A stretch of 64,000 nucleotides of DNA from Polaribacter sp. WD7 (GTDB lineage Bacteria > Bacteroidota > Bacteroidia > Flavobacteriales > Flavobacteriaceae): positions 1-64,000 of the forward strand of contig NZ_QPEJ01000018.1 in assembly GCF_003335085.1 (NCBI RefSeq), in the 5' to 3' direction. The notes below the pieces were generated by a model that ran no database searches, was not told the origin of the DNA, and worked only from the letters and a program-made list of their open reading frames with translations. This document shows positions 1 to 64,000 of the stretch, piece after piece. Position numbers and translations under genes: made by a program. The stretch's first letter is position 1, and every line of letters begins with the position of its first letter.

Positions 1-89
1 ACAAAGCCTAATCCTTTTTCTAATTGTGCAAAAATTGCTTGATTGTTTTCTGATACTTCGTTTTTGGTTGGTACATTAAATGTGCTCAT
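1..89 (-). CDS. Carboxymuconolactone decarboxylase/AhpD-like protein, N-terminal fragment
   Basis: Only the first 29 codons are in the window; the gene runs off the left edge. The readable N-terminus begins MSTFNVPTKNEVSENNQ and continues into AIFAQLEKGLGFV. This matches the start of a flavobacterial family of small AhpD-like/carboxymuconolactone decarboxylase proteins, where a (V/T)P..E.VS..NQ..F..L.KGLGFVPN opening is usual. The family often carries a CxxC active site and acts in peroxide or electrophile detoxification, but that part is not visible here. It lies 46 bp downstream of a tiny CxxC protein and the two probably form one transcript behind the 275-331 promoter. The family call is from the N-terminus only. 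Confidence 0.6.
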   Translation of the reverse strand, partial: MSTFNVPTKNEVSENNQAIFAQLEKGLGF

Positions 90-135
90 AATTTTATGCC
101 TGCTGCAAACAGGACTTTTTTTTATTGATTGTTAA

Positions 136-237
136 TTATTGTTCGTTATTTGTACAAAATTCTTGTTCTAAATTGTTGTTCTCGTATGTTTGATATCCCC
201 AACAGTTTGGGCAATCTGTTCTTTCTATGTTGCTCAT
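136..237 (-). CDS. 33-residue CPNCWGYQ small protein
   Basis: A very short frame, starting MSNIERTDCPNCWGYQ and ending EQEFCTNNEQ before TAA. It has a CPNC pair at residues 9-12 followed by WGYQ, plus a third cysteine near residue 28. From memory, related flavobacterial proteins that share CPNCWG(Y/T)Q are about twice as long and carry a second cysteine pair near the end, so this one looks shortened. A rubredoxin- or zinc-ribbon-like knuckle or a redox-active dithiol are both possible. It sits between the thioredoxin gene and the AhpD-like gene on the same strand and has its own copy of the thioredoxin-gene promoter upstream. That supports a real gene in the same stress regulon. The function is unknown. 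Confidence 0.55.
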   Translation of the reverse strand: MSNIERTDCPNCWGYQTYENNNLEQEFCTNNEQ

Positions 238-274
238 AATTTTATGTTTTTAAGTGATTATTTTTTATATGTTG

Positions 275-331
275 CAAAGATGCAACCAACATTTATGTTT
301 AAAAATGGACAAAAGTTCTTACTGTTTGGAC
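275..331 (-). promoter_or_regulatory. Promoter/operator copy 1, upstream of the small CxxC and AhpD-like genes
   Basis: On the minus strand a GTCCA pentamer occurs twice with 21 bp periodicity (plus-strand TGGAC at 306-310 and 327-331), followed 24 bp later by CATCTTTG (plus-strand CAAAGATG at 275-282), a 7/8 match to the Bacteroidota -7 box TAnnTTTG. Two direct half-sites exactly two helical turns apart are typical of AraC-family operators, and an araC gene lies about 1 kb upstream. The same block with the same geometry recurs at 741-797. Binding by that regulator is inference. Confidence 0.5.
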
Positions 332-341
332 TGAAGAGATT

Positions 342-656
342 TTATGCTAATCTGTTAATTTTGTCTCTTAAGTTTCTTTCTGTAATTAGCCCTGTATGTC
401 TGTCTACCGGTTTTCCGTTTTTGAAAAAAATAAGCGTAGGTATATTTCTGATGCTATATTTTGCTGCTAATTCTTGATAGTCATCTACGTCTACTTTTTG
501 AATGAGAACATCATCTTTTAGCTCGTCTGTTAATTTATGAATAGTTGGTAATAATTTTTGGCAAGGGCCACACCACTCTGCATAAAAATCTAATAAGACA
601 TTACCGTTATTTTCTATAATACTTTTTACGTTTAGGTGTTCTATTTGTGTTTCCAT
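342..656 (-). CDS. trxA: Thioredoxin
   Basis: A complete 104-residue single-domain thioredoxin. The active site is WCGPC with Cys29 and Cys32, preceded by the DFYAEWC strand, and the cis-proline is in RNIPTLIFF (about Pro73). There is no signal peptide or membrane segment, so it should act in the cytoplasm reducing disulfides and supplying electrons to peroxidases. Length is normal for TrxA. It lies downstream of an araC gene and upstream of a tiny CxxC protein and an AhpD-like protein, all on the minus strand. The AraC-type promoter block at 741-797 is its likely promoter. Given this context it may be a dedicated stress thioredoxin rather than the housekeeping one, which would be encoded elsewhere. 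Confidence 0.9.
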   Translation of the reverse strand: METQIEHLNVKSIIENNGNVLLDFYAEWCGPCQKLLPTIHKLTDELKDDVLIQKVDVDDYQELAAKYSIRNIPTLIFFKNGKPVDRHTGLITERNLRDKINRLA

Positions 657-740
657 TTTGGTTGTTTTTTAAATTCTTTTATTTGTTTAAGAATTATGAT
701 TCGTATTTGTTTTAAATTCTTTTGTTTTGTTTTGACACTG

Positions 741-797
741 CAAAGATGCAACCGAAAAGAAGGTTTAAAAATGGACAAAAGTTCTTACTGCTTGGAC
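741..797 (-). promoter_or_regulatory. Promoter/operator copy 2, upstream of thioredoxin
   Basis: A near duplicate of the 275-331 block. Plus-strand TGGAC occurs at 772-776 and 793-797 (21 bp apart), and CAAAGATG (a -7-like box read on the minus strand) at 741-748, again with 24 bp between. Around 25 consecutive positions between and including the half-sites differ at only one base from copy 1. The thioredoxin start is 85 bp downstream, leaving an ordinary 5' leader. Confidence 0.5.
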
Positions 798-824
798 TAT
801 GAAAAAAAGTTTGCAAAAATGCTT

Positions 825-918
825 GCGTGAAGGATTGAACAAGATGTTTGAGCTCTTTTTAAGTTTGATAAAACTTAAAAAAGCGAGTTGTGAAAGCCTG
901 ACCTGAAAGGGCACGCCC
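825..918 (+). repeat. Dispersed intergenic repeat, copy A
   Basis: The segment opens with GCGTGAAGGATTGAA and closes with GACCTGAAAGGGCACGCCC (900-918). Between them is a strong hairpin, CTTTTTAAGTTT pairing with AAACTTAAAAAAG (about 856-886). The closing 19-mer recurs with one mismatch at 58620-58638. I recall similar boxes (AGGATTGAA near one end, GGAAAGCCCGACC-like with ACGCCC at the other) scattered between genes in flavobacterial genomes. Its function is not known; it may be a mobile non-coding repeat or a structured RNA end. Confidence 0.55.
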
Positions 919-947
919 AAAATAAAAAACGTAAAGTATGTATAAGA

Positions 948-1787
948 TTAATACTCCTTTTTAAATTGCAAAGGAGATTTAGAAATGGCTTTGGTAAAGA
1001 AGCGAGTAAAATAAGCAGGGTCATTAAAACCGAGTTCAAACGCAATTTCTTTTACATTTTTATTTGTGTAAATAAGTAAGCGTTTGGCTTCTAGTATAAT
1101 TCTGTTTTTAATAAAATCTGAAGGTGTTTTACTGCCTATTTTTTGAAAATGTTTGCTAATGGATTTTGGAGAAACACCCAACCTATTTGCGTAATCTGTA
1201 ACGGAGTGTAAATTTCTAAAATTTTGCTCTACGAGTACACTAAAATCTTTAAACAAACGGGTTTCTGTGTCTTCTTTAATAACGTGGTTTTCTTTTTGCA
1301 CACGTACAGCACAAATCATAAATTGTTTTAGATAAGCTTGCAACATATCGTACTGAGCAGCTTCGTTTTGTTGAAACTCATCTACTAAGCTTTCTAAAAT
1401 AAATTGGAGTTTTTTGGTGTCTTTTTTACAAGGTTTTACAAACGGCGTTTCGTAAACGTTGTTAAATAAAATTCCGTTACAGGCTACTTCTTTATCGTGG
1501 GTTTGAATACAGTAAAAATCTCTAACAAAAGTAAATTTATAGGCTGTTTTTATTTGTTCTGAATCTACCGTAAAAACTTGTCCGGGAGATAAGAAAAACA
1601 ACACATTGTCTTGAAATTCAAATTGCTCAAAATCAATATTATAGGTTCCTTTACCTTCTTGTATCCAATAAATAGAATAGGCATTTTGTTGTACTGAATG
1701 ATCTATAGTACACGCCTTTTCAAATTCTACTGTACTTAATGTAAAGATGTCTTTATAGGTATATTTTGTTATTTCTTGAACTGCCAT
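948..1787 (-). CDS. AraC family transcriptional regulator
   Basis: A 279-residue cytoplasmic regulator. The N-terminal half looks like a cupin-type AraC ligand domain (IYWIQEGKGTYNIDF, then LFFLSPGQVFTV, about residues 38-75). The C-terminal 95 residues form the two-helix-turn-helix AraC DNA-binding domain, with YANRLGVSPKSISKHFQKIG as the first motif and IAFELGFNDPAYFTRFFTK as the second. The likely targets are the thioredoxin and small CxxC/AhpD-like genes downstream on the same strand, which have paired GTCCA half-sites 21 bp apart. A single related decamer (TTTGGACTGA, plus strand 1800-1809) lies just upstream of this start codon and could allow autoregulation. The inducer is unknown. Confidence 0.9.
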   Translation of the reverse strand: MAVQEITKYTYKDIFTLSTVEFEKACTIDHSVQQNAYSIYWIQEGKGTYNIDFEQFEFQDNVLFFLSPGQVFTVDSEQIKTAYKFTFVRDFYCIQTHDKEVACNGILFNNVYETPFVKPCKKDTKKLQFILESLVDEFQQNEAAQYDMLQAYLKQFMICAVRVQKENHVIKEDTETRLFKDFSVLVEQNFRNLHSVTDYANRLGVSPKSISKHFQKIGSKTPSDFIKNRIILEAKRLLIYTNKNVKEIAFELGFNDPAYFTRFFTKAISKSPLQFKKEY

Positions 1788-1840
1788 TTGTTTGGTTGAT
1801 TTGGACTGATTGCAATTTAGTTCAAAGTTATTAATCTTCT

Positions 1841-2980
1841 TTAAAAAAGTTCTGTACTTAATAAAATAATTTCTTTATTTAAAAATTCATTAAAATCAGC
1901 TTCAGAAGGATGCCCTAAAAATGGAGCGTGAAAAAAGTTTGTCATATCATTTCTCCAAATCATTGCATAACTAATACTGCTACTTCTAATGGCTTTGTAT
2001 AAACTTTCTGTAAACCAATTGTTATTTACTAAGTTTGTTAATCCTGTTTCTGTAAGTGCAAAAAGTTTGTTTTTTTCTGTAGCAATTTCTTCTACTATTT
2101 GTAAGTTTTTTATGGCTGTGTTTAAAAATCTTCTGTTTCTAAAATCGTACACATCTATGCCTAATAGATCTACAAAATCATCTCCAGGATAATTTCTTAA
2201 ATATTCTGACCTACTAGAAACAAAGTTTGGTGCGTACACATAAATTAAATTGTGAACGTTAAATTGATTGGACAGAATTTGAACAGTATCTCGCCAAAGT
2301 TGTTTGTATTCTTCTGTAGTTCTAAAACCTTCTCCCCAGAAAAAGAAATCGCCATTCATTTCGTGCCAAGGTCTAAATAAAACCGGAATAGGATTTCCGT
2401 TTGTATCTACCAAACGATTTAAAAGTAGAGCTGCTCTTTCTAAACGTTGTATAAAAGACTCTCTAAATTGACCACCTTCTAAAAGCGATGTTACAATACC
2501 ATTAAAATTTCTTCTATCTCCTAATAAACTAAAACCATTTGGATTTGCATAATGCCAACTTATGGTAATTATGCTTCCGTTTTCATGTGCTTGTATTACT
2601 TTTTCTGCAAATTGATTGATAAAACCCTCTAAGAAACTTCCTTCTGGTTGTAAACCTATTAGTTCTAAATCGAAACCAGCTATAGCTGGATGATCTCCTG
2701 TAACCTCAAAAAAATCGTTATCTAGCTCGTTGTTAACTGGAAAGTTATTACCTGTTCCAAAAGGTTGTTGTTGCCCAAAAGCAATTCCGCTTTGTGTAAT
2801 CTCTATGAGTCTGTTGTATAGATCTCTAGTTTGTTGATTTATATTTTGATCTGCAAAGTTATTTGGATTTGTAACTAATAGAGGCAATCTTTCTGCATTA
2901 ATATCAAATAAATCTTCTTCTTTAGTACAACTTGAAAAAAGAATTATGATAGAAAATAGTAGCGATAAGTATTTCTTCAT
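1841..2980 (-). CDS. Glycoside hydrolase family 26 lipoprotein (endo-beta-1,4-mannanase type)
   Basis: A 379-residue exported lipoprotein; the signal peptide ends in a lipobox with Cys18 (LFSSC). The remainder fits the GH26 TIM barrel: an early GQQQPFG strand end, then the catalytic acid/base in FRPWHEMNG (Glu207) and the nucleophile in ALTETGL (Glu311). The aromatic-rich HYANPNGF and LIYVYAPNFV segments also fit. GH26 enzymes mainly cut beta-mannans; substrate specificity cannot be read from the sequence. It stands alone, with no SusC/SusD pair or other glycosidases beside it, so it is not in a normal polysaccharide utilisation locus. The gene is divergent from a Crp-like regulator 98 bp away. 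Confidence 0.85.
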   Translation of the reverse strand: MKKYLSLLFSIIILFSSCTKEEDLFDINAERLPLLVTNPNNFADQNINQQTRDLYNRLIEITQSGIAFGQQQPFGTGNNFPVNNELDNDFFEVTGDHPAIAGFDLELIGLQPEGSFLEGFINQFAEKVIQAHENGSIITISWHYANPNGFSLLGDRRNFNGIVTSLLEGGQFRESFIQRLERAALLLNRLVDTNGNPIPVLFRPWHEMNGDFFFWGEGFRTTEEYKQLWRDTVQILSNQFNVHNLIYVYAPNFVSSRSEYLRNYPGDDFVDLLGIDVYDFRNRRFLNTAIKNLQIVEEIATEKNKLFALTETGLTNLVNNNWFTESLYKAIRSSSISYAMIWRNDMTNFFHAPFLGHPSEADFNEFLNKEIILLSTELF

Positions 2981-3078
2981 ACATTTTATGTCGCTTAAAG
3001 CCCATTGTTTTTACATGCAAGTTTAAAAATGTTATTCTTTTTTGTTATCTTTAAAAAAAGATTGCAACTTACTCACCT

Positions 3079-3657
3079 ATGAATGCTGAATTTTCTATAG
3101 CCCTAGAAATTTTTAAAAATTATCCTCTTTCTAGAGAAGAGGTAATGTTTATTAATGCTCAGTTTGAAATGGTTGAAGTAAAAAAAGGAGATATTATTTT
3201 GCACCCTGGTATGTCTGCTGAGTATCAATATTATATTTATAGTGGCTGTTTACGTTCTTATTTTATTGATAATTATGGAAAAGAAAGCACCATACAATTT
3301 GCTATAAATGATTGGTGGATTAGTGATTACACCTCTTTCTTTACAACAGAAAAATCTGTAATGTGTATAGATTGTATTAGAGATGCTCAGATTTATAAAA
3401 TTTCTAAATCAGACACAAAAATCTTATACAGAACCATACCTAAAGTAGAGTCTTTTTTTAGAATAAAACTAGAAAAAGCTTTTGCTAACTTTCAAAAAAG
3501 AATTTTAGAACACCTAACACTTTCTGCTAAAGACAGGTATATAAAATTTATTACCAATTACCCAGATATAGAACAACAAGTAAAAAATTATCATATTGCA
3601 TCTTATCTAGGTATTACCAATGAGAGTTTGAGTAGAATTCGTAAATCAAATTCGTAA
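3079..3657 (+). CDS. Crp/Fnr family transcriptional regulator
   Basis: A 192-residue protein with an N-terminal cyclic-nucleotide-binding-like beta roll (about residues 20-125: VKKGDIILHPGMSAEYQYYIYSG). A helical linker follows, then a short C-terminal winged-helix region ending in the recognition helix YLGITNESLSRIRKS. This architecture is the common Bacteroidota Crp/Fnr type without obvious cAMP-contacting Arg/Ser residues, so cyclic nucleotide binding is doubtful. It ends immediately after the recognition helix, which is usual for this subgroup. It is divergent from the GH26 gene and may control it, but nothing in the sequence proves that. Confidence 0.85.
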   Translation: MNAEFSIALEIFKNYPLSREEVMFINAQFEMVEVKKGDIILHPGMSAEYQYYIYSGCLRSYFIDNYGKESTIQFAINDWWISDYTSFFTTEKSVMCIDCIRDAQIYKISKSDTKILYRTIPKVESFFRIKLEKAFANFQKRILEHLTLSAKDRYIKFITNYPDIEQQVKNYHIASYLGITNESLSRIRKSNS

Positions 3658-3780
3658 AGTTTATTTCTTATCATAGGTCATTTTTTTACTGTGGGATGGA
3701 CCCTATTTTTGTATACACACATAGTTATGAAAAACATTTAAAGATATTACCCCCCAAATCTAATTTTCAAATATGTTTAT

Positions 3781-3812
3781 AAGAGCGTAAGTTAAAACTT
3801 ACGCTCTTTTTA
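3781..3812. terminator. Rho-independent terminator hairpin
   Basis: A 13-bp perfect inverted repeat (AAGAGCGTAAGTT with AACTTACGCTCTT around a 2-nt centre) followed by a T run on the plus strand, with A residues on the other side, so it can act in both directions. It lies about 125 bp after the Crp-like gene. Confidence 0.7.
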
Positions 3813-3820
3813 ATGTATTT

Positions 3821-4130
3821 CTAAAAATTTTTTACTGAAAAGCCTAAAGTAATAAACCGATCTTGCTGTTTTTACTTTTGTATAACCTAGCTTTCAAAAG
3901 TATGTAGATAATTTATTTTGAAATTTAAAAATTGGAAATTCTAACCCAATACCTGCTTGCCATCTGTAATTTCTTTTTTGTTAAAGAGAAGGTTATATAT
4001 AACTTTTACTCATAATAACCATCTTTTTTAAATGAGTAATATTTTCTTTTACCCAATTGATACCTCGTAACGTGCTAATCGTTTCTTTGCCGTTAAATTG
4101 AGTAAGATTAAAATTGGTACATTTTACCTG
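3821..4130 (-). pseudogene. Decayed outer-membrane/surface protein gene remnant
   Basis: The 500-bp gap between the Crp-like gene and brnQ has no intact gene. On the minus strand, translated fragments in different frames look like eroded coding sequence: FNLTQFNGKETISTLRGINW (about 4100-4050), then WQAGIGLEFPIFKFQNKLS (about 3965-3910), then FITLGFSVKNF followed by TAG at 3821-3823. The last piece, ending in an aromatic residue before a stop, resembles the final strand of an outer-membrane beta-barrel. At least one frameshift and two stops interrupt it. No family can be named. Confidence 0.35.
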
Positions 4131-4158
4131 ATTATAAATGAGTTACAAAAATAAAACT

Positions 4159-5427
4159 TTAAGGTGTTTTTTTCATTAAATTAAAGACTACAAAAACTAA
4201 ACATACAGGAATTACCCAACCTAAGCTATAATTTGCTAAAGGAATACTATTTTTTATTCCTGTTAAGTTTTCTTCTGGAATTACAAACCCTAAAAAATCA
4301 GGGATGCTAAATAGAAATGTTACCAAAACTACAGCTCTAAACACCCGTTTAGAAGCAAATTTTTCTGGAACAATGTTTAGTAAAATTAAAACTATAGTTA
4401 TTGGGTATAAAAACATTAGTGCTGGCACTGCTATGGTAATAATAAAGTCTACTTGATAGCTACCTACAACAATACCAATAATAGAGGCTGTTGCAGCTGT
4501 AATAGTATACGCTTTTTGAGAGTTATTGCATATGCCTTTTATATAATCTGCAGTTCCTGTTACAATACCTACTGCTGTTGTAAAACAGGCCAAAGCCACT
4601 AAAATACTTAAAAAACTTGCCCCTAAACCACCTAAGGTTTGGGCACTTAAACTAGATAATATTTCAATTCTTGAAGCGTTTTCTACAAAAGTAGATGAGA
4701 ATAAAGAACCGCTTAAAATTAAACCTCCGTATATCAAAAACAAACCTAAACCTGCTATTATTCCTGCTTGTCTAATTAATTTTTTTCGCGCTTTAAAGCT
4801 AGTATGTGTGCTATAATTTAAAGAAATGATAATTACTGCACCTACAACAACCCCTCCAATAGCATCAAAGGTTTGGTATCCTTCTAAAAGACCATCTACA
4901 AATGGGATTTTAAATGTTGATGGAAGAATAGTTTCTGGTGAAGAGAATATAGCCACACCTATAATGATGAGTAAAATTGTGACAATAACTGGGGTTAGAA
5001 ATTGCCCAATCAAGCCGATAATTCTAGATCTATTCATCGCAAATATAAAAACCAAGAAAAAGTAAATAATACTTGTTAATACTGGTGCTGTACCAAAAAA
5101 GGGTTGTACAGTCATTTCATGAGTTACAGCAGCAGTTCTTGGAGAAGGAATTGCAATGGCTATAGTGTAAATTAACAAACAATATGCAGTACTAAAAAAA
5201 GGAGAAACTTTTTTACCAAAATCGAATAAGGTACCTTGTAATTTGGCGTGTGCAAAAATAGCTAAAATAGGGATAGTTACTGCTGTTGTTACAAAACCTA
5301 ACACTACAACCCACCAATCTAAACCAGATTTAACCCCTAAAGTTGGTGGTAATATCAAATTTCCTGCACCAAAAAAGAGCGAAAAAAGTGCAAAACCAGC
5401 AATCCAAATTTCTTTAGTTTTGTTCAT
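4159..5427 (-). CDS. brnQ: Branched-chain amino acid transport system II carrier protein
   Basis: A 422-residue polytopic membrane protein beginning MNKTKEIWIAGFALFSLFFG and AGNLILPPTLG, a signature of the LIVCS/BrnQ family (cation-coupled Leu/Ile/Val uptake). About 12 hydrophobic segments run the length. The internal Met at 5427 was chosen over one 19 codons upstream because family members begin here and the upstream start would overlap the divergent hydrolase leader. It probably shares the short 44-bp intergenic region with the divergent alpha/beta hydrolase gene. Length and conserved N-terminus are normal. Confidence 0.9.
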   Translation of the reverse strand: MNKTKEIWIAGFALFSLFFGAGNLILPPTLGVKSGLDWWVVVLGFVTTAVTIPILAIFAHAKLQGTLFDFGKKVSPFFSTAYCLLIYTIAIAIPSPRTAAVTHEMTVQPFFGTAPVLTSIIYFFLVFIFAMNRSRIIGLIGQFLTPVIVTILLIIIGVAIFSSPETILPSTFKIPFVDGLLEGYQTFDAIGGVVVGAVIIISLNYSTHTSFKARKKLIRQAGIIAGLGLFLIYGGLILSGSLFSSTFVENASRIEILSSLSAQTLGGLGASFLSILVALACFTTAVGIVTGTADYIKGICNNSQKAYTITAATASIIGIVVGSYQVDFIITIAVPALMFLYPITIVLILLNIVPEKFASKRVFRAVVLVTFLFSIPDFLGFVIPEENLTGIKNSIPLANYSLGWVIPVCLVFVVFNLMKKTP

Positions 5428-5471
5428 TGTTTTATGAATTTTTATTGTTGGAATATACATATTTTTGTTTG

Positions 5472-6257
5472 ATGCAAAAGTCAATCACTTTTAAAAATGC
5501 AACTATTTCTTTTTCAGATGTGGGCAAAGGTACTGCAGTTGTTTTACTACATGGGTTTCTAGAAAATGCCACTATGTGGAATACAGTTGTACCTCATCTT
5601 TCTCAAAGAAACCGTGTAATTACAGTTGATTTATTGGGTCACGGAAAATCTGATTGCTTAGGCTATGTGCATACCATGGAATTGTTTGCAGAAACAATTG
5701 AAGCTGTTTTAAAACAGCTAAAAATTCGAAAATATATTTTGGTAGGGCACTCTTTAGGTGGCTATGTTTCTTTAGCAATTGCCCAAAAAAATAGTACTAA
5801 AATAAAGGGAATTTGCTTAGTAAATTCTACTTCTAATGAAGATTCTGAAGATCGAAAAAATTTAAGATTGAGAGCCAATAAAATGGTACAGCAAAATTTT
5901 GAAAACATGGTAAGAATGTCTATTTCAAATTTATTTGAACCACAAAATTTATCTAAATTTAAAAAAGAAATAGATTTTGTAAAAACAGAAGCGCTAAAAA
6001 CTTCTTTACAAGGATATATAGCCGCTAATGAAGGTATGCGTATTAGAAAAAAAAACAACGGTATTTTAAGTGAAAATAATTTTAAAAAGTTGATTGTTTT
6101 TGGTGAAAAAGATCCTGTATTAGATTTTAAAACGTCAATTAAAGAGGCAAAAACAACAAATTCTGAAATTGTTGTTTTTTCTGGAGGGCATATGAGTCAT
6201 ATAGAAAATAAAGATGAGTTGATAAGTACTTTACAGACTTTTATTAAACGTTGCTAA
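5472..6257 (+). CDS. Alpha/beta fold hydrolase
   Basis: A 261-residue cytoplasmic alpha/beta hydrolase. Visible motifs are the oxyanion LLHGFLENATMW (about residues 25-36), the nucleophile elbow VGHSLGG with Ser94, the acid in GEKDPVLD, and the catalytic histidine in the GGHMSHIENKDEL segment near residue 243. Met at 5472 was preferred; an earlier in-frame ATG would reach into brnQ. The substrate cannot be deduced; esters, thioesters or small haloalkane-type substrates are all possible. It is divergent from brnQ and followed 41 bp later by a membrane-anchored AraC regulator. Confidence 0.85.
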   Translation: MQKSITFKNATISFSDVGKGTAVVLLHGFLENATMWNTVVPHLSQRNRVITVDLLGHGKSDCLGYVHTMELFAETIEAVLKQLKIRKYILVGHSLGGYVSLAIAQKNSTKIKGICLVNSTSNEDSEDRKNLRLRANKMVQQNFENMVRMSISNLFEPQNLSKFKKEIDFVKTEALKTSLQGYIAANEGMRIRKKNNGILSENNFKKLIVFGEKDPVLDFKTSIKEAKTTNSEIVVFSGGHMSHIENKDELISTLQTFIKRC

Positions 6258-6298
6258 AACTAGATATATAAACTATCTTTGATTATCTTATAAAAATA

Positions 6299-7414
6299 AT
6301 GGAAGGAGTTAGTTCAATTACGTTTATATCTTTTGTGTATTTTACACTATGCCTATTATTAGGTTTTTTTTTACTTTCTGTAAAATCAAAAAACCGCATA
6401 AGCAATATACTTTTTGCCTCTTTTTTATTTTTAACCGCCATAGATATTAGCGCTTATTTTCACAACTTATTTTTTAAAGGATTTAGCAATTTTGTAATGG
6501 CTAAAAGCTTATTGGCTTATTTACAAATGCCCATTCTTTATTTTTATGTGCTGTCTGTTTGCTACAGTGATTTTAAGCTAAAACCCAAACATCTATTTCA
6601 TTGTATTCCGTTTGTTGTTGGTAATTTAATTTTAGTAAATCGTTTTTATACTAAAGATGCTAGCTACATTGCCAATTTATGGAAAGATTTTAATGGCATT
6701 TGGGAACTAGTTTTTATTCATTTTTCAATTCATTTACAATTTATATTTTATATTGTTTTAATTTTTATTGTTTTAAACAAATACAAAAAAATTTACTATC
6801 AAAATTTTTCAGATACAGCTACCAAGACTTACGACTGGTTATTTCAGTTTACCTTAGTTTCTGCTATAGCTCATAGTTTTGTAATTATAAAAAGTATTTT
6901 AAAGTATGTAGATGGTAATTTTAGTTTTCCTATTGCACAAATAGTAGTTAGCATAATTGGTTTATCTATAGTGATCTGGCTTGTTTTTAAAGCCTTAAAA
7001 TATCCAGAATTGTTTAAAAGTGTAGATTCTAAAATAGAAGTTTTTAGTACTGATGAAACAAAATGTACGGAAGACACTGAGCATTTAGTAAAGCTAGATA
7101 ATTTTATGAAAAAGCAAAAGCCCTATCTAAATTCATCTTTAACGCTCAGAAATTTAGCTCAAGAAATTAAAATCAATTCTAGAGAGTTATCAATTTTAAT
7201 CAATCAAAACTTAAACAAACATTTTTTTGATTTTATTAATGAATATAGAATTAACGAAGCTAAAAATATTTTAAAAAATCCTTCTAAAAAAGAATACACC
7301 ATTTTAGAGGTTTTATATGACGTAGGTTTTAATTCAAAATCTTCTTTTAATACTGCTTTTAAAAAACATACAGGAGCAACACCTTCTGAGTACAGAAAAC
7401 AATTTTACAACTAA
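6299..7414 (+). CDS. Membrane-anchored AraC-type regulator (first of a tandem pair)
   Basis: A 371-residue protein with about seven hydrophobic segments in residues 1-235 and an AraC HTH domain in the last 100 residues (LAQEIKINSRELSILINQNL, then LYDVGFNSKSSFNTAFKKHTG). This layout, a membrane sensor fused to an AraC DNA-binding domain, is frequent in Flavobacteriia and implies regulation from the inner membrane. The next gene starts 2 bp after this stop and is a paralogue with nearly the same HTH. Between the conserved helices the DNA is identical to the paralogue for about 40 bp (TTAAACAAACATTTTTTTGA and onward), suggesting recent duplication or gene conversion. The signal sensed is unknown. 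Confidence 0.85.
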   Translation: MEGVSSITFISFVYFTLCLLLGFFLLSVKSKNRISNILFASFLFLTAIDISAYFHNLFFKGFSNFVMAKSLLAYLQMPILYFYVLSVCYSDFKLKPKHLFHCIPFVVGNLILVNRFYTKDASYIANLWKDFNGIWELVFIHFSIHLQFIFYIVLIFIVLNKYKKIYYQNFSDTATKTYDWLFQFTLVSAIAHSFVIIKSILKYVDGNFSFPIAQIVVSIIGLSIVIWLVFKALKYPELFKSVDSKIEVFSTDETKCTEDTEHLVKLDNFMKKQKPYLNSSLTLRNLAQEIKINSRELSILINQNLNKHFFDFINEYRINEAKNILKNPSKKEYTILEVLYDVGFNSKSSFNTAFKKHTGATPSEYRKQFYN

Positions 7415-7416
7415 AA

Positions 7417-8532
7417 ATGGAAACGGTAACTTTTACTAATATTATTGGAATTATCATAACATTTATATTGTTACTTTTAGCTTTTTTTATTTATTCTGTA
7501 CCCTCATCAAATAAAATTAGCAATAAACTTTTTGCTTCTTATCTGGTTCTTAATGCCATAGAATTTACAGGTTTTTATAGCTCTCTTATTTTTAATGAAC
7601 CCAATAATTTACTGGTTGCTTCAAGAGAATTCTCTTACTTGCAAATGCCTGTTTTATTTCTGTATATTTTATCAGTTTGCTATTCTGATTTTAAATTGCA
7701 ATGGAAACACCTATGGCATGCTATACCTTATATTATTGGTAATTTGGTAATGCTACCTAGATTTTATATGGGATCTACAACCCAAAAAATTGAGTTATTC
7801 ACTAATTTTAATTCGCTATACGAATCTTACTTTTCTCATATTGCATTACATTTACAATCTGTCTTTTATCTTACGGCTGGTTTTATTGTTTTAAAACGCG
7901 CCAAAAAGATTTTTAAAGAAAATTACTCTAGCAACACTATAACAACATACAATTGGTTATTTCAGTTGCTATTATTTACTGCTTTTCTTTATGGTTTTGC
8001 AATTATAAAAAATGTTTTAAAGTTTTTTGGAGCACCCGAATTTTTTGAAATTTCGCATAAAATCTTAGTAATTTCTGTATTAAGTTTTGTGTGTTGGTAT
8101 GTTTTAAAAGCGTTAAGATATCCGCAATTATTTACAGGGGTAGATTCTAAAATATTGTTATCTACAGATTTGGCTAAAAAATTAAATACAAAAGAAAATA
8201 CAAAAAAGATTGAGCAACTTTCTTTATTTATGATAAAGAACAAACCCTATTTAAATCCGTCTTTAACACTTAGACATTTAGCAGAAGAAATTCAAATGAA
8301 TACAAGAGATTTATCGGTTCTTATCAATCAAAGTTTAAACAAACATTTTTTTGATTTTATTAATGAATATAGAATTGAAGAAGCCAAAAACATCTTGAAA
8401 AATCCATCTAAAAAAGAGTTTACGGTATTAGAAATTTTGTATGAAGTGGGTTTTAATTCAAAATCTTCTTTCAATACCGCCTTTAAAAAACATACGGGAT
8501 TAACACCTACTCAATTTCGTAAATCTATTTAA
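7417..8532 (+). CDS. Membrane-anchored AraC-type regulator (second of a tandem pair)
   Basis: Again 371 residues, with N-terminal membrane segments to about residue 235 and a C-terminal AraC HTH (LAEEIQMNTRDLSVLINQSL, then LYEVGFNSKSSFNTAFKKHTG). The membrane halves of the two paralogues are much less similar (shared anchors include YLQMP, SVCYSDFKL and YNWLFQ/YDWLFQ) than the DNA-binding halves. The pair may therefore read different signals at the same or overlapping operators. Downstream genes are a serine hydrolase and a TonB-dependent receptor on the same strand, with a 12-mer repeat cluster in between (8549-8612). Confidence 0.85.
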   Translation: METVTFTNIIGIIITFILLLLAFFIYSVPSSNKISNKLFASYLVLNAIEFTGFYSSLIFNEPNNLLVASREFSYLQMPVLFLYILSVCYSDFKLQWKHLWHAIPYIIGNLVMLPRFYMGSTTQKIELFTNFNSLYESYFSHIALHLQSVFYLTAGFIVLKRAKKIFKENYSSNTITTYNWLFQLLLFTAFLYGFAIIKNVLKFFGAPEFFEISHKILVISVLSFVCWYVLKALRYPQLFTGVDSKILLSTDLAKKLNTKENTKKIEQLSLFMIKNKPYLNPSLTLRHLAEEIQMNTRDLSVLINQSLNKHFFDFINEYRIEEAKNILKNPSKKEFTVLEILYEVGFNSKSSFNTAFKKHTGLTPTQFRKSI

Positions 8533-8548
8533 AATCAATTACTTAGCG

Positions 8549-8612
8549 TAAAGTCGAACGTTTAACAAATAAAGTCGAACGGATTTCTATAGTAGAAATC
8601 CGTTCGACTTTA
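8549..8612 (+). promoter_or_regulatory. TAAAGTCGAACG triple: possible operator and strong hairpin
   Basis: The 12-mer TAAAGTCGAACG occurs at 8549-8560 and 8570-8581 (exactly 21 bp apart, direct) and inverted at 8601-8612. The second and third copies form a 19-bp perfect stem with loop TAG (8571-8611). A 21-bp direct spacing suits an AraC-type dimer site between two AraC genes and their likely target operon. The hairpin followed by T-rich DNA could instead be a terminator for the regulator pair. Both functions may coexist; none is proven. Confidence 0.5.
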
Positions 8613-8672
8613 TGTTTTCGGTCGCACAGTATTGCTTTCCATTGCACATTTGCAGCAACAAAAACAAATACG

Positions 8673-9734
8673 ATGAAAACAACAGTTACAATTACAGTTT
8701 TATTTTTAGCAATTACATTTAAGTCATTTAGTCAAAATATTCATCAGAAAATAGATTCTATTTTAAAAGTAACACACCAAAAAAATCCGAATATTAGTAT
8801 AAGTTTAGGTCTTGTAAAAGATAATCAACTGTATTTTAAAGCCTACGGAAATTTAAGTAGAATAAGTGATCAAAAAGTTGATGAAAATTCACTTTTTGAG
8901 ATTGCTTCTATCACTAAAATTATAACAGCAAATTTAATTGCACAGGCACAACTAGAACAAAAATTAAAAATTACTGATTTTATTGATGATTATTTGCCCA
9001 ATGCATATCAACTAAATAAAAATCTACAGCAAAAAATTAAAATTTCTGATTTAGCTTCTCATCAATCAGGTTTACCAGATATTGATTTCAGGTCATTAAT
9101 TATGGCAAATTCTCAACAACCTACAGATGCTGTAAATCAAGAGACATTATCAAAAATAATAAACAATTGCAACGAATTAATTGATTTCGGCAACTATAGA
9201 TATTCTACAATTGGCTACATTTTATTAGGTCAAATTTTAGAAACTGTTTACAAAAAAACGTATCCAGAAATTTTAAATGAAAATTTAATACAACCTTTAA
9301 AATTAACAAGTACGTATTCAACAGATTTTAATGTTGATAATAAGGTACAGGGCTATAATTCAGAAGGTGGAACACAAGAACTTTTTAACTGGGGCATTAC
9401 TGGTCCTGCTGGTTTGGTAAAATCGAATACTTTAGATATGGTTACTTATTTAAAAATTGTTTTAAACCAAAAAAGCCGTTTAGGAAAAGCTGCTATTTTA
9501 TGCGAAAAGATTAAATATAACAAAGATGGAAGGCAATTAGGGTTAGGTTTAAACATAATAAAATACAAAAAAAATACTGTTTTTCTTAAAACAGGAGATG
9601 TATTAGGGCAATCTTCAATAATAGCTTATGACAGAGAACATAAATGGGGACTTGTCTTTTTTTTAAACCAAAGAAATCATTCATTAAGACAAGAATTATT
9701 TAAAAACATATTTGAAATCATTAAAACAAAATAA
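8673..9734 (+). CDS. Exported serine hydrolase (beta-lactamase/PBP4* family)
   Basis: A 353-residue protein with a signal peptide ending about SFSQ (residue 21). The class C beta-lactamase-like fold is indicated by the SxxK box SITK (Ser79, Lys82), a RYSTIGY segment at the YxN position (Tyr177, with Thr179 instead of Asn), and a KTG box (Lys306-Gly308). Most related hydrolases have YSN and HxG, so Thr179 is unusual. Likely substrates are D-amino-acid peptides or small esters in the periplasm. It is only 2 bp from the following TonB-dependent receptor gene, so the two are probably co-transcribed and may handle the same imported compound or peptide. Confidence 0.8.
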   Translation: MKTTVTITVLFLAITFKSFSQNIHQKIDSILKVTHQKNPNISISLGLVKDNQLYFKAYGNLSRISDQKVDENSLFEIASITKIITANLIAQAQLEQKLKITDFIDDYLPNAYQLNKNLQQKIKISDLASHQSGLPDIDFRSLIMANSQQPTDAVNQETLSKIINNCNELIDFGNYRYSTIGYILLGQILETVYKKTYPEILNENLIQPLKLTSTYSTDFNVDNKVQGYNSEGGTQELFNWGITGPAGLVKSNTLDMVTYLKIVLNQKSRLGKAAILCEKIKYNKDGRQLGLGLNIIKYKKNTVFLKTGDVLGQSSIIAYDREHKWGLVFFLNQRNHSLRQELFKNIFEIIKTK

Positions 9735-9736
9735 AG

Positions 9737-12106
9737 ATGAAACCATTTAAACTACTTATATTTTTGCTTTTTTCTAGTTCATTATTATCACAAACAATGA
9801 CAGGAAAAGTAACAGACAACTTAGATGTAATTCCGTTTGCTAATGTTGTTTTAAAACAACAAAATACTATTGTAACCGGAACAACTACTTCAGACGACGG
9901 TTTGTTTGAACTCAAAATTACACCAGGCAACTATACTTTAGAAATAAGTTTTTTAGGATACAAAACCTATACAAAAGACATTAATGTTAAAAGCAATCTA
10001 AATTTAGGAACCCTACTACTACAAGAAGATGCACAAGCATTAAATGAAGTTGTGGTAAAAACAGAAAAAAGAGTTTTAGAAAGAAAAATAGATAGAGTTA
10101 TTTTTAACGTTGAAAAAAGTATTGCTGCAACTGGTGGTAATGGTGTTGATGTATTAAGAGTTACACCAGGTGTACAGTTACAAAATAATGCTTTATCTAT
10201 TTTAGGCAAAGGAGCAACTCAAGTAATGATTAATGGACGATTGTCTCCTTTAGCGGGAGATGAATTGATTGCTTTTTTAAGCGGGTTTGCTGCTGATGAT
10301 ATCGTAAAAATTGAAGTAATTACTAGCCCTCCAGCAAAATATGATGCTTCTGGAAACGGAGGATTAATTAATATTATCTTAAAAAAAGGAGCTCAAAACT
10401 CTTGGAAAAATGCAACTACTCTTTCTTATAATCAAAACAAGTATAATTTTACAACGCTAAACAATAACTTTTTTTACAACAAAAACAAAATTTCTTTATC
10501 TGCAAGTGTTAATGGAAGTATAGGCAATTTCCAAAACTTAGAAGGATTAGTTATAGAGTATCCAACAAATATTTGGGATATTGATATAGAAGGAAAACAA
10601 AAAACAGATCAAATATCAGGTCGTTTTTTAATTGATTATGCCGTTTCTGATAAAACTACCTTCGGTTTTCAATATTTAGGAAATACTACCACACCTGGGA
10701 TTGACGTTGTAACAACTTCAAAGATATTTGACACCAATAATATTTTTGAAAGAAGTCAAGAAAACCATGCTCAAAATGAAGTAGAAAACAACAACCATTC
10801 TGCAAATTTTCATATCATTTCTAAATTAAATGATTTGGGAAAACAAATTTCTTTTGATGCAGATTATTTCACCTTCACATCAGATAGAACTTTAGATTAT
10901 TTTACAGAACAGCTTGATATTGACGGAAACTCTCAAGGCATAAGTTCATCTGCGTTAAACATAGCAAACCAAAAGATAGAAAATTTTAGCAGTCAAATAG
11001 ATATAGATGTTCCGCTAAAAAAGGTAAACCTTTCTTATGGTACAAAAGTAAGTTTTACCAATACCAATAGTGGCGTTTTATTTTTTGATACTACTTCTGG
11101 AATGGAGGTTTTAGACCCAAATCAATCCACAGATTTTAAATATGAAGAAAACGTTTTGGCAGCTTATTTTTCTGGAAACTCAAAATTGAATGACAAATTA
11201 ACAATGCAGTTTGGATTGCGTTTTGAAGACACCAAAACAATAGGAATTAGCACAGATACCAATCAAGAAAATATAAATAATTACAGTAAATTTTTTCCTA
11301 CTTTATATTTGTCTTATACTAAGAATGAAAATAATAATTTCAATTTTTCATATGGTAAGAGAATAAACAGACCTAATTTTAGAGATTTAAATCCGTTTCG
11401 TTTTTATATTAATGACAACAGTTATAGTGTAGGTAATCCGTTTTTACAACCTTCTTTTTCTGATAATTTTGAAATTTCTCATCTCTACAAAAACAACTTT
11501 AATACCAGTTTTTCTTTAAACATAACTACAGATGGTTTTGGAGTATTTTTTAACACAGATATCATAAATCAAGATCAAATTGTAACTCGAGAAAATTATT
11601 TCAAAAAATACATTTACACACTTCAAGAAAGTTTTTCTTATTCTAAAATCTCTTGGTTTAAGAGCCAAAATAGCATCAATGTATTAGCATACATTACAGA
11701 ATTGACAAAAGACATTGATGCCGAAGTTAATAATGGTATTCAATTTTATGCAGAATCAAACAATACGTTTTTCTTAAATAAAAGCACAAAATTGCAGGCT
11801 AATGCTTGGTACAGTTCTTTTCATAATGACGGGTTGTTTAGTATCGGGCAATTGTTTCACTTATCATTTGGGCTACAACATGATTTTAAGAATAACTTAA
11901 AACTCTCTATGTTATTTAGCGATGTTTTAAACACTGGTAGTTTAAGAGATTACAACTCTACTGTAAATGGTATAGAACAAAGTTATAGTCAAAATGCAAG
12001 CTCTAGAAACTTTAGAATTTCATTGTCTTACAATTTTGGAAACAAAAAAGTAAAGGTTAAAAACAGACGTTTTGGTAATGATGATGAACAAAGAAGGAGT
12101 AATTAA
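9737..12106 (+). CDS. TonB-dependent receptor with outer-membrane beta-barrel
   Basis: A 789-residue outer-membrane protein. A signal peptide (to about LLSQ, residue 19) is followed by a carboxypeptidase-regulatory-like domain (GKVTDNLDVIPFANVVLKQ, about 23-100), a plug (ERKIDRVIFNVEKSIAATGG to GLINIILKKG, about 112-213), and a barrel of the OMP_b-brl_3 type rich in FSYGKRINRPNFRDLNPF-like strands. It ends with a charged tail rather than a terminal aromatic residue. No SusD partner is adjacent, so it is a stand-alone receptor of the type used for siderophores, peptides or other small molecules. It is translationally close to the serine hydrolase and lies downstream of two AraC regulators. Confidence 0.85.
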   Translation: MKPFKLLIFLLFSSSLLSQTMTGKVTDNLDVIPFANVVLKQQNTIVTGTTTSDDGLFELKITPGNYTLEISFLGYKTYTKDINVKSNLNLGTLLLQEDAQALNEVVVKTEKRVLERKIDRVIFNVEKSIAATGGNGVDVLRVTPGVQLQNNALSILGKGATQVMINGRLSPLAGDELIAFLSGFAADDIVKIEVITSPPAKYDASGNGGLINIILKKGAQNSWKNATTLSYNQNKYNFTTLNNNFFYNKNKISLSASVNGSIGNFQNLEGLVIEYPTNIWDIDIEGKQKTDQISGRFLIDYAVSDKTTFGFQYLGNTTTPGIDVVTTSKIFDTNNIFERSQENHAQNEVENNNHSANFHIISKLNDLGKQISFDADYFTFTSDRTLDYFTEQLDIDGNSQGISSSALNIANQKIENFSSQIDIDVPLKKVNLSYGTKVSFTNTNSGVLFFDTTSGMEVLDPNQSTDFKYEENVLAAYFSGNSKLNDKLTMQFGLRFEDTKTIGISTDTNQENINNYSKFFPTLYLSYTKNENNNFNFSYGKRINRPNFRDLNPFRFYINDNSYSVGNPFLQPSFSDNFEISHLYKNNFNTSFSLNITTDGFGVFFNTDIINQDQIVTRENYFKKYIYTLQESFSYSKISWFKSQNSINVLAYITELTKDIDAEVNNGIQFYAESNNTFFLNKSTKLQANAWYSSFHNDGLFSIGQLFHLSFGLQHDFKNNLKLSMLFSDVLNTGSLRDYNSTVNGIEQSYSQNASSRNFRISLSYNFGNKKVKVKNRRFGNDDEQRRSN

Positions 12107-12313
12107 TATTCTTTTTTAGAATACAAATAGCGAGTCTCTTTCTATTCAGAAAATACCCTAGTGAGACATTAAGAACAAGAGTCTTTAAAGCTTTTGTTTA
12201 ATACTTTACAGCATTACATTTTATAAAACACAAAGACAACCTTAAGTTTTATGCAAATAAGAACAACCTTTTCAATTAGTTTTGGAAGAAACTCTATCGT
12301 TATTCATAAAATT

Positions 12314-15300
12314 ATGAAAAAAAATTACACCTTTAAAAAGATTTTTAAATTTTCAATAACCTCTTTTTTACTTATTATCAGTTTACAAAGTTATTCCCAA
12401 ACTTTAGTTTTCGAAGATTTTGAAGATAGTACTGTTGGTTACACTTTAAGAGATAACTCAAACAATTTACCATTAGTAGAAGATATTGTTGATGTATTAG
12501 CAGAAGACTATTTTGGTAGATTACGATTAAGTGATTTAGACCCTAGTGATAATTTAAATTTTTCTAATTTTAATGGCTCAAGTTTTTTTGGAGCTTCAGA
12601 TTACGATGCAATTGATACTTATGGTGGACCAGATGATGGTGACATAACAACAGACGAAGCAACAAGATTCGTATCTATAAATTGGAGTAATATTACGGTA
12701 CCTGCTTCAACTACTATAAAAGTAAGTTCTCTAATTGCAGAAGGTGATGCTTCAGATGGCGGTGAAGATTGGGATGTTTTTAATGGTATTAGAAATGCTT
12801 CAAGGGTATTCATCCAATATTCTTTTGATAACAGCAACTGGATTAGTCTTTTTTCTATTATTGGTGACAATACATCATCAAGTGGAACTGGTGCAGCTCC
12901 TGTTCTCGATAGCAACAGTGATAATATTGGAGATGTTCCAAAAACTATAATTAATGCTAGTTTTACAAATTTTGAAGATACTTTTGAAACAGGAGCAAAT
13001 ACAAATGTTCATATTCGTATATATATAGAGCACTTGACAAGTACTGATGAAGATATTGCTTTTGATGATTTTAAGGTAGAAGTTGCAACACCAGCAGATA
13101 CAACTCCGCCTACAGTTACAAATATTTCAGTAAATGGTTCTCCAACTACTAATGCTACAAGCGTAAGCTACAATGTTACTTTTAGTGAAAACGTAACTGG
13201 CGTAGATACTAACGATTTTACTGTAGATGGTTCTGGAGTTACAGGAAGTATCACCAATGTTTCTGGTAGTGGTTCTAATTATATAGTTACAGTTGGTTCA
13301 GTATCTGGATCAGGAACTTTAAGTGTCGATTTAAAAGCTAGTGGAACCAGTATTATAGATGCAAGTAATAATGGAATAAGTGGGGGGTTTACAAATGGTG
13401 CTGTGCATACTGTAGATACTGTTGCTCCAAACTTAACCAGTTCAAACCCTACAGATAACGCTACAGGAGTTCTTATCAATCAAGATATAACATTAACTTT
13501 TAATGAAAATATTAGCAAAGGGACAGGGAATATAGTTATTAAAAGAACATCTGATAGTAGCATTTTTGAAACTATAAATGTTTCTTCTACTCAAGTTTTA
13601 ATCGCTTTTAATGTTGCAACTGTTAATCCTGTAAATAATTTGGATTTAAACACAGCATATCATATAGAAATAGATAATACTGTTTTTAAAGATGCTGCAA
13701 ATAATAATTATTCTGGTATAACATCAAATACAACATATAATTTCATATCAGAGGCAAATCAAATCAATTCATTTAATCCTTTTAGCGGTAATTGGTCTAA
13801 TGCTAGCAATTGGTCATTAGGGAGATTACCAATAACTACTGATAATATTATAGTTGATACAGGTAAAACTATTAATCTAGATTTGGCTACTGTTTCAGTA
13901 AATAACATAACCACTAATATATCTGGTACCTTAAATATTTTATCTGGCAATGCACTAACAATTAATGGTAATTTAACTCAAAACGGAACATTAAATATTT
14001 TATCAAATGCTACTGCAAATGGTTCTCTGATTGTAAGAGGAACTTCTGCAGGAAATGTTACCTATTTAAGATATGTTTCTACAAATTGGCATTTAATTGC
14101 TGCTCCTGTTGAAAACTACCCTTTAAATGCGTTAGTTGGTCAAGTAAACACAAACGGAAATAGATTTGCCATAGCCCCTTATGTTAACAATACAACATCT
14201 CTTTTAAGATATAATTACTATACAGATAACTCAGGAACAAATGATATTGATGATGCTGGTAATTTTTTAACTGCTAAAGGATATGCTATTCAAAAAAGTA
14301 CTGTAGCGGGTACAATCTCTTTTACAGGCGCTCTAAATGTTGATAATGCTGGAGAATCTATAGCTATAAAAGATGGTGGAGATAATCCTAATGGAAGTAG
14401 ATGGAATTTAGTTGGTAACCCATACACCTCTGCAATACACGGTAACAACGCCTCTAATACTACAGATAATTTTCTAAAAACAAATATAAGCACCAATAGT
14501 TTAGATCCTACAAGGGCTGGTTTATATCTTTGGAACGGTGCTACACCTTATGAAATAAAATCTATAGATGATGCAGCTTTTTCTATTGCTCCTGGGCAAG
14601 CTTTTTTTGTACATGCACCAGATAATGGAGGTACTTCTGTTTCTTTTACAGAAGCAATGCAAACACATGAAACGGGAGACATTTTTCTAAAAAATACAAG
14701 TTCTTACCCAGAAATTATCTTGAATTTATCAGAAAATAAAAATAACGTATTCACTAAAATTAGATATATCAGCAATAAAACCGAAGGTTTAGATATTGGT
14801 TCTGACGTAGGTACGTTTACTGGAGAAAGCACTAATCTTAACATATTTTCTCATTTAGTTGATCAAAGTACTAACGTTGATTTTGCCATACAAGCTTTAC
14901 CTGACAATAATTTTGAAAACATGATTGTTCCTGTTGGTGTTATTGCTGAGAGTGGAAAAGAAATTTCTATTTCTATTGATAAGAATAATTTTCCAAAAGG
15001 TTTAAAAATCTATTTAGAAGATAGGCTTTTAAACAGATTCATACGTTTGGATCAAGATTCTGAAAATTATAATTTAATTACAACAGAAAAATTAACAGGT
15101 ACTGGCCGCTTTTATCTACATACAACATCTAAAAACGTTTTAAGTGTAGATGAACAAACTACCTTAGAAAATATTAAAGTATATACATTAAACAATTCTA
15201 CTCTAAGAATTGTAGGGTTCTCTAAAAAGAATACATTATTAAGCCTTTATAATATATTGGGTAAAAAAATATGGAGTGATACCTTTACTTCTGATGGATC

Positions 15301-15397
15301 AAAAGATATACAATTACCAACATTAGCATCTGGTATATATATTGTTCAAATAGAAACATCTAAAGGACAACTAAGTAAAAAAATAACTTTACAATAA
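12314..15397 (+). CDS. T9SS-sorted Ig-like surface protein
   Basis: A 1027-residue exported protein. The start at 12314 (MKKNYTF) gives a normal signal peptide ending at QSYSQ; an earlier ATG adds 21 non-signal residues. Order of parts: an N-terminal jelly-roll-like region with DFEDSTVGYTL; Ig-like domains from about DTTPPTVTNISVNG; a bacterial Ig/SbsA-like domain (FNENISKGTGNIVIKR); a module beginning NWSNASNWSLGRLPITTDN; and a type A T9SS sorting tail (LYNILGKKIW to SGIYIVQIETSKGQLSKKI). It should pass through the outer membrane by T9SS and be anchored or released there. The NWS..SNWSLGR module and the tail recur in the protein at 61590. A tiny RK-signal protein starts 2 bp after its stop. 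Confidence 0.85.
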   Translation: MKKNYTFKKIFKFSITSFLLIISLQSYSQTLVFEDFEDSTVGYTLRDNSNNLPLVEDIVDVLAEDYFGRLRLSDLDPSDNLNFSNFNGSSFFGASDYDAIDTYGGPDDGDITTDEATRFVSINWSNITVPASTTIKVSSLIAEGDASDGGEDWDVFNGIRNASRVFIQYSFDNSNWISLFSIIGDNTSSSGTGAAPVLDSNSDNIGDVPKTIINASFTNFEDTFETGANTNVHIRIYIEHLTSTDEDIAFDDFKVEVATPADTTPPTVTNISVNGSPTTNATSVSYNVTFSENVTGVDTNDFTVDGSGVTGSITNVSGSGSNYIVTVGSVSGSGTLSVDLKASGTSIIDASNNGISGGFTNGAVHTVDTVAPNLTSSNPTDNATGVLINQDITLTFNENISKGTGNIVIKRTSDSSIFETINVSSTQVLIAFNVATVNPVNNLDLNTAYHIEIDNTVFKDAANNNYSGITSNTTYNFISEANQINSFNPFSGNWSNASNWSLGRLPITTDNIIVDTGKTINLDLATVSVNNITTNISGTLNILSGNALTINGNLTQNGTLNILSNATANGSLIVRGTSAGNVTYLRYVSTNWHLIAAPVENYPLNALVGQVNTNGNRFAIAPYVNNTTSLLRYNYYTDNSGTNDIDDAGNFLTAKGYAIQKSTVAGTISFTGALNVDNAGESIAIKDGGDNPNGSRWNLVGNPYTSAIHGNNASNTTDNFLKTNISTNSLDPTRAGLYLWNGATPYEIKSIDDAAFSIAPGQAFFVHAPDNGGTSVSFTEAMQTHETGDIFLKNTSSYPEIILNLSENKNNVFTKIRYISNKTEGLDIGSDVGTFTGESTNLNIFSHLVDQSTNVDFAIQALPDNNFENMIVPVGVIAESGKEISISIDKNNFPKGLKIYLEDRLLNRFIRLDQDSENYNLITTEKLTGTGRFYLHTTSKNVLSVDEQTTLENIKVYTLNNSTLRIVGFSKKNTLLSLYNILGKKIWSDTFTSDGSKDIQLPTLASGIYIVQIETSKGQLSKKITLQ

Positions 15398-15399
15398 TA

Positions 15400-15591
15400 A
15401 TGGGTAATAAAAAGAAACAAATTATGAAAAAAAATATAAACGAATCTCATTTTATTACTCGAAAAGAAGCTTTAAAGAAAATTGGGAGTTACGGAAAATA
15501 CACAGCTTTGACTGCTCTAGGAACCTATTTGATTTTAAATCCACAAAAAGCACAGGCCCAAAGCCCTGAAGCTCCTGGGTTAGGATTTTAA
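15400..15591 (+). CDS. Tiny RK-signal protein paired with a T9SS protein (copy 1)
   Basis: A 63-residue protein (55 residues if translation starts at the ATG at 15424). Its core TRKEALKKIGSYGKY is followed by a hydrophobic stretch (TALTALGTYLILNP), then QKAQAQS and an acidic/Gly-rich tail ending PGLGF. The layout imitates a Tat signal (S/TRKxxLKK, hydrophobic core, AxA-like AQAQ cleavage region) but with RK in place of RR. If cleaved after AQAQ, only a 9-residue peptide remains. The same protein, with the same position relative to a T9SS protein, is found at 61421-61588. I do not know a named family; co-translation with the upstream surface protein is strongly suggested by the 2-bp spacing. 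Confidence 0.75.
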   Translation: MGNKKKQIMKKNINESHFITRKEALKKIGSYGKYTALTALGTYLILNPQKAQAQSPEAPGLGF

Positions 15592-15700
15592 TTGAATATA
15601 CAAGAGAAATTTTAGTTGTTAGCAACTAATTACACTTTTCTTAAAAGCAACCTTAAATCAATTATATCTAAATATAACAACAACTATCAAAGTAAAAAAG

Positions 15701-16168
15701 GTGAAAAAATTGATATTATTAGTTCTAGGGTTTGGGGTAATTATTAGTTGTTATGAAAAAGAAAATATAAATTGTTTAACATTTGAAATAGAGAGGCCTC
15801 AGCTTTTTATCAAAATAATTAATAATGAAGGAGTAAACTTAATTGAAAATGGAACAATAAATTCGACCAATATTACCATAGAAGAAAATTCTTCTAACAT
15901 ATCATTTACCTTTATTCCAGAAGGTCAGTTTGGAGACTTTAATGAATTTGACAATTCTATTGCGTTAACTGTTCCAAACGAATCTGATTTTCGATACACA
16001 GTTGCTATAAATGATTTTGAAACTATTGTTTTAGATTTTACATTGGTATTAACTAATGCGCTTTGTAATGTCTCTTTTTTTCAACCTGAAAGTGTCAATT
16101 TTAATGATAAAGAATTACAGCTTATGGAGTTTCCGCCAAGACAATATTTGATTGTAGTAGCATTATAA
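15701..16168 (+). CDS. Hypothetical lipoprotein
   Basis: A 155-residue protein starting at GTG (MKKLILLVLGFGVIISC), with a lipobox cysteine at residue 17, so probably anchored in a membrane. The mature part contains acidic and beta-rich segments (ISFTFIPEGQFGDF, FETIVLDFTLVLTN) and two further cysteines. No family is recognised. It lies 109 bp after the tiny RK-signal protein and convergent with a TPR-AraC regulator, and may be the third gene of the T9SS locus. GTG is used because no ATG exists near the signal peptide. Confidence 0.6.
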   Translation: MKKLILLVLGFGVIISCYEKENINCLTFEIERPQLFIKIINNEGVNLIENGTINSTNITIEENSSNISFTFIPEGQFGDFNEFDNSIALTVPNESDFRYTVAINDFETIVLDFTLVLTNALCNVSFFQPESVNFNDKELQLMEFPPRQYLIVVAL

Positions 16169-16206
16169 AATGCACCAAATGGTAAAAACTAATTGAATCA
16201 ATCAAT

Positions 16207-17907
16207 TTAAAAGAGACTATCATCAGTAGAATATCTACTCTTTAAAAATTCAGAAGGACTTTTACCTGTATAATTTTTAAAAATCCTAGTAAAAGACGAT
16301 GCATTTGTATAACCTACAGATTCTGCTAAAGCTTCAATGGAATATTTTCTCATGATTAATTTTGTATCTAACTGTTGAATTAAAAACCGAATTCTATAAT
16401 CAATTAAATACTGTTTAAACGTTTTTTTCTTATGTTCATTGATTATTTTAGATAAATAAGAGGTGTTTGTTTCAAGTTCTTTTGCTAATAATACAAGACT
16501 AAAATCTTTACTTAGTAAGAAATCTGTTTCTTCAATTTTAGATAAATCATTTAATATTCTCAAAGTAGTTTTGTCATCAATTAAATAACTTTTTACTTTT
16601 TTGGGGGTTTCTAAATTTGCAATATGTTTCTTATATAATTTTTTTCTTTTAATATTTCTTAAAGTAATTATTATTATCAATATAATTAAAAACAATAGAG
16701 CAAACATTAGAGAAATTCTTTTAGTTTTTTCTTTTTCTAGGGATTTGATAATTTTCTGTTTACTATCTATGAGGTTTGGTTTTGTAAACTTATCATTTAC
16801 ATTTTTAGCCAAATATTTAAAATCATTATTTAAAATACTATCAGTAACTAAAAGTTTATCTATATAATGCAATTGGTTATTAATATCATTATTGTTCTTG
16901 TAATAGTTATACATTAACGTATAATTTTCTCTAACATAACTATGATAATAGTTTTTAGCACTCGAAATTGAATCTACTTTTTTAAAACATTGTATAGCAC
17001 GCTTCTTTTTTTGTTGTTCTAAATAATTTTTACCTTCGTATAGGTTTATCAAAATGTCTACATCTGTGCTAAAAACTTTTCTTCTATTGTATTCTTTAAG
17101 TTTATTAATACTATCTAAACTTATTTTGTAATTGCCTGTTTGGTAATTAGATATTGCAGATGATATTAATAATTTATTGTAGATAATGCTATCTTTAGTT
17201 TTTAAACTTAAGGGTATTAAATTCTTAACAATTAAAAGAGCAGAATCTGGTTTATTTAGAAAATTAAGTGAATTTGCATAAGCTTCTGAAACAACAACAT
17301 AGGCTCTTTTGGAATAAAAATCATTAGAGTTTTTATAATACAAGACAAGCTCTTTTTGAAGTTTTTTAGCAGATTCATAATCCCCAAGATTAGTTTTAAA
17401 TCTAGATATAAAATATTTAATATCATTTAACTGTAAAACACTCCCTTGTTTTTTTGCATAAAAATTAGCTTTTTCTAAGTTAAGTAAAGCACGCTTATAA
17501 TCATTTTTTTGGCCAAAAATGCTAGCTTTGAGAATATAAGCATTTATGGGTTGGTTTTTAAATGTTTTATTTTTGGTAACACCAATTATAGAATCTAAAT
17601 AAGATAAAGTATTTAATTTAGAACAATAGGTCATCATGAAATAAGCATCTGCAATTTCTAAAGTATCTTTTTCTTTTTTAGCTTTTCTTAAGTAAGCTTT
17701 TGCATATTTAAGTTTCTTTACAGTATCAAATTTATCTAAATCACTCCAAAATACCTTTTCTAAATCTAAATAACTTTTATTTTCTAAATTTTCTAAGGCT
17801 GTAGTGTCATTATTTAAATTAGACTGCGCATTAGATATAATTGCATTAGATAAAACAAATGCAACTAATAAAATTTTAAAACAAAGTTTTTTTTGTTCTG
17901 TATGCAT
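16207..17907 (-). CDS. TPR-containing transmembrane AraC-type regulator
   Basis: A 566-residue sensor-regulator. After an N-terminal signal/anchor (VLSNAIISNAQS region), residues 50-370 are helical TPR-like repeats that should lie outside the cytoplasm. One membrane segment follows (about 392-412, LMFALLFLIILIIIITL), then a cytoplasmic AraC HTH at about 455-560 (LAKELETNTSYLSKIINEHK and LAESVGYTNASSFTRIFKNYTG). This arrangement is common in Flavobacteriia, where the periplasmic TPRs are thought to detect peptides or proteins. It is convergent with the T9SS locus and divergent from a DUF5694 gene; its targets are unknown. Confidence 0.85.
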   Translation of the reverse strand: MHTEQKKLCFKILLVAFVLSNAIISNAQSNLNNDTTALENLENKSYLDLEKVFWSDLDKFDTVKKLKYAKAYLRKAKKEKDTLEIADAYFMMTYCSKLNTLSYLDSIIGVTKNKTFKNQPINAYILKASIFGQKNDYKRALLNLEKANFYAKKQGSVLQLNDIKYFISRFKTNLGDYESAKKLQKELVLYYKNSNDFYSKRAYVVVSEAYANSLNFLNKPDSALLIVKNLIPLSLKTKDSIIYNKLLISSAISNYQTGNYKISLDSINKLKEYNRRKVFSTDVDILINLYEGKNYLEQQKKKRAIQCFKKVDSISSAKNYYHSYVRENYTLMYNYYKNNNDINNQLHYIDKLLVTDSILNNDFKYLAKNVNDKFTKPNLIDSKQKIIKSLEKEKTKRISLMFALLFLIILIIIITLRNIKRKKLYKKHIANLETPKKVKSYLIDDKTTLRILNDLSKIEETDFLLSKDFSLVLLAKELETNTSYLSKIINEHKKKTFKQYLIDYRIRFLIQQLDTKLIMRKYSIEALAESVGYTNASSFTRIFKNYTGKSPSEFLKSRYSTDDSLF

Positions 17908-18074
17908 TAAAATTCAAAATATTTTTTTGAAAGATAGCTCTTTTGAAATAACATGGATTAAATATCTATTAATACAATCATTCATTTTATAAAATACAAA
18001 CAAATAAATTCTTTATATTAACCCAAATAACCGTAATTATTTACATTTGAAAAAAGTGTAATACTTTATCTGTA

Positions 18075-18908
18075 ATGAAAAAAATACTTTTAATATTACT
18101 TATTACAAGTTTATCTTGTGTTAATAAAGAAGGAAATCTAAAAAAAGTAAATGAAAAACTTACTGTATTACTCTTTGGTACTTTTCATTTTCAAAATTTT
18201 AATCCTAGTAAAAACGGAGATGTTGTTAACATCTCTGTTAGTGATATTTTAACACCAAAAAACCAAAAAGAATTAAAATATATTACAGATAAAATAAGCG
18301 ATTTTAATCCTGATAAAGTATTTATAGAATATCCTTTTCGTAAACAAGAACAATTAGATTCTCTTTTTTTAAATTTTACAACAACAGATTATAGTAAAGT
18401 AAAAAGAAGTGAAAATTATCAAATAGGGTTTAGAGTTGCTAAAAACTTAAACCATAAAAAGATTTTTGGTTATGACCTTAGAACTGTGTTTCCTTTTGAT
18501 AGTTTATTTACTCAAATGAAAAAAGCAAAACAATTTACACTCATAAAAAAAGATAGTTTAGAGTTAAACAAAATTGAAAAATCTGAAAATGCTCTATTTT
18601 CATCAAATAAAACATTATCAGAAATTTTGTTCTATTACAACGATGATAAAAGAAGAAAAGAAGATATTAATTGGTATGTAAATCTTGCAAACCAAGGAGG
18701 CGAAAAAAACAATTTTGTAGGTGCACATTTGGCTTCTGAATGGTACAGAAGAAATTTATATATGTATGCTATTATACAAAAAACAATAGAAGAAAATGAT
18801 AAAAAAATACTAATTGTATCTGGTGCTAGCCACATTGCAATGTTTAAAGAATTTATAGATTACACCCCAGAGTGGACAACCATAGAACTTAAAGAAATCA
18901 TAAAATAG
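18075..18908 (+). CDS. DUF5694 domain lipoprotein
   Basis: A 277-residue lipoprotein (signal peptide ending LITSLSC, Cys15). It has the features I associate with DUF5694: an opening LLFGTFHFQNFNP, then DKVFIEYPFRKQEQLDSLF, and a C-terminal ILIVSGASHIAMFKEF. The GTFHF and GASHIAMF segments recall the TraB/GumN-like hydrolase fold with conserved histidines, so a metal-dependent activity is possible but unproven. It lies just before a serine hydrolase with the same orientation, 59 bp apart. Confidence 0.75.
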   Translation: MKKILLILLITSLSCVNKEGNLKKVNEKLTVLLFGTFHFQNFNPSKNGDVVNISVSDILTPKNQKELKYITDKISDFNPDKVFIEYPFRKQEQLDSLFLNFTTTDYSKVKRSENYQIGFRVAKNLNHKKIFGYDLRTVFPFDSLFTQMKKAKQFTLIKKDSLELNKIEKSENALFSSNKTLSEILFYYNDDKRRKEDINWYVNLANQGGEKNNFVGAHLASEWYRRNLYMYAIIQKTIEENDKKILIVSGASHIAMFKEFIDYTPEWTTIELKEIIK

Positions 18909-18967
18909 CGTAAAAATTGCAACGTTTAATTTTTTTATGAGTATCTAAATAATAAAACGAACCAAAT

Positions 18968-20416
18968 ATGAAACTCAAATTAATAGTATTCACATTTTTT
19001 TTTATTTCAATGTTCTCTTGTTCTCATAAAACAATAGATATTACAAAAGAAAAACAAGTTAAACAATTAGATTCTCTTTTTAAATACAGTTTCAAAAATG
19101 ATCTTTTTAATGGTGCTGTTTTAGTCACAAAAAACAATGCTATTGTTTACAAAAAAAGTTTTGGATACAAAAACAAGCAAACGAAACAGAATATAGATGA
19201 GAATTCGGTTTTTTATTTAGCTTCGGTTTCTAAGCAATTTACAGCAATGGCTATTCTGCTTTTAAAAGAAAAAGGTAAATTATCTTTTAATAGTAAAGTT
19301 GAAGATTTTTTTCCAGAATATCCAGAACGTTTAAAACAAATCACCATAAAACAGTTACTAAATCATACTTCAGGTATTTTAGATAACGAATACTACAAAT
19401 TAATAAACCCTAGTAATGATGATGTGTTAAAGGTATTATTACAAAATACTAACACCAAAGTTGACGCAAATCAATTTTTTAGATATAGCAACAGTGGTTA
19501 TGTTTTGTTAGCAACAATAATAGAAAAAGTAGCGCAAAAAAATATAGCAGATTTTTTTAAGGATGAAATTTTTACTCCTTTGCAAATGAACAATACTACT
19601 GCAATAAAAGATGAGGTTAACAATCTAACAAACATGGCAATTGGGTACAGTTTAACAGGTGAAAAATCGAGCTATAAATCTTCAGTTATTGGTCCTGGTG
19701 GAATATACTCTACACTAAATGATTTGTATAAATGGAACCTAGCTTTAAACCAAAATACATTAGTTACTAAAGAAACTTTAAACTTAGCTTTTACAAACGG
19801 AAATCTAAATAATGGTAAAATTTCACTAAAAATATTGGGTCAAGAATTTGGGTATGGTTTTGGTTGGGTTACTCAGTATAAAAATGGAAAGAAATATGTA
19901 AATCATGATGGTTCTGTAGACGGTTTTAGAACCTTAATTAAGAAAAATTTGAGTGATGGTTATGATTATATTTTACTAACCAATCATGGAAGTAAATTAC
20001 CAATGACTGAGATAATCAATTCAATAGATGGTATTTTAGAGAAAACCAACTACCAACAACCTAAAATACCTGTAATTAATCAAATTTTGGCAAAAGTTGA
20101 AACTAAAGATTTTACTGGAATTTATACTCAAATTTACCACTCTATACAAGAAAATAAACTCGTATACAACCAACGTTCTTTAAACAGTCTTGGATATCGT
20201 TATTTAAAACAACATAAATTAAATGCTGCAATTGCAGTTTTTAAATTAAACACAAAATTATTTCCCAAATCAGCAAATGCTTTTGATAGTTTAGCAGAGG
20301 GCTACTACAATAACAAACAATACGAATTATCTAAAATTAACTATTTAAAATCACTGGAATTAAATCCTGCTAATGAAAATGCAAAATTGATGATTGAAAA
20401 GATAAATCAATTGTAA
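18968..20416 (+). CDS. Serine hydrolase lipoprotein with C-terminal TPR
   Basis: A 482-residue lipoprotein (MFSC lipobox, Cys18). The beta-lactamase-related hydrolase domain spans about 35-355 with SVSK (Ser86, Lys89), YSN (Tyr173, Asn175) and HDG (His313-Gly315). These are the normal class C/esterase/D-aminopeptidase boxes. A C-terminal extension (about 405-475) contains TPR-like helices (LGYRYLKQHKLNAAIAVFKL, then LAEGYYNNKQYELSKINYLK), a fusion often seen in Bacteroidota. Likely role: periplasmic peptide or ester hydrolysis, with the TPRs recruiting a partner. Unlike the hydrolase at 8673 it has the canonical YSN. Confidence 0.85.
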   Translation: MKLKLIVFTFFFISMFSCSHKTIDITKEKQVKQLDSLFKYSFKNDLFNGAVLVTKNNAIVYKKSFGYKNKQTKQNIDENSVFYLASVSKQFTAMAILLLKEKGKLSFNSKVEDFFPEYPERLKQITIKQLLNHTSGILDNEYYKLINPSNDDVLKVLLQNTNTKVDANQFFRYSNSGYVLLATIIEKVAQKNIADFFKDEIFTPLQMNNTTAIKDEVNNLTNMAIGYSLTGEKSSYKSSVIGPGGIYSTLNDLYKWNLALNQNTLVTKETLNLAFTNGNLNNGKISLKILGQEFGYGFGWVTQYKNGKKYVNHDGSVDGFRTLIKKNLSDGYDYILLTNHGSKLPMTEIINSIDGILEKTNYQQPKIPVINQILAKVETKDFTGIYTQIYHSIQENKLVYNQRSLNSLGYRYLKQHKLNAAIAVFKLNTKLFPKSANAFDSLAEGYYNNKQYELSKINYLKSLELNPANENAKLMIEKINQL

Positions 20417-20600
20417 TTGCTATAAAATTAGAGAACAGTTCTACAAAAAAAGGTTTTAAAACAACATAAAATTTTATTTACAAAAAAATAACTAAATTCG
20501 TTTAGCAACTTATTTTTTATAATTATCATAAGGTTAAAAATAATTTTGAAGTAAATTATTTAGTGACATCTATCCCAACACGAATTCATCAATTAGAAAT

Positions 20601-21446
20601 ATGAAATTAAAATTATTATCATTTGTACTAATAACAACTCCTTTTTTGCTCTTCGCAATAGACAATAGCGATTACAAGAATACGTTAACTAAAGAATTTA
20701 ATATAGAAAAAGATCTTCTTCTTGTACAATTTGATTGCAAAACAGATGTAGACGATTTACACACTGTGGCTGCATTTGCTACTTTAGTAGCAAATCCTAA
20801 ATATTCAAAATTAAAGTATCATCCTGTAACAGGAACCTACGGTATTCAAAAAGGTTTATACGTTCCGCCAAATGATTTATTTGACCTCGCTTTTGGAAAT
20901 AAGTGGACAGACGCACATAAAGATGTTGAAAAAGCATTAAAAAAAGTTACGAAAATTACGAAAAGGATATTACGAAAAAACGGAGATATTTGGATTGCAG
21001 AAGCGGGTCAATCAGATTTTACAGCCAAACTTATTAAAGTCCTTCAAAACGATTTACCAAAAGTAAATATTACACAACGCGTGCATTTGGTACAACATAG
21101 TAGTTGGAATGAAAAATCTACTGCTCCAAAAAGTTTAGCATTTGTAAAAAACAATACTAATTATCATAAAATACCAGATGGTAATATTGTAGCAAATGGT
21201 TCGCCAGGATTTAGTGACGCTGCTTTTGTAAATTGGGAAAACGAAATTAAAAACGCTAAATTGTTAAAAATATGGCAACGTGCAATAGATATATCTAACC
21301 AATACAATGGCAAAGACAAGAGATACAACAACAAACACATAGCACAAGGTGGTTTGGATTTCTCTGACCTCTCTGAGGTCTGTTGGATTTTGAACCTAAA
21401 CTACATCAAAAATGTTGAACATTTTTTTAATTTGTATTTAAATTAA
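20601..21446 (+). CDS. Exported nucleoside-hydrolase-like protein
   Basis: A 281-residue protein with a signal peptide (LITTPFLLFA). Near the start of the mature part is VQFDCKTDVDDLHTVAAF, which resembles the calcium-binding DxDxxxDD box of inosine-uridine nucleoside hydrolases, and further on NGDIWIAEAGQSDFTAKL fits the second conserved strand. The family normally cleaves the N-glycosidic bond of ribonucleosides. The first aspartate of the box is shifted (DCKTDVDD), so activity is uncertain. It is followed by a palindromic repeat region. Confidence 0.55.
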   Translation: MKLKLLSFVLITTPFLLFAIDNSDYKNTLTKEFNIEKDLLLVQFDCKTDVDDLHTVAAFATLVANPKYSKLKYHPVTGTYGIQKGLYVPPNDLFDLAFGNKWTDAHKDVEKALKKVTKITKRILRKNGDIWIAEAGQSDFTAKLIKVLQNDLPKVNITQRVHLVQHSSWNEKSTAPKSLAFVKNNTNYHKIPDGNIVANGSPGFSDAAFVNWENEIKNAKLLKIWQRAIDISNQYNGKDKRYNNKHIAQGGLDFSDLSEVCWILNLNYIKNVEHFFNLYLN

Positions 21447-21455
21447 GAATAACCT

Positions 21456-21627
21456 GTTGTGCATTTTGAAAAATTCTGTCAACTCGAATAGATTTTATGA
21501 TTGAAATGAGTAAAATTTGTATCGAGAATAAGAATTTTTAGCTTATAAATAGTTCTCGATACAATTTTTCGTTCCTCAAAATCACTCGAACTTACATTTA
21601 TCTAGTTTCTACGCCAAAATGCACAAC
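21456..21627. repeat. Nested palindromic intergenic element
   Basis: An outer 13-bp inverted repeat (GTTGTGCATTTTG at 21456-21468, CAAAATGCACAAC at 21615-21627) encloses two head-to-head copies of a dispersed repeat. The inner arms are TTGTATCGAGAA (21517-21528) and TTCTCGATACAA (21553-21564). The plus copy runs from GTCAACTCGAATAGATTTTA; the minus copy reads GTAAGTTCGAGTGATTTTGA. Related copies exist at 33536-33585 and inside metG at 48490-48532. No coding capacity is seen. It could be a MITE-like or REP-like element. Confidence 0.6.
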
Positions 21628-21694
21628 GAGTTAAGAATACTTACTTGTTAACAAACAATATCAAGTGTACTTACTTTGATTATTGTGATATAAA

Positions 21695-21729
21695 TAAAAA
21701 AACGGAAAAATAAATTTTCCGCTTTTTTA
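21695..21729. terminator. Bidirectional terminator hairpin after thiL
   Basis: CGGAAAA (21703-21709) pairs with TTTTCCG (21715-21721), with an A run on the left and a T run on the right. It lies 20 bp beyond the thiL stop and can serve thiL on the minus strand. Confidence 0.6.
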
Positions 21730-21748
21730 TTACTTTTTTACGATTGTT

Positions 21749-22795
21749 TTACGCCTTCAGAGCATTCCAACCCTGAGCTTTTAATTCAATTTCTTGGTTG
21801 GCTCTTGTTATCAATTGTAAACCTTGGTTTTCTGCAGTAACATGTCCAATTATTGAAAAATTAGGATTCCCTTTTATCTTATCAAAATGGGCTATAGGTA
21901 CTGTAAATAACAATTCATAATCTTCTCCTCCACTCAAAGCTACCATAGTAGAATCAAGTTCAAACTCTTCGCAAGCAGAAATTACCTGAGGGTCTAAAGG
22001 CAACTTATCTTCATAAATTTTACAGCCTACTTTACTCTGTGTACATATATGAAATAATTCTGAAGACAATCCATCAGAAATATCAATCATACTTGTTGGT
22101 TTTATATCCAATTCTTTAAAAAGACCAACTATATCTTTACGTGCTTCTGGCTTTAATTGCCTTTCTATCAAATACGTATAGTTATCTAAATCTGGTTGAT
22201 TGTTTGGGTCTACTTGAAAAACCTGCTTTTCTCTTTCCAATACTTGCAATCCTAGATATGCTGCTCCTAAATCTCCAGAAACCACTATCAAATCGGTTTC
22301 TTTTGCTCCATCTCTGTAAACAATTTCTTCTTTATTTGCTTTTCCAACTGCAGTTACAGAAATCAAAATTCCTTTAGTTGATGACGTAGTGTCTCCACCA
22401 ATTAAATCTACATTATAGGTATCACATGCCAATTGAATTCCTGCATACAATTCTTCAATTGCCTCTAACGGAAACCTGTTAGAAACAGCAATAGAAACTG
22501 TTATTTGTTCTGCTTCTCCATTCATGGCATAGACATCAGATAAATTTACCATTACAGCTTTGTAACCCAAATGTTTTAAAGGCATGTAACTTAAGTCAAA
22601 ATGCACACCTTCAATCAACAAATCTGTAGTAAGTAAGGTTTGTTTTTTAGATGCGTCTATAACTGCGGCATCATCTCCTATAGCCTTTATAGTAGTGGAA
22701 TGATTAATTTTAAAATACTGAGTAATATGATTAATTAAACCAAACTCACCAAGTTCAGCCAATGATGTTTTTTGCGTATTTTTATCTTCTAACAT
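21749..22795 (-). CDS. thiL: Thiamine-phosphate kinase
   Basis: A 348-residue enzyme that phosphorylates thiamine monophosphate to the diphosphate cofactor. The AIRS/ThiL fold is shown by the N-terminal KAIGDDAAVID (Asp41, Asp42), TTDLLIEGVHFD, the LIGGDTTSST segment, VSGDLGAAYLGLQ, and the DISDGLSSEL and LSGGEDYELLF signatures. Length is normal for Bacteroidota ThiL. It is divergent from the LVIVD operon. A perfect -7 box (TATCTTTG, minus strand, 22807-22800) lies only 4 bases before the ATG, suggesting a very short or leaderless transcript. Confidence 0.95.
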   Translation of the reverse strand: MLEDKNTQKTSLAELGEFGLINHITQYFKINHSTTIKAIGDDAAVIDASKKQTLLTTDLLIEGVHFDLSYMPLKHLGYKAVMVNLSDVYAMNGEAEQITVSIAVSNRFPLEAIEELYAGIQLACDTYNVDLIGGDTTSSTKGILISVTAVGKANKEEIVYRDGAKETDLIVVSGDLGAAYLGLQVLEREKQVFQVDPNNQPDLDNYTYLIERQLKPEARKDIVGLFKELDIKPTSMIDISDGLSSELFHICTQSKVGCKIYEDKLPLDPQVISACEEFELDSTMVALSGGEDYELLFTVPIAHFDKIKGNPNFSIIGHVTAENQGLQLITRANQEIELKAQGWNALKA

Positions 22796-22901
22796 GCTAC
22801 AAAGATAGGTACATTCTAAAAAAAGATACAGTTACTTTAACATTGTTATCCTTTTATTTTTCAATTTATATAGTATTTTTGAGATAGTTATCATGTTTAC
22901 T

Positions 22902-24338
22902 ATGAAAAAACTTCTACTTTTCTGTATTGTATTTGTACAACACATGACTGCTCAAACTCCATGTATTAATGGTTTTGCAGGACAATATCCTTGTAAAGAT
23001 TATGATTTACTTGTTAACGTACCTGTTGCTACTTTAGCCAATACTAACGGAAACCCAAACGGAAGTGATATTTGGGGTTGGACAGATTCTACAACAAATA
23101 AAGAATACGCTATTGTAGCTATGTCTAACAGTACTGCATTTGTAGATATTAGCAATCCTATACACCCTGTTTTTTTAGGAAGATTAGACTCTAACGCAGG
23201 TAATAGTGTTTGGAGAGATGTAAAAGTACATAACAATTATGCCTTTATAGTTGCTGATAATGCTGGTAACCATGGAATGCAAATTTTTGATTTAACTCGT
23301 CTACGAAATGTGTCTTCTACTCAAAATTTTACGGCTGACGCTATTTATACAGATGTTGGCAGCTGCCATAATATTTTTATTAATGAAAACTCAGCTGTAG
23401 CTTATTTAGTAGGTTGTAGGTCTGCAAACGGTGGGGGTCCTATTTTTTTAGACATTTCTAACCCAACAAACCCTGTTGCTTTAGGAAATTATACTCAAGA
23501 CGGTTACTCTCATGATGCCCAAGTAATTACATATCAAGGACCTGATATAAATTATAGAGGTAAAGAAATTTATGTGGGTAGCAATGAAAATCAAATGGTC
23601 ATACTAGATGTTACCAATAAATTAAACGTCGTAAAATTGGCAGACATTGGTTATGCTCAAATAGGGTACACACATCAAGGGTGGTTTACAGAAGATCATC
23701 GTTATTTTATTTTAGGTGATGAAACTGACGAGTTAAGATTTGGAATGAACACCAGAACTCTCGTTTTTGATCTTTCTGATTTAAACAACCCAAAACTTTC
23801 TTCTGTATATTTTGGAAACTCTAATGCTATAGATCATAATGGTTACGTAAATGGAAATCTTTTTTTTATGGCAAGCTACAGAGCTGGTCTTAGAATCTTA
23901 GACCTTACCAATATTGCAAATAGTACAAATTCGATGACAGAAGTTGGTTATTTTGACACTTTTCCAGACAATAATGCTACAGATTTTAACGGAGCTTGGA
24001 GTGTGTATCCTTACTTTAAAAGTGGAAATATTGTGATTAATGATATTGAAAAAGGTCTTTTTGTGGTTAGAAAAAGCGGAACTTTAAGTGCCAATAATAG
24101 CTTAATTGCAAATCTGTTTTCTATAGCTCCAAATCCAGCCAGAGAAAGGGTTACTATTCAATCTTCAGGCAATCAAAACATTAATAACATACAGCTATTT
24201 TCTATCTTAGGTCAAAAAGTTTTTGAACAAGATAATATAAATCAAAACAGCTACGTTTTAAACATAAAAAACTATCGTAAAGGTGTCTATTTCATTAAAA
24301 TTAACAATTTAAAAACTCAAAAATATGTGGTTCAATAA
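22902..24338 (+). CDS. Choice-of-anchor B family protein with T9SS sorting tail
   Basis: About 478 residues; the ATG at 22902 (MKKLLLF) gives a normal signal peptide ending at TAQ. The mature protein opens with a cysteine-containing CINGFAGQYPCKDYD segment and carries LVIVD-type beta-propeller repeats (AFVDISNPIHPVFLGRLD, IFLDISNPTNPVALGNYT, MVILDVTNKLNVVKLADIG, LRILDLTNI). The last 80 residues are a type A T9SS tail (IAPNPARERVTIQSSG to YRKGVYFIKINNLKTQKYVV). It should be secreted by T9SS. It overlaps the next gene, a paralogue, by 14 bp. Confidence 0.9.
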   Translation: MKKLLLFCIVFVQHMTAQTPCINGFAGQYPCKDYDLLVNVPVATLANTNGNPNGSDIWGWTDSTTNKEYAIVAMSNSTAFVDISNPIHPVFLGRLDSNAGNSVWRDVKVHNNYAFIVADNAGNHGMQIFDLTRLRNVSSTQNFTADAIYTDVGSCHNIFINENSAVAYLVGCRSANGGGPIFLDISNPTNPVALGNYTQDGYSHDAQVITYQGPDINYRGKEIYVGSNENQMVILDVTNKLNVVKLADIGYAQIGYTHQGWFTEDHRYFILGDETDELRFGMNTRTLVFDLSDLNNPKLSSVYFGNSNAIDHNGYVNGNLFFMASYRAGLRILDLTNIANSTNSMTEVGYFDTFPDNNATDFNGAWSVYPYFKSGNIVINDIEKGLFVVRKSGTLSANNSLIANLFSIAPNPARERVTIQSSGNQNINNIQLFSILGQKVFEQDNINQNSYVLNIKNYRKGVYFIKINNLKTQKYVVQ

Positions 24339-25560
24339 ACTATATCATCCTATAAAAAATACTAGTTATGTACTAACGTTGGTATTTTTAGTTAACTGCT
24401 CTAAAAAAGATGTTTTTGAGAGCGGAGAACAAATTATCATTACTCCCATGGCAGAATGCATAAACGGTTTTGCTGGTGAATATCCATGTAATGATTACGA
24501 TTTACTTACCCATATTTCTCTTGAAGAAATTGGTGCAGAAAAAGGAAATGACTGTTGGGGATGGACAGATCCTGAAACCTTAAAAGAATATGCCTTAATG
24601 TGCACAAACAGTGGAGTTACTTTTGTAGACATTACAGATCCTGCCAAATCTATTATTTTAGGAACTTTAAAAACAAAAACTGAAAACAGCCCTTGGCGAG
24701 ATATAAAAGTGCACAATTCTATAGCCTATATTGTCAGTGAAGCTCCTAATCATGGAATGCAGTTATTTAATTTAATAGGACTAAGAAATGTTGTAAATCC
24801 TCCTATAGAATTCACTGAAGATGCCTTTTATGGCGAATTTGGAAATGCGCATAATCTTGTAATTAATGAAGACACAGGTTATGCCTACGCAGTAGGAACT
24901 TCTACTTTTGATGGTGGCCCACATTTTGTAGATTTAAATAGCCCTTTTAACCCTATACCTGCAGGTGGTTTTGCAGAGGGTACTTACTCTCATGATGCAC
25001 AGGTTGTCACTTATAATGGACCTGATACTGATTATACAAATAGAGAAATTTTAATTGGTAGTAACGAAACCGAAATTGTTATTGTAGACGTAACAGACAA
25101 AGAAAATCCAACAGCAATTTCATCAGTTACCTATCCTAATATTGGTTATTCACATCAAGGTTGGTTTACAGAAGATTTTAGATATTTTTTATTAGGAGAT
25201 GAATTGGACGAACAAAATTTTGGAGGCAATACCAGAACAATTATTTTTGACTTGACAGATTTAGACAACCCTACTTTTCATTTTGATTATTTTGGAGAAA
25301 CTGAAGCCATAGACCATAACGGATATGTAAAAGGAGATTTATTTTTTCAAGCAAGTTATACAAACGGTGTCAGAATTATAGATATTTCTCAGATTCGTAG
25401 CAAATCGTTTACAGAAGTTGGTTTTTTTGACACACATCCAGAAAATAACAGTACTCTTTTTGATGGAGCTTGGAACGTGTATCCTTTTTTTCCTAGCGGA
25501 AACATTATTGTAAGTGATATTGATAGAGGTCTTTTTGTCATTAGAAAAAGTAAGTCTTAA
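24325..25560 (+). CDS. Choice-of-anchor B family lipoprotein
   Basis: A 411-residue paralogue of the upstream protein. It has the same CINGFAGEYPCNDYD opening and the same propeller repeats (TFVDITDPAKSIILGTL, HFVDLNSPFNPIPAGGF, IVIVDVTDKENPTAISSV, VRIIDISQI). It lacks the T9SS tail and instead has a lipobox cysteine (FLVNC, Cys25). The duplicated proteins therefore go to different anchoring routes. The start overlaps the end of the first gene; its own stop overlaps the next start (TAATG). The biochemical role of LVIVD propellers is unknown. Confidence 0.9.
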   Translation: MWFNKLYHPIKNTSYVLTLVFLVNCSKKDVFESGEQIIITPMAECINGFAGEYPCNDYDLLTHISLEEIGAEKGNDCWGWTDPETLKEYALMCTNSGVTFVDITDPAKSIILGTLKTKTENSPWRDIKVHNSIAYIVSEAPNHGMQLFNLIGLRNVVNPPIEFTEDAFYGEFGNAHNLVINEDTGYAYAVGTSTFDGGPHFVDLNSPFNPIPAGGFAEGTYSHDAQVVTYNGPDTDYTNREILIGSNETEIVIVDVTDKENPTAISSVTYPNIGYSHQGWFTEDFRYFLLGDELDEQNFGGNTRTIIFDLTDLDNPTFHFDYFGETEAIDHNGYVKGDLFFQASYTNGVRIIDISQIRSKSFTEVGFFDTHPENNSTLFDGAWNVYPFFPSGNIIVSDIDRGLFVIRKSKS

Positions 25561-26912
25561 TGGGTTTTAAAAACTTTAGATACATTCTTTATTGTATTTT
25601 AATTTCTTACAGTTGTTCTAATGAAAATATTGAGATAGCTGAACCAGAAACACCAATTATAAACAAGAATCCAGAAAGTTTTACAAAAACATTTGGGGGC
25701 TCTAAAAATGACGTATTACAAGCTGTAATTAAAACTACAGATAAAGGATATATTACTTTAGGCTATACACAAAGCAATGATAAAGACGTTGCTACAAAAG
25801 ACAATGAAAGTTTTGATTATTGGCTCTTAAAATATGATAAAAACAATGACTTACAATGGCAAAAAACCTACGGAGGTTCTAAAGATGATAGAGGTGCAGA
25901 CATCATTCAAACCAATGACAACGGATTTTTAGTAACAGGCCACAGTAGAAGTAACGATTTAGATGTTTCTAAAAATGCTGGTAATCAAGATTTTTGGGTA
26001 CTCAAATTAAACGAAAAAGGAAGCATTCTTTGGCAAAAAACATTTGGCTTTTCAGGGGCAGACTTTGGCACAACTTGTATAGAAACTAATGATAATGGGT
26101 ACTTAATTACAGGAAGTTTAGATGTAACAGCTTCTAATGGTCTAGGTAATGCCAAAACAGCAAGACGTCATGCAGGAGGAGACGTTTGGGCTATTAAAAT
26201 TAATAATAATGGAGCCACAGAATGGAGTAAGTTTTATGGTGGTTCTTTTACAGATACCCCTTTAGGGGTGGTAAAAACTGAAGACAATGGATACATACTA
26301 GCGTGTTCTTCAGATAGTAATGATATCGATATTACCAACAACAAAGGCTCTTATGATTTTTGGATTTTAAAAATTGCTGCTGACGGAAGACTTCTTTGGC
26401 AGAAAAGCTTTGGAGGTTCTGAGATTGACCAAGCAAGAGCCATTACTACTTCTAATGATAGTAATTTTATCATTGTTGGAGATACAAGAAGTACTGATAA
26501 AGATATAAAAATAAACAATGGCGGTGCAGATATTTGGATCATAAAAATAAACACCAATGGTAATTTAATTTGGGAAAAAACCATTGGGGCTGCCAGTTTT
26601 GACGTTGCTCGCTCAATCAGTAATACTCAAGATAACGGATTTTTAATTTCTGGGAGTTCTAGAAGTGCAGATAATGGATTTGTTAATCAAGGACAAAATG
26701 ATGCGCTCTTAATTAAAATTGATGCTGATGGAATTTTACAATGGCAAAAAACCATTGGAGGTTCTGAAATTGATTTTTTATACGATGCTATAGAGTTAGA
26801 AAATAAAAGTATAATTGCAGTAGGAGAAAGCAGCAGTAATAACGGAGATATAAAAGAAAATAAAGGATTCTCTGACGCACTAATTATCAATATACAAACA
26901 GATGAAAAATAA
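25560..26912 (+). CDS. Seven-bladed propeller lipoprotein
   Basis: A 450-residue lipoprotein (SYSC lipobox, Cys19). Seven copies of a repeat of about 55-60 residues begin with a (K)TFGGSKNDV-like box: KTFGGSKNDV, KTYGGSKDDR, KTFGFSGADF, KFYGGSFTDT, KSFGGSEIDQ, KTIGAASFDV, KTIGGSEIDF. Each is followed by a DNGYI/FLxxGxSxS strand pair and a D(Y/F)W(L/I)LK strand. Seven equal repeats argue for a complete closed beta-propeller. It is translationally coupled to the LVIVD genes and MbnP. No enzymatic residues are visible. Confidence 0.85.
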   Translation: MGFKNFRYILYCILISYSCSNENIEIAEPETPIINKNPESFTKTFGGSKNDVLQAVIKTTDKGYITLGYTQSNDKDVATKDNESFDYWLLKYDKNNDLQWQKTYGGSKDDRGADIIQTNDNGFLVTGHSRSNDLDVSKNAGNQDFWVLKLNEKGSILWQKTFGFSGADFGTTCIETNDNGYLITGSLDVTASNGLGNAKTARRHAGGDVWAIKINNNGATEWSKFYGGSFTDTPLGVVKTEDNGYILACSSDSNDIDITNNKGSYDFWILKIAADGRLLWQKSFGGSEIDQARAITTSNDSNFIIVGDTRSTDKDIKINNGGADIWIIKINTNGNLIWEKTIGAASFDVARSISNTQDNGFLISGSSRSADNGFVNQGQNDALLIKIDADGILQWQKTIGGSEIDFLYDAIELENKSIIAVGESSSNNGDIKENKGFSDALIINIQTDEK

Positions 26913-27645
26913 TACTATCCTACTCATTTTGCTAACCTTAATACTATCTTGTGACGACAATGATACGCTATCACAAAATGCAAATGTAACCTTACTTTTT
27001 ACACATCATTGGGATGGAACAACTATAAATGCTTCAGACTTTAATGATTTTAAATTCACCAATAAAAATGGTGAGCAAATCAGCATCAATCGTTTAAGAT
27101 ACGTACTTTCTAATATTTCTGTTGCAGAGGTTACCACCAATTATCAACTTATAAATATTGGTGAAGCTTCAGGTTTATCATTAAAAATAGACGATGTACA
27201 GACAGGTAATCAACCTATAACATTCACATTCGGTTTTGCAGATACAGATAATCAAGACGGTATCTATCAAGATTTAAATGCTGTTTCTTTTAACGTTCCT
27301 ACAATGTTGGGCGGAGGGTATCATTACATGCAATTTGATGGTAAATATAAAGATACCAACAACCTAGATGCTAACTTTAACTACCACACCATTAGAGCTG
27401 TTAACAGAAATAACCCAGACAACTTACAATTTAAAGACACCTCTTTTACGGTAAATTTAGGTACAGTAAACATTAGTAACAATACAACTATAGAAATACA
27501 AGTTAATATTGCAGAATGGTTTAAAAACCCTAATACATGGAATTTAAATAACCTAAACACAGTACTAATGCCAAATTTTGAAGCTCAAAAACTAATGAGT
27601 GCAAACGGAAAAACAGTATTTAGCTTAGGCAATATTAGTCAATAA
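26902..27645 (+). CDS. MbnP family lipoprotein (putative copper-binding)
   Basis: A 247-residue lipoprotein (TLILSC, Cys17). The MbnP fold is indicated by LLFTHHWDGTTINASDF near the start, then ISINRLRYVLSNISV, the GFADTDNQDG turn, LGGGYHYMQFDGKY and the late FNYHTIRAV segment. MbnP proteins work with the di-haem peroxidase MbnH, which modifies a tryptophan so that copper binds. No MbnH/cytochrome c peroxidase gene follows here, so the partner is missing or elsewhere. The gene overlaps the propeller lipoprotein by 11 bp, making it the end of a four-gene surface operon. Confidence 0.8.
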   Translation: MKNNTILLILLTLILSCDDNDTLSQNANVTLLFTHHWDGTTINASDFNDFKFTNKNGEQISINRLRYVLSNISVAEVTTNYQLINIGEASGLSLKIDDVQTGNQPITFTFGFADTDNQDGIYQDLNAVSFNVPTMLGGGYHYMQFDGKYKDTNNLDANFNYHTIRAVNRNNPDNLQFKDTSFTVNLGTVNISNNTTIEIQVNIAEWFKNPNTWNLNNLNTVLMPNFEAQKLMSANGKTVFSLGNISQ

Positions 27646-27681
27646 GTTTTTCTATTTTTACGTCCTAAATCTGTTTCTTTT

Positions 27682-28446
27682 TTGATAACAATTACTACTT
27701 CTAAAAATAAAAAAGTCTATTTCGCATCAGACCAACACTTGGGTGCACCTACTCCAGAATTGAGTTTTCCACGCGAAAAAAAGTTTATAGCTTGGTTAGA
27801 TACTATAAAAAAAGATGCAGAAGTTATTTTTTTATTAGGAGATTTGTTCGATTTTTGGTTTGAGTATAAAACAGTTGTTCCTAAAGGATTTGTGCGAGTT
27901 TTAGGCAAATTAGCAGAAATTAAAGACTCTGGAATTCCTATCTATTTTTTTGTAGGTAATCACGATTTATGGATGAATGATTACTTTGAAGAAGAACTTA
28001 ATATTCCTATTTTTCATTCTCCTCAAGAAGTACTTATAGACCATAAAAAATTCTTAGTTGGTCACGGAGATGGTTTAGGACCTGGAGATAAAGGTTATAA
28101 AAGAATGAAAAAAGTATTTACTTTTCCCTTATTTAAATGGATGTTTAGGTGGTTTCACCCAGATTTGGGAGTTCGTTTGGGGCATTACATGTCTGTAAAA
28201 AACAAACTTATTTCGGGTGATGAAGATGCCAAATATTTAGGTGATGAAAACGAATGGTTAGTTTTGTATTGCAAACAAATATTAACCCAAAAACACTATG
28301 ATTATTTTATTTTTGGGCACAGGCACCTTCCACTAGATATAAAACTACAAGAAAACTCTACCTATTTTAACCTTGGAGATTGGATAACCTACTTCACTTT
28401 TGGCACTTTTAGCAACGGTAATTTTCAATTAACAAAGTTTAACTAA
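27682..28446 (+). CDS. lpxH: UDP-2,3-diacylglucosamine diphosphatase
   Basis: A 254-residue metallophosphoesterase in the Bacteroidota LpxH group, which cuts the pyrophosphate of UDP-2,3-diacylglucosamine to form lipid X in lipid A synthesis. Motifs for two metal sites are present in order: SDQHLG (Asp17, His19), GDLFDFW, GNHDLW, GHGDGLGPGD and GHRHLP. The only suitable start in frame is TTG, since the conserved core begins 11 codons later and no ATG lies upstream before the preceding gene. It lies between the MbnP operon and the moxR-bat operon. Confidence 0.85.
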   Translation: MITITTSKNKKVYFASDQHLGAPTPELSFPREKKFIAWLDTIKKDAEVIFLLGDLFDFWFEYKTVVPKGFVRVLGKLAEIKDSGIPIYFFVGNHDLWMNDYFEEELNIPIFHSPQEVLIDHKKFLVGHGDGLGPGDKGYKRMKKVFTFPLFKWMFRWFHPDLGVRLGHYMSVKNKLISGDEDAKYLGDENEWLVLYCKQILTQKHYDYFIFGHRHLPLDIKLQENSTYFNLGDWITYFTFGTFSNGNFQLTKFN

Positions 28447-28491
28447 CAAATAGCCTAAAACCACTATAAACACTAGATGCTTTTAACCTTG

Positions 28492-28527
28492 TTTTAACAA
28501 AATAATTTTGTTAAAATTGTAGCTTTG
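28492..28527 (+). promoter_or_regulatory. Palindrome and -7 box before the moxR-bat operon
   Basis: TTTTAACAAAA (28492-28502) is repeated as its perfect reverse complement TTTTGTTAAAA (28506-28516). Four bases later is TAGCTTTG (28520-28527), a perfect TAnnTTTG box. The operon's ATG is at 28556. No good -33 TTG is spaced correctly, so the palindrome may be an activator or repressor site; alternatively it is a weak terminator for lpxH. Confidence 0.45.
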
Positions 28528-28555
28528 TTTGTAATAAAAATTAAACAGTAACAAA

Positions 28556-29545
28556 ATGGATGTAGATGTAAGAGCTATTAATGAAAAAATAGAAAGAGAG
28601 AGTGCCTTTATAGACATACTTACTTTAGAAATGAATAAAGTAATTGTTGGGCAAAAACAGATGATAGAAAGTTTGTTGATTGGTCTTTTAGGAAACGGGC
28701 ATATTCTTTTAGAAGGAGTTCCAGGTTTGGCAAAAACCCTAGCCATAAATACATTATCTAAAGCTGTACAAGGTAGTTTTAGTAGAGTACAATTTACGCC
28801 AGATTTATTACCTGCAGATGTAGTTGGTACCATGATTTATAATATGAAAGTTAATGACTTTTCAATAAAAAAAGGCCCTATTTTTGCCAACTTCGTCTTA
28901 GCAGATGAAATTAACAGAGCACCTGCTAAAGTACAATCTGCATTGTTAGAAGCTATGCAAGAACGTCAAATTACTATTGGAGATGAAACCTTTAAACTAG
29001 ATGAACCTTTTTTAGTAATGGCAACACAAAACCCTGTAGAACAAGAAGGTACATATCCTTTACCAGAAGCACAGGTAGACCGTTTTATGTTAAAAGTGGT
29101 TATCGATTATCCTAAATTATCGGATGAACAAACCATTATGAGAAGCAATTTAAATGGTAGTTTTGGCACAGTAAACCCTGTAATTTCTGTAGCGCAAATT
29201 GTAAAAGCAAGACAAGCTGCTAACGAGGTATACATGGATGAAAAAATAGAAAAATACATCTTAGATATCATTTTTGCAACACGTTACCCAGAGAAATACA
29301 ACCTTTCAAATTTAAAAGATTTAATTAGTTTTGGAGCTTCTCCAAGAGGAAGTATCAATTTGGCAAAAGCAGCTAAATGTTATGCTTTTATTAAAAGAAG
29401 AGGTTATGTAATACCAGAAGATGTAAGAGCTGTAGTTACAGATGTTTTGCGTCATAGAATAGGAATTACTTACGAGGCCGAAGCCGAAAATGTGACTTCT
29501 GTAGATATTATCAACTCAATTATCAACGAAGTAGAAGTACCTTAG
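28556..29545 (+). CDS. MoxR family AAA+ ATPase
   Basis: A 329-residue AAA+ protein with Walker A GVPGLAKT (54-61), Walker B FVLADEIN (Asp117, Glu118), the EAMQERQITIGDE sensor region, ATQNPVEQEGTYPLPEAQ and the arginine finger DRFMLK. MoxR ATPases act as chaperones with von Willebrand factor A partners, here BatA, BatB and the DUF58 protein. First gene of the bat (Bacteroides aerotolerance) operon. All of it is canonical. Confidence 0.95.
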   Translation: MDVDVRAINEKIERESAFIDILTLEMNKVIVGQKQMIESLLIGLLGNGHILLEGVPGLAKTLAINTLSKAVQGSFSRVQFTPDLLPADVVGTMIYNMKVNDFSIKKGPIFANFVLADEINRAPAKVQSALLEAMQERQITIGDETFKLDEPFLVMATQNPVEQEGTYPLPEAQVDRFMLKVVIDYPKLSDEQTIMRSNLNGSFGTVNPVISVAQIVKARQAANEVYMDEKIEKYILDIIFATRYPEKYNLSNLKDLISFGASPRGSINLAKAAKCYAFIKRRGYVIPEDVRAVVTDVLRHRIGITYEAEAENVTSVDIINSIINEVEVP

Positions 29546-29621
29546 ACAATTATCAATATACAAGAACAATTATCAAAAAATAATATTGATGATTGATAAC
29601 TGATAATTGACAATTGAAAAA

Positions 29622-30491
29622 ATGGATACCAAAGAAATACTCAAAAAAGTTCGTAAAATAGAGATTAAGACACGTCGTTTGTCTGATCATATTTTTGGTG
29701 GTGAATATCATTCATCATTCAAAGGACGAGGTATGACTTTTTCTGAAGTACGTCAATACCAATTTGGAGATGATGTTAGAGCTATAGATTGGAATGTTAC
29801 AGCACGTTATAATGAACCTTATGTAAAAGTTTTTGAAGAAGAACGCGAACTTACCATGATGTTGATGGCAGATGTATCTGGGTCAGAATTATTTGGTACT
29901 TCAAATCAATTTAAAAGAGAAACTATTACAGAAATTGCAGCAACTTTAGCGTTTTCTGCCACACAAAATAACGATAAGGTAGGCTTAATTTTGTTTTCTG
30001 ATGATATCGAGTTGTTCATTCCGCCTAAAAAAGGAAAAAGTCACGTTTTAAGAATCATCAGAGAGTTGATAGAATTTCAACCAAAAAGTAAAAAAACCAA
30101 CATAGCTATTGCCTTAAAATTTCTGTCTAGTGTCATGAAAAAAAGAGCAATTGTCTTTTTACTATCTGATTTTATGGATGATGATTATGAAAAAACACTA
30201 AAAATTGCAGGAAAAAAACACGATTTAACAGGCATAAGAATATATGACAAACACGATGAAGAAATCCCAAATTTAGGAATGGTACCCATGCTAGATGCAG
30301 AAACTGGTAGCGTACAATTGATTAATACTTCATCAAAATCTATTCGTAAGAACTACAAAACCAACGCACTACGTTTATCTAATTATTTTACAAACATGTT
30401 TAAAAGAAGTGGTGCAGGTACAGTTAACGTTAGGGTAGATGAGGGATACGTAAAAAAACTATTAGGTTATTTTAAACATAAAGGTCGTTAA
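29622..30491 (+). CDS. DUF58 domain protein of the bat operon
   Basis: A 289-residue protein beginning MDTKEILKKVRKIEIKTRRL; the ATG at 29622 was used over an upstream TTG. The DUF58 core GRGMTFSEVRQYQFGDDVRA followed by IDWNVTARYNEPYVK is exact, and it is followed by a vWA-like domain with a DVSGS metal site. DUF58 proteins usually lie next to MoxR and may scaffold complexes on the inner membrane. The 60-bp AT-rich gap before it contains imperfect repeats of CAATTATCAA/TTGATAATTG type, perhaps a processing or attenuation hairpin. Confidence 0.9.
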   Translation: MDTKEILKKVRKIEIKTRRLSDHIFGGEYHSSFKGRGMTFSEVRQYQFGDDVRAIDWNVTARYNEPYVKVFEEERELTMMLMADVSGSELFGTSNQFKRETITEIAATLAFSATQNNDKVGLILFSDDIELFIPPKKGKSHVLRIIRELIEFQPKSKKTNIAIALKFLSSVMKKRAIVFLLSDFMDDDYEKTLKIAGKKHDLTGIRIYDKHDEEIPNLGMVPMLDAETGSVQLINTSSKSIRKNYKTNALRLSNYFTNMFKRSGAGTVNVRVDEGYVKKLLGYFKHKGR

Positions 30492-30558
30492 TTTAAAAAA
30501 ACATCAGTTCTGATAAATTTGAGAAAAAATGAACAAATTTGTATTAAGAACTATTATA

Positions 30559-31491
30559 ATGAAAAAACAATTATTCTACATATTACTATTAATTTCTACT
30601 GTTAGTTATGCTCAGCAAACACCTGTGGTTAAGGCTGAAATAGATACTACCAATATTAGAATTGGCGAACAGTTTAACTTAAAAATTTCTGTAGAAGAGA
30701 TTCAGAATGTTATCATTCCTAAATTACAACTAAACGGATTAGAAGTTGTAGATTCTACCAAAATAGATACCGTAAAAAATACGCTGATTAAAAAGTACAT
30801 TTTAACAGGTTTTGATAGTGGTGCGTATTATATACCTCAACAACAAATTTTTGTTAAAAATCAAGCCTATCTTACAGATTCTTTATTGGTTAATGTGGCA
30901 ACTGTTGCCATAGACACCACTAAGGTTAAAAAATTTCCTATTAAATCTATAAAAAGTGAACCGTATACGTTTGATGATTTTAAGGTATATATCTACATTA
31001 TTTTAGCAGCTTTGGCTATTATAGGCTTTTGGATTTATTGGTTTGTAATAAGAAAACGAAAAGAAGAAGAGGAAGAAACTCCTACTTACAAAGCCTTACC
31101 TCCTTACGATGAAGCTATCTATCGCCTAAATGAATTGGACGAAAAACAACTTTGGCAAAACAACCAAATTAAAGAATACTATAGCGAGTTGACAGAAATT
31201 GTTAGAGGTTATATAGAACGTGAACTAAGTGTGCCTGCATTAGAAAAAACTACAGATGAGATTTTAGATATGCTAAAAGACTTTAAAAAGTCTGACACCA
31301 TCTTAACCTCTCAAGAAACCATAGATAAATTAAACAGTTTATTAAGAGAGGCAGATTTGGTAAAATTTGCAAAATCTAAACCCTTAGCTCCAGAAATAGA
31401 AGAAGACAGAAAAGACGCAGAATACATTGTTGCCAATTTAAAACCAAAACCTATAGTAGAAGAAAAAGACGATGCAGATGAATTGGAGTAA
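30559..31491 (+). CDS. Bat operon membrane protein (BatD-like N-domain)
   Basis: About 310 residues; the internal ATG at 30559 (MKKQLFY) gives a normal signal peptide ending YAQQ. A beta-rich exported domain (VKAEIDTTNIRIGEQFNLKI) precedes one membrane helix (YIYIILAALAIIGFWIYWFV) and a cytoplasmic acidic/helical tail with YYSELTEIVRGYIERELSVP. This tail resembles the C-terminal part of BatD. The gene is the standard unnamed member between DUF58 and BatA in Flavobacteriia. Its last 20 bp overlap the batA start. Confidence 0.8.
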   Translation: MKKQLFYILLLISTVSYAQQTPVVKAEIDTTNIRIGEQFNLKISVEEIQNVIIPKLQLNGLEVVDSTKIDTVKNTLIKKYILTGFDSGAYYIPQQQIFVKNQAYLTDSLLVNVATVAIDTTKVKKFPIKSIKSEPYTFDDFKVYIYIILAALAIIGFWIYWFVIRKRKEEEEETPTYKALPPYDEAIYRLNELDEKQLWQNNQIKEYYSELTEIVRGYIERELSVPALEKTTDEILDMLKDFKKSDTILTSQETIDKLNSLLREADLVKFAKSKPLAPEIEEDRKDAEYIVANLKPKPIVEEKDDADELE

Positions 31492-32482
31492 TTTTGAATT
31501 TTATAGTCCTGAATTCTTATGGTTGCTAATTCTAGTACCATTGCTAGCAGTTTGGTACTTTTTTATACGTAAAAAAGATGTCGCTATCTTAACCATACCT
31601 AGTATTAAAGGTTTTAATGAAGATTCTTTAATAGCAAAATTAAAACCACTTTTGTATTTGTTGCGTTTACTAGCGTTGGCTGCAATTATTATAGCTTTAG
31701 CAAGACCAAGAAACGTTTCTGTAAGCAAAAAAACAAAGTCTAATAGAGGAATTGATATTGTTATGGCCATAGATGTTTCTGCAAGTATGCTTGCTAGAGA
31801 TTTAAAACCAAACCGTTTAGAAGCACTAAAAAATGTGGCTATAGATTTTGTAGATAGAAGACCTAATGATAGAATTGGAATTGTAGTTTACGCCGGTGAA
31901 AGTTTTACACAAACACCAATTACAAGCGATAAAGGTATTGTAAAAAGAACCATTTCAGATCTTAGGTGGGGCCAATTAGAAGGCGGTACAGCTATAGGAA
32001 TGGGTTTAGGTTCTGCGGTAAATCGTTTGAAAGAAAGTACAGCAAAAAGTAAAGTTATTATTTTATTAACAGATGGGGTAAACAATTCTGGAAATATAGA
32101 CCCAAGAACTGCTACAGAATTGGCTACAGAATTGGGTATTAAAACCTATACCATTGGTATTGGGACTAATGGAATGGCAGATTTTCCGTGGGCAAAAGAC
32201 CCCAGAACAGGAAAATTGCGATTTAGAAAACAAAAAGTAGAAATTGATGAAGCACTACTAAAAGACATAGCTTCTAAAACAGAGGGTAAATATTTTAGAG
32301 CAACAGACAACACTTCTTTAAAAGAAATTTATGATGAGATAGATGCTCTAGAAAAAACAAAGATTGAGGAGTTTAAGTACTATAACTATCAAGAGAAATT
32401 TAGAATTTTCGTGTTTTTAGGACTCCTGTTTTTACTACTTGAATTTATATTAAGAAATACATTATTTAAGAGTTTTATATAA
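31472..32482 (+). CDS. batA: VWA domain protein BatA
   Basis: A 336-residue membrane protein with an N-terminal anchor pair (FLWLLILVPLLAVWYFFI and LLYLLRLLALAAIIIALA), then a von Willebrand A domain with the MIDAS motif DVSAS (Asp101, Ser103, Ser105), a GGTAIG threonine site and DGVNNSG, and a C-terminal membrane helix. The alternative start two codons later is equally possible. It partners with BatB and MoxR in the periplasm-facing Bat complex, linked in other Bacteroidota to aerotolerance and virulence. It follows the previous gene with an overlap. Confidence 0.9.
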   Translation: MQMNWSNFEFYSPEFLWLLILVPLLAVWYFFIRKKDVAILTIPSIKGFNEDSLIAKLKPLLYLLRLLALAAIIIALARPRNVSVSKKTKSNRGIDIVMAIDVSASMLARDLKPNRLEALKNVAIDFVDRRPNDRIGIVVYAGESFTQTPITSDKGIVKRTISDLRWGQLEGGTAIGMGLGSAVNRLKESTAKSKVIILLTDGVNNSGNIDPRTATELATELGIKTYTIGIGTNGMADFPWAKDPRTGKLRFRKQKVEIDEALLKDIASKTEGKYFRATDNTSLKEIYDEIDALEKTKIEEFKYYNYQEKFRIFVFLGLLFLLLEFILRNTLFKSFI

Positions 32483-32483
32483 A

Positions 32484-33530
32484 ATGTACAGAATAGAAGA
32501 ACCAATTTATTTTACGCTACTCCTAATCATTCCTGCAATGATTGTGGTATTTCTATTGGTTTTATGGTGGAAAAAAAGAACCCAAAAGAAATTTTCTGAT
32601 AGTACCTTATTACAAAGGTTGGCTCCAAATTCATCTGTTTTTAAATCAACATTAAAGTTAATAATTCTTTTAATTGGTATCTCATTTTTAATCATCTCTT
32701 TGGCAAACCCAAAAATGGGAACCAAACTAAAAACTGTAAAAAGAGAAGGTGTAGATGTCGTTTTTGCTTTAGATGTTTCTAAAAGTATGTTGGCAGAAGA
32801 TATTGCTCCAAATCGTTTAGAAAAAGCGAAACAGATTATCTCTAAAATAATAGATAAATTAGGTTCAGACAGAGTGGGTATTATTATTTATGCAGGTAAT
32901 TCTTACCCTCTGTTACCAATAACTACAGACCACGCAGCCGCAAATATGTTTTTGCAAAATGCAAATCCAGATATGGTTTCTAGCCAAGGAACAGCAATAA
33001 ACGAAGCTTTAGAATTGGCCAAAACCTATTATAATAATGATGAGCAAACCAATAAGTTTTTAATTATGATTTCTGATGGTGAAGACCATCAAGAAGAAAC
33101 CAAACAAGTTGCCAACAATATATCTAATGAAGGGGTTAAGATTTATACCGTTGGTGTAGGATCAGAAAAGGGAGGTCCAATTCCTATACGTCTTAATGGG
33201 TCTATGATTGGCTATAAAAAGGATAGAAAAGGAGAAACGGTAATTACCAAAAGGCAACCAGATGTTTTACGCGGTATAGCAGATGCTGCCAATGGAAAAT
33301 ATTTTGATGGAAATGTTACAGAAAACCCTGTTAAACAAATCTCAGAAATTATTGCTAACGCAGAAAAAAACGAATTTGAAACAAAACAGTTTTCAGATTA
33401 TAAAGACCAATTTCAATGGTTTTTGGCATTAGGTTTGCTATTTTTAATTGCAGATATATTTCTATTTGAAAAGAAAACAAAATGGTTAAAAAAGGTAGAT
33501 TTATTTAATGAAGAAAAAGTTAAAAAATAA
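32484..33530 (+). CDS. batB: VWA domain protein BatB
   Basis: A 348-residue paralogue of BatA with the same plan: two N-terminal helices, vWA domain (MIDAS DVSKS, Asp97-Ser101; SQGTAINEAL; MISDGEDHQEE) and a final helix (QWFLALGLLFLIADIFLF). It starts 2 bp after batA. The gene is followed by a 68-bp gap that contains a degenerate copy of the dispersed palindromic repeat, so batC may be slightly insulated from it. Confidence 0.9.
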   Translation: MYRIEEPIYFTLLLIIPAMIVVFLLVLWWKKRTQKKFSDSTLLQRLAPNSSVFKSTLKLIILLIGISFLIISLANPKMGTKLKTVKREGVDVVFALDVSKSMLAEDIAPNRLEKAKQIISKIIDKLGSDRVGIIIYAGNSYPLLPITTDHAAANMFLQNANPDMVSSQGTAINEALELAKTYYNNDEQTNKFLIMISDGEDHQEETKQVANNISNEGVKIYTVGVGSEKGGPIPIRLNGSMIGYKKDRKGETVITKRQPDVLRGIADAANGKYFDGNVTENPVKQISEIIANAEKNEFETKQFSDYKDQFQWFLALGLLFLIADIFLFEKKTKWLKKVDLFNEEKVKK

Positions 33531-33535
33531 TTATT

Positions 33536-33585
33536 GTCGCTTCTAGTGATTTTTGAAGAACGAAAAAAATTGTACCGAGAAGTCT
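33536..33585 (+). repeat. Degenerate dispersed repeat between batB and batC
   Basis: Reads GTCGCTTCTAGTGATTTTTG, then AAGAACGAAAAAAATTGTACCGAGAAGTC, matching the pattern of the minus copy at 21550-21596 (GTAAGTTCGAGTGATTTTGA through TTGTATCGAGAACT) with scattered mismatches. It lies inside the bat operon but outside any coding sequence, ending 14 bp before the batC start at 33599. Confidence 0.55.
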
Positions 33586-33598
33586 TAAAGTGAACATT

Positions 33599-34408
33599 AT
33601 GAAAAAATTACAATACATACTAATTGTTTTTACGATGCTATTTTCATCCAAAGAAATTTTAGCTCAAAAAGACTCTATTGCATTGCAACGTAAAGCAAGA
33701 AAATTACTACGTCAAGGTAATGATTTGTACCAACAAGAAAAATTTACAGATGCCTCTGTAGCCTATAGAAAAGCTTTAGGCAATAACTCTAATTATGATA
33801 AGGCTGCCTACAATATGGGTAACGCTTTGTACCAAAGTAAAAACTTTAAAGAAGCAATTCCGCAGTATGAGCTTACTGCAAAAACTGCAAAAGATAAATT
33901 TACCAAAGCAGAAGCTTTTCATAATATTGGCAATGCCATGATGGAATCTAAGAACTATCAAGGTGCTGTAGATGCTTATAAAAACGCGTTACGAAACAAC
34001 CCAAATGATGATGAGACTCGTTATAATTTAGCAGTTGCTCAAAAACTGTTAGACAAACAAAACCAACAAAATAAAGACGACAAAAACAAAGATAACAAGG
34101 ATAATAAAGACAAAGATAAGCAAGATAAAGACGATAAAAATAAAGATAAAAATAAGGACGGAGACGATAAAGACAAGGATAAGAAAGATGATAAAGATGG
34201 TGATAAAGACCAGAAAAAAAATCCAAAAAACAACAAAGAAGAAGACAAAAAAGACCAACAAAAACCTAAGCCTCAACAAGGGAAAATGACTCCTGAGCAA
34301 ATTAAACAATTGTTGGAAAGTTTAAACAACGAAGAAAAAAAGACGCAGAAGAAAATGAATGCTAAAAAGGCAAAAGGCAAAAAAATAAAACAAGAAAAAG
34401 ATTGGTAA
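33599..34408 (+). CDS. batC: TPR protein BatC with charged tail
   Basis: About 269 residues with a signal peptide (MLFSSKEILAQ) and three TPR-like units (GNDLYQQEKFTDASVAYRKA; MGNALYQSKNFKEAIPQYEL; IGNAMMESKNYQGAVDAYKNA). A long, extremely charged low-complexity region of Lys, Asp and Asn follows, then a short conserved-looking end with MTPEQIKQLLESLNNEEKK. The charged region is typical of BatC in Flavobacteriia, and its length varies. The ATG at 33599 is preferred over a GTG three codons earlier. Confidence 0.85.
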   Translation: MKKLQYILIVFTMLFSSKEILAQKDSIALQRKARKLLRQGNDLYQQEKFTDASVAYRKALGNNSNYDKAAYNMGNALYQSKNFKEAIPQYELTAKTAKDKFTKAEAFHNIGNAMMESKNYQGAVDAYKNALRNNPNDDETRYNLAVAQKLLDKQNQQNKDDKNKDNKDNKDKDKQDKDDKNKDKNKDGDDKDKDKKDDKDGDKDQKKNPKNNKEEDKKDQQKPKPQQGKMTPEQIKQLLESLNNEEKKTQKKMNAKKAKGKKIKQEKDW

Positions 34409-34429
34409 ATTGCCAATTTTAAGCAACAG

Positions 34430-36202
34430 ATGATGAAGATGAAATTTTACATATCAATATTAATAACGCTACTTACAGTTTCGGTTTTTGCACAAGAAGC
34501 AAAACTTACTGCAAAAGTGAGCAAAAATAAATTGGGTGTAAATCAACGTTTACGAATTGAATTTTCTATCAATAAGCAAGGTGGAGATCATTTTTCTCCC
34601 CCAAATTTTACAAATTTTAAGGTTGTTGGGGGGCCAAGTCAGTCTATAAGTCAATCTTTGATTAATGGTAAAGCGAGCTTCAATCAATCGTACACCTATA
34701 TTATTCAACCCAAAAGAAAAGGAGAGCTTACCATTGGAGCTGCTAGCATAGAAATTGCAGGAAAAACTATCAAATCAGAACCTGTAAAAGTAATTGCTCT
34801 AGATGCTGTAGAATTGCCAAAAAATCCGAACGATCCCAATTATATTGCACAACAAAATATTCATTTGGTTGCAGAAGTTTCCAAGTCTAGTCCTTATGTG
34901 GGTGAAGGTATTTATGTTGAGTATAGATTATATGTTAGTGAAAATATTAGTGTTTACGATACCAGTGTAACTGAACCACCACAATACAACGGATTTTGGA
35001 ATCAAGATATTAAAATTAATGGTTTTCCTGTAAAAATGGGAAAATACAATGGAGAAGATTACAGGTATATTGTCTTGCAAAAGGCTTTACTAATTCCTAC
35101 AAAAACGGGTAAATTAGAAATTGACCCTATGAAAATGGATATTGTCATTGGGGTACCTACTGGAAGAGCCGATTTTTTTGGTAACGTTATTACTAGAAAC
35201 ATTAGAAAAGAGTTTGCATCGCCAAAAAAAATAATACAACCTAAACGTCTTCCTTTAGAAGGCAAACCAGAAAATTTTACGGGTGCTGTTGGTGATTTTA
35301 ATTTTGCAGTAACCCTTAGTAAAGACATCTTAAAGTCTAATGAAAGTTCTCAAATTAAACTTAGCGTAACTGGTAAAGGAAATTTAAAATTGTTTGAATT
35401 ACCAGAGGTAACAACACCTACTGAACTAGAAAAATATCAACCAGAAAGAAAAGAAAAAGTTCGTGTTACTTCTTCAGGTATCTCTGGCTCTGTAACAGAT
35501 ACATATACTGTTGTACCACAATACAAAGGTAAATATAAGATACCCAATGTAAACTTCTCTTATTTTAACCCGAAAGAAAAAAAATACTATACACTATCTT
35601 CTGAAGATTTGTATGTAGACGTAATTGAAGGCAAAGAATTGATAACCAACACAGAGAATACCAATACTGAAATACAAAAACAGACTGTAAAATTAACAGG
35701 AAAGAACTTTAGATATATACAAACTAAAAGTACTTTTGAGTCTTTAGAAAACAAAGACTTTTTTAAATCTGCTTTATTTTACATTCTGTTGTTTTTACCT
35801 TTAATAGCGATTCCTATAGGTGTAATTCTTGCAAAAAGAAGCGAAGCAAGAAGCAATGATATTGTTGGTAATAAACTAAGAAAAGCAGAAAAGTTAGCCA
35901 AAAAATACCTTTCTGAAGCTAAAAAGCAATTGGGTAATAAAGAGGCTTTTTACGAGGCTTTAGAACGTGCTTTACATAATTATTTAAAAGCAAAATTAGG
36001 GATAGAAACAGCAGACATTAGTAAAGAAAAAATTACTCAAATTTTACAAAGTAAAAATATAGATGATACTAGCATACAACAATTTATAGACGTTTTAAAA
36101 AGTTCTGATTTTGCAAGATACACGCCAATTACAAGTACAGAAATGGAAGCAGAATTTGAGCGCGCAAAACAAGTTATTGTCCAATTAGATAAACAATTAT
36201 AA
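34430..36202 (+). CDS. batD: BatD family protein
   Basis: A 590-residue exported protein with a signal peptide (TVSVFAQ), about three beta-sandwich modules (VSKNKLGVNQRLRIEFSINK; VAEVSKSSPYVGEGIYVEYR; LSKDILKSNESSQIKLSVTG), one membrane helix (about 451-467, ALFYILLFLPLIAIPIGVIL) and a cytoplasmic helical domain (EALERALHNYLKAKLGIETA). This is the standard BatD architecture. It lies 21 bp after batC and 2 bp before batE. The start among M1, M2 and M4 is uncertain by a few codons. Confidence 0.9.
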   Translation: MMKMKFYISILITLLTVSVFAQEAKLTAKVSKNKLGVNQRLRIEFSINKQGGDHFSPPNFTNFKVVGGPSQSISQSLINGKASFNQSYTYIIQPKRKGELTIGAASIEIAGKTIKSEPVKVIALDAVELPKNPNDPNYIAQQNIHLVAEVSKSSPYVGEGIYVEYRLYVSENISVYDTSVTEPPQYNGFWNQDIKINGFPVKMGKYNGEDYRYIVLQKALLIPTKTGKLEIDPMKMDIVIGVPTGRADFFGNVITRNIRKEFASPKKIIQPKRLPLEGKPENFTGAVGDFNFAVTLSKDILKSNESSQIKLSVTGKGNLKLFELPEVTTPTELEKYQPERKEKVRVTSSGISGSVTDTYTVVPQYKGKYKIPNVNFSYFNPKEKKYYTLSSEDLYVDVIEGKELITNTENTNTEIQKQTVKLTGKNFRYIQTKSTFESLENKDFFKSALFYILLFLPLIAIPIGVILAKRSEARSNDIVGNKLRKAEKLAKKYLSEAKKQLGNKEAFYEALERALHNYLKAKLGIETADISKEKITQILQSKNIDDTSIQQFIDVLKSSDFARYTPITSTEMEAEFERAKQVIVQLDKQL

Positions 36203-36204
36203 AG

Positions 36205-36957
36205 ATGAAAAAAATATTGTTTTTACTATTGATTACAGTTGCACAGTCACTTTTTTCACAAAGTGTAGATAGTTTATTTACAAGTGCTAATGAGTTGTAC
36301 AAAAATGGAAAATTTGAAGAAGCAATAGTACAATATAAGGCTATTGAAAGTAAAAAAGTAGCCTCTTCTGAATTATACTATAATTTAGGAAATTCATATT
36401 ATAAACTCAATAAAGTAGGGCCTTCTATTTATTATTATGAAAAAGCACTGCAATTGAATCCGCTAAATGAAGACGTTACAAACAACTTGGTATTTGCCAC
36501 ACGTTTGGCTCTAGATAATATTGAGGCATTACCTCAAACTATATTTCAAAAAATAAATACCAATTATTTACAAACGCTTTCCTATAATCAATGGGCAATT
36601 GTATCTATTCTATTTTCATTTTTAGCTGCTACACTTTTCTTATTGTACTATTTTTCATATTCATCATCTAAAAAAAGATTGTTTTTTATTACTAGTATCA
36701 TTTGTTTTTTAATATTGATTGGTTCAATTTTTATTACTTATAACCAATTCAGTTTTTCAAAAAACAATACAAAAGCAATTGTTTTTGCAGAGAAGACAGA
36801 GATAAGAAATGCACCAACATTAAATTCTGAAGAAATCTTTGTACTGCATGAAGGTACAAAAGTATTGGTTTTAGATGCTGTTGATAATTGGAAAAAAATA
36901 AAATTAGCAGACGGTAAATTAGGTTGGATTATTGCTTCTGAAATCAAAGAACTTTAG
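36205..36957 (+). CDS. batE: TPR and SH3 protein BatE
   Basis: A 250-residue protein: signal peptide (LFSQ), TPR repeats (ANELYKNGKFEEAIVQYKAI; YYNLGNSYYKLNKVGPSIYY), a pair of membrane helices (WAIVSILFSFLAATLFLLYY; LFFITSIICFLILIGSIFIT), and a C-terminal SH3-like domain (NAPTLNSEEIFVLHEGTKVL, then WKKIKLADGKLGWI). This is the usual BatE. It ends the operon; a hairpin with A/T-rich flanks lies 65 bp downstream. Confidence 0.9.
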   Translation: MKKILFLLLITVAQSLFSQSVDSLFTSANELYKNGKFEEAIVQYKAIESKKVASSELYYNLGNSYYKLNKVGPSIYYYEKALQLNPLNEDVTNNLVFATRLALDNIEALPQTIFQKINTNYLQTLSYNQWAIVSILFSFLAATLFLLYYFSYSSSKKRLFFITSIICFLILIGSIFITYNQFSFSKNNTKAIVFAEKTEIRNAPTLNSEEIFVLHEGTKVLVLDAVDNWKKIKLADGKLGWIIASEIKEL

Positions 36958-37021
36958 TGCTGTCTTAATTCTTGTAAACTTATATTCTAAAAATAGCAGA
37001 AAATTAATTTTTAATTCTATT

Positions 37022-37068
37022 TTTAAACCATCTTATAAAATCTTTTTTCGTTTTATAAGAGGTTTAAA
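37022..37068. terminator. Hairpin after the bat operon
   Basis: TTTAAACC (37022-37029) and TCTTATAAAA (37031-37040) pair with TTTTATAAGA (37051-37060) and GGTTTAAA (37061-37068), with one bulged A and loop TCTTTTTTCG. A strong AT-rich stem downstream of batE and 75 bp before the SulP gene. It lacks a distinct T run, so termination is only likely. Confidence 0.45.
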
Positions 37069-37142
37069 TTCAATTGTTTAAAAAATAAACGTTTGGCAAT
37101 TTTTAGATTGCTAGCTCGTTTTGATGCTTTTAAGTATAAAAA

Positions 37143-38693
37143 ATGAAGTCTTCTAATATACCTAAAAAGGGATTTGCTGCATTAAAATCTCATTTCAAAT
37201 CAGATATTATCTCAGGTTTTAGTGTTTCTCTAATTGCTTTGCCATTGTGTTTAGGTATTGCAATTGCTTCTGGAGTGCCACCTCTAGCAGGTTTGGTAAC
37301 TGCAATTGTAGGCGGTATTTTTGCTTCTAGAATTTCTGGCACTTTTGTAACTATTAGTGGTCCTGCAGCTGGTTTAATTGTTATCTCTTTAGGTGCTGTT
37401 GAAAGTTTAGGATATTCAAATGCTTTGGGTGCAATTTTTGTAGCTGGTTTGTTTGTAGCCGCTTTTGGTTTTTTGAAAGTTGGTAAAATAGGAGACTATT
37501 TTCCTTTACCTGCTGTACACGGAATGTTAGCTGCAATTGGCGTCATTATTATTGTAAAGCAATTGTTTCCTGCATTAGGAATTTCATTTGTAAAAGGAAG
37601 TATCTTTTCTTTGCTACTACAGCTGCCACAGAAATTAACAGAAACAAATCTCGAATGTTTGTTCATTGCTATAGGCACAATTATCATTTTAATAGTTCAT
37701 CCAAAAGTAAAAGTGAAATGGTTTCAAGCAATACCTGCTCCGCTTTGGGTTCTCATTTTTTCAATTTCTACAGCTGCAATTATTGGTACAGAACATTTGA
37801 GCATGGTAGATATGCCAGACGATTTATTTGGTAATGAGGGGTTTCAATTTCCTTCTTTTAGCAAAATTGCTTCATCTGCATTTTGGGTAGCTGTAATCGG
37901 TTTTGCTTTGGTATCTGGTATAGAAAGCTTATTGAGTGCCAAAGCCGTAGACACCTTAGATCCTTACAAAAGAGAGTCTAATTTAGATAGAGATCTAGTT
38001 GCTATGGGACTAGGTTCTTCTGTAGCGTCTTTAATTGGAGGTTTACCTATGATTTCTGAAATTGTACGTTCTTCTGCTAATATTTCTTACGGAGCAAAAA
38101 CACAGTGGGCAAATTTTTATCATGGTCTATTTTTACTCATTTATCTTTTTATCGGTGTTGTAATTATAGAAATGATTCCTATTTCTGCTTTATCTGCTAT
38201 GTTGGTATTTACTGGTTTTAAATTGGCGTCTCCAAAAGAATTTAAAGAGATGTACAACATTGGAAAAATTCAATTTCTAGTATTTATCATTACGCTTATT
38301 TCAGTTTTAGCTACAGATTTAATAGTTGGTATTGCTATTGGTATAGTAGCTAATTATGTTTTTTCAATACTAAATGGTGCAAAACTAAACGAGTTTTTTC
38401 AATCAAAATTAAGCATTGCTCAAAACGATACAGAAACCGTGATTAACTTAGAAGGGTCTCAAACTTTTTCAAATTATTTGTCTTTAAAAAAACAGATAGA
38501 TAGTATGCCTAAAACTTGTAAAAAAATTAGTATCAATTTTAAACAAACTACCTTTGTTGGACATACCGTAGTTAAACATTTGAAAGCTTTACAGAACAGA
38601 AAAGACCAACAAGGTATTGTTTTAGAAATTTTACATCTAGAAGATTTACAGGCACTATCTCATCATCCTTTAGCAGATAGAGTTCAAAAATAA
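37143..38693 (+). CDS. SulP family anion transporter (bicarbonate/sulfate type)
   Basis: A 516-residue membrane transporter with about 11-13 helices (opening SGFSVSLIALPLCLGIAIAS; conserved VTISGPAAGLIVI; GLPMISEIVRSSANI) and a C-terminal STAS domain from about residue 430 (TVINLEGSQTFSNYLSLKKQ). SulP proteins move sulfate, bicarbonate (BicA) or other anions. The adjacent SbtA-type gene and the LysR regulator favour bicarbonate here, by context. It is convergent with sbtA: its stop ends at 38693 and the sbtA stop begins at 38694. Confidence 0.85.
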   Translation: MKSSNIPKKGFAALKSHFKSDIISGFSVSLIALPLCLGIAIASGVPPLAGLVTAIVGGIFASRISGTFVTISGPAAGLIVISLGAVESLGYSNALGAIFVAGLFVAAFGFLKVGKIGDYFPLPAVHGMLAAIGVIIIVKQLFPALGISFVKGSIFSLLLQLPQKLTETNLECLFIAIGTIIILIVHPKVKVKWFQAIPAPLWVLIFSISTAAIIGTEHLSMVDMPDDLFGNEGFQFPSFSKIASSAFWVAVIGFALVSGIESLLSAKAVDTLDPYKRESNLDRDLVAMGLGSSVASLIGGLPMISEIVRSSANISYGAKTQWANFYHGLFLLIYLFIGVVIIEMIPISALSAMLVFTGFKLASPKEFKEMYNIGKIQFLVFIITLISVLATDLIVGIAIGIVANYVFSILNGAKLNEFFQSKLSIAQNDTETVINLEGSQTFSNYLSLKKQIDSMPKTCKKISINFKQTTFVGHTVVKHLKALQNRKDQQGIVLEILHLEDLQALSHHPLADRVQK

Positions 38694-39656
38694 TTAGAAC
38701 ATCTGAATTACTGCATAGTAAATAGGCATTCCTAAAGTTATATTAAAAGGAAATGTAATTCCTAATGCCATAGGTATATAAATACCTGCATCTGCTCTGG
38801 GTTCTGCCAATTTCATGGTGGCTGGTACTGCAATATAAGATGCTCCTGCCCCAAGAATTGCAAATAACAATCTATTTCCATCACTTTCAGTTACAAAACC
38901 ACTTAAATATGCAACAATAATTCCGTTTAATAAAGGCACTACAATACCAAATACGAATAAAAATATTCCGTGCTTTTTAAATCCTTTAATTCTGCTTGCA
39001 GTTACCATTCCCATTTCTAAAAGAAATAATGATAAAAATCCTTTAAAAATATCCGTTGTAAAAGGTTCTATACCCCTAGCTTGACTTGCATCTGCTATTA
39101 AACCAATTACCAAACTACCCACTAGCATTAATACGCTACCTCCTGTAAAAGAATGCGCTACTAGTTTAGGAATGGATTTATTTTGTTTCTTAGATCTATC
39201 AAAAAGTACAATTAAAACTACACCTACTATTATTGCTGGAGATTCCATAATTGCCATAATAGCAACCATATGCCCTCCAAAAGAAATACCCTGATTTTCT
39301 AAAAAAGACACCGCTGTTACAAAAGTTACGGCACTTACAGATCCGTAAGCTGCTGCAATAGCACCTGCATTTGGTACACCTACTTTTTTTCTTAATGCAA
39401 AAAAAGTATAAACGGGTACAATTGTAGACAGTAAAATTGCAAATGCTATAGAGTAGAGAATTTCAGCATCAAAACTACTATGAGATAATTCTTGACCTCC
39501 TTTAAATCCTATTGCAAATAATAAGTATAATGATATAAATTTAGAGGAGGACTCAGGAATTTTTAAATCACTTTTTAAGGTTGTAGCAATAATTCCAAGT
39601 ACAAAAAATAGGAGTACTGGGTTTGTTAAATTACTAATTAATACATCTATGTTCAT
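38694..39656 (-). CDS. sbtA: Sodium-dependent bicarbonate transporter SbtA family
   Basis: A 320-residue permease with about 10 helices, matching SbtA: opening NPVLLFFVLGIIATTLKSDL, then the conserved LYLLFAIGFKGGQELS, AYGSVSAVTFVTAVSFLE and ILGAGASYIAVPATMKL. SbtA drives sodium-coupled bicarbonate uptake in cyanobacteria. No SbtB (PII-like) gene is beside it, and no carboxysome is expected in this phylum, so it likely feeds anaplerotic carboxylation. It is divergent from a LysR regulator, with a TATATG-N8-CATATA palindrome in the shared 86-bp region. Confidence 0.9.
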   Translation of the reverse strand: MNIDVLISNLTNPVLLFFVLGIIATTLKSDLKIPESSSKFISLYLLFAIGFKGGQELSHSSFDAEILYSIAFAILLSTIVPVYTFFALRKKVGVPNAGAIAAAYGSVSAVTFVTAVSFLENQGISFGGHMVAIMAIMESPAIIVGVVLIVLFDRSKKQNKSIPKLVAHSFTGGSVLMLVGSLVIGLIADASQARGIEPFTTDIFKGFLSLFLLEMGMVTASRIKGFKKHGIFLFVFGIVVPLLNGIIVAYLSGFVTESDGNRLLFAILGAGASYIAVPATMKLAEPRADAGIYIPMALGITFPFNITLGMPIYYAVIQMF

Positions 39657-39682
39657 TATATTAAGTTTTGTTGCTGCAAAGC

Positions 39683-39702
39683 TATATGCAATAATTCATA
39701 TA
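39683..39702. promoter_or_regulatory. Candidate LysR operator between sbtA and lysR
   Basis: The palindrome TATATG-N8-CATATA (39683-39688 and 39697-39702) lies in the middle of the 86-bp divergent region, 26 bp from the sbtA start and 40 bp from the lysR start. LysR-type regulators favour such dyads with an AT-rich centre. It is a candidate only. Confidence 0.4.
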
Positions 39703-39742
39703 TTTTTATTTAAATTTGTTATACGATACATTAATTTTTTTT

Positions 39743-40678
39743 ATGAATTTTACATTACATCAACTAAAAGTATTTACCACTATTGTAGAAAATAGCAGTA
39801 TAACTAAGGCTGCTGTAGAGTTGAACATGACGCAACCTGCAGCATCAATTCAACTTAAAAATTTTCAAGATCAATTTGACATTTCACTTTCTGAAGTCGT
39901 AGGAAGACAATTTTATGTAACGGATTTTGGAAAAGAAATTTATCAAATTGCCCGTGATATTTTAAACAAAACTGAAGAAATTCAATACAAAACAGAAGCT
40001 TTTAAAGGATTGCTTTCTGGCAAACTCAAAATATCTGTAGTATCTACAGGCAATTATGTAATGCCTTTCTTTTTAAATGGTTTTTTAAAACAACATCGTA
40101 ATGTTGAATTGGTTATGGATGTTTCTAACAAAACACAAGTAATTAGAGACTTGGAGCAAAACTTAGTAGACTTTTCCCTGGTAACCGTAAGTCCTAGTCA
40201 TTTAGATCTTAAAGAACATCCTATTATGGAGAACCAATTGGTTTTGGTAGCTTCTAAAGACAATCAACTTACAGACAAAGAAAAAAGAGATTCTATTTTT
40301 AATTCTATTCCACTAATTTATAGAGAAGAAGGCTCAGGAACAAGACATACCATGCAACAGTTTTTTAGAAAAGCAAAAATATCACCCAAAATAAAACTAG
40401 AATTAACTTCTAATGAAGCCATTAAACAAGCTGTTATTGCAGATATTGGTGTTTCTATTGTTTCTTTGTTAAGTATTAAAAATGAGTTATTGCAGAATGA
40501 ATTAAAAGTAATTCCTGTTCAAGGTTTACCTTTAAAATCTCAATGGAAACTTATTTATTTAAAAAAGAAAAAGCTTTCGCCAGTAGCAAAAACTTTTTTA
40601 GAGTACGTTGAGTCTGAAAAAGAAACTGTTTTTAACAATTACTTCAATTGGTTAAAAAGCGTGGTTACTTCTTCTTAA
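39743..40678 (+). CDS. LysR family regulator (CmpR/CcmR-like)
   Basis: About 311 residues from the ATG at 39743 (MNFTLHQLKVF). The N-terminal winged helix (VFTTIVENSSITKAAVELNM, then TQPAASIQLKNFQDQF) is followed by a periplasmic-binding-protein-like effector domain (LSGKLKISVVSTGNYVMPFF, YREEGSGTRHTMQQFF). The order resembles CbbR/CmpR regulators, which sense carbon metabolites. It is divergent from sbtA and likely controls it, and possibly the SulP gene. It overlaps the following convergent gene by 14 bp at its stop. Confidence 0.85.
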   Translation: MNFTLHQLKVFTTIVENSSITKAAVELNMTQPAASIQLKNFQDQFDISLSEVVGRQFYVTDFGKEIYQIARDILNKTEEIQYKTEAFKGLLSGKLKISVVSTGNYVMPFFLNGFLKQHRNVELVMDVSNKTQVIRDLEQNLVDFSLVTVSPSHLDLKEHPIMENQLVLVASKDNQLTDKEKRDSIFNSIPLIYREEGSGTRHTMQQFFRKAKISPKIKLELTSNEAIKQAVIADIGVSIVSLLSIKNELLQNELKVIPVQGLPLKSQWKLIYLKKKKLSPVAKTFLEYVESEKETVFNNYFNWLKSVVTSS

Positions 40679-41045
40679 CCTTTGTCATTCTTCCTTCCCA
40701 AGATCTTCCACCTAAAGAAGAAGTATAATATACCTTCTTACCACTAACCTTATCTACTACAATGTGCATTTTTGTACCCATTTTAAAAGGAAAATTAGGC
40801 AAATTACATTCTCTTATAATTAAGTAGTATTCGCAATTAGTTACCCATTCTATATCAGACTTTATGTAATGTTCTTTATCATTATGATATTCTACGTGCT
40901 TGTTTTCTTTAAAAATTACTAATACATCTTTCTTTGAATTTCTATAGGTAAATGTGTTATTCTTTAGAATAAAACATTTGTCAGCAGTAAAAGACATTAA
41001 CATCATTACCCCTAGTAATGTTAATATTTTAAAACTTTTTTTCAT
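40665..41045 (-). CDS. Hypothetical exported protein
   Basis: A 126-residue protein starting MKKSFKILTLLGVMMLMSFT with a signal peptide ending near TAD. The mature part has a beta-rich, lysine- and tyrosine-rich character with three cysteines (CFILKN, CEYYLIIREC) and the core DIEWVTNCEYYLIIREC. No known family. Between it and the cvpA gene is 49 bp; both read on the minus strand. The start at 41045 was preferred over an ATG nine codons upstream that interrupts the signal. Confidence 0.65.
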   Translation of the reverse strand: MKKSFKILTLLGVMMLMSFTADKCFILKNNTFTYRNSKKDVLVIFKENKHVEYHNDKEHYIKSDIEWVTNCEYYLIIRECNLPNFPFKMGTKMHIVVDKVSGKKVYYTSSLGGRSWEGRMTKVKKK

Positions 41046-41094
41046 TTTATATGGTTTGTTTAACGGCAGCAATTTACAAAAAAGTTGCCTGATT

Positions 41095-41610
41095 TTATAC
41101 GATTTCAGCAGGGGTTTTTACCTGTTTTTCTTTCTTTATTATTGAAGGAAAGATAGCAGGTACTATTTGTTTTACAGGGGAATATAAAATGGATTCTTCT
41201 AGCGTTTCTTTTTCTATTAAGGGAATTGTATCATTCATTTTACCAAAAAAAATAAAGATAACACTCAAAATTAAAGCAATTTTAAGAGCTCCAAAAGCAC
41301 CTCCTAAAATCTTATTTAAAATACCTAATGCAGCAAAGTTTGCCAATTTAGTTAAAACTTTACCAAGTAACGCTATCAAAAGAATAATAATAACAAAAGT
41401 TATAGCAAAAGCTGTTAATGCTATATATTCTGGTTTCCAAGATACGGATTCTTTTAGAAAATCTGACACATAATATGAAAAATGAATAGCACCATATACA
41501 CCACCAACCAAAGCTACCAAAGATGCTACCTCTACAAATAAGCCTTTCATAAGCCCTCTTACAAAGCCAAAAAGTAGTAAAGCTGCTATAACTATATCAA
41601 ATATATTCAT
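41095..41610 (-). CDS. CvpA family membrane protein
   Basis: A 171-residue protein with about four membrane helices (IVIAALLLFGFVRGLMKG; VASLVALVGGVYGAIHFS; IALTAFAITFVIIILLIALL; GALKIALILSVIFIFFG). The N-terminal GFVRGLMKGLF and central GILNKILGGAFGALK match CvpA, named for colicin V production but widespread and of uncertain function. It is divergent from a small conserved hypothetical gene. Confidence 0.85.
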   Translation of the reverse strand: MNIFDIVIAALLLFGFVRGLMKGLFVEVASLVALVGGVYGAIHFSYYVSDFLKESVSWKPEYIALTAFAITFVIIILLIALLGKVLTKLANFAALGILNKILGGAFGALKIALILSVIFIFFGKMNDTIPLIEKETLEESILYSPVKQIVPAIFPSIIKKEKQVKTPAEIV

Positions 41611-41690
41611 CTATATTATTTGGTCAAACCTACATCTTTTTTTTAAAATTTAAAAATGTGAGTTGTATATTTACCTCTTAAACAAGGAGT

Positions 41691-42047
41691 ATGCCAGAGA
41701 TAAAATCACTTAAAGAAAAATGGAATGTTTTGTTAGCAAAACTAACACTTCAATTTGCAGATGGTGATATGCTTAATATAGACGCAATTATTTATTTAGT
41801 AGGTGTACAAGAGTTAGGGCAAGGTCATAGAACTTTTAAAAAAGATGAAAAAGTAAACCTAATGCACATTGCTATTTGCAAACTACTTGAGCCATACGGA
41901 TATTATGAATTTGATTTTTTTGATGACGATGGTTGGCCTCACTACAAAACTATTACAACGTTACCCAATTTGAAACCTGGTGAACAGACTATCTTGATGA
42001 AAGAAGCCATTGTAAATTACTTTGAAAAACTATCTTATCTAGATTAA
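41691..42047 (+). CDS. Conserved hypothetical protein
   Basis: A 118-residue soluble protein without signal or membrane segment. It has ALTLQ-like helices (LLAKLTLQFADGDMLNIDAI), a central VGVQELGQGHRTFKKDEKVN, and an acidic/aromatic loop (YYEFDFFDDDGWPHYKTI). I recall related proteins in many Flavobacteriia but no functional name. It stands as a single gene divergent from cvpA and 42 bp before a TlpA-like gene. Confidence 0.65.
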   Translation: MPEIKSLKEKWNVLLAKLTLQFADGDMLNIDAIIYLVGVQELGQGHRTFKKDEKVNLMHIAICKLLEPYGYYEFDFFDDDGWPHYKTITTLPNLKPGEQTILMKEAIVNYFEKLSYLD

Positions 42048-42089
42048 ATTTTGGTATACTTATTGACTACCTAACTTAAAAATATAAGA

Positions 42090-43451
42090 ATGAAAAACAT
42101 ACTCTCTTTTTTGGTGTTGTTCAGTTTTAGCTGTTTTGCACAATATACTGTGCAAGGTACCATGACAAAAACTTTAGAAAGCGATTGGGTTATATTATAC
42201 AAAATTGAAGGTGCAAAACAGAAATTTGTGCAAAACACTAAAATAACCATAGATTCTATTTTAGTTGAAGGTAATAAACAAGCTGTTGGTAATTTTAGTT
42301 TTACTTTACCAAAAGATACTAAGATTGGTGCATACAGAGTAACTTATCAGTTAGAAAGTTCTGGTTTCGTAGATTTTATATTTAACAAAGAAGATGTTCG
42401 TTTTGGATTTCATCCAGAATACCCAAACCAATCTGTTCAATTTTATGAATCTAAAGAAAATATCTTTTATAAAAATTATTTAGATGCTATTGCAGTTGCT
42501 CAGCAAAGTATAGATTCCGTTCAAATTGCTTCTCTCAGAAATCCTGATTTAAATTTAACCTCTACATATAAAGATGCACTTTTAAAAGCAGATAATATTC
42601 AAGAAAGTTTTTTAGAAGATGCCAAAGATTTATACATAAAACCTTTTATAAAAGCCTCTTTTAGAAGTAATTCTCAAAAACTTATTTTATCTGCCCAACA
42701 ATACATGTCTAACTTGGTTAACACTTTTTTTGATAAAATAGATTTTAATGATAAAACGCTTTTAAATTCTTCTTTTTTAGTAGATAGAATTACAGATTAC
42801 GTTTTTTATATCAATTATTCTGATGATACTGAGGTACAAGAAAGACTATTTAAAGAATCCGTTGATACCGTAATGTCTAAAATTAATGAAGTAATCTTTA
42901 AAAAAGATATAATAGAATTTTTAGTTGGCGAATTTGAAAAGACTAAAAACGTATCTCTAATTGATTATTTGTTTGAAAACTATTATGATAAACTTCCTGA
43001 AGGTGTTCAGAATAAAAAATATAAAACTGAAAAGTTAGCACTTTTTATGGCAGAAGTTGGTAGAACTGCTCCTGATTTTACTTGGAAAGAGGCTAATAAG
43101 GTTTTTTCATTATCAACTTTAAATGAAGCAGATACTTACGTTTTGGTTTTTTGGAGTACTAGTTGTTCTCATTGCCTTAGAGAAATACCTCAGTTACATA
43201 AATATTTACAAGAAAATAATGCTATAAAAGTTGTTGCTTTTTCTTTAGAAAATGATGATTTTGGTTGGAAAAACTACATACCAAACTTACCGAATTGGCA
43301 TCATGTTTTAGGTCTCAACAAATGGGAAAATAAAATAGCTAGAACGTATAATATTATGGCTACACCTACCTATTTTATTCTAAATACCAACAAGAAAATT
43401 ATTGCCAAACCAGATACTATAAAAGATGTAAAAGCATTCTTAGAATTATAG
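42090..43451 (+). CDS. TlpA-like thiol-disulfide oxidoreductase
   Basis: A 453-residue exported protein: signal peptide (SFSCFAQ), a beta-rich DUF4369-type N-terminal domain (about 20-110), a long helical middle, and a thioredoxin-fold domain (about 322-453) with the redox pair CSHC (Cys359, Cys362) in FWSTSCSHCLREIP and the cis-proline in MATPTYF. The middle region suggests a Bacteroidota subfamily acting on periplasmic disulfides, perhaps for cytochrome c or surface protein maturation. Its 3' end overlaps the convergent eamA gene by 6 bp. Confidence 0.85.
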   Translation: MKNILSFLVLFSFSCFAQYTVQGTMTKTLESDWVILYKIEGAKQKFVQNTKITIDSILVEGNKQAVGNFSFTLPKDTKIGAYRVTYQLESSGFVDFIFNKEDVRFGFHPEYPNQSVQFYESKENIFYKNYLDAIAVAQQSIDSVQIASLRNPDLNLTSTYKDALLKADNIQESFLEDAKDLYIKPFIKASFRSNSQKLILSAQQYMSNLVNTFFDKIDFNDKTLLNSSFLVDRITDYVFYINYSDDTEVQERLFKESVDTVMSKINEVIFKKDIIEFLVGEFEKTKNVSLIDYLFENYYDKLPEGVQNKKYKTEKLALFMAEVGRTAPDFTWKEANKVFSLSTLNEADTYVLVFWSTSCSHCLREIPQLHKYLQENNAIKVVAFSLENDDFGWKNYIPNLPNWHHVLGLNKWENKIARTYNIMATPTYFILNTNKKIIAKPDTIKDVKAFLEL

Positions 43452-44345
43452 TTTATCTTTTTTAATAGAGGTAATTATAATTCCTATGATAACTAGTAAT
43501 GCTCCGAAAAACTGAATTAGGCTAAGTTCTTCACCCAAGAAAAATGAAGCTAAAATTATCGTAGAAATAGGACCAATACCTGCTACTATTGCAAAATTTG
43601 AAGAACTAATCATTTTTATAGAAGTGCTTACTAAAAAAGAAGGAATTACAGTTGCAAAAATTGCAATTAAAAGTCCTAAACCATAGACTTGCCAAGGTAG
43701 AGCAAACAAGTCTGTTTCATTTATAAAACTATAATGAATAAATACTGAGAAACAGGAAACCAACATTGCATAAGCTGTAAATTTTACAACACCAAATTTA
43801 GGAATTAACCATCCGCTACCTACCAAATAAGATGCGTAGGTTATTGCGCTTAACAGTACAAAAAAACCTCCTAAGTAAATATTGTTCCCAGAAATTTCAA
43901 TTTCATTAGAAAAAGCAATGATGATGCCCAAATAAGATAAAAAAATTGCTATTGTTTGATTTTTTGATATCGGTTGTTGCAAAAACAGCCTATTAAGTAT
44001 AATCACTATTGTAGGATAGACAAATAAAATGATTCTTTCTAGACTAGCTTTAATATATTTTAATCCAACAAAATCAAAATAACTTGCTAAATAATACCCA
44101 ACCAAACCAAAAAAAACTACCCATGCATAATCTATTTTCTTTATGAGAATATTATTCGTTTCTTTACTATACAATAAGGCAATTACAGCGTAAAAAGGGA
44201 AAGAAAACAACATTCTAAGCAATAATATAGTAATAGAATCTACATTATATTTGTAGGCCAGCTTTACCATAACTGCTTTAGAAGAAAAAAGAACAACACC
44301 AATTACCCCCAATAAAATACCAATCCAAAACCGTTTTTCTTTCAT
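43446..44345 (-). CDS. EamA/DMT family transporter
   Basis: A 299-residue protein with ten hydrophobic helices in two five-helix halves, typical of drug/metabolite transporters. Recognisable pieces are LLGVIGVVLFSSKAVMVKLA and the second-repeat VVAGIGPISTIILASFFLGE-like segment. The substrate cannot be assigned; amino acids, nucleosides or related metabolites are common. It lies 69 bp after (in minus orientation) the yraN gene and is convergent with the TlpA-like gene. Confidence 0.85.
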   Translation of the reverse strand: MKEKRFWIGILLGVIGVVLFSSKAVMVKLAYKYNVDSITILLLRMLFSFPFYAVIALLYSKETNNILIKKIDYAWVVFFGLVGYYLASYFDFVGLKYIKASLERIILFVYPTIVIILNRLFLQQPISKNQTIAIFLSYLGIIIAFSNEIEISGNNIYLGGFFVLLSAITYASYLVGSGWLIPKFGVVKFTAYAMLVSCFSVFIHYSFINETDLFALPWQVYGLGLLIAIFATVIPSFLVSTSIKMISSSNFAIVAGIGPISTIILASFFLGEELSLIQFFGALLVIIGIIITSIKKDKL

Positions 44346-44414
44346 TACTTAAAAATACCAATTGGTAAAGCGTTAGCTTATCTAATAAACATAGAATTAC
44401 GATACCTAAGCCAC

Positions 44415-44774
44415 TTAAAAATGCAAAAAGGCATCTTTTATGTGTTCAATTTTTGTTTCTTTTTTATTTGTAATAATGGCAATAATGTCAAAACGAACCT
44501 CAACATCTAAATCTCTTTCTACAACATAATTATCTATTGCAGAAAGTAATAGTTTTATTTTTTTGGGATTTACAAACTCTTCTGGTTTTCCAAAATAAAC
44601 GCTGCTTCTTGTCTTCACTTCAATTACACAAAGTAGATTTTTTTTCTGTGCAATAATATCTACTTCTGCTTTAAGGTATCTATAGTTCTTTTCAAGAATT
44701 ACATAGTCTTTTTTAAGTAAAAAATCTGTAGCCAGTTGTTCTCCTTTTTTTCCTAATTCATTGTGTTGTGCCAT
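44415..44774 (-). CDS. YraN family (UPF0102) endonuclease-like protein
   Basis: A 119-residue protein with the UPF0102 signature: ELGKKGEQLATDFLLKKDYV then ILEKNYRYLKAEVDIIAQ and CVIEVKTRSS. These match the restriction-endonuclease-like fold metal site (E, D, ExK), suggesting a Holliday-junction-resolvase-related nuclease. Its cellular job is not settled. It lies upstream of eamA on the same strand. Confidence 0.9.
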   Translation of the reverse strand: MAQHNELGKKGEQLATDFLLKKDYVILEKNYRYLKAEVDIIAQKKNLLCVIEVKTRSSVYFGKPEEFVNPKKIKLLLSAIDNYVVERDLDVEVRFDIIAIITNKKETKIEHIKDAFLHF

Positions 44775-44935
44775 AATGTTAATGTATAAAAAAAATGTGT
44801 ATTCCTTTTACATTTATATTTCTTATTTAATTCTTTAAAATTGTATTTACAAAATAGAATAACTATCATACAGAAGTAAAATAAGAACTTGTAGATAATA
44901 ATGATTTTAGTACTTTTAAAATCAAATTATATGTA

Positions 44936-45832
44936 ATGTCAACCACAAAAAAAACCTTTCTTTTTTACTGTTTTTCTGTATGTTATTTTTTCTGTTTTGC
45001 GCAAAAAAACAACAATATTTATGAACCTTTTTTAAGTCAAAAAGACAGAAGTTTTCCTTTTTTAGTATTTAGTCCTACAGACAATAGTAGTGTGTTTACT
45101 GTAAAACCAAATTTGGCTAAAACCGCAAGCGGATTTCAATTCAATTCCTATAAAGTTTTGGTAAATCTAAAGGTAAACGTCTTTAAAAAACTATACACTA
45201 AAGGTAATTTTCAATTAGCAGTTAGTGGTCTTATAGACAATCAATTTGTGTTTCGTGAAGAACGTTCAGAAAGATTTAGTGGCATAACACATTCTTTGTT
45301 TAATACAGATTATTTTTTATATCTGCATAATGATTTTGTATTGAATGAACGTAACTTTTTACGCATCAATTTATTCCACAGATCATCACACTTAGGTGAT
45401 GATTTTCTACTGAAAAATGAATTCACCACAATTACCAATCCAGATTATTGGGCAAATGACCCAAGTAATTATGAAACTATAGAAGTATTATATGCTTTTA
45501 ACACAAAAAATATAGGGGTATACACAGGTGTATCTTATATTATTAGAACAGATAGCAATCGTAAAAAATTGACCTTACAAACAGGTGGTGTTTTTAAAAA
45601 TTTTAGGTCTCAAAGTAAGTTTTGGCAAAGAGTTTTTATAGGATATGATGTTCGTTTTTTAGAAAACAATAATTTTAATGCTGATTTTAATGGAGGAATT
45701 GGCTATGCTTTTAGAAATAATAACAGTTTACGTTTAGAATACTACAATGGCCACCTACCCTACAGCAGGTTAGAAAGAGAAGTAAAAACAAGTTGGGTTT
45801 CTTTGGCTTATTATTACAATTTAGAATTGTAA
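44936..45832 (+). CDS. Outer-membrane protein, DUF1207-like
   Basis: A 298-residue protein with a signal peptide ending FCFAQ. The rest alternates hydrophobic and aromatic residues as in an outer-membrane beta-barrel and ends in YYYNLEL. The segment NLFHRSSHLGDDFLLKNEF recalls the conserved SSHLGDE motif of DUF1207 proteins, although it is shorter than I recall for that family. The function is unknown. It is convergent with an LD-carboxypeptidase gene. Confidence 0.55.
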   Translation: MSTTKKTFLFYCFSVCYFFCFAQKNNNIYEPFLSQKDRSFPFLVFSPTDNSSVFTVKPNLAKTASGFQFNSYKVLVNLKVNVFKKLYTKGNFQLAVSGLIDNQFVFREERSERFSGITHSLFNTDYFLYLHNDFVLNERNFLRINLFHRSSHLGDDFLLKNEFTTITNPDYWANDPSNYETIEVLYAFNTKNIGVYTGVSYIIRTDSNRKKLTLQTGGVFKNFRSQSKFWQRVFIGYDVRFLENNNFNADFNGGIGYAFRNNNSLRLEYYNGHLPYSRLEREVKTSWVSLAYYYNLEL

Positions 45833-45833
45833 T

Positions 45834-46817
45834 TTACGTTTCAAACTCTAAAGTTACCTCATTCTCATTTATAGACAACTGAGCTCTTCTTCCAAAAATT
45901 AAAGATCTGTTATCTGCTTCATGACCCGCAGGAAAATCAAATATAACAGGAATATTATTGGGCAAAACATCTAAAATTAATTGCTCTATAGATGATCCCC
46001 ATTTTGTAGAATTTTTTTTGATAGATGACATGTTTCCTACAATAACAGCATTTACATTTTTAAAATACCCTGCTCTTTTTAAGCTTTGCAACATTCTGTC
46101 TATTGAATATTTATATTCGCCAATTTCCTCAATAAACAAAATTTTTCCATCTGTGTTTAACTGGCTTTTAGACCCTAACATTGAGGTTAAAATGGCTAAA
46201 TTTCCTCCAATAATTTGTCCACTTACCTCACCTTTTCTGTTGTATTTTGAGGAAGTAATTGTATAGCTTAGTTTCTCACCAAAAAGCGCACTTTTGAAAC
46301 TTGAAATGGTTTCAATAATTTCTTGAGGATTACCTTCCAAACTGGTTGCCATCATTCCATGAATGGTTTCTACTCCTAAATTATGAATATGATTGTGAAA
46401 AGCAGTAATATCTGAATACCCAATAATCCATTTTGGATGCTTTAAAAATTGAGAATACGCCAATTTGTCTAAAATTCTCACAGATCCATAACCACCTCTT
46501 GCAGCCCAAATAGCTTTAATGTTTGTGTTATTTAACGCTTGCTGAAAATCTGCTGCTCTTTCTGCATCTGTACCCGAAAAATGATGCTCTTGCTGAAACA
46601 TATTTTTACCTAAAGCAACATGTAGCCCCCAACTTTCTGCTAATTTTTTGGCTTTCAAAATTACAAGTTTTCTGCTTGGTTTTAAAATTCCTGCTGGTGC
46701 TAGAATTACAATACTATCTCCCTTTTGTAAATAGGGTGGTTTTATTTGTTGTTTTTGTGCCGTTACAGATGGTAAAATCATCAGTAAAAAGCCATACAAA
46801 AGGAAGTACTTTTTCAA
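45834..46817 (-). CDS. LD-carboxypeptidase (S66 family)
   Basis: A 327-residue exported S66 peptidase with a signal peptide (LPSVTAQ). The catalytic triad is visible: nucleophile in RGGYGSVR (Ser112), Glu230 in LFIEEIGE and His299 in PAGHE. It removes terminal D-Ala from peptidoglycan tetrapeptides or related peptides. Unlike the cytoplasmic LdcA of E. coli this one is exported, as is frequent in Bacteroidota. It is divergent from metG. Confidence 0.85.
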   Translation of the reverse strand: MKKYFLLYGFLLMILPSVTAQKQQIKPPYLQKGDSIVILAPAGILKPSRKLVILKAKKLAESWGLHVALGKNMFQQEHHFSGTDAERAADFQQALNNTNIKAIWAARGGYGSVRILDKLAYSQFLKHPKWIIGYSDITAFHNHIHNLGVETIHGMMATSLEGNPQEIIETISSFKSALFGEKLSYTITSSKYNRKGEVSGQIIGGNLAILTSMLGSKSQLNTDGKILFIEEIGEYKYSIDRMLQSLKRAGYFKNVNAVIVGNMSSIKKNSTKWGSSIEQLILDVLPNNIPVIFDFPAGHEADNRSLIFGRRAQLSINENEVTLEFET

Positions 46818-46950
46818 AATAAGTTTAATTTCTAATAGTTAAAAATCTAAAAATAGAATATTGGTAAATGTATTTATTTTCAGTGGTTTTAAAAAATTGC
46901 TTTTTCGTACTTTTGCTGTTCAAAAATCAGTCCACAAAATAGAGAAACGC

Positions 46951-49032
46951 ATGAGTGCACCAAAAAGATACACAATTACTTCAGCATTACCTTACACTAA
47001 TGGTCCAATTCATATAGGCCATTTAGCAGGTGTTTACGTTCCTGCAGATATTTATGCTCGTTATTTACGTGGTATTGGTAAAGATGTTGCTTTTATTGGA
47101 GGTTCTGATGAGCATGGAGTTGCCATACCTATGAGGGCTAAAAAAGAAGGTGTTTCTCCTAAAGACATTATAGATAAGTATCATACTATTATTAAAAAAT
47201 CATTTGAAGATTTCGGGATTTCTTTTGACAACTATTCTCGTACATCTGCAGAAATTCATCATAAAACTGCATCAGAATTTTTTACAAAATTATATAATGA
47301 TGGTGAGTTTGTAGAAGAAGTTACAGCACAGTTGTATGATGCAGAAGCAGATCAGTTTTTGGCTGATAGATTTGTTGTAGGTACTTGCCCAAAATGTGGT
47401 TTTGAAGAAAGCTACGGAGATCAATGTGAAAACTGTGGAACATCTCATAACGCCACAGATTTAATTAACCCAAAATCTGCAATTACAGGTAATGTGCCAA
47501 CTGTAAAAGAAACCAAACACTGGTTTTTACCTTTAGATAAGCACGAAGCTTTTTTAAGAGAATGGATTTTAGAAGGGCATAAAAAAGATTGGAAACCTAA
47601 TGTTTACGGACAAGTAAAAAGTTGGGTTGAAGATGGTTTGCGTCCAAGAGCTGTAACCAGAGATTTAGATTGGGGAATTCCTGTTCCTGTTGAAGGTGCA
47701 GAGGGTAAAGTGTTGTATGTTTGGTTTGATGCGCCAATTGGATATATTTCATCAACCAAAGAATGGGCGGCAAGAGAAGGTAAAAATTGGGAAGATTATT
47801 GGAAAAAAGACGATACCAAAATGGTACACTTTATTGGTAAAGACAATATTGTGTTTCATTGTATCATTTTTCCATCAATGTTAAAAGCACATGGTGATTA
47901 TATTTTGCCAGAAAACGTACCTGCCAATGAGTTTTTAAATTTAGAAGGCAATAAATTATCAACTTCTAAAAACTGGGCAGTTTGGTTGCATGAGTATTTA
48001 GAAGAATTTCCAAATCAGCAAGATGTCTTACGTTATACCTTAACAGCAAATGCACCAGAAAGTAAAGACAATGATTTTACTTGGAAAGATTTTCAAGCAA
48101 AAAACAACAACGAATTGGTTGCTATTTTTGGTAATTTTATCAATAGAGTTGTAGTTTTAACTAATAAATACTACTCGGGAATTGTTCCAGCTCCAAATAA
48201 CTTTTCAGAAGTTGATGAAGATGTTTTAGCTGCTGTAAAAGAATTTCCAAACACAATTGGTAAATCTATAGAGAGGTACCGTTTTAGAGAAGCTTCTCAA
48301 GAATTAATAAATTTAGCTAGACTTGGAAATAAATATTTGGCAGACGAAGAACCTTGGAAAGTAATTAAAGTTGATGAAGAGCGTGTAAAAACGATTATGT
48401 ATGTGGCACTGCAAATTGCAACTGCTTTAGCGGTTGTTTCTGAACCTTTTATTCCATTTACATCAACAAAGTTAAAATCAATTTTAAATGTCAGTTCGAG
48501 TGATTCGACAAAGGAGAATCGTATCGAGAACTCTTGGAACGACGTTACCCAAAAAGATATATTAATTCCTGCAGGTCATCAAATCAATAAAGCAGAATTG
48601 CTATTCTCAAAAATTGAAGACAAAACCATTGATGCTCAATTGGCAAAATTAGAAGCTACCAAATTGTCTAATGAACAAGAAAATAAGGTTGTAGAGCCTC
48701 AAAAAGAAACAATAGAGTTTGATGATTTTACAAAATTAGACATTAGAATTGGTACTATTTTAGAAGCAGAAAAAGTAGCTAAAACCAAAAAGTTATTAAA
48801 ACTTAAGGTTAATGTGGGTATAGATACAAGAACTATTGTTTCTGGTATTGCAGAAAGTTTTTCTCCTAAAGATATTATAGGGCAACAAGTTTCTGTTTTA
48901 GTAAATTTAGCACCTAGAAAAATAAGAGGAGTAGAAAGTCAGGGTATGATTTTAATGACAGATACTCCTGATGGAAAATTGGCTTTTATAGAACCTGAAA
49001 AAATGGTTAAAGATGGGCAACAGGTAAGTTAA
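46951..49032 (+). CDS. metG: Methionine-tRNA ligase with in-frame repeat insertion
   Basis: A 693-residue class I synthetase, start [15 protein letters not shown] at 46951. HIGH is at residues 21-24, the zinc knuckle is [18 protein letters not shown], and KLSTSK serves as KMSKS. The C-terminal EMAP-II/Trbp111-like tRNA-binding domain is at about 595-693 ([20 protein letters not shown]). At about residues 514-527 a segment [14 protein letters not shown] interrupts an otherwise familiar ILN...SWNDV region; its DNA is a dispersed palindromic repeat (48490-48532). The reading frame is kept, and the segment sits in the linker before the tRNA-binding domain. It overlaps the next gene by 1 bp. Confidence 0.95.
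48490..48532 (+). repeat. Dispersed palindromic repeat inside metG
   Basis: The segment GTCAGTTCGAGTGATTCGAC ... GAATCGTATCGAGAACT is a copy of the repeat also seen at 21477-21531, 21550-21596 (minus) and 33536-33585. It can fold as a hairpin (TTCGAGTGATTC with GAATCGTATCGAGAA). It is translated in frame as about 14 residues of metG. Confidence 0.65.
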
Positions 49033-49934
49033 TGCTAAAAATAGCATACCATCCTATATACAAACACCCATTACCAAAAGGACATCGCTTCCCAATGGAA
49101 AAATATGATTTGTTACCGCAACAGTTGTTGTATGAAGGAACATGCAATTCAGAAAATTTTTTTGAACCAAAAATTCCAAATAACAAACATTTTTTCTCGG
49201 TTCATGATCCAGAATATTTCTTTGAATTGTTAAACATTACCCTGCCCCAAAAAGCAGCAAGAAAAATTGGTTTTCCGCTATCTGAAGTTCTTATAGAACG
49301 AGAAATGATAATTGCAGACGGCACAATAAAAGCTTCAGAATTTGCACTACAATACGGTATTGCCATGAACATAGCTGGAGGTACGCATCATGCTTTTTCT
49401 AATAGAGGAGAAGCTTTTTGCATGTTAAATGATCAGGCAATTGGGGCAAAATATCTACAAAACAAAGGTCTGGTTAGTAAAGTGCTTGTTGTAGACTTAG
49501 ATGTACATCAAGGAAACGGAACTGCAGAAATTTTTGGAAATGACAGTTCTGTATTTACATTTTCTATGCATGGAAAAAGCAATTATCCTTTTGTAAAAGA
49601 AAAATCTGACTTAGATATTGCCTTAGAAAACAATACAAAAGATGATAAATACTTATCTACTTTAAAAAATACATTACCTAAATTGATTCTTAAAGAAAAA
49701 CCAGATTTTATCTACTATTTATGTGGTGTAGACGTCTTAGAAACCGATAAATTAGGAAAACTAGCACTAACTATAGAAGGTTGTAAAGAGAGAGATTATT
49801 TTGTATTACAAACTTGTTTTAATAACAAAATACCTGTAATGTGTTCTATGGGCGGTGGCTATTCTAAAGATATTAATATTATTGTAAATGCACATGCAAA
49901 CACCTTTAGATTAGCTCAAGAAATATACTTTTAA
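49032..49934 (+). CDS. Histone deacetylase family protein
   Basis: A 300-residue zinc hydrolase of the class I/II deacetylase-acetoin utilisation superfamily. Motifs: GGTHHAF (His119, His120), the zinc ligands in VVDLDVHQGNGT (Asp157, His159) and the third zinc aspartate in YLCGVDVLETDKLG (Asp234), followed by a glycine-rich SMGGGYS with the transition-state tyrosine. The bacterial substrates are often acetylated small molecules or acetyl-lysine proteins. It starts within the metG stop (TAATG). Confidence 0.85.
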   Translation: MLKIAYHPIYKHPLPKGHRFPMEKYDLLPQQLLYEGTCNSENFFEPKIPNNKHFFSVHDPEYFFELLNITLPQKAARKIGFPLSEVLIEREMIIADGTIKASEFALQYGIAMNIAGGTHHAFSNRGEAFCMLNDQAIGAKYLQNKGLVSKVLVVDLDVHQGNGTAEIFGNDSSVFTFSMHGKSNYPFVKEKSDLDIALENNTKDDKYLSTLKNTLPKLILKEKPDFIYYLCGVDVLETDKLGKLALTIEGCKERDYFVLQTCFNNKIPVMCSMGGGYSKDINIIVNAHANTFRLAQEIYF

Positions 49935-50151
49935 TGCCTCATAAGGAGTTTATCTTACATTTCATCGAATTTTCTAACTTCTCATTTATTATTTATCTAA
50001 TTTTGTGATATCAACTAAACTAAATAAGTTTATTTCTTTTAAGCTCGTAAAAATATTTTTCTCTGAAATACATCAACTTTATTATCGTATGAGTTAAAAA
50101 GTTAATAAGATTTAAACTTATTTTGAGTGAACAAAATTATAGTTATCAATT

Positions 50152-50610
50152 ATGAAAAAAATTCTAATACTAGTCCTAACTGCTACACTGTTTTCTTGTG
50201 GAGCAACAAAAACCCTAAAAACAAAAAAGAAAACCATAAAAGGAAATTGGACCTTATCAAAAATTACCTACAGTAAAACCGGTAATTATAATGTTACTTT
50301 TTTTGGTGATGCCAGCAAAGATTGTTTAGAAGGTAGCTCTTGGAAATTTGTACCAAACAACAACAGTGGTGTGTATACTATTAATGAATCTGGTTGTGTA
50401 GCCGGAGAAAGAGAATTTATCTTTGTCATTCAAGAAATAGATGCCAATTCTGGTTACTACGATTTTATGTTGAAACCAAAAAATAATGAAGGCAATTTAG
50501 GCTACAGAATAGATTTAAAAGAATTGACAGAAACGGAAATGTTATGGAGACAAAAAATCATTATAGACGGAACTCCATTTTTAATAAATATGAATTTTAC
50601 AAAACAATAA
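50152..50610 (+). CDS. Lipocalin family lipoprotein
   Basis: A 152-residue lipoprotein (TLFSC, Cys16). A lipocalin-like barrel is indicated by KGNWTLSKITYSKTGNYNVT near the start, followed by SSWKFVPNNNSGVYTI and alternating strands. It fits a common Bacteroidota lipocalin-like domain family that lies beside OmpA-type proteins. It is 1 bp from the following ompA-like gene, so the two are one operon, perhaps for cell-envelope stability. Confidence 0.8.
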   Translation: MKKILILVLTATLFSCGATKTLKTKKKTIKGNWTLSKITYSKTGNYNVTFFGDASKDCLEGSSWKFVPNNNSGVYTINESGCVAGEREFIFVIQEIDANSGYYDFMLKPKNNEGNLGYRIDLKELTETEMLWRQKIIIDGTPFLINMNFTKQ

Positions 50611-50611
50611 G

Positions 50612-51319
50612 ATGAGAAAAACAATAAACAAAATAAGTATAGTTGCATTAGCTCTATTAGTTACAGTTTCTTTTAGCAGCTGTGAAGCAACTAAAAATGC
50701 AAATAACAAACAAAAAGGTGCTGTAATTGGTGCCGGTGCTGGTGCTCTTTTAGGGGCTATTATTGGTAACAATGTAGGTAACGGTAAAAACAGTAAAATT
50801 GGCGCCGTTATTGGTGGCGTTGTTGGTGGTGGCGCTGGAGTTTTAATTGGTAAAAAAATGGACGACCAAGCTAAGAAAATTGAAACTGAAGTACCTGGAG
50901 CTGAAGTAGAAAGAGTAGACGATGGTATTGTAGTTACTTTTGATGAAAATAGTGGTGTTTATTTTGATACTAACAAATCTGATATTAATGCAAAGTCTAA
51001 AGCAAATCTAGATAAACTAGCTAAGGTTTTCTTAGAATTTCCTGATACTAAAATTGTAGTTGTTGGGCATACAGATAGTTCTGGTAGAGATGATTACAAC
51101 TTAATTTTATCAGAAAAGAGAGCAAAATCAGTTACTGCGTATTTAATCAATGATGGTGTGGCAGAAAGCAGGTTTGAAACGCTTTGGTATGGAGAAACAA
51201 AACCAAAATATGACAACACTACAGCAGAAGGAAGGGCAAAAAACAGAAGAGTAAATTTAGCCATTGTACCTAACGAAAAAATGGTAAAAGAAGCTAAAGT
51301 AGAAGCCAACAAACAATAA
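50612..51319 (+). CDS. OmpA family lipoprotein with glycine zipper
   Basis: A 235-residue lipoprotein (SFSSC, Cys24). Residues 35-85 are a glycine zipper (VIGAGAGALLGAIIGNNVGN; IGAVIGGVVGGGAGVLIGKK) that can insert in membranes, followed by a peptidoglycan-binding OmpA domain (VYFDTNKSDINAKSKANLDK; VVVGHTDSSGRDDYNLILSE; EKRAKSVTAYLI). It anchors the outer membrane to the cell wall. A terminator hairpin follows at 51346. Confidence 0.9.
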   Translation: MRKTINKISIVALALLVTVSFSSCEATKNANNKQKGAVIGAGAGALLGAIIGNNVGNGKNSKIGAVIGGVVGGGAGVLIGKKMDDQAKKIETEVPGAEVERVDDGIVVTFDENSGVYFDTNKSDINAKSKANLDKLAKVFLEFPDTKIVVVGHTDSSGRDDYNLILSEKRAKSVTAYLINDGVAESRFETLWYGETKPKYDNTTAEGRAKNRRVNLAIVPNEKMVKEAKVEANKQ

Positions 51320-51345
51320 CATTTTACAGTATTTATTTAAATCTC

Positions 51346-51374
51346 AAAGAGCCATTTTAAAATGGCTCTTTTTT
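51346..51374 (+). terminator. Terminator after the ompA-like gene
   Basis: AAGAGCCATTTT (51347-51358) and AAAATGGCTCTT (51359-51370) form a perfect stem followed by a T run. A clear Rho-independent terminator. Confidence 0.8.
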
Positions 51375-51466
51375 GGGTACAAAACTTTCTATCAAGCTAA
51401 AAAATAAAGCTTTTACCAAATATGCTTTTATTTTAGCTTTTCATTTAAAAATAGTATTTTTAAACA

Positions 51467-52132
51467 ATGGACTTTTACGATTTTAAAAATGCTTTTTTAA
51501 TAGGTTTTTTCATGGCTTTTATGATTGGTCCTGTTTTTTTTATGCTCTTACAAACTAGTATTTTAAAAGGGGCAAGAGCAGCTGTTGTTTTTGATTTTGG
51601 TGTTGTTTTAGGAGATATCTGCTTTATTTTAATTGCTTATTTTGGTAGTAAAACATTACTAGAAAAAATTAAAGATGATCCAAGATTATTTTTTATTGGG
51701 GGTTTGGTGCTTATTGTTTATGGACTTATTACTTATTTTGATAAACAAAACAAAAAAGAAGCTCTTGAATCTGCCAAAATTTTAGAAGTTCCTATAAAAA
51801 ACAATTACGTAAAATTATTTTTTAAAGGTTTCTTTTTAAATTTTATCAATGTGGGCGTTTTAGCGGGTTGGCTTGGTATAGTTGTAGTTGTTGGACCTAC
51901 TTTAGACATGAATCCGAAGTACATACTTTGGTATTTTGCTACCGTAGTTACGAGCTATATAATTACGGATTTTGCTAAAATTTTACTAGCAAAGCAGCTT
52001 AAAAAAAAAATGACTCCTTTGGTTATTTATAGATTAAAGAGAATTATGGGGATAATTTTAATAGTCTGTGGCGTTTTTTTAATGCTTAAAGGATTTATTC
52101 CCAATGAAAAAATCGATAATTTAATGTATTAA
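51467..52132 (+). CDS. LysE family transporter
   Basis: A 221-residue membrane protein with about six helices. The opening FLIGFFMAFMIGPVFFMLLQTSI matches the LysE/RhtB signature. These proteins export amino acids such as lysine, homoserine or threonine. No regulator is adjacent. A bidirectional terminator lies after it at 52173. Confidence 0.9.
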   Translation: MDFYDFKNAFLIGFFMAFMIGPVFFMLLQTSILKGARAAVVFDFGVVLGDICFILIAYFGSKTLLEKIKDDPRLFFIGGLVLIVYGLITYFDKQNKKEALESAKILEVPIKNNYVKLFFKGFFLNFINVGVLAGWLGIVVVVGPTLDMNPKYILWYFATVVTSYIITDFAKILLAKQLKKKMTPLVIYRLKRIMGIILIVCGVFLMLKGFIPNEKIDNLMY

Positions 52133-52172
52133 TCGTCTTTTAAAATTAAGCATACTTAACAAGTATCATAAC

Positions 52173-52203
52173 AAAAAAGCGAGGTTAAAAACCTCGCTTT
52201 TTT
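52173..52203. terminator. Bidirectional terminator between lysE and the M1 peptidase gene
   Basis: AAAAAAGCGAGGTT pairs with AACCTCGCTTTTTT around a short A-rich loop; A and T runs on both sides let it stop transcription of both convergent genes. Confidence 0.8.
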
Positions 52204-52223
52204 GTTTATTAAAAATAAGTTTA

Positions 52224-54059
52224 TTATTTCACCTTAAACACATTATTCTCTAAGTCAATGTCTGCCATTAAACCACTTTTATCTATATAAACAGACTGCA
52301 CTGGTTTTGAAACCTCAAAAGAATATGTTGGATACGCCCAACCCCAATCTTTTAAAAGAATAGCTTTTGTTGGTTTGTTACCTCTCATCATCTCTAAAGC
52401 TACATTAAAATTATCTTTGCTTCCGTCTGTATAAGTTATTTCTATATCTAATGGCATTGGCATTTTACCTATTCTTTCTAAAGTAATGGTTTTTCCTTTT
52501 ACAGATTTTACTCCATAATCAATAGTGTGCGTTGTTTGTGTCCATTCATTCATATACCAATCTAAATGAATACCAGATACTTTTTCCATAGTACGTTGTA
52601 CATCATTAGGTGTTGGATGTTTAAAACTAAAGTCCGTAAAATATTTTTTTAATCCTTTAGCTACGTTTTCTTTACCTATTACATATTCTAATTGCGATAA
52701 AAAGATATTACCTTTAGAATAACTTGCAATGCTGTACGCTGTATTGGTATTGTATCTGTCTGCATGCGTAGATAACGATTCTTCCATACCGTTTTTTACC
52801 ACATATTTATATCCTCTGTAAGAACCTTGATGCGGATTTTCATTATTTTTATTTAAAATTTCTTGAGATGCTTTATTAGATATATAGGTTGTAAAACCCT
52901 CATCCATCCAAGGGTGTAAACTCTCATTCGATGCTAATAAAAACTGAAACCAAGTATGCGCCATTTCGTGTGCAGTAACTCCAAATAAACTACCAAAATT
53001 ACGTTTTCCGGTAATTAACGTAGACATTGCATACTCCATACCACCATCACCTCCTTGAATTACGGAATATTGCTTGTAAGGATATTGGCCAACATTTTCA
53101 CTAAAATAAGTCATTAACTCAACTGTTTTGGGTTGTAAATCTTTCCAGTTTTTTAAATATTTACCATCTAAATCTTTTTTATACAAGAAGTGTAAATCTA
53201 TTCCGTTTTTCATAGTTACCACATCATGATTATAGTTTGAATCTGCAGCCCACATGAAATCGTGCACGTTAGGTGCTTTAAAGTGCCATGATAATTTTGA
53301 AGTTTCCGGAACATTTAGTGGTTTTGTTTTGTCTTCATAACCGTGTCCAATTTCTTGCGGATTTTGTAAATATCCAGAGCCACCTACCGTGTATTTTTTA
53401 TCAATATGAATGGTTACATCAAAATCTCCCCAAACACCATGAAACTCTCTACCAATATATGGTGGAGTGTGCCAACCTTGAAAGTCATATTCTGCTAATT
53501 TAGGATACCATTGAGACATAGACAAAGCTACACCTTCTGCATTATTTCTTCCAGAACGTCTTACTTGCAAAGGTACTTGGGCATCAAAACTCATCTCTAA
53601 AACTACACTTTCTCCTGATTTTATGGGTTGATTCAATTCTACCTCTAAAATTGTGCCCACTGTCTTATGAGTTACTTCAGTTCCGTTTTGTTTTAAAGAG
53701 TTTACTTTAATGTACCCAATTTCATTAGGTTCTAATTTGCTAATTCTATTTCCTACCCTTTTATCTGGATCTTTAATGTTTAAAGATCTAACGTCCATTT
53801 GAGATCCTGGTTGAAAAGCGTTGAAATACAAATGATAAAAAACTCTATCTAAATTATCTGGAGAATTGTTGGTATATACTAATTTTTGTATTCCTTTATA
53901 CTGATGTGTATCTACATTCATGTCTATATCCATAGTATAGTCTACATGCTGTTGCCAATACGTATTTGATTGTGCTTTTTGAGTAGAAGCAACATTTTTT
54001 GTTTGTGCACAGGCAACTAGAAACAAAATTCCACATGCAAAAAATAAAATTTTTTTCAT
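52224..54059 (-). CDS. M1 family metallopeptidase lipoprotein
   Basis: A 611-residue lipoprotein (LFLVAC, Cys17). The zinc site is HEMAH (364-368) with Glu387 in DEGF, and a GGMEY motif (339-343) replaces the GAMEN of classical aminopeptidases. The N-terminal domain is the beta-saddle. Bacteroidota M1 lipoproteins of this type act on surface or periplasmic peptides. It follows the S8 peptidase gene with 15 bp between and is likely co-transcribed, giving a peptide-degrading operon. Confidence 0.9.
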   Translation of the reverse strand: MKKILFFACGILFLVACAQTKNVASTQKAQSNTYWQQHVDYTMDIDMNVDTHQYKGIQKLVYTNNSPDNLDRVFYHLYFNAFQPGSQMDVRSLNIKDPDKRVGNRISKLEPNEIGYIKVNSLKQNGTEVTHKTVGTILEVELNQPIKSGESVVLEMSFDAQVPLQVRRSGRNNAEGVALSMSQWYPKLAEYDFQGWHTPPYIGREFHGVWGDFDVTIHIDKKYTVGGSGYLQNPQEIGHGYEDKTKPLNVPETSKLSWHFKAPNVHDFMWAADSNYNHDVVTMKNGIDLHFLYKKDLDGKYLKNWKDLQPKTVELMTYFSENVGQYPYKQYSVIQGGDGGMEYAMSTLITGKRNFGSLFGVTAHEMAHTWFQFLLASNESLHPWMDEGFTTYISNKASQEILNKNNENPHQGSYRGYKYVVKNGMEESLSTHADRYNTNTAYSIASYSKGNIFLSQLEYVIGKENVAKGLKKYFTDFSFKHPTPNDVQRTMEKVSGIHLDWYMNEWTQTTHTIDYGVKSVKGKTITLERIGKMPMPLDIEITYTDGSKDNFNVALEMMRGNKPTKAILLKDWGWAYPTYSFEVSKPVQSVYIDKSGLMADIDLENNVFKVK

Positions 54060-54074
54060 CTTATTATTTTTAAA

Positions 54075-55769
54075 TTATTTTTTTCCTTTTACCATTCTAT
54101 CTGCCATTTTTAAGGCGTTGTAGGCATTCACTACTCTACCAGAAACAGATAGTTCTGAAAAAGATATCTTTTCATCTTTAGTCCCTGGTTTGATAACGTC
54201 AAAATTAATTTTTATCCCAGAGTTCATTAAAATATGTTTTACTTGACTAGCAGTAAGTGCTGGATAATAAGAACGTACCAAAGCGGCTACACCTGCTGCC
54301 GATGGTGCTGCCATTGACGTTCCACTAATTGCCTGATACTCGTCTGCAGGAAAAGTAGCATAAATATCTACTCCTGGTGCAAAAACATCGACATTAATTT
54401 TTCCGTAATTAGAAAATGTGGCTGGCAAATTTTCGTTATAATTTAAACTCATAGCTCCTATGGTTAGCACATTATCAGAAATTTCGCTAATTAAGTCTTT
54501 AGAGTCGTTAGGGTATGTTTTATTTACATCTATATCTTTACCATCATTACCAGCTGCGTTAACAATTAAAACGTCATTTTTTGCAGCATATTTAATGGCT
54601 TCATAAACCCACTCTTTGTTTGGTGAAAACCTTTTACCAAAGCTAGTATTGATGATTTTTGCTCCGTTATCTACCGCATACCTAATTCCTAATGCTATAT
54701 CTTTATCATGCTCATCTCCATCAGGCACAACCCTAACTGCCATAATTTTTACATTTTGAGCAACTCCGTTTACACCTAAATTATTGTCTCTACTTGCAGC
54801 AATAATACCAGCAACATGAGTACCATGACTTTCTGAATCTTTGAAACCAATAACGTTGTTATTTCCATAATATTTATCATTAATATCATACAAGTCATCT
54901 CCTAAAGATGCTCTCTCGTTAAAGTCTAAATCGTAGTGTTTACCATTTAACTGACCGTCCATATAGTCTTTTAACTGCTTTTTATAATCTTGAAGGCCTT
55001 CGGCTGTCATTCCTCTACCCATCATGATGGTAACCATGTTTAATTGGTCTGAAAGTTTGGCATCATCTGTCTTTAAATCTTTTAAATCAGATGCTGTAAT
55101 ACGCTCTTTACCAGCTAGTTTTTTTACTGCTGTAAAAGCCTCTTCTATTTGTAGAATTCTTTCTTCTGTTTTTTTAAGGTTTTCTATTTCCTGTTCTTTT
55201 TTATCTACAACGTTTTTAAATTCTTCTTTTAATTTAAGATATTGTTGGTACGCTGCTTTGTCTTTTTCAGAAATTTCTGATGCTTTTTTATCCCCAAATT
55301 TTTCGTTTCCTCTTTTTACAATTCTTGTTATTTCTAACTGGTCTTTGTAAATCATTTTGCCAGAAGCGTCTCCTAAAAAATTCCATCCATGAATATCATC
55401 TGTGTATCCATTTTTATCATCGTCTATCTTGTTTCCTCCTATTTCTTTTGGATTTACCCAAGCTACGTCTTTTAAATCTTCGTGTTCCACATCTATACCA
55501 GAATCTGCTACAGCCACAATAACTTCTACACCTTGTTTATCTGAAATGAAATCGTAGGCTTTAGCTATACTCATTCCTGGTATAGAGTCTGTAAGCAAAT
55601 CTAAGTGGCTCCATCTTTGCATTTCCTGTTCAGAAAGCGGTGTTGTTTTAGCCGGAATACTTATTACATTTTCTGCTCCTTTAGGAACAGGTATTTTAGA
55701 AATAGATTTACAACTTGTTATTATCAAACTCGCAACTGCGGTATATAAAACTGGTTTTATAATTCTCAT
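54075..55769 (-). CDS. S8 family serine peptidase lipoprotein with coiled-coil insertion
   Basis: A 564-residue subtilase lipoprotein (LIITSC, Cys20). Catalytic residues: Asp89 in VADSGIDVEHED, His315 in ESHGTHVAGI, Ser485 in SGTSMAAP, with Asn408 of NAAGN for the oxyanion. Between Asp and His there are about 150 extra residues (about 140-295), rich in Lys and Glu with a coiled-coil pattern (EFKNVVDKKEQEIENLKKTE), not usual for the core subtilase. It may hold partners or gate the active site. Same operon as the M1 peptidase and MBL gene. Confidence 0.9.
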   Translation of the reverse strand: MRIIKPVLYTAVASLIITSCKSISKIPVPKGAENVISIPAKTTPLSEQEMQRWSHLDLLTDSIPGMSIAKAYDFISDKQGVEVIVAVADSGIDVEHEDLKDVAWVNPKEIGGNKIDDDKNGYTDDIHGWNFLGDASGKMIYKDQLEITRIVKRGNEKFGDKKASEISEKDKAAYQQYLKLKEEFKNVVDKKEQEIENLKKTEERILQIEEAFTAVKKLAGKERITASDLKDLKTDDAKLSDQLNMVTIMMGRGMTAEGLQDYKKQLKDYMDGQLNGKHYDLDFNERASLGDDLYDINDKYYGNNNVIGFKDSESHGTHVAGIIAASRDNNLGVNGVAQNVKIMAVRVVPDGDEHDKDIALGIRYAVDNGAKIINTSFGKRFSPNKEWVYEAIKYAAKNDVLIVNAAGNDGKDIDVNKTYPNDSKDLISEISDNVLTIGAMSLNYNENLPATFSNYGKINVDVFAPGVDIYATFPADEYQAISGTSMAAPSAAGVAALVRSYYPALTASQVKHILMNSGIKINFDVIKPGTKDEKISFSELSVSGRVVNAYNALKMADRMVKGKK

Positions 55770-55782
55770 AATCTACTATATA

Positions 55783-56625
55783 TTAATTAAATATGCCTTT
55801 AAATGAATAGGTTTCTTTTAATCTTATTCCTTTTTCTGTATGTTTTACCGTACACAGTTCATGTTGTGCATCGTGTTCTAAAAAAAGGTAAAAGTCTTGG
55901 TCTGCAGCCAAATTTAAAAATGCTGATTTTTCTTTTAATGTTAATAAAGGTCTTGTATCATAACCCATTACATATGGCAACGGAATATGCCCTACTGTTG
56001 GTAATAAATCTGCCATAAAAACAATGGTTTTGCCTTGGTAACTAATTTTAGGTAACATTTGTTTTTCTGTATGACCATCTACAAATAAGACATCAAAACC
56101 TATTTGTTCTTTATAATTGCTATGAATAAACTCTAGTTGACCGCTTTCTTGAATTGGTAGTATATTTTCTGAAAGAAATGAAGCTTTTTCTCTTGGATTG
56201 GGTTCTGTAGCCCATTTCCAATGTTTATCATTGCTCCAAACTTTTGCATTTTTAAATGCAGGAACCAATACCCCGTTTTGGTTTCTTTCTATTACACCGC
56301 CACAATGGTCAAAATGTAAATGAGTTAAAAAAACATCTGTAATATCATCTCTATGAAAACCATGTTTTTCTAATGATGTATCTAAAGAAAAATCGCCAAA
56401 GAGATAGTAGTAGCTGTAAAACTTATCCGATTGTTTGTTACCCAAACCAGTGTCAACCAAAATTAATCGATTTTCATCTTCTATAAGTATAGAGCGCATA
56501 CTCATATCTATCAAATTATTTTGGTCTGCAGGATTGGTTTTTTGCCAAATAGTTTTAGGTACAACGCCAAACATTGCACCTCCATCTAGCTTAAAATTAC
56601 CAGTTTCTATAGGATATATCTTCAT
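55783..56625 (-). CDS. MBL fold metallo-hydrolase
   Basis: A 280-residue cytoplasmic metallo-beta-lactamase-fold protein with the motif THLHFDHCGG (His102, His104, Asp106, His107), followed by FVDGHTEKQMLPKISYQGKT and MADLLPTVGHIPLP. The family includes quorum-quenching lactonases and other hydrolases; the substrate is uncertain. It is the first gene of the MBL-S8-M1 operon, 13 bp before the S8 gene. Confidence 0.85.
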   Translation of the reverse strand: MKIYPIETGNFKLDGGAMFGVVPKTIWQKTNPADQNNLIDMSMRSILIEDENRLILVDTGLGNKQSDKFYSYYYLFGDFSLDTSLEKHGFHRDDITDVFLTHLHFDHCGGVIERNQNGVLVPAFKNAKVWSNDKHWKWATEPNPREKASFLSENILPIQESGQLEFIHSNYKEQIGFDVLFVDGHTEKQMLPKISYQGKTIVFMADLLPTVGHIPLPYVMGYDTRPLLTLKEKSAFLNLAADQDFYLFLEHDAQHELCTVKHTEKGIRLKETYSFKGIFN

Positions 56626-56787
56626 TCTGTATAATTAACATCATTAAAATTATTTATAAAAATAACAATATGATGATACAAATTATTTTAAATGCTCCTT
56701 TTTGAGCACACAGAACACAAAGATGTTGAAAATTATGTGAGATTATGTTAATAAAAAACTAATTATTACACTTAAAATATATCTCGT

Positions 56788-56967
56788 TTAAGAAGTATAG
56801 CTTGGTTTATTTGAAACTCTAACTATTTTAATTTTACTTAAATATTTAGCAGCTCTAATGATTGCAAAAGCACTAATTGCCATTCCTAAAACAACAAATG
56901 CAAGTTGATTTTCTAATACAATTTCTGTAAATGTTAATTTATCTGCTGGTAAAATCTGTAAAAACAT
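56788..56967 (-). CDS. 59-residue small membrane protein
   Basis: A short frame starting MFLQILPADKLTFTEIVLEN with one membrane helix (about 21-38, QLAFVVLGMAISAFAIIRAA) and a basic C-terminal tail (KYLSKIKIVRVSNKPSYTS). No homologue is recognised by name. It lies between the MBL operon and tRNA-Cys on the minus strand, with its own upstream space. Confidence 0.6.
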   Translation of the reverse strand: MFLQILPADKLTFTEIVLENQLAFVVLGMAISAFAIIRAAKYLSKIKIVRVSNKPSYTS

Positions 56968-57111
56968 AACTTTTAGTATTTATAATTTGCTCTTCAAAGG
57001 TATTATAAGACTAAAGTTTATTTTATCATTTTTCGATAAAAGACACATTGTTTTCGGTGAATTGTAAATTACAATATATAAATACTTTATTTATGTAATC
57101 AACTGAAAAAG

Positions 57112-57139
57112 AAAAGCTTCAGTAAAACTGAAGCTTTTT
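57112..57139 (-). terminator. Terminator of the tRNA-Cys transcript
   Basis: AAAAGCTTCAG pairs with CTGAAGCTTTT around TAAAA. It begins 2 bp beyond the tRNA 3' end on the minus strand and ends in T residues in that direction. Confidence 0.75.
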
Positions 57140-57140
57140 G

Positions 57141-57212
57141 AGGTGTCGAGCGGATTCGAACCGCTGTAACTGGTTTTGCAGACCAGTGCCTAAGCCCCTC
57201 GGCCACGACACC
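57141..57212 (-). tRNA. tRNA-Cys (anticodon GCA)
   Basis: On the minus strand the sequence runs from GGTGTCGTGGCCGAGGGGCT to CGACACC plus T. The 7-bp acceptor stem GGTGTCG/CGACACC pairs perfectly, the anticodon stem-loop reads CTGGTCTGCAAAACCAG with anticodon GCA, and the T arm has GGTTCGAATCC. The discriminator base is U73, an identity element for cysteine. CCA is not encoded. It lies 60 bp after folB. Confidence 0.97.
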
Positions 57213-57272
57213 ATAGTTGTAAAGGATTGCAAATTTACAGTTTTTTAAGTTTACTGCAAGTATTTTTTGTGC

Positions 57273-57629
57273 TTATCGCTTTTTTGAGAGTATAATAACT
57301 ACTTCTTCTACGTTTCCTCCAATAGGCGGATTTATTTTTGCAACAGATACAGTGGCTTTTTTAAGCATTTGTATTTCTTTAAAAAAACGATCTAAAATAC
57401 GTTGTGCAACCTCTTCTAATAATTTAGAACGTATTGCCATTTCTTCTTTTACTATATGGTTTAAATGCACGTAATCTACAGTATCTGTTAAGTTATCTGT
57501 TTTGGCCGATTTTTTTAAATCTGCTTTTACCGTTACATCTACTCTATACCAAGAACCAATTTTTGCTTCTTCTTCTAAGCAGCCATGGTTTGCATATAAT
57601 TTGATGTTATTTACCTGTATTGTACCCAT
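57273..57629 (-). CDS. folB: Dihydroneopterin aldolase
   Basis: A 118-residue FolB. The pattern IQVNNIKLYANHGCLEEEAK fits the opening with the active-site region, followed by TDTVDYVHLNHIVKEEM (Tyr/Asp) and a C-terminal ISLKK-like VVIILSKK. It converts dihydroneopterin to 6-hydroxymethyldihydropterin in folate synthesis. It starts directly after the DUF2452 stop, with no gap, and is followed by tRNA-Cys. Confidence 0.9.
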   Translation of the reverse strand: MGTIQVNNIKLYANHGCLEEEAKIGSWYRVDVTVKADLKKSAKTDNLTDTVDYVHLNHIVKEEMAIRSKLLEEVAQRILDRFFKEIQMLKKATVSVAKINPPIGGNVEEVVIILSKKR

Positions 57630-58055
57630 TTATTCTTCTTTTGGAGCTACTTCTATTTTTTCCCACATCTTATCAGAATTTAATCTAAAAGAACCTAAGT
57701 GCTCAAAATTACATTGATCTGGTGAAATGATAGATAAAAAAGACTCTTCTTTTTTATTTTTATATAGATGATAGGTTTCGCCAATATTGGGTTCAAAACT
57801 AAATTTAGCATTGTACACTAAATCGTTATATTGAAACTTTTGCATCAACTCTTCATATTGCTGCTTTACCTCATCAAATTTAGATTTAAATTGCTTATTT
57901 ACCCGCTGAATGCCATCATTTTTCCAACTAGCTGTGTTTAGTGGCTTAATTACTGGCGAACTTGCTGAAGTACCATAAGGTTTTAAAGCGGCATCATATT
58001 GTTGACTTTCTTCATTAAAGACAACTAAATCTGGTTTTTTATTTTCTTTCTTCAT
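57630..58055 (-). CDS. DUF2452 domain protein
   Basis: A 141-residue soluble protein with the DUF2452 pattern: an early LKPYGTSASSPVIKPLNTAS, a helical KSKFDEVKQQYEELMQKFQY, and a C-terminal IGETYHLYKNKKEESFLSII-type strand set. No biochemical function is established. It is directly upstream of folB, and the stop and start codons touch. Confidence 0.8.
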   Translation of the reverse strand: MKKENKKPDLVVFNEESQQYDAALKPYGTSASSPVIKPLNTASWKNDGIQRVNKQFKSKFDEVKQQYEELMQKFQYNDLVYNAKFSFEPNIGETYHLYKNKKEESFLSIISPDQCNFEHLGSFRLNSDKMWEKIEVAPKEE

Positions 58056-58097
58056 TACCTACAAATTTACTTTTAAAATGATACCTCTTTTTTATGT

Positions 58098-58478
58098 CTA
58101 TGCATTATTTACTTCTATCCAATATCCATCTAAATCCTGAAAATAAAACTGTTGTATACCGTCTTTTCTAACATAATCTTTATTTACGGTGTTTGTCCAA
58201 TCTGAATAGTCTATTTCTAAACTTTCAAGATGTTTTACAAAATCAACTAACGTTGGTGTAGACAATGCAAAATGAACCGCTTTGTTGGTTTTTATTTCTA
58301 GATTAGGACGCGGAATAAGGTGCAGCTGTTTGCCTTCTCCTAAAGACAACCATCTGGTTTTAGAATTTGATGCTGTGTTTTTAATTTCTTTTAAATGAAG
58401 TACTTTTTTATAAAAAGCAACAGACTCATCAACATTTTTGACAGACAGCGCAATATGATTTAATAAAAAGGAAAGCAT
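58098..58478 (-). CDS. VOC family (glyoxalase-like) protein
   Basis: A 126-residue protein of the vicinal oxygen chelate fold: LNHIALSVKNVDESVAFYKK at the start and FYFQDLDGYWIEV at the end, with metal-ligand candidates His (LNHIAL), His (KAVHFAL) and Glu (YWIEV). It is a typical dioxygenase/glyoxalase-like protein with unknown substrate. The start at 58478 avoids an upstream nonconserved extension. Confidence 0.85.
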   Translation of the reverse strand: MLSFLLNHIALSVKNVDESVAFYKKVLHLKEIKNTASNSKTRWLSLGEGKQLHLIPRPNLEIKTNKAVHFALSTPTLVDFVKHLESLEIDYSDWTNTVNKDYVRKDGIQQFYFQDLDGYWIEVNNA

Positions 58479-58561
58479 ACTTTTATTTAACAATACAAAA
58501 ATACGATAATAAATAAGTACCAAATCTTCCTTTTAGAAAACTTTAACTGGCAAATACGCCC

Positions 58562-58638
58562 GCGTTAGCGATTGCAGTGACATCACCTGAACTTGTTTCA
58601 GAGATAAAACCGAAAGCGCGACCTGAAAGGGAACGCCC
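58562..58638 (+). repeat. Dispersed intergenic repeat, copy B
   Basis: Opens GCGTTAGCGATTGCAGTGA, contains CCTGAACTTGTTTCAG (a hairpin), and ends GACCTGAAAGGGAACGCCC (58620-58638), which matches the end of copy A (900-918) with one mismatch. It fills the space between the VOC and zinc-ribbon genes. Confidence 0.6.
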
Positions 58639-58643
58639 TAAAA

Positions 58644-58859
58644 TTAAGAGGTAAAAAAATCAAAAACGTTACTTATTGCACTTGTTTTGGTTTTGTAGAA
58701 TTCGGTATACGTACAACGCTCGCAAGTTACGCTTGTAAATTTTTGATTCTGAATGTCAAAAATTTTTGATAACGTGCCTCCTGTTGCCCGCATTTGTCCT
58801 AGTTTGTATGTTTTAGCATTGCATTTAGGGCAGGTGTAATTTCTTATTTGATTACTCAT
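58644..58859 (-). CDS. Zinc-ribbon protein (DUF2082)
   Basis: A 71-residue protein starting MSNQIRNYTCPKCNAKTYKL. Two Cys pairs (Cys10, Cys13; Cys46, Cys49 in VTCERCTYTEFY) form a zinc ribbon around the TGGTLSKIFDIQNQKFTSVT core, the DUF2082 pattern. The function is unknown; nucleic-acid or protein interaction is likely. It is divergent from glnS across about 200 bp with no obvious further feature. Confidence 0.85.
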   Translation of the reverse strand: MSNQIRNYTCPKCNAKTYKLGQMRATGGTLSKIFDIQNQKFTSVTCERCTYTEFYKTKTSAISNVFDFFTS

Positions 58860-59063
58860 AATGGGTATTTTTATATATAAGTAGTTCATTTACAACTTTT
58901 GTTACAATTCTGGTAAAAACAACTGTTTTATAAACTGCAAACGTTTACCAATTATACAGAAAGTATATGCTACAAAATGAGTAATGTTTTGCAGCGGAAA
59001 GCACTCTTAATCGCTTAAATAAACCATAATATTTATGTAATTTCGCATTTCAATTTTAACATG

Positions 59064-60755
59064 ATGTCTGAAGAAACTAAATCGCTCAATTTTATAGAGC
59101 ATATTATAGAGGATGATTTGGCTAACGGAATGCCAAAAGATAATTTGCGTTTTCGTTTTCCGCCAGAGCCTAATGGATATTTGCATATTGGGCACACTAA
59201 AGCCATTGGTATTAGCTTTGGTTTGGGCGAAAAATATAGTGCACCTGTAAACTTGCGTTTTGATGATACTAACCCTGCTAAAGAAGAGCAAGAGTATGTA
59301 GATGCTATTAAACGTGATATTAAGTGGCTAGGATATACTTGGGCAAACGAATGTTATTCTTCAGATTATTTTCAGCAATTGTATGATTGGGCAATTTTAT
59401 TGATTAAAGATGGAAAGGCTTATGTAGATAGCCAAACTTCTGAAGAAATGCGCGTTCAAAAAGGTACGCCTACACAAGCTGGAACTAATAGTCCTTTCAG
59501 AAATCGAAGTATTGAAGAAAACTTACAATTGTTTCAATCAATGAAGGAGGGAAAGTTTAAAGAAGGAGAACATACCTTACGTGCAAAGATAGATATGGCA
59601 TCGCCTAATATGTTAATGCGTGATCCTTTAATGTACAGAATTATGTTCAAGCATCATCATAGAACTGGTAACGATTGGTGTATTTACCCAATGTACGATT
59701 GGACTCATGGTGAGAGCGATTATATAGAACAAATTTCGCACTCTTTATGTTCTCTAGAATTTAAACCTCATAGAGAATTGTACAACTGGTTTAGAGATTT
59801 AGTTTTTGAATACAGTTCAGATAAATACCCATTACCACCAAAACAACGTGAGTTTTCTCGTTTAAATTTGAGTTATACTATAATGAGTAAACGAAAGTTG
59901 CTGAAATTGGTAGAAGAAAACATAGTTTCTGGTTGGGATGATCCTAGAATGCCAACAATATCTGGTTTACGAAGACGTGGTTATACACCAGCTTCTATAC
60001 GTAGTTTTGTAGAAACTGTTGGTGTTTCTAAGCGAGAAAATGTTATTGATGTTGCTTTATTAGAATTTAAAATAAGAGAAGATTTAAATAAAAACGCTCC
60101 TAGAGTTATGGGAGTTTTAGATCCTGTAAAAGTGGTAATTACAAATTATCCTGAAGGTGAAGAAGAAATGCTAGATGCAAGTTATAATGATTATGAAGAA
60201 GGTTTTGGAAGCAGAAAAGTTCCTTTCTCAAGAGAGATTTATATAGAAAGAGAAGATTTTAGAGAAGAAGCGAATAAGAAGTTTTTTCGATTAAAATTAG
60301 GAAAAGAAGTACGTTTAAAAAACGCTTACTTTATTACTGCTAATAGCTGTACAAAAGATGCTGATGGAACTATTACTGAAATTCAGTGTACCTATGACCC
60401 GTTAACAAAATCTGGAAGTGGAACTCCTGAAAGTATGCGTAAAGTAAAAGGAACTTTGCATTGGGTTTCTGTAAAACATGCTGTAAAAGCAGAAGTAAGA
60501 GCTTACGATAGATTGTTTTTAGATGAAGCTCCTGATGCCCACAAAGACAAAGACTATATGGATTTTTTAAATCCGAATTCTTTAGAAGTAATTAATGCTT
60601 TTGTAGAACCAAGTTTGCAAACTGCAAAAATTGGAGAGCGTTTTCAGTTTCAACGTTTGGGGTATTTTAATGTTGATGATGATAGCACTTCTGAACAATT
60701 AGTATTCAACAAAACAGTAGGTTTGCGAGACTCTTGGGGAAATGGAAAAAAGTAA
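59064..60755 (+). CDS. glnS: Glutamine-tRNA ligase
   Basis: A 563-residue class I synthetase. HIGH is at residues 41-44 in PNGYLHIGHTKAIG; the KMSKS equivalent is TIMSKRKL; FDDTNPAKEE and YPMYDWTHGESDYIEQISHS are the usual binding-site blocks. The C-terminal beta-barrel tRNA-binding region (VVITNYPEGEE onwards) is present. The second of two adjacent ATG codons is used as start. It forms Gln-tRNA(Gln) directly, so the transamidation pathway is not needed for it. Confidence 0.95.
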   Translation: MSEETKSLNFIEHIIEDDLANGMPKDNLRFRFPPEPNGYLHIGHTKAIGISFGLGEKYSAPVNLRFDDTNPAKEEQEYVDAIKRDIKWLGYTWANECYSSDYFQQLYDWAILLIKDGKAYVDSQTSEEMRVQKGTPTQAGTNSPFRNRSIEENLQLFQSMKEGKFKEGEHTLRAKIDMASPNMLMRDPLMYRIMFKHHHRTGNDWCIYPMYDWTHGESDYIEQISHSLCSLEFKPHRELYNWFRDLVFEYSSDKYPLPPKQREFSRLNLSYTIMSKRKLLKLVEENIVSGWDDPRMPTISGLRRRGYTPASIRSFVETVGVSKRENVIDVALLEFKIREDLNKNAPRVMGVLDPVKVVITNYPEGEEEMLDASYNDYEEGFGSRKVPFSREIYIEREDFREEANKKFFRLKLGKEVRLKNAYFITANSCTKDADGTITEIQCTYDPLTKSGSGTPESMRKVKGTLHWVSVKHAVKAEVRAYDRLFLDEAPDAHKDKDYMDFLNPNSLEVINAFVEPSLQTAKIGERFQFQRLGYFNVDDDSTSEQLVFNKTVGLRDSWGNGKK

Positions 60756-60803
60756 TTTAGAATAGTAGCGTACGTTTTGTAATAAATTTAAAGCAGTATT
60801 TGT

Positions 60804-61058
60804 ATGGAAAATAATTTTAGTCATAAATCTACCAAAGAGTTAAAAGGTACTTTAAAAATGATGAAAATCATATCTACATCTTTGTCTATTGTTATTTTTG
60901 CTCTGTTATCTACTACAATCTATGGTTTAATTGTTAAAGAAAACAATGCTACTTTTTTAGCCTTATTTGTTGTAGGTATTTCATGTGGCGCTATTTTACC
61001 ACTTCAATTTACCACAATGAAGAAGATTAAAATAGAACTAAAATCTAGAGACCAATAA
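60804..61058 (+). CDS. Small two-helix membrane protein
   Basis: An 84-residue protein with a basic N-terminus (HKSTKELKGTLKMMK) and two hydrophobic stretches (IISTSLSIVIFALLSTTIYG; ATFLALFVVGISCGAILPLQ), ending in a basic tail. It begins 48 bp after glnS and ends 1 bp before a DUF6370 gene. The function is unknown. Confidence 0.7.
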   Translation: MENNFSHKSTKELKGTLKMMKIISTSLSIVIFALLSTTIYGLIVKENNATFLALFVVGISCGAILPLQFTTMKKIKIELKSRDQ

Positions 61059-61059
61059 A

Positions 61060-61356
61060 ATGAAACAACTAATTTTATTGAGTTTAATAATTTTTACCTC
61101 TTGCAGTAAAGAACAACAGCAATCTAAAAATGCAGAAATATCTTGCGGTCAATGTCAGTTTAATCTTGAAGGTGAAGGCTGTAGTTTAGCGGTTTGTTTT
61201 GATGATAAAGCATATTACGTTACGGGTTTTGATATAGATGATTTTGGCGACGCCCACGATAAACATACCGGTTTTTGTAACGTTGTTAGAAAAGGGAAAG
61301 TTACAGGTAAAGTAGAGAACGGTAAGTTTTTAGCAAGTAGTATTGTTTTAGAATAA
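61060..61356 (+). CDS. DUF6370 family lipoprotein
   Basis: A 98-residue lipoprotein (IFTSC, Cys15). The mature part has the DUF6370 pattern: SCGQCQFNLEGEGCSLAVCF followed by YYVTGFDIDDFGDAHDKHTG and FCNVVRKGKVTG. The conserved cysteines and histidine suggest metal or disulfide binding. It is next to a small membrane protein gene (1-bp gap); a terminator follows at 61375. Confidence 0.85.
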   Translation: MKQLILLSLIIFTSCSKEQQQSKNAEISCGQCQFNLEGEGCSLAVCFDDKAYYVTGFDIDDFGDAHDKHTGFCNVVRKGKVTGKVENGKFLASSIVLE

Positions 61357-61374
61357 TCCTTAAAAAAAGCAATC

Positions 61375-61409
61375 AAAAAACCGAAGCCATAAAAAGGCTT
61401 CGATTTTTT
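61375..61409. terminator. Bidirectional terminator
   Basis: CGAAGCC (61382-61388) pairs with GGCTTCG (61396-61402), flanked by A and T runs, in the gap between the DUF6370 gene and the convergent tiny RK-signal gene. Confidence 0.8.
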
Positions 61410-61420
61410 ATGCTAATATG

Positions 61421-61588
61421 CTAGAAAGAGTCAAACCCTCCACCAGGAGTGTCAATACTTTGTGCTTGAGCTCTTTTAGGATTTAAAATTAAATACGTAC
61501 CTAAAGAGGTAAGTGCTGCATATTTGCCGTAATTACCTAGTTTTTTTAAAGCTTCTTTTCTTGAAATTTCTTTGTTCTTCTTCTTCAT
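61421..61588 (-). CDS. Tiny RK-signal protein paired with a T9SS protein (copy 2)
   Basis: A 55-residue homologue of the protein at 15400. It reads MKKKNKEISRKEALKKLG, then NYGKYAALTSLGTYLILNP, then KRAQAQS and a short tail ending PGGGFDSF. The core from RKEALKK to AQAQS matches copy 1 at almost every position, while the tail after AQAQS differs. The ATG is 1 bp after the stop of the T9SS protein on the same strand. Confidence 0.75.
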   Translation of the reverse strand: MKKKNKEISRKEALKKLGNYGKYAALTSLGTYLILNPKRAQAQSIDTPGGGFDSF

Positions 61589-61589
61589 A

Positions 61590-64000
61590 CTACTCAATAA
61601 TTATTTTTTTAGTGATACTTCTTTTTTCAGAAATAACTTTTACAATATAAACCCCAGAAGCTATATCAGGTAAGCCTATAATATTGTTGGTTTTTCCAGT
61701 GATAGAAGTTTTAAAAATTTCTTTACCTAAAGTGTTGTAAATATTAATTGCTGCTTTTTGATTCACTATTCCAGTAATACTCAAATGATTATTGTCTTTT
61801 TTAATCAATTGAATAGAAGAGCTATTTTCTGAGCTATTTTTTAATGTTTTAGCTAAAGTGTGTACATAAAATCGCCCAATTGAATTTACATCTTCTTGTA
61901 AAGTAACTCTGTAACTATTATCATTAGTCGAATTCAACTTTTTAAAAGCATTTGTTACTTTATCTTCTAAATAGATGTCTATATTTTCTGGGAAATCAAC
62001 AGCATTTATAGAGAATATAATATCTTTATCTTTTTTTGCTGTAATATGTATTGGTATAATAGTACTTTCTATGGTTGAAAATGGTAAAGATTGAATGGTG
62101 TAATTTTTACCATCAGAATTTTCAATCAAATGTGTATTTACATCAAAAGAAGCACCATTAAAATTTTCAATATCTTCATTTTTATCAAAGCCTTTAGTGG
62201 CGGTTTTACTAAAAATAATATCTGTATTTACGGTAGTTTTATCTTCTAAAACTGATAATTTTATAAATGGTGTTGTAGCTGATGATTTTGCAAAAATATG
62301 AGTTCCAGAACTGGGTTTAGTACTTCTTTTCTGCTCATCAAAAAGTAAAATAGTATTCGCATTTGGTCTTACAAAAAAACCTTGTCCTGGAGGTAAAAAC
62401 TTTTCAGTAGATGTAACTAAATTGGTAGTAGCTACATATTTTGATTGAGAATTATCCCAAGTGTAGGCTGCAGGAATTACTAGCTTTGATGCATTCTCTG
62501 TTAAAAAATTGTTTCCGCTATTTTTATTTAAAGGATAATAGGCTGCAAAAGAATTACCAATAGCATTCCATTGATTTCCAATAACATTTTTATTAATATC
62601 ATCTACATGTAAGTTTCCAGTAAAAATAACAGCTCCGTCAGTAGCTCTAGAAACAATATATCCTGTTCCTACTTCAAATGCATTACTACTATTGGTGTTT
62701 TCATTAAAATATTGCCATCTATTACCAGGTGCATTTAAGCTTTCATAATACCCAATTGCATACCTATCTGGATTAGCAGCTGTGTTAACACGAATATTAT
62801 TGATTGCGTTTTGAGCAAAAGGAACTATCAATTGATTTTGAACTACAGGAGATACTAAACTCCATCTATTAGCCAATAAGCCTCCTCTTGCATAATTGAT
62901 TGTTCCTGTAGTACTTCCTTTTACCAATAAAACTCCACTGTCGTTTTCATCAGAAGTAATAATAAACTCATCAGAATTTGAAAAATCTCCGTTTACAGTA
63001 ATCGAAGCGTCTGTTCTTATAATTGTTCTTCCTAAAACAGTTAAATCATTCACTTCTATATTCGGTAAATCTACACTTACAGCACTACCTGATGTAATAA
63101 CCACATTATCCGTCGTTACCGGTATTCTACCTAAACTCCATTTGCTTACATCAGACCACTGCCCTCCTCTTATACTTGAGTAATTATTGGTGTTATTTGC
63201 TAAGGTTGTAAAACTTTTTACTTCACCATAGGCAATTCCAGATGTATTTATAGCATAACTTCTGTAATAATAAGTTGTACTTAAATTTAAACCTGTAATT
63301 ACTTCTGAAAAAGGGCCTAGATTTGTTCCGTTTTCATTTTGAATAACAGCTGTACCTCCAATAGTTGGATTTGTATTGGTTGATGAATATACAATACCTC
63401 TTTCGGTTACAGATGTTCCTCCTAAACCTAAGACTTCTCCACCTAAAGTTGCAAAAGAACCGTTAATTAAAGTAGCATCTGCAGTTGTTGTATTTGCTAA
63501 AGTTATATTTATATCTGATAAGGTTATCCAGCGAATACTATTGTTAGGTATATGAGTAGATGAAATACCAGAAACTGTAATTACAGGAGCGTTATAGGTA
63601 ATTGATAACCCATGATCTCCATTTGCAAATAAAGTTGTGTTTCCATTATCAAAATTTGAATCTGTATCTACCAACAACCTTACTTTATTAATGATAATGT
63701 TTGCACAAGCTGCCATAGTAAAATCAATACTAAACGTATCATCAAAGTTAGATTTTGTAACTTTTAACTCACGTTCCATTCTTGTGATATTAACTGAAGG
63801 TACTTCTGAATTTGAAAGAGGTGTTGCACATAATTTACCAGAACCTCCAACCATTACATAGGATTTATTACTACTAAAAGTTCCTGTATTTAACGAATTT
63901 GTAGCAGCTAAATTGCCAATATAAACACGGATACTATCGTTAATTGTGTGCGACTGTTTTTGTAGTAATCGCTGATTTTCGTCTCTACCAATACCTATGA
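61590..64000 (-). CDS. T9SS-sorted surface protein, 5' end outside the window
   Basis: The frame stays open through 64000; upstream of an internal Met at 63854 it reads IGIGRDENQRLLQKQSHTIN, then DSIRVYIGNLAATNSLNTGT, so the start lies beyond the window. Visible parts: a fibronectin-like segment (SFATLGGEVLGLGGTSVTER, then ITGLNLSTTYYYRSYAINTS), a module beginning RGGQWSDVSKWSLGRIPVTT that matches the protein at 12314, an IGNSFAAYYPLNK segment, and a type A T9SS tail (IYNTLGKEIFKTS to SGVYIVKVISEKRSITKKI). It should be a cell-surface or secreted protein. Confidence 0.85.
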   Translation of the reverse strand, partial: IGIGRDENQRLLQKQSHTINDSIRVYIGNLAATNSLNTGTFSSNKSYVMVGGSGKLCATPLSNSEVPSVNITRMERELKVTKSNFDDTFSIDFTMAACANIIINKVRLLVDTDSNFDNGNTTLFANGDHGLSITYNAPVITVSGISSTHIPNNSIRWITLSDINITLANTTTADATLINGSFATLGGEVLGLGGTSVTERGIVYSSTNTNPTIGGTAVIQNENGTNLGPFSEVITGLNLSTTYYYRSYAINTSGIAYGEVKSFTTLANNTNNYSSIRGGQWSDVSKWSLGRIPVTTDNVVITSGSAVSVDLPNIEVNDLTVLGRTIIRTDASITVNGDFSNSDEFIITSDENDSGVLLVKGSTTGTINYARGGLLANRWSLVSPVVQNQLIVPFAQNAINNIRVNTAANPDRYAIGYYESLNAPGNRWQYFNENTNSSNAFEVGTGYIVSRATDGAVIFTGNLHVDDINKNVIGNQWNAIGNSFAAYYPLNKNSGNNFLTENASKLVIPAAYTWDNSQSKYVATTNLVTSTEKFLPPGQGFFVRPNANTILLFDEQKRSTKPSSGTHIFAKSSATTPFIKLSVLEDKTTVNTDIIFSKTATKGFDKNEDIENFNGASFDVNTHLIENSDGKNYTIQSLPFSTIESTIIPIHITAKKDKDIIFSINAVDFPENIDIYLEDKVTNAFKKLNSTNDNSYRVTLQEDVNSIGRFYVHTLAKTLKNSSENSSSIQLIKKDNNHLSITGIVNQKAAINIYNTLGKEIFKTSITGKTNNIIGLPDIASGVYIVKVISEKRSITKKIIIE

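Follow-up and report, generated by a model that had tools for sequence, protein, structure and literature searches.

How a palindromic repeat comes to be read as protein within the gene of an essential enzyme, and whether such a case stands by itself, is the question raised by metG of Polaribacter sp. WD7. We examined this gene in a window of 64,000 nucleotides (the whole stretch of DNA analysed) and compared it with the remainder of the genome and with relatives. The metG ORF (46951..49029, + strand; 693 codons from the ATG at 46951, with the stop codon directly after) was identified as methionine--tRNA ligase (NF001100, E 1.3e-258), and the closest named relative is an uncultured Polaribacter (L013) at 90% identity. 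The repeat takes up 14 codons (48490..48531, + strand, in the frame from 46951), that is residues 514-527, and its 5' tag TGTC starts one base before 48490, within an Asn codon. The left arm AGTTCGAGTGATTC (48493..48506, + strand) consists of outer AGTTC and inner GATTC; the right arm GAATCGTATCGAGAACT (48516..48532, + strand) consists of inner GAATC and outer GAACT. The two arm sequences given in a preliminary description were confirmed letter for letter at 48490-48506 and 48516-48532 of the + strand. The 14-codon segment is predicted from the DNA to be part of the MetG protein.

We searched for further copies with each metG arm, allowing up to three mismatches. Each arm gave one other match in the window, at 21551-21595 on the - strand within one intergenic element; the expectation from shuffles was 0.05 and 0.08 for the two arms. 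The two-arm motif TTCTCGATAC-N6-36-TCACTCGAA was found in 11 copies in the genome (2.97 Mb, 17 contigs) and in none with the reversed-pattern control. With these counts, the claim that a dispersed palindromic repeat lies in frame in metG was upheld, and the doubt that all genome-wide copies might be due to chance was not borne out. No open frame of more than 73 codons covers any of the ten copies outside metG; around the metG copy the frame extends over at least 678 codons within its locus. Eight of the ten (L004, L005, L007-L012) are within a ∼180-nt MITE-like element with imperfect inverted ends (ACCTGTTGTGCATTTTG / CAAAATGCACAAC...), and apparent 9-bp target duplications were present at the copies read (L005, L012). 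The remaining two (L002, L003) are double hairpins. The other palindrome of the window is held by an intergenic MITE-like element at 21452..21630 (no strand assigned, end points set by eye), which has imperfect ends ACCTGTTGTGCATTTTG / CAAAATGCACAACGAG and is flanked by TTAAGAATA at 21443-21451 and 21631-21639 (also by eye). A separate 44-nt repeat (80% identical, GAAAGC..GACCTGAAAGGG.ACGCCC) occurs twice in the window, at 892-935 and 58612-58655.

The metG copy belongs to a family, here termed A, with conserved ends (AGTTCGAGTG ... TATCGAGAAC) and an interior that is variable yet mostly paired. The family's 41 loci yield 33 distinct inner segments, of which, by our own measure, 31 form a pairing of 5 bp or more, a level reached by 6.6% of shuffles. 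With 4 bp, the metG copy is among the two that fall short. Its inner stem (GATTC/GAATC) is absent from the other ten copies of the genome, and its exact 17-nt right arm was found once in the genome, in metG only.

The position of the repeat in the protein differs from that first proposed. Pfam places an anticodon-binding domain (Anticodon_3) at residues 412-566 and a tRNA-binding domain at 598-690. The repeat lies inside Anticodon_3, ∼70 residues ahead of the tRNA-binding domain, and not in a linker between the catalytic/anticodon part and the tRNA-binding tail, as the preliminary description had it. In a predicted MetG model (mean pLDDT 75), residues 513-528 connect helices 502-512 and 529-534, with pLDDT below 50 at residues 519-521, and Pyrococcus MetRS (1rqg) is shorter than the MetG of the window at this site. 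On the predicted model, the repeat lengthens an inter-helix loop within the anticodon-binding domain rather than a domain linker. Nor would the flanking ILN and SWNDV be contiguous without the repeat: in the repeat-free form met most often, five residues separate the N from the Ser/Thr preceding Trp (as in NLDETLSW). Judged from three sequence comparisons (L111 vs L110, L160 vs L019, and our own loop vs L098), the repeat appears to have replaced about 3-5 loop codons.

Next, we compared this loop in 163 distinct metG genes, mostly from Flavobacteriaceae (80 named relatives and 88 rows of a genus sample, 168 in all, minus 5 duplicate CDS). The 80 named loci were drawn by six peptide patterns, one of which (WNDVTQKD) adjoins the loop and introduces a selection bias. 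Repeat families were defined by self-written patterns and partly by eye reading, and the 127 of 163 genes that match no pattern perhaps include some decayed copies. A recognisable repeat was present at the loop in 38 of the 163 genes (36 by pattern; L040 and L121 by eye), distributed over families A (8, including L121), B (12), C (3), D (1), W (8) and G (6, including L040). No recognisable repeat was seen in the other 125, in line with the suggestion of a repeat insertion, and no relative was met with the same segment in a sequence unrelated to the repeat. The further suggestion of a rare case did not survive, given the 38 occupied loops and the repeats within Mfd, BioF-like, LeuS, HisA, IcmF and other genes described below. 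Among the 127 pattern-free genes the commonest spacing from IL to W is 7 residues (63 genes, e.g. NLDETLS), and 25 genes have a spacing of 10 residues. Family B is read at this loop in two frames, the SSAVE frame in 8 genes and the RAQSR frame in 4. With a slightly different pattern set, 35 repeats at the loop were forward and none reverse.

A further comparison was made by blastn of the 168 metG CDS against 99 non-metG repeat loci. The loop was matched in 29 sequences, and our own loop (L093) matched 20 of the 99 library loci. Outside the loop, up to 136 sequences were matched at residues 45-74, 13 at residues 105-119, 11 at residues 135-149, and at most 4 in any other bin; the matches at residues 45-74 were provisionally taken as class I synthetase homology, library locus L222 being leuS. 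The reversed control gave 29 sequence-by-bin matches over the gene, 7 of them at residues 495-509 adjoining the loop and 1 at residues 525-539. A scan of the 168 CDS for perfect hairpins (stem of at least 8, loop of at most 12) did not single out the loop: 13 sequences had one there, five or six of which belong to a known family, and a larger peak (38) was found at residues 160-179. Among the 29 loci read besides our own in an order-wide sample, nine loci outside the family Flavobacteriaceae (L411, L420, L422, L424-L429) have short loops; within it, L403 carries family A and L404 resembles a decayed A. The loop of L180, read by eye, has a family A-like end and a family G-like start. Some metG genes were unusual in other ways. 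Those of L178 (genome G013) and L088 read with internal stops, and the G013 match is in two overlapping pieces. In many genomes from other families of the order (e.g. f6, f8, f11, f16; most of them smaller than 2 Mb) the MetG match runs out near residues 570-600, which gives the impression that these proteins lack the C-terminal tRNA-binding domain.

Families A, B and W were also looked for across genomes. Family A end motifs were present in 61 of the 80 genomes searched, this genome included, and the control gave 0 in all 80; the family B core was present in 58 of 80, with a count of two B copies in this genome. The genomes carrying A in metG had 11 (G000), 4 (G049), 1 (G032), 6 (G097), 21 (G098), 8 (G099), 12 (G100) and 0 (G086) copies of A, and the single copy of G032 must be metG itself because its metG locus, L097, holds the pattern. 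Confluentibacter (G098) has a second copy identical to its metG core over 39 nt (C34:7897), plus several close variants. Genomes were searched for 11 of the 12 B carriers (all except that of L061), and all 11 contain at least two core copies (G084, 12; G059, 46; G081, 46; G020, 43; G013, 49; six named genomes, 2-28). B cores are also frequent where the metG loop is short (88 in G026). Family W consists of TGTC, an 8-bp stem ATTCTGAA/TTCAGAAT and the 5-nt loop CTTGA; Hyunsoonleella (G108) has one W copy, in its metG, and the W pattern had no match in the genome of L051 (G110). Copies of A and B are also common in non-carrier genomes, so copy number does not single out the carriers. Family A palindromes were also seen in tandem arrays with a regular spacing of ∼150-200 nt (G098:C1:399218-399559, G036:C1:617469-618125 and G067:C1:1731061-1731628).

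We then considered whether the occupied loops share descent or were entered repeatedly. On a FastTree and on an IQ-TREE tree of metG, both built without the loop, the fewest family changes over all rows were 35, and the fewest presence changes were 29 and 28, respectively; such parsimony counts cannot separate gain from loss, some branches are weak, and the first metG alignment and trees take in L088 and L178, both with internal stops. Carriers are scattered over the MetG tree. The 83 genus rows include 15 with a repeat and require 15 family changes on the tree. Close tree relatives of this genome carry A (L094, L097), B (L095), C (L096, L105) and D (L102), and next to them are subclades in which the short loop is uniform. 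L097, from the genus of the window, and L022, from Confluentibacter, have the 42-nt element without a single mismatch. Outside it the two genes are 76% identical, and among 657 windows of 14 codons not one reaches the similarity of the element. These identities were computed on the element itself, not through the protein alignment, which misaligned the loop across genera. The L097/L022 identity suggests that the element entered, or was exchanged, recently in one or both of these genes. Against this, in L094 compared with our own L093 the element diverged in place at an ordinary rate (33/42). Family A copies in metG also have a similar inner stem across genera, a likeness that fits shared descent equally well. 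A pair of near-identical strains, one empty and one filled, was not seen among the metG genes compared, and for this reason the insertion event is one that we infer.

Repeats were also found within other genes. We checked 90 loci from three patterns (A, B and W, 30 each) for an open frame of at least 120 codons over the repeat. Such a frame was present at 3 of 30 A loci, 13 of 30 B loci and 11 of 30 W loci, with many of the repeats at frame ends. Internal copies lie in genes for LeuS, HisA, an RND transporter, a VioC-like monooxygenase, Mfd (three times), IcmF, a BioF-like enzyme, NamZ and MetG. One Mfd linker, read by eye in 32 rows (in which L341 and the query L250 are one gene), holds an inverted pair of W (L341), B (L357, L368), B plus reversed W (L262), another inverted pair (L257), reversed W plus a further palindrome (L344), and decayed forms. 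In 7 of 30 genomes we found a close BioF-like homologue, and 6 of these 7 have, by eye, a repeat at one site; L376 of this set has internal stops. The BioF-like gene of this genome (L371) is among the carriers, with two palindromes in inverted order. Unlike metG, the BioF-like site holds repeats in both orientations.

The metG segment is very probably, as far as sequence comparison can tell, a copy of a TGTC-tagged, REP/RPE-like palindrome that entered in frame and was tolerated in a permissive loop, as one case of a wider process in Flavobacteriaceae. The palindrome would have displaced a few codons of the inter-helix loop of the anticodon domain, probably by insertion rather than by capture through recombination, and the enzyme would tolerate the translated insert because the loop would be free to vary both in length and in sequence. 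In these bacteria several families of palindromic repeats may enter coding DNA. Copies in permissive loops would survive, so that the same loops (MetG, Mfd, BioF-like) would be filled again and again, and the copies would then decay by point mutation. Against this reading stand the inner stem of the metG copy, which is not shared with the other ten copies of this genome and pairs over fewer than 5 bp, the low counts of A in G032 and G086 and of W in G108 and G110, the frequency of A and B in genomes that are not carriers, and the lack of Y1 transposase and DUF559 in this genome. That the likeness of the coding loop to the intergenic repeat is a coincidence can be practically dismissed: the metG copy shares only short arms and has a private inner stem, but the shuffle expectations are far below one match, the spacing fits, the reversed control is empty, and the loop matches a fifth of the library loci. 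It is unlikely that the occupied loops go back to a single old insertion in an ancestor of Flavobacteriaceae, passed down vertically with loss or decay in most lineages, the families being its descendants or misreadings. Such an origin would agree with the constant position and the single orientation (35 of 35 pattern matches), with family A in several genera (L020, L022, L025, L403 and, decayed, L064) and its similar inner stem, with the mixed L180, and with the ordinary divergence of L094 from L093. It is at odds with the inner stems of B, C, W and G, which differ, B and W matching their own dispersed families; with the two reading frames of B; with the exceptional identity of L097 and L022 over 42 nt; and with the uniform short loop of large subclades.

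A useful hairpin or peptide, acting for instance by slowing ribosomes as an mRNA structure or by altering tRNA binding as a loop, is a very improbable explanation. The loop is filled in many lineages, and L020 has kept pairing despite changes on both arms (GATGC/GCATC vs GATTC/GAATC). Against this, the metG repeat region folds as RNA no better than shuffles (z -0.44; 57 of 200 shuffles at least as good), the majority of metG genes do without a recognisable repeat, the carrier peptides are dissimilar (VSSSAVEN, LSSRAQSR, CHSELDSES), and the copies in L094, L105 and L121 look decayed by eye. The repeats are most likely REP/RPE-like passengers, probably of no benefit to the enzyme, that are tolerated in permissive loops, and the metG case looks like one instance of a recurrent process rather than a one-off. 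There is perhaps a modest chance that the metG loop acts as a landing pad, in which a resident palindrome is swapped for one of another family and the coding loop turns over together with the intergenic families. The swap might proceed via recombination or template switching at the common TGTC end, or via directed insertion. If true, it would explain why position and orientation do not vary, how L180 came to be mixed, why two genera share an identical element, and why close relatives of this genome are filled with A, B, C and D beside subclades whose short loops are uniform.

Passenger palindromes of this kind suggest that fixed loops of conserved enzymes have time and again taken up non-coding repeats as protein sequence, providing many natural trials to compare. 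Two questions become testable: how CGTC/TGTC-type palindromes move, for which we know of no dedicated transposase, and how frequently repeats give rise to new stretches of protein. In the annotation of Flavobacteriaceae it should be kept in mind that loop indels in MetG, Mfd and BioF can be repeat-derived and are poor phylogenetic markers.

The metG repeat resembles several known systems. CGTC-tagged REPs are described, in the portions of the account available to us, as short palindromes with an unpaired terminal CGTC tag (often TGTC or CCTC), an 8-9 bp stem that opens with complementary AT, and a loop of 4-5 nt; they occur in Bacteroidetes among five phyla and are partly intragenic, tRNA synthetases included (PMC3733652). 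The metG copy has TGTC at its 5' side, and family W, by reading, matches the stem and loop sizes given there. The family A copy in metG differs in being longer, in a stem that starts with AG and not AT, and in having an internal loop. The source reports that no transposase gene was found flanked by these repeats and that a dedicated transposase is lacking (PMC3733652); here, among 17 Y1 ORFs read in relatives, no gene with the present families on both sides was found either. A single instance of different REPs occupying roughly one site, recB in two Xanthomonas species, is named there (PMC3733652), whereas here the same site is filled in many lineages and in several genes. RPEs, of which RPE-6 equals CGTC-1 and RPE-4 equals CGTC-4 according to that source (PMC3733652), are likewise dispersed palindromes lying in frame in conserved genes, and the present repeat is both intergenic and in frame. 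The host of RPEs is an intracellular alphaproteobacterium and that of the present repeat belongs to Bacteroidota; the insert here is 42 nt in contrast to ∼150 bp as stated in the accessible part of PMC10969869, and several families occupy one loop. GTAG REPs with RAYT are also scattered intergenic palindromes, some in inverted pairs, but the tag here is TGTC, this genome has no Y1 match, and some Y1 genes of relatives adjoin a palindrome other than the present families. The occurrence of 8 of the 11 own copies in an element with inverted ends is reminiscent of MITEs; the metG copy is a bare half-palindrome lacking those ends. At the level of titles and abstract openings, we found no account of repeated occupation of the MetG, Mfd or BioF loop. 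Already known, then, are in-frame palindromes in Rickettsia (RPE) and intragenic REPs; new is the repeated filling of fixed loops by several families in many Flavobacteriaceae lineages.

Two candidate movers were tried and rejected. Y1 transposase (PF01797, E 0.001) is present in 44 of 80 genomes and had no match in this one. Of the Y1 ORFs in twenty fetched regions, 17 were read, and not one is bordered on both sides by families A, B, C, D, W or G; AGACCTCACAGG-type palindromes were on both sides of 3 and on one side of 2, the rest having other repeats or none, and locus L321 has one B copy ∼580 nt off on one side. Y1 genes of ∼190 aa (MKYEVLVEDSFYHIYN... and variants) have AGACCTCACAGGTTT...AAACCTGTGAGGTCT palindromes on both sides (L323, L325, L327) or on one side (L321; variant L328). 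DUF559 nuclease was present in 56 of 80 genomes; neither this genome nor G036, with its 33 A and 63 B copies, has it. DUF559 nuclease-like domains were noted in frame inside LeuS (L222 by family search; L291, L295 and L297 by reading) and, by reading, within MetH, HsdR-like and RecG-like ORFs (a set with L273, L278, L284, L286 and L293). The DUF559-like domain gives the impression of a mobile nuclease element with in-frame insertion. Some of the in-frame domains are edged by translated palindromes (SPTLSEGKG ... SLSSGKR), and a free-standing copy (L274) has CTCCTCCTTTAAAAGGAGGAG on each side.
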